Origin: Acidobacteriaceae bacterium
Lineage (GTDB): Bacteria; Acidobacteriota; Terriglobia; Terriglobales; Acidobacteriaceae
DNA length: 11,340 bases
Reading direction: 5' to 3'
Assembly (NCBI GenBank): GCA_030040115.1
Contig: JASHUH010000635.1
Coordinates: forward strand, 1 to 11,340
Each line of letters opens with the position of its first letter. The stretch's first letter is position 1. Shown one piece after another: positions 1 to 11,340 of this stretch. The translations under genes were made by a program, and so were the position numbers. The notes below the pieces were generated by a model. It was given only the letters and a program-made list of their open reading frames with translations, was not told where the DNA came from and searched no databases.

Positions 1-176
1 CTTATTCACCCGACCTCAACCCCATCGAAAAGGCCTGGTCCAAACTGAAACAAATCCTCCGTCAGGCAAAAGCACGCACCGCAGAAGCTCTCGACCAGGC
101 CATCGCCGAAGCCCTTCCGGAAATCTCCTCGGCCAACGCACAAGCTTGGTTCAGGCTATGCTTCAAAGGTGTATAG
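1..176 (+). mobile_element. IS630-family transposase, C-terminal fragment (cut by window edge)
   Basis: The frame beginning at base 3 is open from the window edge to a TAG at 174-176 and gives 57 residues. It starts with SPDLNPIEKAWSKLK, the signature around the third catalytic acidic residue (the E of PIE) of IS630/Tc1-mariner DDE transposases. The remainder is the usual short helical tail, ending in FRLCFKGV. The transposase joins donor and target DNA, normally at TA dinucleotides. Only the last quarter or so of the protein is visible, so it cannot be said whether the upstream part is intact. It reads convergently towards the minus-strand operon and sits beside a truncated regulator, so it may have been involved in the rearrangement there. 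Confidence 0.88.
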
Positions 177-293
177 CTTAATGAGAAATGCTCTAGCTAG
201 ATAGATTTGGTTTAGCAGGACAAAATGTGGAGTTGAAACTGTTGAAAGTTTCCAAGCAAAGTTGATTCAGAGAGCGCCGAAACGTGGCGCGGC
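177..293. other. Probable right end of the IS630-type element and junction DNA
   Basis: The short AT-rich stretch right after the transposase stop (about 177-205, containing GAGAAATGCTCTAGCTAG) is where the terminal inverted repeat of an IS630 element should lie. Because the left end is outside the window, the repeat and a flanking TA duplication cannot be confirmed. At 274-290 there is a small inverted repeat, GCGCC-7 nt-GGCGC, immediately beyond the stop codon of the minus-strand regulator remnant. It has no T-tract, so it is at best a weak terminator. Confidence 0.35.
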
Positions 294-830
294 TTAGGCA
301 AATTGTTTCGCATGGACGCCAAACTTCTTCATGCGCGAGAGAAACGTTGTGCGATTGATCCCCAACCGAGCGGCTGCTCCATCGCTGCCCCTAACGCGGC
401 CCTTGCAGGCAGCGAGCGCGCGAACGATGTCGCCGTGCTGGTGCTTCGCGTATTCCTCGACCACCGCTTCCCTGCTTTTCCGGGAGTCGGGGATTGCGCG
501 CATGCTTTCTTGCATCGCCGGAAGCGCTGCATGCGTCGACTCAACGCGCAGTGGCCTGCGGAGCTCTGCGAGTTGAGCGGCAAGTGATCGGCCGTGCGTG
601 AGGATCACGGCGCGCTCGATCAAGTTTTCGAGTTCGCGAACGTTTCCCGGCCAGTCCCAAGCCGTCAGTCCCTTCCTGACTGCTGTTGAGACCGCGTCAA
701 TCCTCTTCTGCATTTGTCTGGCGGACTTCTGTACAAAATAATTGACGAGCAGCGGAATGCCTTCCTTACGCTTCCTTAAGGGAAAGATTCGGATCATCGC
801 CGTAGGGAAGGCCAGATCCCGCCGTGCGTC
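294..830 (-). pseudogene. Sigma-54-dependent (FhlA-like) transcriptional activator, 5'-truncated remnant
   Basis: The open frame carries only the last part of a sigma-54 activator. First comes the end of the AAA+ domain: PLRKRKEGIPLLVNYF corresponds to the family's PLRERKEDIPLL, followed by the highly conserved WDWPGNVRELENLIERAVIL. After a linker comes a Fis-type helix-turn-helix ending DGAAARLGINRTTFLSRMKKFG. The Walker A, GAFTGA and Walker B regions and any sensory domain are missing. The frame continues upstream to about 1034 without homology, inside actD, so those residues are not real. Recognisable similarity starts at about 800. Without the ATPase core it cannot activate transcription. 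It lies about 60 bp downstream of actD on the same strand and looks like the scar of a deletion or insertion. Confidence 0.8.
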
Positions 831-861
831 CCACTCGGCTCCCGGTCCCGATCGAGGGGCG

Positions 862-1392
862 CTAATCCGAAACTCCGGAAAATTGCTTGACTTCGGCGGC
901 TCCAGCTCCCAGCAGGCACTCCTGCACGTCCTGTTGCGAGCTTTCCAGCGGATCGGCAACGCCGACCAGGATCTTGCCCAGCCAGATCTCCGGATCCTTG
1001 ATGACTCCCTTGAAGTTCGGCAGCTTCGCGCCAACGAGCAATGTAATGAGCGCGGTCAGGATCGCTCCCAGCATCGTCAATTCATAGACGATGATTCCGT
1101 CGGTCCACATAGGACTCAGAGGCATTCCCCCGGTAAAAATCGGATAAGCTCTCTGAGTCAGCGTGGTCAGCAAATAGCCGCACCCGGCGCCGATGGCGGC
1201 GCCAAACACGGCCCATCCATAGGGACGCCGGGTAATGTGCGAGTCGGCAAAATCGTAGCCCTCATGCGGCTCGCCGGAGATAATGACGATCTGCCGCTCG
1301 TCGAAGTTGAGTTCCGAGCAGGCTGCATGCAACGCATCGACTGCGCGCTGCGCAGTCTCCGGGTCGGCATAAAGCGCATAGAGGACTTTCAT
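862..1392 (-). CDS. actD: ActD-like DUF3341 membrane subunit of alternative complex III-type oxidoreductase
   Basis: This 176-residue protein has the layout of the DUF3341/ActD family. A soluble N-terminal domain (about 1-60, opening MKVLYALYADPETAQRAVDAL) is followed by two membrane helices (roughly 62-82 and 102-122) joined by a loop with IFTGGMPLSP, then a C-terminal segment with FKGVIKDPEIWLGKILVGV. In alternative complex III, ActD is a small membrane subunit beside the NrfD-like subunits and holds no known cofactor; none is visible here. Its ATG overlaps the actC stop in an ATGA (4-bp overlap), implying translational coupling. It is the last intact gene of the operon. In canonical clusters actE (monoheme cytochrome) and actF (second NrfD-like subunit) follow, but here a broken regulator does. 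Confidence 0.9.
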   Translation of the reverse strand: MKVLYALYADPETAQRAVDALHAACSELNFDERQIVIISGEPHEGYDFADSHITRRPYGWAVFGAAIGAGCGYLLTTLTQRAYPIFTGGMPLSPMWTDGIIVYELTMLGAILTALITLLVGAKLPNFKGVIKDPEIWLGKILVGVADPLESSQQDVQECLLGAGAAEVKQFSGVSD

Positions 1393-2828
1393 TCCGGCAC
1401 ATCCGTGGGCAGCGGCCCTTCCAGCACCAGGCCATGCGGCTCAGCAATGGCCGGTGCGGTCGTAATAATCCCACCACCATGGGGCTGGAGCCCAACCTTC
1501 ATTTCCCAGATGGAAATCATCGGCACAGCCTTGGAGAAGAGCAGGTAGAGGAGCGCCATCATGCCAAAGCTCGAAGCCATGAGCGTGTCTTCCACCCAGG
1601 TGGGTCGATAGACGCCCCAGGAAAAAGGCAAAAACTTATGATCGAGCGCCGGCACAATAATGAGAAAACGCTCAATCCACATGCCCACGATAATTGTGCT
1701 TGAGGCAATCGCAGTCCCAGTGATAGTGCGGAAGCGCTTCATGGACAGGATGGGCACGGGGATGATCAGATTGCAGATCACCATCGTCCAGAACAGGGGC
1801 GCAAAGTGCAGGCGGATGCTCTGCCAGAAAACAGCCATCTCATCCGGGGTGTTGCCGTACCACGTGGTCAGCCGCTCACAAAAAGTGAAATAGAACCAGA
1901 GCAGGCTCATGGTGAGTAGCAGCTTGCCGAGATTGTTAAAGTGCAACGGCGTTAGATACTGCTCCAGGTGCAGAAAATGCCGCAGCAGCGCCATGGCCAG
2001 GATCAGGGCGGCGATGCCGCTGAAGATCGCGCCAGTGACGAAGTAGGGGCCGAAGATCGTCGAGTGCCACATCGGCACCAGCGTCATCGAGAAGTCCCAG
2101 GAAACGATGGTGTGCACGGAGACGGCCACTGGGACAATGGCAATGGCCATAATATGCATCGCGATTTCAAGCCGCTGCCATTGGCGCGGCGTGCCCTGCC
2201 AGCCAAGCGATAATATGCGGCAGATCTTCTTGCGGAAGCCGGTAGAGGCATCGCGAATCGCGGCGAAATCCGGGATTGTGGGGAGATACAGGAACGTGGT
2301 GCTGCCGGTGAGGTAGGTAAGAATCGCGAAGAAGTCCCAAAGCAGTGGGGAGCGGAAATTAGGCCATATTCCCCGTTGGTTGGGATAAGGAATCAACCAA
2401 TAGCCGAGCCACGGGCGTCCAATGTGGCAAAGCGGAATGAGGCCGCCAATCACGATCGAGAAGACCGTGATCGCCTCCGCGCACCGAGTGACCGGCCGCC
2501 GCCATGTCGCATTGCAGAGTCGCAGAATCGCGGAGATGAGCGTACCCGCGTGGCTAATGCCGATCCAGAACACAAAATTAGTGATATCGAATGCCCAGAA
2601 CACCGGGGAATTGATGCCCCAGACGCCGATGCCCGTATAGAGCTGATAGCCAAATGCGGCCACGCCCGCCAGGACAAGTAATCCCGACACCGCGACGGCA
2701 ACTTTATACTTGCCGCTGGTCGTAAAGATCGGCCGCAGCAGATCCTGCTCGATTCGTTCAGCTGCTCTTTGCGTCCTGCCCGTTGGCCGCTGCAGATCCT
2801 GCTCGATTTGTTCAACTGTTTTTTGCAT
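1389..2828 (-). CDS. actC: ActC-like NrfD/PsrC-family quinol-oxidising membrane subunit
   Basis: The product, 479 residues from the ATG at 2828, is a polytopic NrfD/PsrC protein with about ten predicted membrane helices (roughly 45-62, 80-103, 118-134, 163-186, 222-246, 255-283, 300-316, 340-360, 373-392, 416-434). CHIGRPW (134-140) followed by PYPNQRGIWPNFRSPL is characteristic of ActC/QrcD-like proteins. The family forms the membrane quinol site and passes electrons to the peripheral Fe-S subunit. The frame is open to 2975, but the upstream part lies inside actB2. The 2828 start is preferred because it overlaps the actB2 stop by only 17 bp and has GGCAGG just before it. The first 36 residues are two 18-residue repeats (MQKTVEQIEQDLQRP and TQRAAERIEQDLLRP cores) from a DNA duplication. 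The stop overlaps actD by 4 bp. Confidence 0.92.
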   Translation of the reverse strand: MQKTVEQIEQDLQRPTGRTQRAAERIEQDLLRPIFTTSGKYKVAVAVSGLLVLAGVAAFGYQLYTGIGVWGINSPVFWAFDITNFVFWIGISHAGTLISAILRLCNATWRRPVTRCAEAITVFSIVIGGLIPLCHIGRPWLGYWLIPYPNQRGIWPNFRSPLLWDFFAILTYLTGSTTFLYLPTIPDFAAIRDASTGFRKKICRILSLGWQGTPRQWQRLEIAMHIMAIAIVPVAVSVHTIVSWDFSMTLVPMWHSTIFGPYFVTGAIFSGIAALILAMALLRHFLHLEQYLTPLHFNNLGKLLLTMSLLWFYFTFCERLTTWYGNTPDEMAVFWQSIRLHFAPLFWTMVICNLIIPVPILSMKRFRTITGTAIASSTIIVGMWIERFLIIVPALDHKFLPFSWGVYRPTWVEDTLMASSFGMMALLYLLFSKAVPMISIWEMKVGLQPHGGGIITTAPAIAEPHGLVLEGPLPTDVPE

Positions 2829-2836
2829 CCTGCCAG
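2729..2836 (-). repeat. 54-bp tandem duplication spanning the actB2-actC junction
   Basis: Bases 2729-2782 and 2783-2836 are adjacent direct copies with 46 of 54 positions identical by my hand alignment. The outer copy (2783-2836) contains the actB2 stop and the actC ATG. The inner copy lies inside actC, in frame, and has ACG where the ATG would be. Read in the actB2 frame, the inner copy still encodes GQDAKSS-stop, matching WQDAKNS-stop of the real actB2 end. The duplication therefore copied the operon junction itself. Confidence 0.9.
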
Positions 2837-3519
2837 GCGCCTCGATCGAGGTAAGTAACGTTGGGCTTGGTGCCGAGTTCACCCATGAGTTTGGCGGCCC
2901 GATTCGAGCTCGCCAACCGCGAGACTTCACTATTGGGATCGTTGAGATCGCCGAAGACCAGAGCCTTGGATGCACAGGACTGCGCGCATGCGGTGGTCAA
3001 CTCGCCATCCTTCAGATCCCGCTTTTCCGCTTCGGCCTGAATCTCCGCCGACTTGATGCGCTGCACGCAGAAGGTGCACTTCTCCATGATGCCCACGCTG
3101 CGCACGGAAACGTCTGGATTAAGCTGCAGGTTCAGAGGCTTCTGCCAGCTCGGATTGAAGAAATTGAAGGACCGCACGGTGTAGGGGCAGGCATTGGCGC
3201 AGAAGCGAGTTCCAATACAGCGGTTATAAGCCTGGCCGTTCAGCCCTTCTTCCGTGTGATAGCTGGCGTATGTGGGACACACGGCCTCACAAGGAGCTGC
3301 ATCGCACTGCTGGCAAAGCACCGGTTGAAAACGAACCTTCGGATTGGGAAAATCTCCCTCCCAGCTGCGCTCTACGCGAATCCATTGCATGGCGCGGCCG
3401 ATGGCCGCCTGGTCTTTGCCCACCGTGGGAACGTTATTTTCGGCGTGGCAGGCGACCACGCACGCTTCGCATCCCGTGCAGCGGTCCAAATCCACCACCA
3501 ATCCCCACTTGTGCGCCAT
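2812..3519 (-). CDS. actB2: ActB2-like iron-sulfur subunit (three [4Fe-4S] and one [3Fe-4S] cluster)
   Basis: This 235-residue ferredoxin-like subunit is of the PsrB/DmsB/QrcC type. Four cysteine groups are visible: C14, C17, C20, C24; C69, C72, C77, C81; C101, T104, C107, C111; and C148, C151, C178, C182. In the third group (CIGTRFCANAC) the second cysteine is threonine, which predicts a [3Fe-4S] cluster and gives the 3+1 cluster set known for the B2 part of ActB. It should carry electrons from the quinol site of ActC to the hemes of ActA. It has no signal peptide and may be exported with the Tat-signal partner ActB1. In many alternative complex III clusters this domain is fused to B1; here the genes are separated by 52 bp. 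Start context: GGAGGAAAGGAA lies somewhat far (over 10 nt) upstream of the ATG. Confidence 0.93.
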   Translation of the reverse strand: MAHKWGLVVDLDRCTGCEACVVACHAENNVPTVGKDQAAIGRAMQWIRVERSWEGDFPNPKVRFQPVLCQQCDAAPCEAVCPTYASYHTEEGLNGQAYNRCIGTRFCANACPYTVRSFNFFNPSWQKPLNLQLNPDVSVRSVGIMEKCTFCVQRIKSAEIQAEAEKRDLKDGELTTACAQSCASKALVFGDLNDPNSEVSRLASSNRAAKLMGELGTKPNVTYLDRGAWQDAKNS

Positions 3520-3571
3520 AGACTCTAGTTCCTTTCCTCCGCGCCCTGCGGAGCACTTTACCCAGCCAAAA

Positions 3572-5899
3572 CTACCGTGGTTTCTCGTCGTGGGGGAAGC
3601 CGCTCATACCTCCCGCAAATAACACCAGCTTCGCCTGCTCCGGCCCGCCCACGCGCGCCAGCTTCACGCGCGTCGCGGCCCAGGCGAGCGATCCCGTACT
3701 GGGTTCTACGACCGGAGCGAGGATCGAAAGCGGGTTTGCGCCGTGACCACTTGCGAAACGGCCGAAGTTCTCGTGTCCTTGACCGACAGGCATGGCCAGA
3801 AGATCGGGAGCGATTCCCGGCGATAGCACCGCCGGAACACGCAGGCTTCCGGCCTGCGATGCAATCTCCACCAGATCGCCCTGCTGAATGCCTAGCATGG
3901 CGCCAGTCTTGGGATGGATCTCCACCCAGCTCGACCACATGGCGGTGGTGAGCGCATCGGGCAGCTCCTGCATCCAGGGCAGATGGGCGGTCGATCCGTC
4001 GCCAAACGACGGCGTGAGGTAAGGCTGAAAGTAAAAAGGAAAATCGGTAGCGCTGCCGGCAAACTCCGGCGCAGTCAGCGCATGGGACGCCTGCTTGCCT
4101 TGAGGCATGGCAGCGGGCTTGGCCGCGGCGCTTTTCCATCCCGCTGCCGCAGGCGCGCTCCACCAGCCGCCTTGCGTTTGCACACTCTGCCAGAAGTCAT
4201 CGTCCGTCTTCGCCGCCACCGACCCGCCTTGCGCACGGAGGGGAAGCAATGCGGCTTTCAGCATGGCGTCGAACGTCGCATAGGGAAGAGCTTTGGCCAA
4301 GTCCCCGCCAAGATGCTGCGCCACGCCAAGCAGCACGTCCGGCATCGGGCGCGTTTCATGCAACGGTGAAACAGCAGGCGGCGCCAAGCCGATCAGGGAT
4401 TGGAAGGACCCCGATTCGGGCACGCTGTCGAGCCAGGACTCGAGCGGCGCGTTATCGGGCAGAATCAGGTCAGCCTGAGCGCTGGTTTCGTCAATGAAAC
4501 TGCCCAAGCTGACGATGGTTGGAATCCTTGCAATTGCCTCGCGTATCTTTGTTGCAGGAGGCGCCGAGAAAATGGGATTGGCGTCGTAGAGCATCAGCAT
4601 CTGCGGCGTACCCGCCTTGCCGCTCAACACGGATTGCGCAAACGAATTGAGCCGCGCAAAGCTTGCCTGCGCCGGAGCAGCGGGCTCTCCCGCATTGCTG
4701 AGCGGCGGCTCAGGCGTAAAGCCCAGAATCGGACCCTCATCGCGATTTGCGTCCACCAACGATTCCAGAGCATTCACGGCCAGCGCGCTAAAGAGGCCAT
4801 TTGTCTGCGCCAGGGGCGCGCCGCCAACGATCGCGGCAGCCGCTCCGCTCAGCGTCATCTCATGCGCGAGGCGCGTCATCACCGCGGCGCTCACCCCGGT
4901 TTGCTTTTCCACGGCTTCAGGCGTGAACTCCGGCAGGCCCGCAGACCAGCCGGCGATCTGCGAACCTGCGCGCGACGCCGCAGGCGACGCGATGCTTTGA
5001 GGCGCAAGCTTCTGGCTCAAGATCACATGCGCAATGCCCAGCGCCAGCACGCCTTCCGTTCCCGGCTTGCACGCGATCCACTCATCGGCGTTCGCGCCGG
5101 TCTGCGACATGCGCGACTCGACCTGCACGAACTTGCCGCGGCGTCCGGGACGGCCCCGGCGCATCGCGCCGTAACCGATCGACTGCGCGACCGGCGAGTT
5201 CCATGTGCCGAGGAAATCCGCTCCGAAGCTGATCACATAATCGGCTCGGGCCAAGTCGAGCGTCGGCAGCGCCGCATGCCCAAAGCTCAGAAGATTTGCC
5301 TGGCGCAGCACGGCTTCGTCAAAAGGTTCGTACCAGACTGCGGGGGGCGCGCCAAACGCCGTCAGAAACTTCTCGATCAACTCGCGACGTTGTCCCCGCA
5401 ATGGCCGCGCGAGAAAGGCCAGTGCATTTGCGGACCTCGATGCTTGGAGCGCAGTCAAGTGCGAGGTTAACTCCTTAAGCGCATCGTCCCACGATATCGC
5501 CTGAAACTGGCCCGAGCCCCGTGCCCCCGAGCGCTTGATGGGCTTCGTAATCCGGTCCGGATGATAGAGCACCTGCAACCCGGCCTGACCCCGCGCGCAC
5601 AGTTTGCCTGCGTTGATTGGATTCTGCGGGCTGCCCTCAAGCCTTTTCGCCAGGCCCATCTTGATGAGGCCCCGCTCTCCGTGACGCTCCACTTCGGCGT
5701 CGCCCTGCATCACGCGCACCTGAAGACCGCATCCCGCAGAGCACAGTGTGCAGATGCTCGGCTTCCAGACGGCGATGCCGGGGATCAGATTTTCTTCCGG
5801 AATGAAACGGATGAGCTGTTTATCTGGCGCGCGGCAGGCGTCGAGCGTGGCGGCTACGCCCGTGAGCGCCGAAATTTTGATGAAATTGCGCCGTTCCAT
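3572..5899 (-). CDS. actB1: ActB1-like molybdopterin-oxidoreductase-family subunit with Tat signal
   Basis: This 775-residue protein belongs to the molybdopterin oxidoreductase family (PsrA/PhsA/QrcB/ActB1 branch). The N-terminus has a twin-arginine motif (RRNFIK, residues 3-8), a hydrophobic stretch and a lipobox-like LDAC ending at C22, so it should act outside the cytoplasmic membrane. A complete four-cysteine cluster motif follows: C50, C53, C57 and C101. The family's middle section is recognisable (YVISFGADFL at 221-230; ADEWIACKPGTEGVLALG from 271), as is a C-terminal dinucleotide-binding-like domain (about 635-745). The only other cysteine is C277, and the region before YVISFG, where catalytic members have the Mo-ligating Cys/SeCys/Ser, has no cysteine. 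It is therefore probably a structural or electron-transfer subunit without molybdenum, as in ActB and QrcB. It starts 24 bp after actA. Confidence 0.88.
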   Translation of the reverse strand: MERRNFIKISALTGVAATLDACRAPDKQLIRFIPEENLIPGIAVWKPSICTLCSAGCGLQVRVMQGDAEVERHGERGLIKMGLAKRLEGSPQNPINAGKLCARGQAGLQVLYHPDRITKPIKRSGARGSGQFQAISWDDALKELTSHLTALQASRSANALAFLARPLRGQRRELIEKFLTAFGAPPAVWYEPFDEAVLRQANLLSFGHAALPTLDLARADYVISFGADFLGTWNSPVAQSIGYGAMRRGRPGRRGKFVQVESRMSQTGANADEWIACKPGTEGVLALGIAHVILSQKLAPQSIASPAASRAGSQIAGWSAGLPEFTPEAVEKQTGVSAAVMTRLAHEMTLSGAAAAIVGGAPLAQTNGLFSALAVNALESLVDANRDEGPILGFTPEPPLSNAGEPAAPAQASFARLNSFAQSVLSGKAGTPQMLMLYDANPIFSAPPATKIREAIARIPTIVSLGSFIDETSAQADLILPDNAPLESWLDSVPESGSFQSLIGLAPPAVSPLHETRPMPDVLLGVAQHLGGDLAKALPYATFDAMLKAALLPLRAQGGSVAAKTDDDFWQSVQTQGGWWSAPAAAGWKSAAAKPAAMPQGKQASHALTAPEFAGSATDFPFYFQPYLTPSFGDGSTAHLPWMQELPDALTTAMWSSWVEIHPKTGAMLGIQQGDLVEIASQAGSLRVPAVLSPGIAPDLLAMPVGQGHENFGRFASGHGANPLSILAPVVEPSTGSLAWAATRVKLARVGGPEQAKLVLFAGGMSGFPHDEKPR

Positions 5900-5923
5900 A
5901 AAGAGCCGCCGGAATCCTATTCG

Positions 5924-6529
5924 TTAGAAGTGACAGGTATCGCAGTCGACAGACACCCGCTTTTGCTTGTGGCACTCGACACAGAAACCCATATTCAGAT
6001 TTACCTTGCGTTCCGCCGTGGTTTGCTTAGTCATATCGCCGTGGCAGGTGGAGCAAGCCACACCTGCGCGAATGTGCGGCGCATGATTGAATCGCACATG
6101 AGCCGATGGGCTGTAGTTGTATACCCGCACCCAGGGAATATCTTCGCCGCGCGCCTGATAGGCGGCGATTTTCTTGATCTCTGGATTATTTGTGTCGATC
6201 ACCATGTGGCAACCCATACAGAACGTCACATTGGGAATCTGTGCGTCGGGCCCCTGACTGACTCCCACATGGCAGGTCGTGCACTGCATTCGTTTGGCCA
6301 GATGAACGGTGTGCGTGAAGGCGATCGGCTGCACCGGATGTTCCGGATGCATATCGAGAAAATCTTCAAAAGCGCTTGCCGCGGTTGGATGCGCGGGTGT
6401 GAAGACACCGCTGGATACATATTGAGACGACCCGGATGGACTCGCCGCCTGACCGCGTGAAACTACCTCTGCCAGCCCCCAAACCGAGAAGCCAGCGACA
6501 ATTATGAGTAACCACTTTTGCCAACCCAT
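5924..6529 (-). CDS. actA: ActA-like pentaheme cytochrome c
   Basis: This 201-residue protein has five CXXCH heme c sites: CTTCH 83-87, CMGCH 104-108, CSTCH 159-163, CVECH 183-187 and CDTCH 196-200. One N-terminal hydrophobic helix (about 7-23, uncleaved anchor or signal) would hold it on the outer face of the membrane. Additional histidines (H64, H73, H76, H144, H149, H152) are candidate distal heme ligands. Five hemes and first position in the operon match ActA of alternative complex III; the Qrc counterpart QrcA is a six-heme protein. It would receive electrons from the Fe-S subunit and hand them to a mono- or diheme cytochrome or an oxidase. No such partner is in the window. The start at 6529 is the first ATG that gives the membrane anchor. 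Confidence 0.92.
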   Translation of the reverse strand: MGWQKWLLIIVAGFSVWGLAEVVSRGQAASPSGSSQYVSSGVFTPAHPTAASAFEDFLDMHPEHPVQPIAFTHTVHLAKRMQCTTCHVGVSQGPDAQIPNVTFCMGCHMVIDTNNPEIKKIAAYQARGEDIPWVRVYNYSPSAHVRFNHAPHIRAGVACSTCHGDMTKQTTAERKVNLNMGFCVECHKQKRVSVDCDTCHF

Positions 6530-6539
6530 CCCGACCCGT

Positions 6540-6599
6540 ATAGAGAGGAAGTTCGCCTACAACGGCCGAATAGAGAGAAGGTTTCACTACAACAACCGA
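6540..6599 (-). repeat. 30-bp tandem direct repeat in the act operon leader
   Basis: Two adjacent 30-bp units, 6540-6569 and 6570-6599, are alike at 23 of 30 positions by hand alignment (shared cores TCGG..GTTGTAG and CTCTCTAT, minus strand). They fill nearly all the space between the predicted transcription start (about 6608) and the actA ATG, so they would be transcribed as the 5' untranslated leader. They could be a paired regulator or RNA-binding site, or simply a neutral duplication. Confidence 0.75.
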
Positions 6600-6614
6600 T
6601 TAGACGCGTTTGAT

Positions 6615-6642
6615 ACTATAGGACTCCTCGCGACGTTGTAAA
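6615..6642 (-). promoter_or_regulatory. Predicted sigma-70 promoter of the act operon
   Basis: On the minus strand TTTACA (6637-6642) is followed after 16 bp by TATAGT (6615-6620): five of six matches to each consensus hexamer. Transcription would begin near 6608, about 80 nt before the actA ATG. It is the best promoter-like sequence seen in the 674-bp gap, and it is placed and oriented for the five-gene operon. Confidence 0.6.
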
Positions 6643-7203
6643 GGGTTTTCGGTTCAGAAATTCAATCTGTGGTATGACTGAAATGCTATCCGCCAACGAA
6701 AAGCATCGCCGGACAGCGTATGCCGACCCCTGCCGAAACCTTTTAGCTCCCTCTTGGGAACAGGTTTTGAACTTCTTTCTCCCCGTGAAAAAGAGTAAGC
6801 ACGAAAAACTTAATTCCGTTTATCAGGATTAAGCCCACCACCCTCACGCGTCAACGGCAATCGAGATTCTCAATCGCGAATAGATCAATCAAGAAGTTTG
6901 CCAAAGCCGGGAGCTGATCTGAGGGGATTTCGGCAATGCGCCAGGGAATCAAACCACCGGCGCGGCGAGCGGAGTATTGCCGATCCCATGATCGACAGTT
7001 CTACAATGACTAATCCGCCTGATAGCTGTACAGCCTCAAATTTCTCCCCGCCACGAAAGTCGCGCCGGAACGAGAGCCCCACGACCAGACGGATCATCGT
7101 CCGGCGATAATTTGAACAGCTCGGAACGATTACGATCTGCGAACCGATTCGCCACGCCGTTTGCCCAGGATTTATGCTTTTTTCCTAGTGGTTGCGCGCC
7201 GTT
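6643..7203. other. Long intergenic region without a recognisable gene
   Basis: Between the act promoter and the stop of the desaturase fusion are about 560 bp in which I recognise no gene. Short open frames exist on both strands (for example 6885-7097 minus and 6898-7110 plus), but they show no family motif, no convincing start context and mutual overlap. The region holds the terminator-like hairpin at 6804-6833 and a weaker imperfect inverted repeat at 6736-6767 (AAACCT...AGGTTT around CCC-TCTT-GGG). Decayed sequence or an unrecognised small RNA cannot be excluded. Confidence 0.5.
6804..6833 (-). terminator. Possible rho-independent terminator downstream of the desaturase fusion
   Basis: On the minus strand CTTAATCC, an 8-nt loop and GGAATTAAG form an AT-rich stem with one bulged base, directly followed by TTTTT. 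It lies about 370 nt past the desaturase stop and upstream of the act promoter, so it would insulate the two units. The stem is weak and the distance long; the near-palindrome could instead be an operator. Confidence 0.35.
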
Positions 7204-9483
7204 TCAGAATTCATCGAATGCGATGTGCTCCGCAGCCACGCCGAGCGTGGCGAGCATCCGATTGCAGGCTTTGACCATAGCGGGAGGGCCGCAGAGGTAG
7301 TACTCCAAGGATGCTGGATGGGGATGCGCGTACAGGTGCTGGGCGAGGACAACGTCATGAATGAAGCCGCCGTGGCCGGTCCAGCGATCTTCAGGGAGCG
7401 GCGCCGAGAGCGCGAGGTGAAACGAAAAGTTGGGGAACGATCGGGTGAGGGCCGAGAAATAATCTTCATAGAAGATTTCCTGGCGCGAGCGCGCGCCATA
7501 CCAGAAACTGATTTTGCGGTCGGTTGCCTGTGCATGGAGCAACCAGGAAATATGCGCACGGAGCGGGGCCATGCCGGCACCGCCGCCGATATAGACCATT
7601 TCGCGCTTGGTGGGCTTGACGTGGAAGTCGCCGAAGGGGCCGATGGCGGAGACGACGTCACCGGGTTTGAGGTTGAAAACATAGCTCGATCCGACGCCGG
7701 GGGCGCATTGCTGACCAATGGGTGGCGTGGCAATGCGCACATTGAATCGGAGCTGACGCTCGGTTGCGGGGTTGCTGGCGATGGAGTAGTTGTTGCGGCG
7801 GCCGGCATGCGGATTCGCGGCGACGAGATCGAAAACGTGTTGATTGCGCCAGACCGTGGCAAAGGGTTCAGGGATATCGAAGCCTCGAAAGGGGATGGAA
7901 TCGTAGGGTGGGATTTCGAACTGGAGATAGTCGCCGGGAGTGAAGTCGATTGCGGCGGGACTCTCCGGTTCAAGAACCAGCTCTTTGATGAACGCGGCCA
8001 CGCTGTGATTGCTGACCACGCGGAAACGGAGAGTGGCTTGCGCGCGGAAGCCTACGCCACCAGGATGGGCGAGATTGATGCGGATTTGGGAGCCGATCTC
8101 CTCGACGGGATACGTGGCAAGGCCGCGGCAGATGGGGGCACGGGCGGGAGAGCCGTCGGCGAGATTGAAGCGGCCGTTGTGTTTGGGGCATTCGATCGTG
8201 CCGCCGAGGACGAGGCCTTCAGAAAGATGGGTGTTACCGTGAGTGCATAGACCATCCGTTGCGTAAAGGCGGCCTTCGGCATCGCGGTAAAGCGCATAGG
8301 TTTTGCGAAGACAGTCGAAACGGATTGCGTCTGCGCATGGAAGTGCGGATGCCGGGCACACAGGAAGCCAGCCTTCGCTGTCGGGCTCCGCTGCGGAGGT
8401 GAAGCAGGACTCGCGAGCGCGGGATCTGGGCTCGGGCAGGATGCGTTTGATATGGTAGGCGGGATCTTTGGTTTGCCGGAGGATGGCGGGCACGATCTCA
8501 CGCCAGGCGTGAAGAATGCCGCGGTAGGGCGGCGGACAATCGTCCTTAACCATTGCGTGGAGTTGAGGCAGCGCGTGATAGGGAACCAGCGGGAACATGT
8601 GGTGCTCGACGTGGTAGTTCATGTTCCAGTAGAGGAAGCGGTGCAGGCGGTTCATGTAGACCGTGCGGCAGTTGAGGCGGTGGTCGAGAACGTTCTCTGC
8701 AAGGCCCGCGTGTTGCGTGAAACCGTAGATGGGCATAAGCCATGCGCCGAAGAAATTGGTGAGGCCCACGAGCATCAGCGGCAGGATGGAGCGCTCATCT
8801 ATGGAGAGCGCGAGGACGGCCGCGTACACGCCGAGATAGATGCGCGCGCGAAAGTAAACGCGGTGGAATTCACCGCGCGGGATGAAGGTTTCCTCTTCAG
8901 GCAGCATGCGGCCCATGCTGTGCCAGAGGATGGCGCGGAAGTAGTGCGCGTAACTGGGAACATTAAAAAAGGTGAGCACGATCCGGGTGAGGCTGGGCGG
9001 ACGCGGAACAGCAATTTCAGGATCGCGGCCGACGATAATGGTGTCGCTATGGTGACGGTTGTGGCTCCAGCGCCAGATGACGGACTCACGCATCACCATG
9101 AACGATGCGATTTCATAAAGCGCGTTGTTCATCCAATCGGTTTTGAAGGCGGTGCCGTGACCAGACTCGTGCCAGCGGGAGTCAGAGGTTGTGGTGTAGA
9201 GGACGCTATAGATGAGATAGGGCAGGATTGCCCACCACGAACCCCAGAGCGCCCAGGTGGCGAAACCCGAGCCGAGGATGAGAACAAACCAGAGAAGGGT
9301 ATCGCGGAGAGCGGGGCCATCGCGGCGGACGAGCAACTGCCGCATGGTTTCACGTGGGACCGGGCATTGGTACCATTCAGCTTCGGCCAAACCGTTCTCG
9401 ACCGCGAGCTTTGAGTTGGGCCCAATGAGGCTGTAGTCGGGGCTTGGCGGCCGCTCAGTGAGGGTGGCGGTGGTGGAACTCAT
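7204..9483 (-). CDS. Three-domain fusion: fatty-acid desaturase/hydroxylase, Rieske ferredoxin, NqrF-like FAD/NAD(P)H reductase
   Basis: One 759-residue frame holds a complete redox chain. Residues 1-340 are a membrane fatty-acid desaturase-superfamily domain with helices near 62-98 and 213-250 and the three His boxes H105-ESG-H109, H141-NR-HH145 and H291-VE-HH295, which bind the diiron site. Residues about 370-470 are a Rieske [2Fe-2S] domain: C413-T-H415, 16 residues, then C432-PK-H435. Residues about 485-759 resemble the FAD/NADH part of NqrF: RRNNYSIA (flavin), GGGAGMAPLRAHI (633-645, nucleotide), WYGARS, and C731-GPP near the end. NqrF's own membrane helix and plant-type ferredoxin domain are absent. 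Electrons should flow NAD(P)H to FAD to Rieske to diiron, supporting O2-dependent desaturation, hydroxylation or demethylation of an unknown substrate. The order equals separate MocD, MocE and MocF. The start at 9483 has only a weak ribosome site. Confidence 0.9.
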   Translation of the reverse strand: MSSTTATLTERPPSPDYSLIGPNSKLAVENGLAEAEWYQCPVPRETMRQLLVRRDGPALRDTLLWFVLILGSGFATWALWGSWWAILPYLIYSVLYTTTSDSRWHESGHGTAFKTDWMNNALYEIASFMVMRESVIWRWSHNRHHSDTIIVGRDPEIAVPRPPSLTRIVLTFFNVPSYAHYFRAILWHSMGRMLPEEETFIPRGEFHRVYFRARIYLGVYAAVLALSIDERSILPLMLVGLTNFFGAWLMPIYGFTQHAGLAENVLDHRLNCRTVYMNRLHRFLYWNMNYHVEHHMFPLVPYHALPQLHAMVKDDCPPPYRGILHAWREIVPAILRQTKDPAYHIKRILPEPRSRARESCFTSAAEPDSEGWLPVCPASALPCADAIRFDCLRKTYALYRDAEGRLYATDGLCTHGNTHLSEGLVLGGTIECPKHNGRFNLADGSPARAPICRGLATYPVEEIGSQIRINLAHPGGVGFRAQATLRFRVVSNHSVAAFIKELVLEPESPAAIDFTPGDYLQFEIPPYDSIPFRGFDIPEPFATVWRNQHVFDLVAANPHAGRRNNYSIASNPATERQLRFNVRIATPPIGQQCAPGVGSSYVFNLKPGDVVSAIGPFGDFHVKPTKREMVYIGGGAGMAPLRAHISWLLHAQATDRKISFWYGARSRQEIFYEDYFSALTRSFPNFSFHLALSAPLPEDRWTGHGGFIHDVVLAQHLYAHPHPASLEYYLCGPPAMVKACNRMLATLGVAAEHIAFDEF

Positions 9484-9589
9484 AGGAAGCGCTCTGCGGC
9501 GCCGGCAGGGGTCTCAAAGCGGGCCGGCGGACAGGTTCATATGGATAAAAGAGTAAACTCTGCGGAGGCGGATTGTCTTCCCGAGTTGA

Positions 9590-9626
9590 GGAATGACGAT
9601 TTGCATTCCGGCCGAAAGCGACTTTC
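9590..9626 (-). terminator. Weak paired hairpins just after the enolase-superfamily gene
   Basis: Directly after the stop on the minus strand are two small inverted repeats: GAAAG-TCG-CTTTC (9614-9626) and GGAATG-8 nt-CATTCC (9590-9609). Neither is followed by a T-tract, so this is at most a weak or factor-dependent terminator or an mRNA-stabilising end. The gap to the desaturase start is only 143 bp, so read-through is possible. Confidence 0.25.
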
Positions 9627-10862
9627 TCAGGGCTGATCTGTCACTTTGTGGATAGAGGCAGGATGATTCCAGGCCTCTGGCTTGATTCTCATTCCAAATC
9701 CGCTCTCTTCCGGGACTTGAATGTTTCCGTTGCTCGGAGCGATGGGATTTTCAAGCATGAGGGGCCAATCGTGCTCATAAAAACGTTGACAGCTTTCCAG
9801 GATCCATACATTCGGCATGGCCGTGGAAAGGTGCGTCGAAGCATAAAACAGGAGCGGGCCTCCCGCAGTGTGCGGCGAAATCGGCAATTCGTTGGCGTCG
9901 GCAAGCGCCGCAATTTTGCGCGCTTCCGTCAGGCCCCCACACCAGGTTACGTCGAACTCCACGTACTTTGGCGTGCGCGATTCGAGCAGGCTCTCAAACT
10001 GCATCTTGCCGCCCATACGTTCGCCAACAATCAGCGGCGCAGATGTCGCCGCAGCCAGTTCATGGTACTGCGCGTAGTTGCCGGGCATGAGCATATCTTC
10101 GAGCCACATAGGCTTGTAAGGCTCAAGTGCGTGTGCGATCCGAATTGCGGCGGTGAGATTCCATTGCGCGTGGCACTCAATGGCAATCTCAATTTCGTCT
10201 CCAAAACCGTCGCGCAATTTTTTGACGGGAACGAGAGCCTCGTCGATGTCCTGCCAGGTGATGAACTCGTTCCGGTTGCGTGCGGCAGCGCCATCGAATG
10301 GCCAGATCTTGATTCCGTGAATGCCGCGGGTTTCGATCAGCTCGCGCATGATCTTTTCGGGTTCTTTGTTGAAATCGTACTTATAGGGGAAGCAGGTATT
10401 GTAGAGGCGGACCTGCGGGTTGGACTTGCCGCCAATCAATCTGTAGACCGGCGCATTCAACGACTTCCCCAGCAAATCCCAGAGAGCCAGGTCAAGTGCG
10501 CTGAGGACGCGCATCTCCGCGCCGCCCGCGATCTGAAAGTCGAAGGTGCGGTAGAGATCGGCCCAAATCCGCTCGATATCGCGTGGGTCCTTGCCGATCA
10601 AGGAAGGCGCAATGCTGTGAATCATTGCGGCCTCCACCGGGTTGCGCGGATAGGTTTCTCCCACGCCAAAAATGCCGGCGTCGGTTTCGACCTTTAGCCA
10701 GGTCCAATGGGGCCAGAATGGAGCGTCATCGCGGGTTTTCCAGTAAACCGTCTCCACGCTCCTGATTCTCATCGGCGGCATTGCTCCTGCGAATGAGGAG
10801 AATGCGGCCGCAAGCGGTGACGCGAGCATGCTGGATATAAAGGCCCTTCTAGTTGGTTTCAT
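9627..10862 (-). CDS. Tat-exported enolase-superfamily (mandelate racemase/muconate lactonizing) enzyme, probable acid-sugar dehydratase
   Basis: From the ATG at 10862 the protein has 411 residues. A Tat signal comes first (RRAFI at 5-9, hydrophobic to about 27, AGA before a likely cleavage site), then the capping domain (about 31-145) and the barrel. Active-site residues can be matched to the family: K185 in IKIWPFD, E229 and H231 in IECH, E255 in WLED, E281 in GERM, D304 in EFDVTW, H331 in SPHTAGG and E356. E229, E255 and E281 should bind Mg2+, and D304-H331 form the His-Asp base dyad. The second lysine of the racemase KxK motif is replaced by W187, and E-x-H recalls galactonate/gluconate dehydratases. 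Dehydration of a sugar acid is thus likelier than racemisation; the substrate is unknown. The frame stays open to 11003, but those 47 residues resemble no signal or domain. Confidence 0.87.
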   Translation of the reverse strand: MKPTRRAFISSMLASPLAAAFSSFAGAMPPMRIRSVETVYWKTRDDAPFWPHWTWLKVETDAGIFGVGETYPRNPVEAAMIHSIAPSLIGKDPRDIERIWADLYRTFDFQIAGGAEMRVLSALDLALWDLLGKSLNAPVYRLIGGKSNPQVRLYNTCFPYKYDFNKEPEKIMRELIETRGIHGIKIWPFDGAAARNRNEFITWQDIDEALVPVKKLRDGFGDEIEIAIECHAQWNLTAAIRIAHALEPYKPMWLEDMLMPGNYAQYHELAAATSAPLIVGERMGGKMQFESLLESRTPKYVEFDVTWCGGLTEARKIAALADANELPISPHTAGGPLLFYASTHLSTAMPNVWILESCQRFYEHDWPLMLENPIAPSNGNIQVPEESGFGMRIKPEAWNHPASIHKVTDQP

Positions 10863-10869
10863 GGCCGGA

Positions 10870-10898
10870 ACTATAGGCGCGCCAACGAAACTAGGCAA
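10870..10898 (-). promoter_or_regulatory. Predicted promoter giving a leaderless transcript of the enolase-superfamily gene
   Basis: On the minus strand TTGCCT (10893-10898), a 17-bp spacer and TATAGT (10870-10875) form a sigma-70-like promoter. The -10 element ends seven bases before the ATG at 10862, so transcription should begin within about two bases of the start codon. No Shine-Dalgarno sequence is present, which fits leaderless translation. Confidence 0.5.
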
Positions 10899-11198
10899 AA
10901 GCAAGGTAGTCGCGGCTGCGCTGTGGTTGAGGTTCGGAACGCAGATCAGTCCCACAGGCGAAAAACGCGTGGATCTCCCGCGCTCAAGAGGGCTCGCACT
11001 CATCCGATGCCTGGCGGCGCAACCCCACGGGCGATTCCTGAGCCGCTCGGATTACGCTCACCGCAAAGCAAAGCACCTCGGCGCAGAAGGATATCTGAGC
11101 CATGCGGATACTCCGCATCGAGAGATTCGTTTCGAGTGGCTCGGCGGCGAGCCTATCAGCAAAAATCGAGGGAACGAGCGGCGTTTCGCAGAACCGTG
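10899..11198. other. Intergenic region without a recognisable gene
   Basis: About 300 bp separate the enolase-family promoter from the ABC-ATPase-like sequence. Overlapping open frames run through it on both strands (10984-11340 minus; 10828-11223 and 10923-11324 plus), rich in Arg/Ser/Pro and without recognisable motifs, as expected for non-coding GC-rich DNA. I see no repeat, RNA gene or clear plus-strand promoter. Confidence 0.45.
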
Positions 11199-11340
11199 CC
11201 GGAGCGGCCTCTGTTTGTGTTAAAAGACGTGGTGAAGGATTACGGACAAGATGGCGAGCGGCTTCGCGGGTTGGACGGGATCTCGTTGAAACTACCGATC
11301 CGTGGCGCCGATGGGCCCCAATGAAGAGCGTCCTCAGCAT
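11199..11340 (+). pseudogene. ABC-transporter ATPase N-terminus (LolD/MacB type), frameshifted before Walker A
   Basis: The plus-strand frame from 11199 encodes PLFVLKDVVKDYG, then GERLRGLDGISLKLPIRGA, the typical first two strands and ALDGISL-type motif of LolD/MacB-family ATP-binding proteins. The frame then hits TGA at 11322-11324. ATGGGCCCCAATG at 11311, out of frame with the beginning, looks like the MGPN start of a Walker A motif (GPNGSGKS), but the following bases (AAGAGCGTCCTCAGC) do not restore it. At least two small deletions or sequence errors are needed to explain this. GTG at 11217 is a possible start. Nothing further can be said because the window ends here. Confidence 0.6.

Follow-up and report, generated by a model that had tools for sequence, protein, structure and literature searches.

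A single uninterrupted reading frame in the window joins a MocD-like oxygenase of the desaturase superfamily, a MocE-like Rieske domain and an NqrF-type flavin reductase on one polypeptide (Table 1), an architecture that we regard as near certain. On balance, we lean toward interpreting this fusion of MocD and MocE with an NqrF-type reductase as a self-sufficient diiron monooxygenase of the membrane whose reaction is the O-demethylation of a small carbohydrate. The window is the whole stretch of DNA analyzed, 11,340 bases, and constitutes an entire contig of a 4.1-Mb genome that is assembled in 649 contigs and is 85% complete. The protein is a form of the MocD-MocE oxygenase that occupies one chain and in which the reductase has been exchanged.

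Table 1. Coordinates of features in the window, with the basis of each assignment
Feature	Position	Strand	Basis or remark
Fusion gene, desaturase-Rieske-NqrF-type reductase, 759 aa	7204..9483	minus	ATG at 9483, stop ends at 7204, no internal stop
FA_desaturase / MocD-like domain, residues 82-323	8515..9240	minus	Pfam (PF00487), 103.6 bits, cut-off 29.7
His box 1, H105-E106-x-x-H109	9157..9171	minus	invariant, 73/73
His box 2, H141-x-x-H144-H145	9049..9063	minus	invariant, 73/73
Additional invariant His, H258	8710..8712	minus	73/73 fusions, 11/11 split, 4/4 outgroup
His box 3, H291-x-x-H294-H295	8599..8613	minus	invariant, 73/73
Rieske / MocE-like domain, residues 372-459	8107..8370	minus	Pfam, 63.2 bits, cut-off 20.3
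Rieske cluster ligands, C413-T-H415 ... C432-P-K-H435	8179..8247	minus	73/73 fusions, 9/9 split MocE
NqrF-type FAD/NADH domain, residues 488-759	7207..8022	minus	NCBIfam nqrF, TIGR01941
GGGAGM nucleotide-binding motif, residues 633-638	7570..7587	minus	sequence and alignment
CGPP motif, residues 731-734	7282..7293	minus	sequence and alignment
Enolase-superfamily (MR_MLE) sugar-acid dehydratase-like protein	9627..11003	minus	nearest same-strand gene upstream of the fusion, 143 bp
Cytochrome of Alternative complex III	5924-6529	minus	Pfam
Molybdopterin-like protein, presumably ActB	3572-5899	minus	
Separate Fer4 protein	2812-3519	minus	Pfam
NrfD-type protein, presumably ActC	1389-2975	minus	
ActD	862-1392	minus	Pfam

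Three redox domains on one chain

The open reading frame, together with Pfam and NCBIfam searches, places all three His boxes, the Rieske CTH/CPKH pair and the FAD/NAD motifs in a single 759-residue frame, as the sequence-only reading had stated. Within the reductase part, NAD_binding_1 matches residues 632-740 (54.1 bits, cut-off 22), and FAD_binding_6 falls slightly below its cut-off at residues 548-621 (20.7 bits, cut-off 21.1). TIGR01941 aligns residues 488-759 to profile positions 133-403 of 405 with 314.8 bits, exceeding its equivalog cut-off of 295. Only these profile positions are matched and the Rieske domain occupies residues 372-459, which supports the earlier proposal that NqrF's own ferredoxin domain has been replaced by a Rieske domain. 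A sequence comparison of the fusion with solved structures yielded no useful match. Most of the fusions listed carry the motif RRNNYS at flavodomain residues 562-567; several deeper branches (L058, L069, L072, L075, L078 and L081) have RRNYS or KRNYS there, shorter by one residue. Membership among the ring-hydroxylating Rieske oxygenases was rejected: the partner of the Rieske domain is an FA_desaturase domain, and no mononuclear-iron catalytic domain of that class is among the fusion's Pfam hits.

The sources of many listed relatives call them Na+-transporting NADH:ubiquinone reductase subunit F. These names and the TIGR01941 score speak for taking the fusion as subunit F of the Na+-translocating NADH:quinone reductase, a reading to which we give practically no weight. 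The N-terminal plant-type [2Fe-2S] ferredoxin part of NqrF is missing, both by Pfam and by the span of the profile match; a desaturase domain is present; and no nqr gene was found by Pfam or NCBIfam among the window's other scanned genes. In contrast to NqrF, electrons in the fusion would presumably pass to the Rieske cluster and O2, not to a Na+ pump. The NqrF name on these fusions is a systematic misannotation, in which an NCBI equivalog model gives the name of a respiratory pump to members of an oxygenase family.

Elsewhere in the window, the MR_MLE gene is a possible operon partner of the fusion, and a distant relative of it occurs at only one (L051) of the 80 other loci, so that it is not conserved elsewhere. 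Starting from an internal Met at 10862, a twin-Arg-like leader (MKPTRRAFIS...) can be recognized by eye in its product, which suggests export of the putative dehydratase. Alternative complex III genes span 862-6529 on the minus strand, with the two halves of ActB as separate genes. Directly behind actD, from 294 to about 780 on the minus strand, a sigma-54 activator is represented only by its AAA lid and HTH_8 end; its ATPase core is absent, and the fragment is a remnant or an assembly join.

Distribution and conservation of the fusion

The sequence-only reading had asked how widespread the fusion is; among the matches listed, 120 of 120 proteins contain desaturase, Rieske and NAD domains. These relatives are 751-786 aa long and each is at least 70% identical to the fusion. 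Overall, 4,679 database clusters match at E <= 1e-3 (8,000 candidates scored), of which those outside the listed 120 may be partial. Among named relatives, the nearest by gene include Acidobacteriaceae and Terracidiphilus records. In a scan of one genome per species we detected at least 586 relatives and kept 80 loci, which represent seven phyla (Acidobacteriota, Verrucomicrobiota, Kiritimatiellota, Lentisphaerota, Bacteroidota, Chloroflexota and Planctomycetota). Besides these phyla, the kept loci include one MAG titled Betaproteobacteria.

At closer range, a full-length frame is present in 17 of 200 genomes of the window's order (G000 included), and one member of the order, G128, has the fusion in two pieces on two contigs. 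Across the phylum, 3 of 297 genomes carry it (G000, G037 and G313, the last matching as two segments of a single frame). Thirty of the 33 genomes in the phylum with any match show the last domain alone, at 44-50% identity, and these stand-alone copies are probably true NqrF. None of the plasmid records covers 80% of the fusion.

All twelve ligands, eight His-box histidines and four Rieske residues, are invariant in the 73 aligned fusion sequences, an alignment that leaves out 8 of the 80 loci. Against two relatives, dN/dS comes to about 0.08 and 0.14 at nearly saturated synonymous sites; L062 and L082, which yielded the same values, were counted once. The gene is patchy in distribution but under constraint. 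In the tree, fusions form a single clade (support 99/99), and the branch uniting the 73 fusions with ten split MocDs has support of 99/98.

Because the same architecture recurs in the listed proteins and in separate assemblies, and because dN/dS is low, the fusion is not a chance product or a mis-joined contig. That the open frame encodes a degenerating chimera, or one without function, is scarcely credible: some database copies are truncated or chimeric-looking (P0338), yet nothing in the window's gene points this way, every ligand is intact, dN/dS is low and the architecture is common to several phyla. The family is real, conserved and widespread, and apparently uncharacterized; a literature search found no paper on the fusion.

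Gene neighborhoods and a candidate reaction

For 78 fusion loci, we set genes on the same strand and no more than 250 bp away against genes at distances over 2 kb, a comparison that matters because TIM-barrel genes are abundant in the window's genome (20 matches). An AP_endonuc_2-like TIM barrel, which we term TIM1, accounts for 31 of 100 near genes and 2 of 431 far genes, and lies downstream of the fusion in 27 cases and upstream in four. Aldose 1-epimerases (13/100 near, 3/431 far) are found upstream in ten cases and downstream in three. UroD-like proteins (6/100 versus 4/431) and sugar MFS transporters (3/100 versus 3/431) were counted in the same way. A family scan of 135 operon neighbors, reported for the 25 commonest of 81 families, gave aldose epimerase (16 matches), AP_endonuc_2 (16), URO-D (11), Gfo/Idh/MocA (7), Sugar_tr (4) and aldo-keto reductase (4). 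Individual contexts include KduI and gluconate 5-dehydrogenase, both above cut-off, in Winogradskyella; a melibiase (L007); a sulfatase (L045); and a P450 adjoined by a putative ferredoxin gene, judged from sequence (L016). A carbohydrate is the likely substrate.

Three loci from two genera of the window's family (L110, L111 and L112) show an alternative gene order of MFS transporter, TIM barrel and fusion, and more TIM-barrel and Gfo/Idh/MocA-like genes lie close by. The L110 and L112 transporters were scanned and are galactonate-transporter-like, under cut-off; L111 was assigned by similar sequence only. UroD-like proteins recur beside the fusion (L009, L019, L036, L060, L067 and others), and at L016 UroD-like and small B12-binding-like genes, recognized by eye, lie some kilobases off. 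Such genes possibly represent a second, corrinoid demethylation route.

The neighborhoods also bear on whether the fusion is a lipid enzyme, that is, a desaturase or hydroxylase of fatty acids or ether lipids with its own reductase. The Pfam FA_desaturase domain, the membrane helices that hydrophobic segments and predicted helices make likely, and a fold that seems to resemble that of AlkB would all suit such an enzyme. However, lipid families are absent from the 25 commonest neighbor families, the NCBIfam model for the desaturase DesB gives 24.5 where the cut-off is 500, and the two clearest desaturases from outside are only distantly related (L104, 29% identity; L108, 31%). We therefore consider a lipid substrate improbable.

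For the preferred monooxygenase, we propose that NADH would reduce the FAD of the C-terminal domain, from which electrons would pass singly to the central Rieske [2Fe-2S] cluster and on to a His-bound diiron site in the N-terminal, putatively membrane-embedded domain. O2 activated there would hydroxylate the methyl group of a small carbohydrate, candidates being an O-methyl aldose, uronate or cyclitol, and collapse of the hemiacetal would give free sugar and formaldehyde. Neighboring isomerase- or epimerase-type enzymes may then feed the sugar into catabolism. Part of the difficulty in studying membrane diiron enzymes is that their electron donors are separate; a natural enzyme with everything on a single chain would make a convenient model and perhaps a biocatalyst. 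If the substrate is indeed a carbohydrate, the fusion would provide a non-P450 route by which methylated sugars are opened up during carbon turnover in the environment.

Comparison with MocDEF and other oxygenases

The closest known system is MocDEF, with homologous oxygenase and Rieske components in identical order. Against ten split MocDs carried on plasmids, the oxygenase part shows 47-54% identity, and against the MocD of G157 it shows 44%; the Rieske part is 35-47% identical to separate plasmid-borne MocE. The MocE model TIGR02377 scores 96.1 bits on the fusion, under its cut-off of 136.15, with the Rieske ligands conserved. The eight His-box histidines are present in 11 of 11 split MocDs and the four Rieske ligands in 9 of 9 split MocEs. 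This homology and the domain hits support the suggestion in the sequence-only reading of a one-polypeptide MocD-MocE analog that uses the NqrF flavodomain. MocDEF differs in comprising three polypeptides instead of one 759-aa chain, and in its regulators (LacI/MocR there, AraC-type near some fusions). MocF itself was rejected as the identity of the third domain: it combines Pyr_redox_2 and Reductase_C, whereas the fusion has an NqrF-type FNR domain of a different fold.

Both systems have gene contexts of carbohydrate or cyclitol type. Excerpts of earlier reports place mocDEF in the catabolism of rhizopine, 3-O-methyl-scyllo-inosamine or scyllo-inosamine (PMC10107442, PMC3538637, PMC6668481). 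In rhizobia its neighbors include a LacI-type regulator and a TIM-barrel gene (PMC3538637), and in Pseudomonas syringae it adjoins a second xylose isomerase (PMC5132102). We infer the demethylation step ourselves; it is not taken from the excerpts of these four papers. Inositol genes occur at 3 of 10 annotated split loci and a TIM-barrel gene near 5 of 10, a TIM1 relative being shown for Acidiphilium only. There, the barrel behind split mocF is 28% identical to TIM1 over 249 residues and matches 39 of 81 fusion loci; the barrels of the R. etli and Marivivens split loci match none of the 81. Twenty aligned TIM1 proteins, that of Acidiphilium among them, share invariant E145, D173, H176, H206 and E259. 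Of the clues to function, the strongest is a partner that accompanies both a split form and the fusion.

A PanB-like hydroxymethyltransferase is encoded at 8 of the 10 annotated split loci, purU at three and folD at one, a pattern that release of a one-carbon unit would lead one to expect. No such gene lies beside the fusions (0/81 loci), which weakens the transfer of the demethylation argument from the split loci. This absence would also suit a self-sufficient diiron oxygenase that acts on carbohydrates by N-demethylation, C-H hydroxylation or sugar or cyclitol oxidation. The carbohydrate context fits such chemistry too, and scyllo-inosamine, an amino-cyclitol without a methyl group, is likewise described as a rhizopine in an excerpted report (PMC6668481). 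The one-carbon genes beside the split relatives fit C1 release instead, and we consider these other oxidations unlikely, though well within consideration. O-demethylation is our best single guess. More tentatively, and with somewhat less than even confidence, we propose that the fusions are an unrecognized widespread class of self-sufficient membrane diiron oxygenases, which arose once when an NqrF flavodomain was joined to MocD-MocE. On this view, enzymes of the class, hidden under the name of Na+-NQR subunit F, would O-demethylate methylated sugars from plants, algae or microbes in Acidobacteriota, Verrucomicrobiota, Bacteroidota and relatives.

The alkane monooxygenase AlkB has a gene context unlike that of the fusions, and its electron supply is rubredoxin-based, whereas the fusion has Rieske and FNR domains. 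The self-sufficient P450s CYP102 and CYP116B resemble the fusion in uniting an oxygenase with its full electron chain in one polypeptide, but they use heme, not a membrane diiron site, and have no Rieske cluster. The P450 that acts on 6-O-methyl-D-galactose is likewise a heme enzyme, of a different protein superfamily from the fusion, with separate ferredoxin and reductase. The chemistry proposed for the fusion nevertheless matches that described in an excerpted report on this marine Bacteroidetes system, in which a monooxygenase, served by ferredoxin and reductase, oxidizes the sugar's methyl ether to give the sugar and formaldehyde (PMC10033563).
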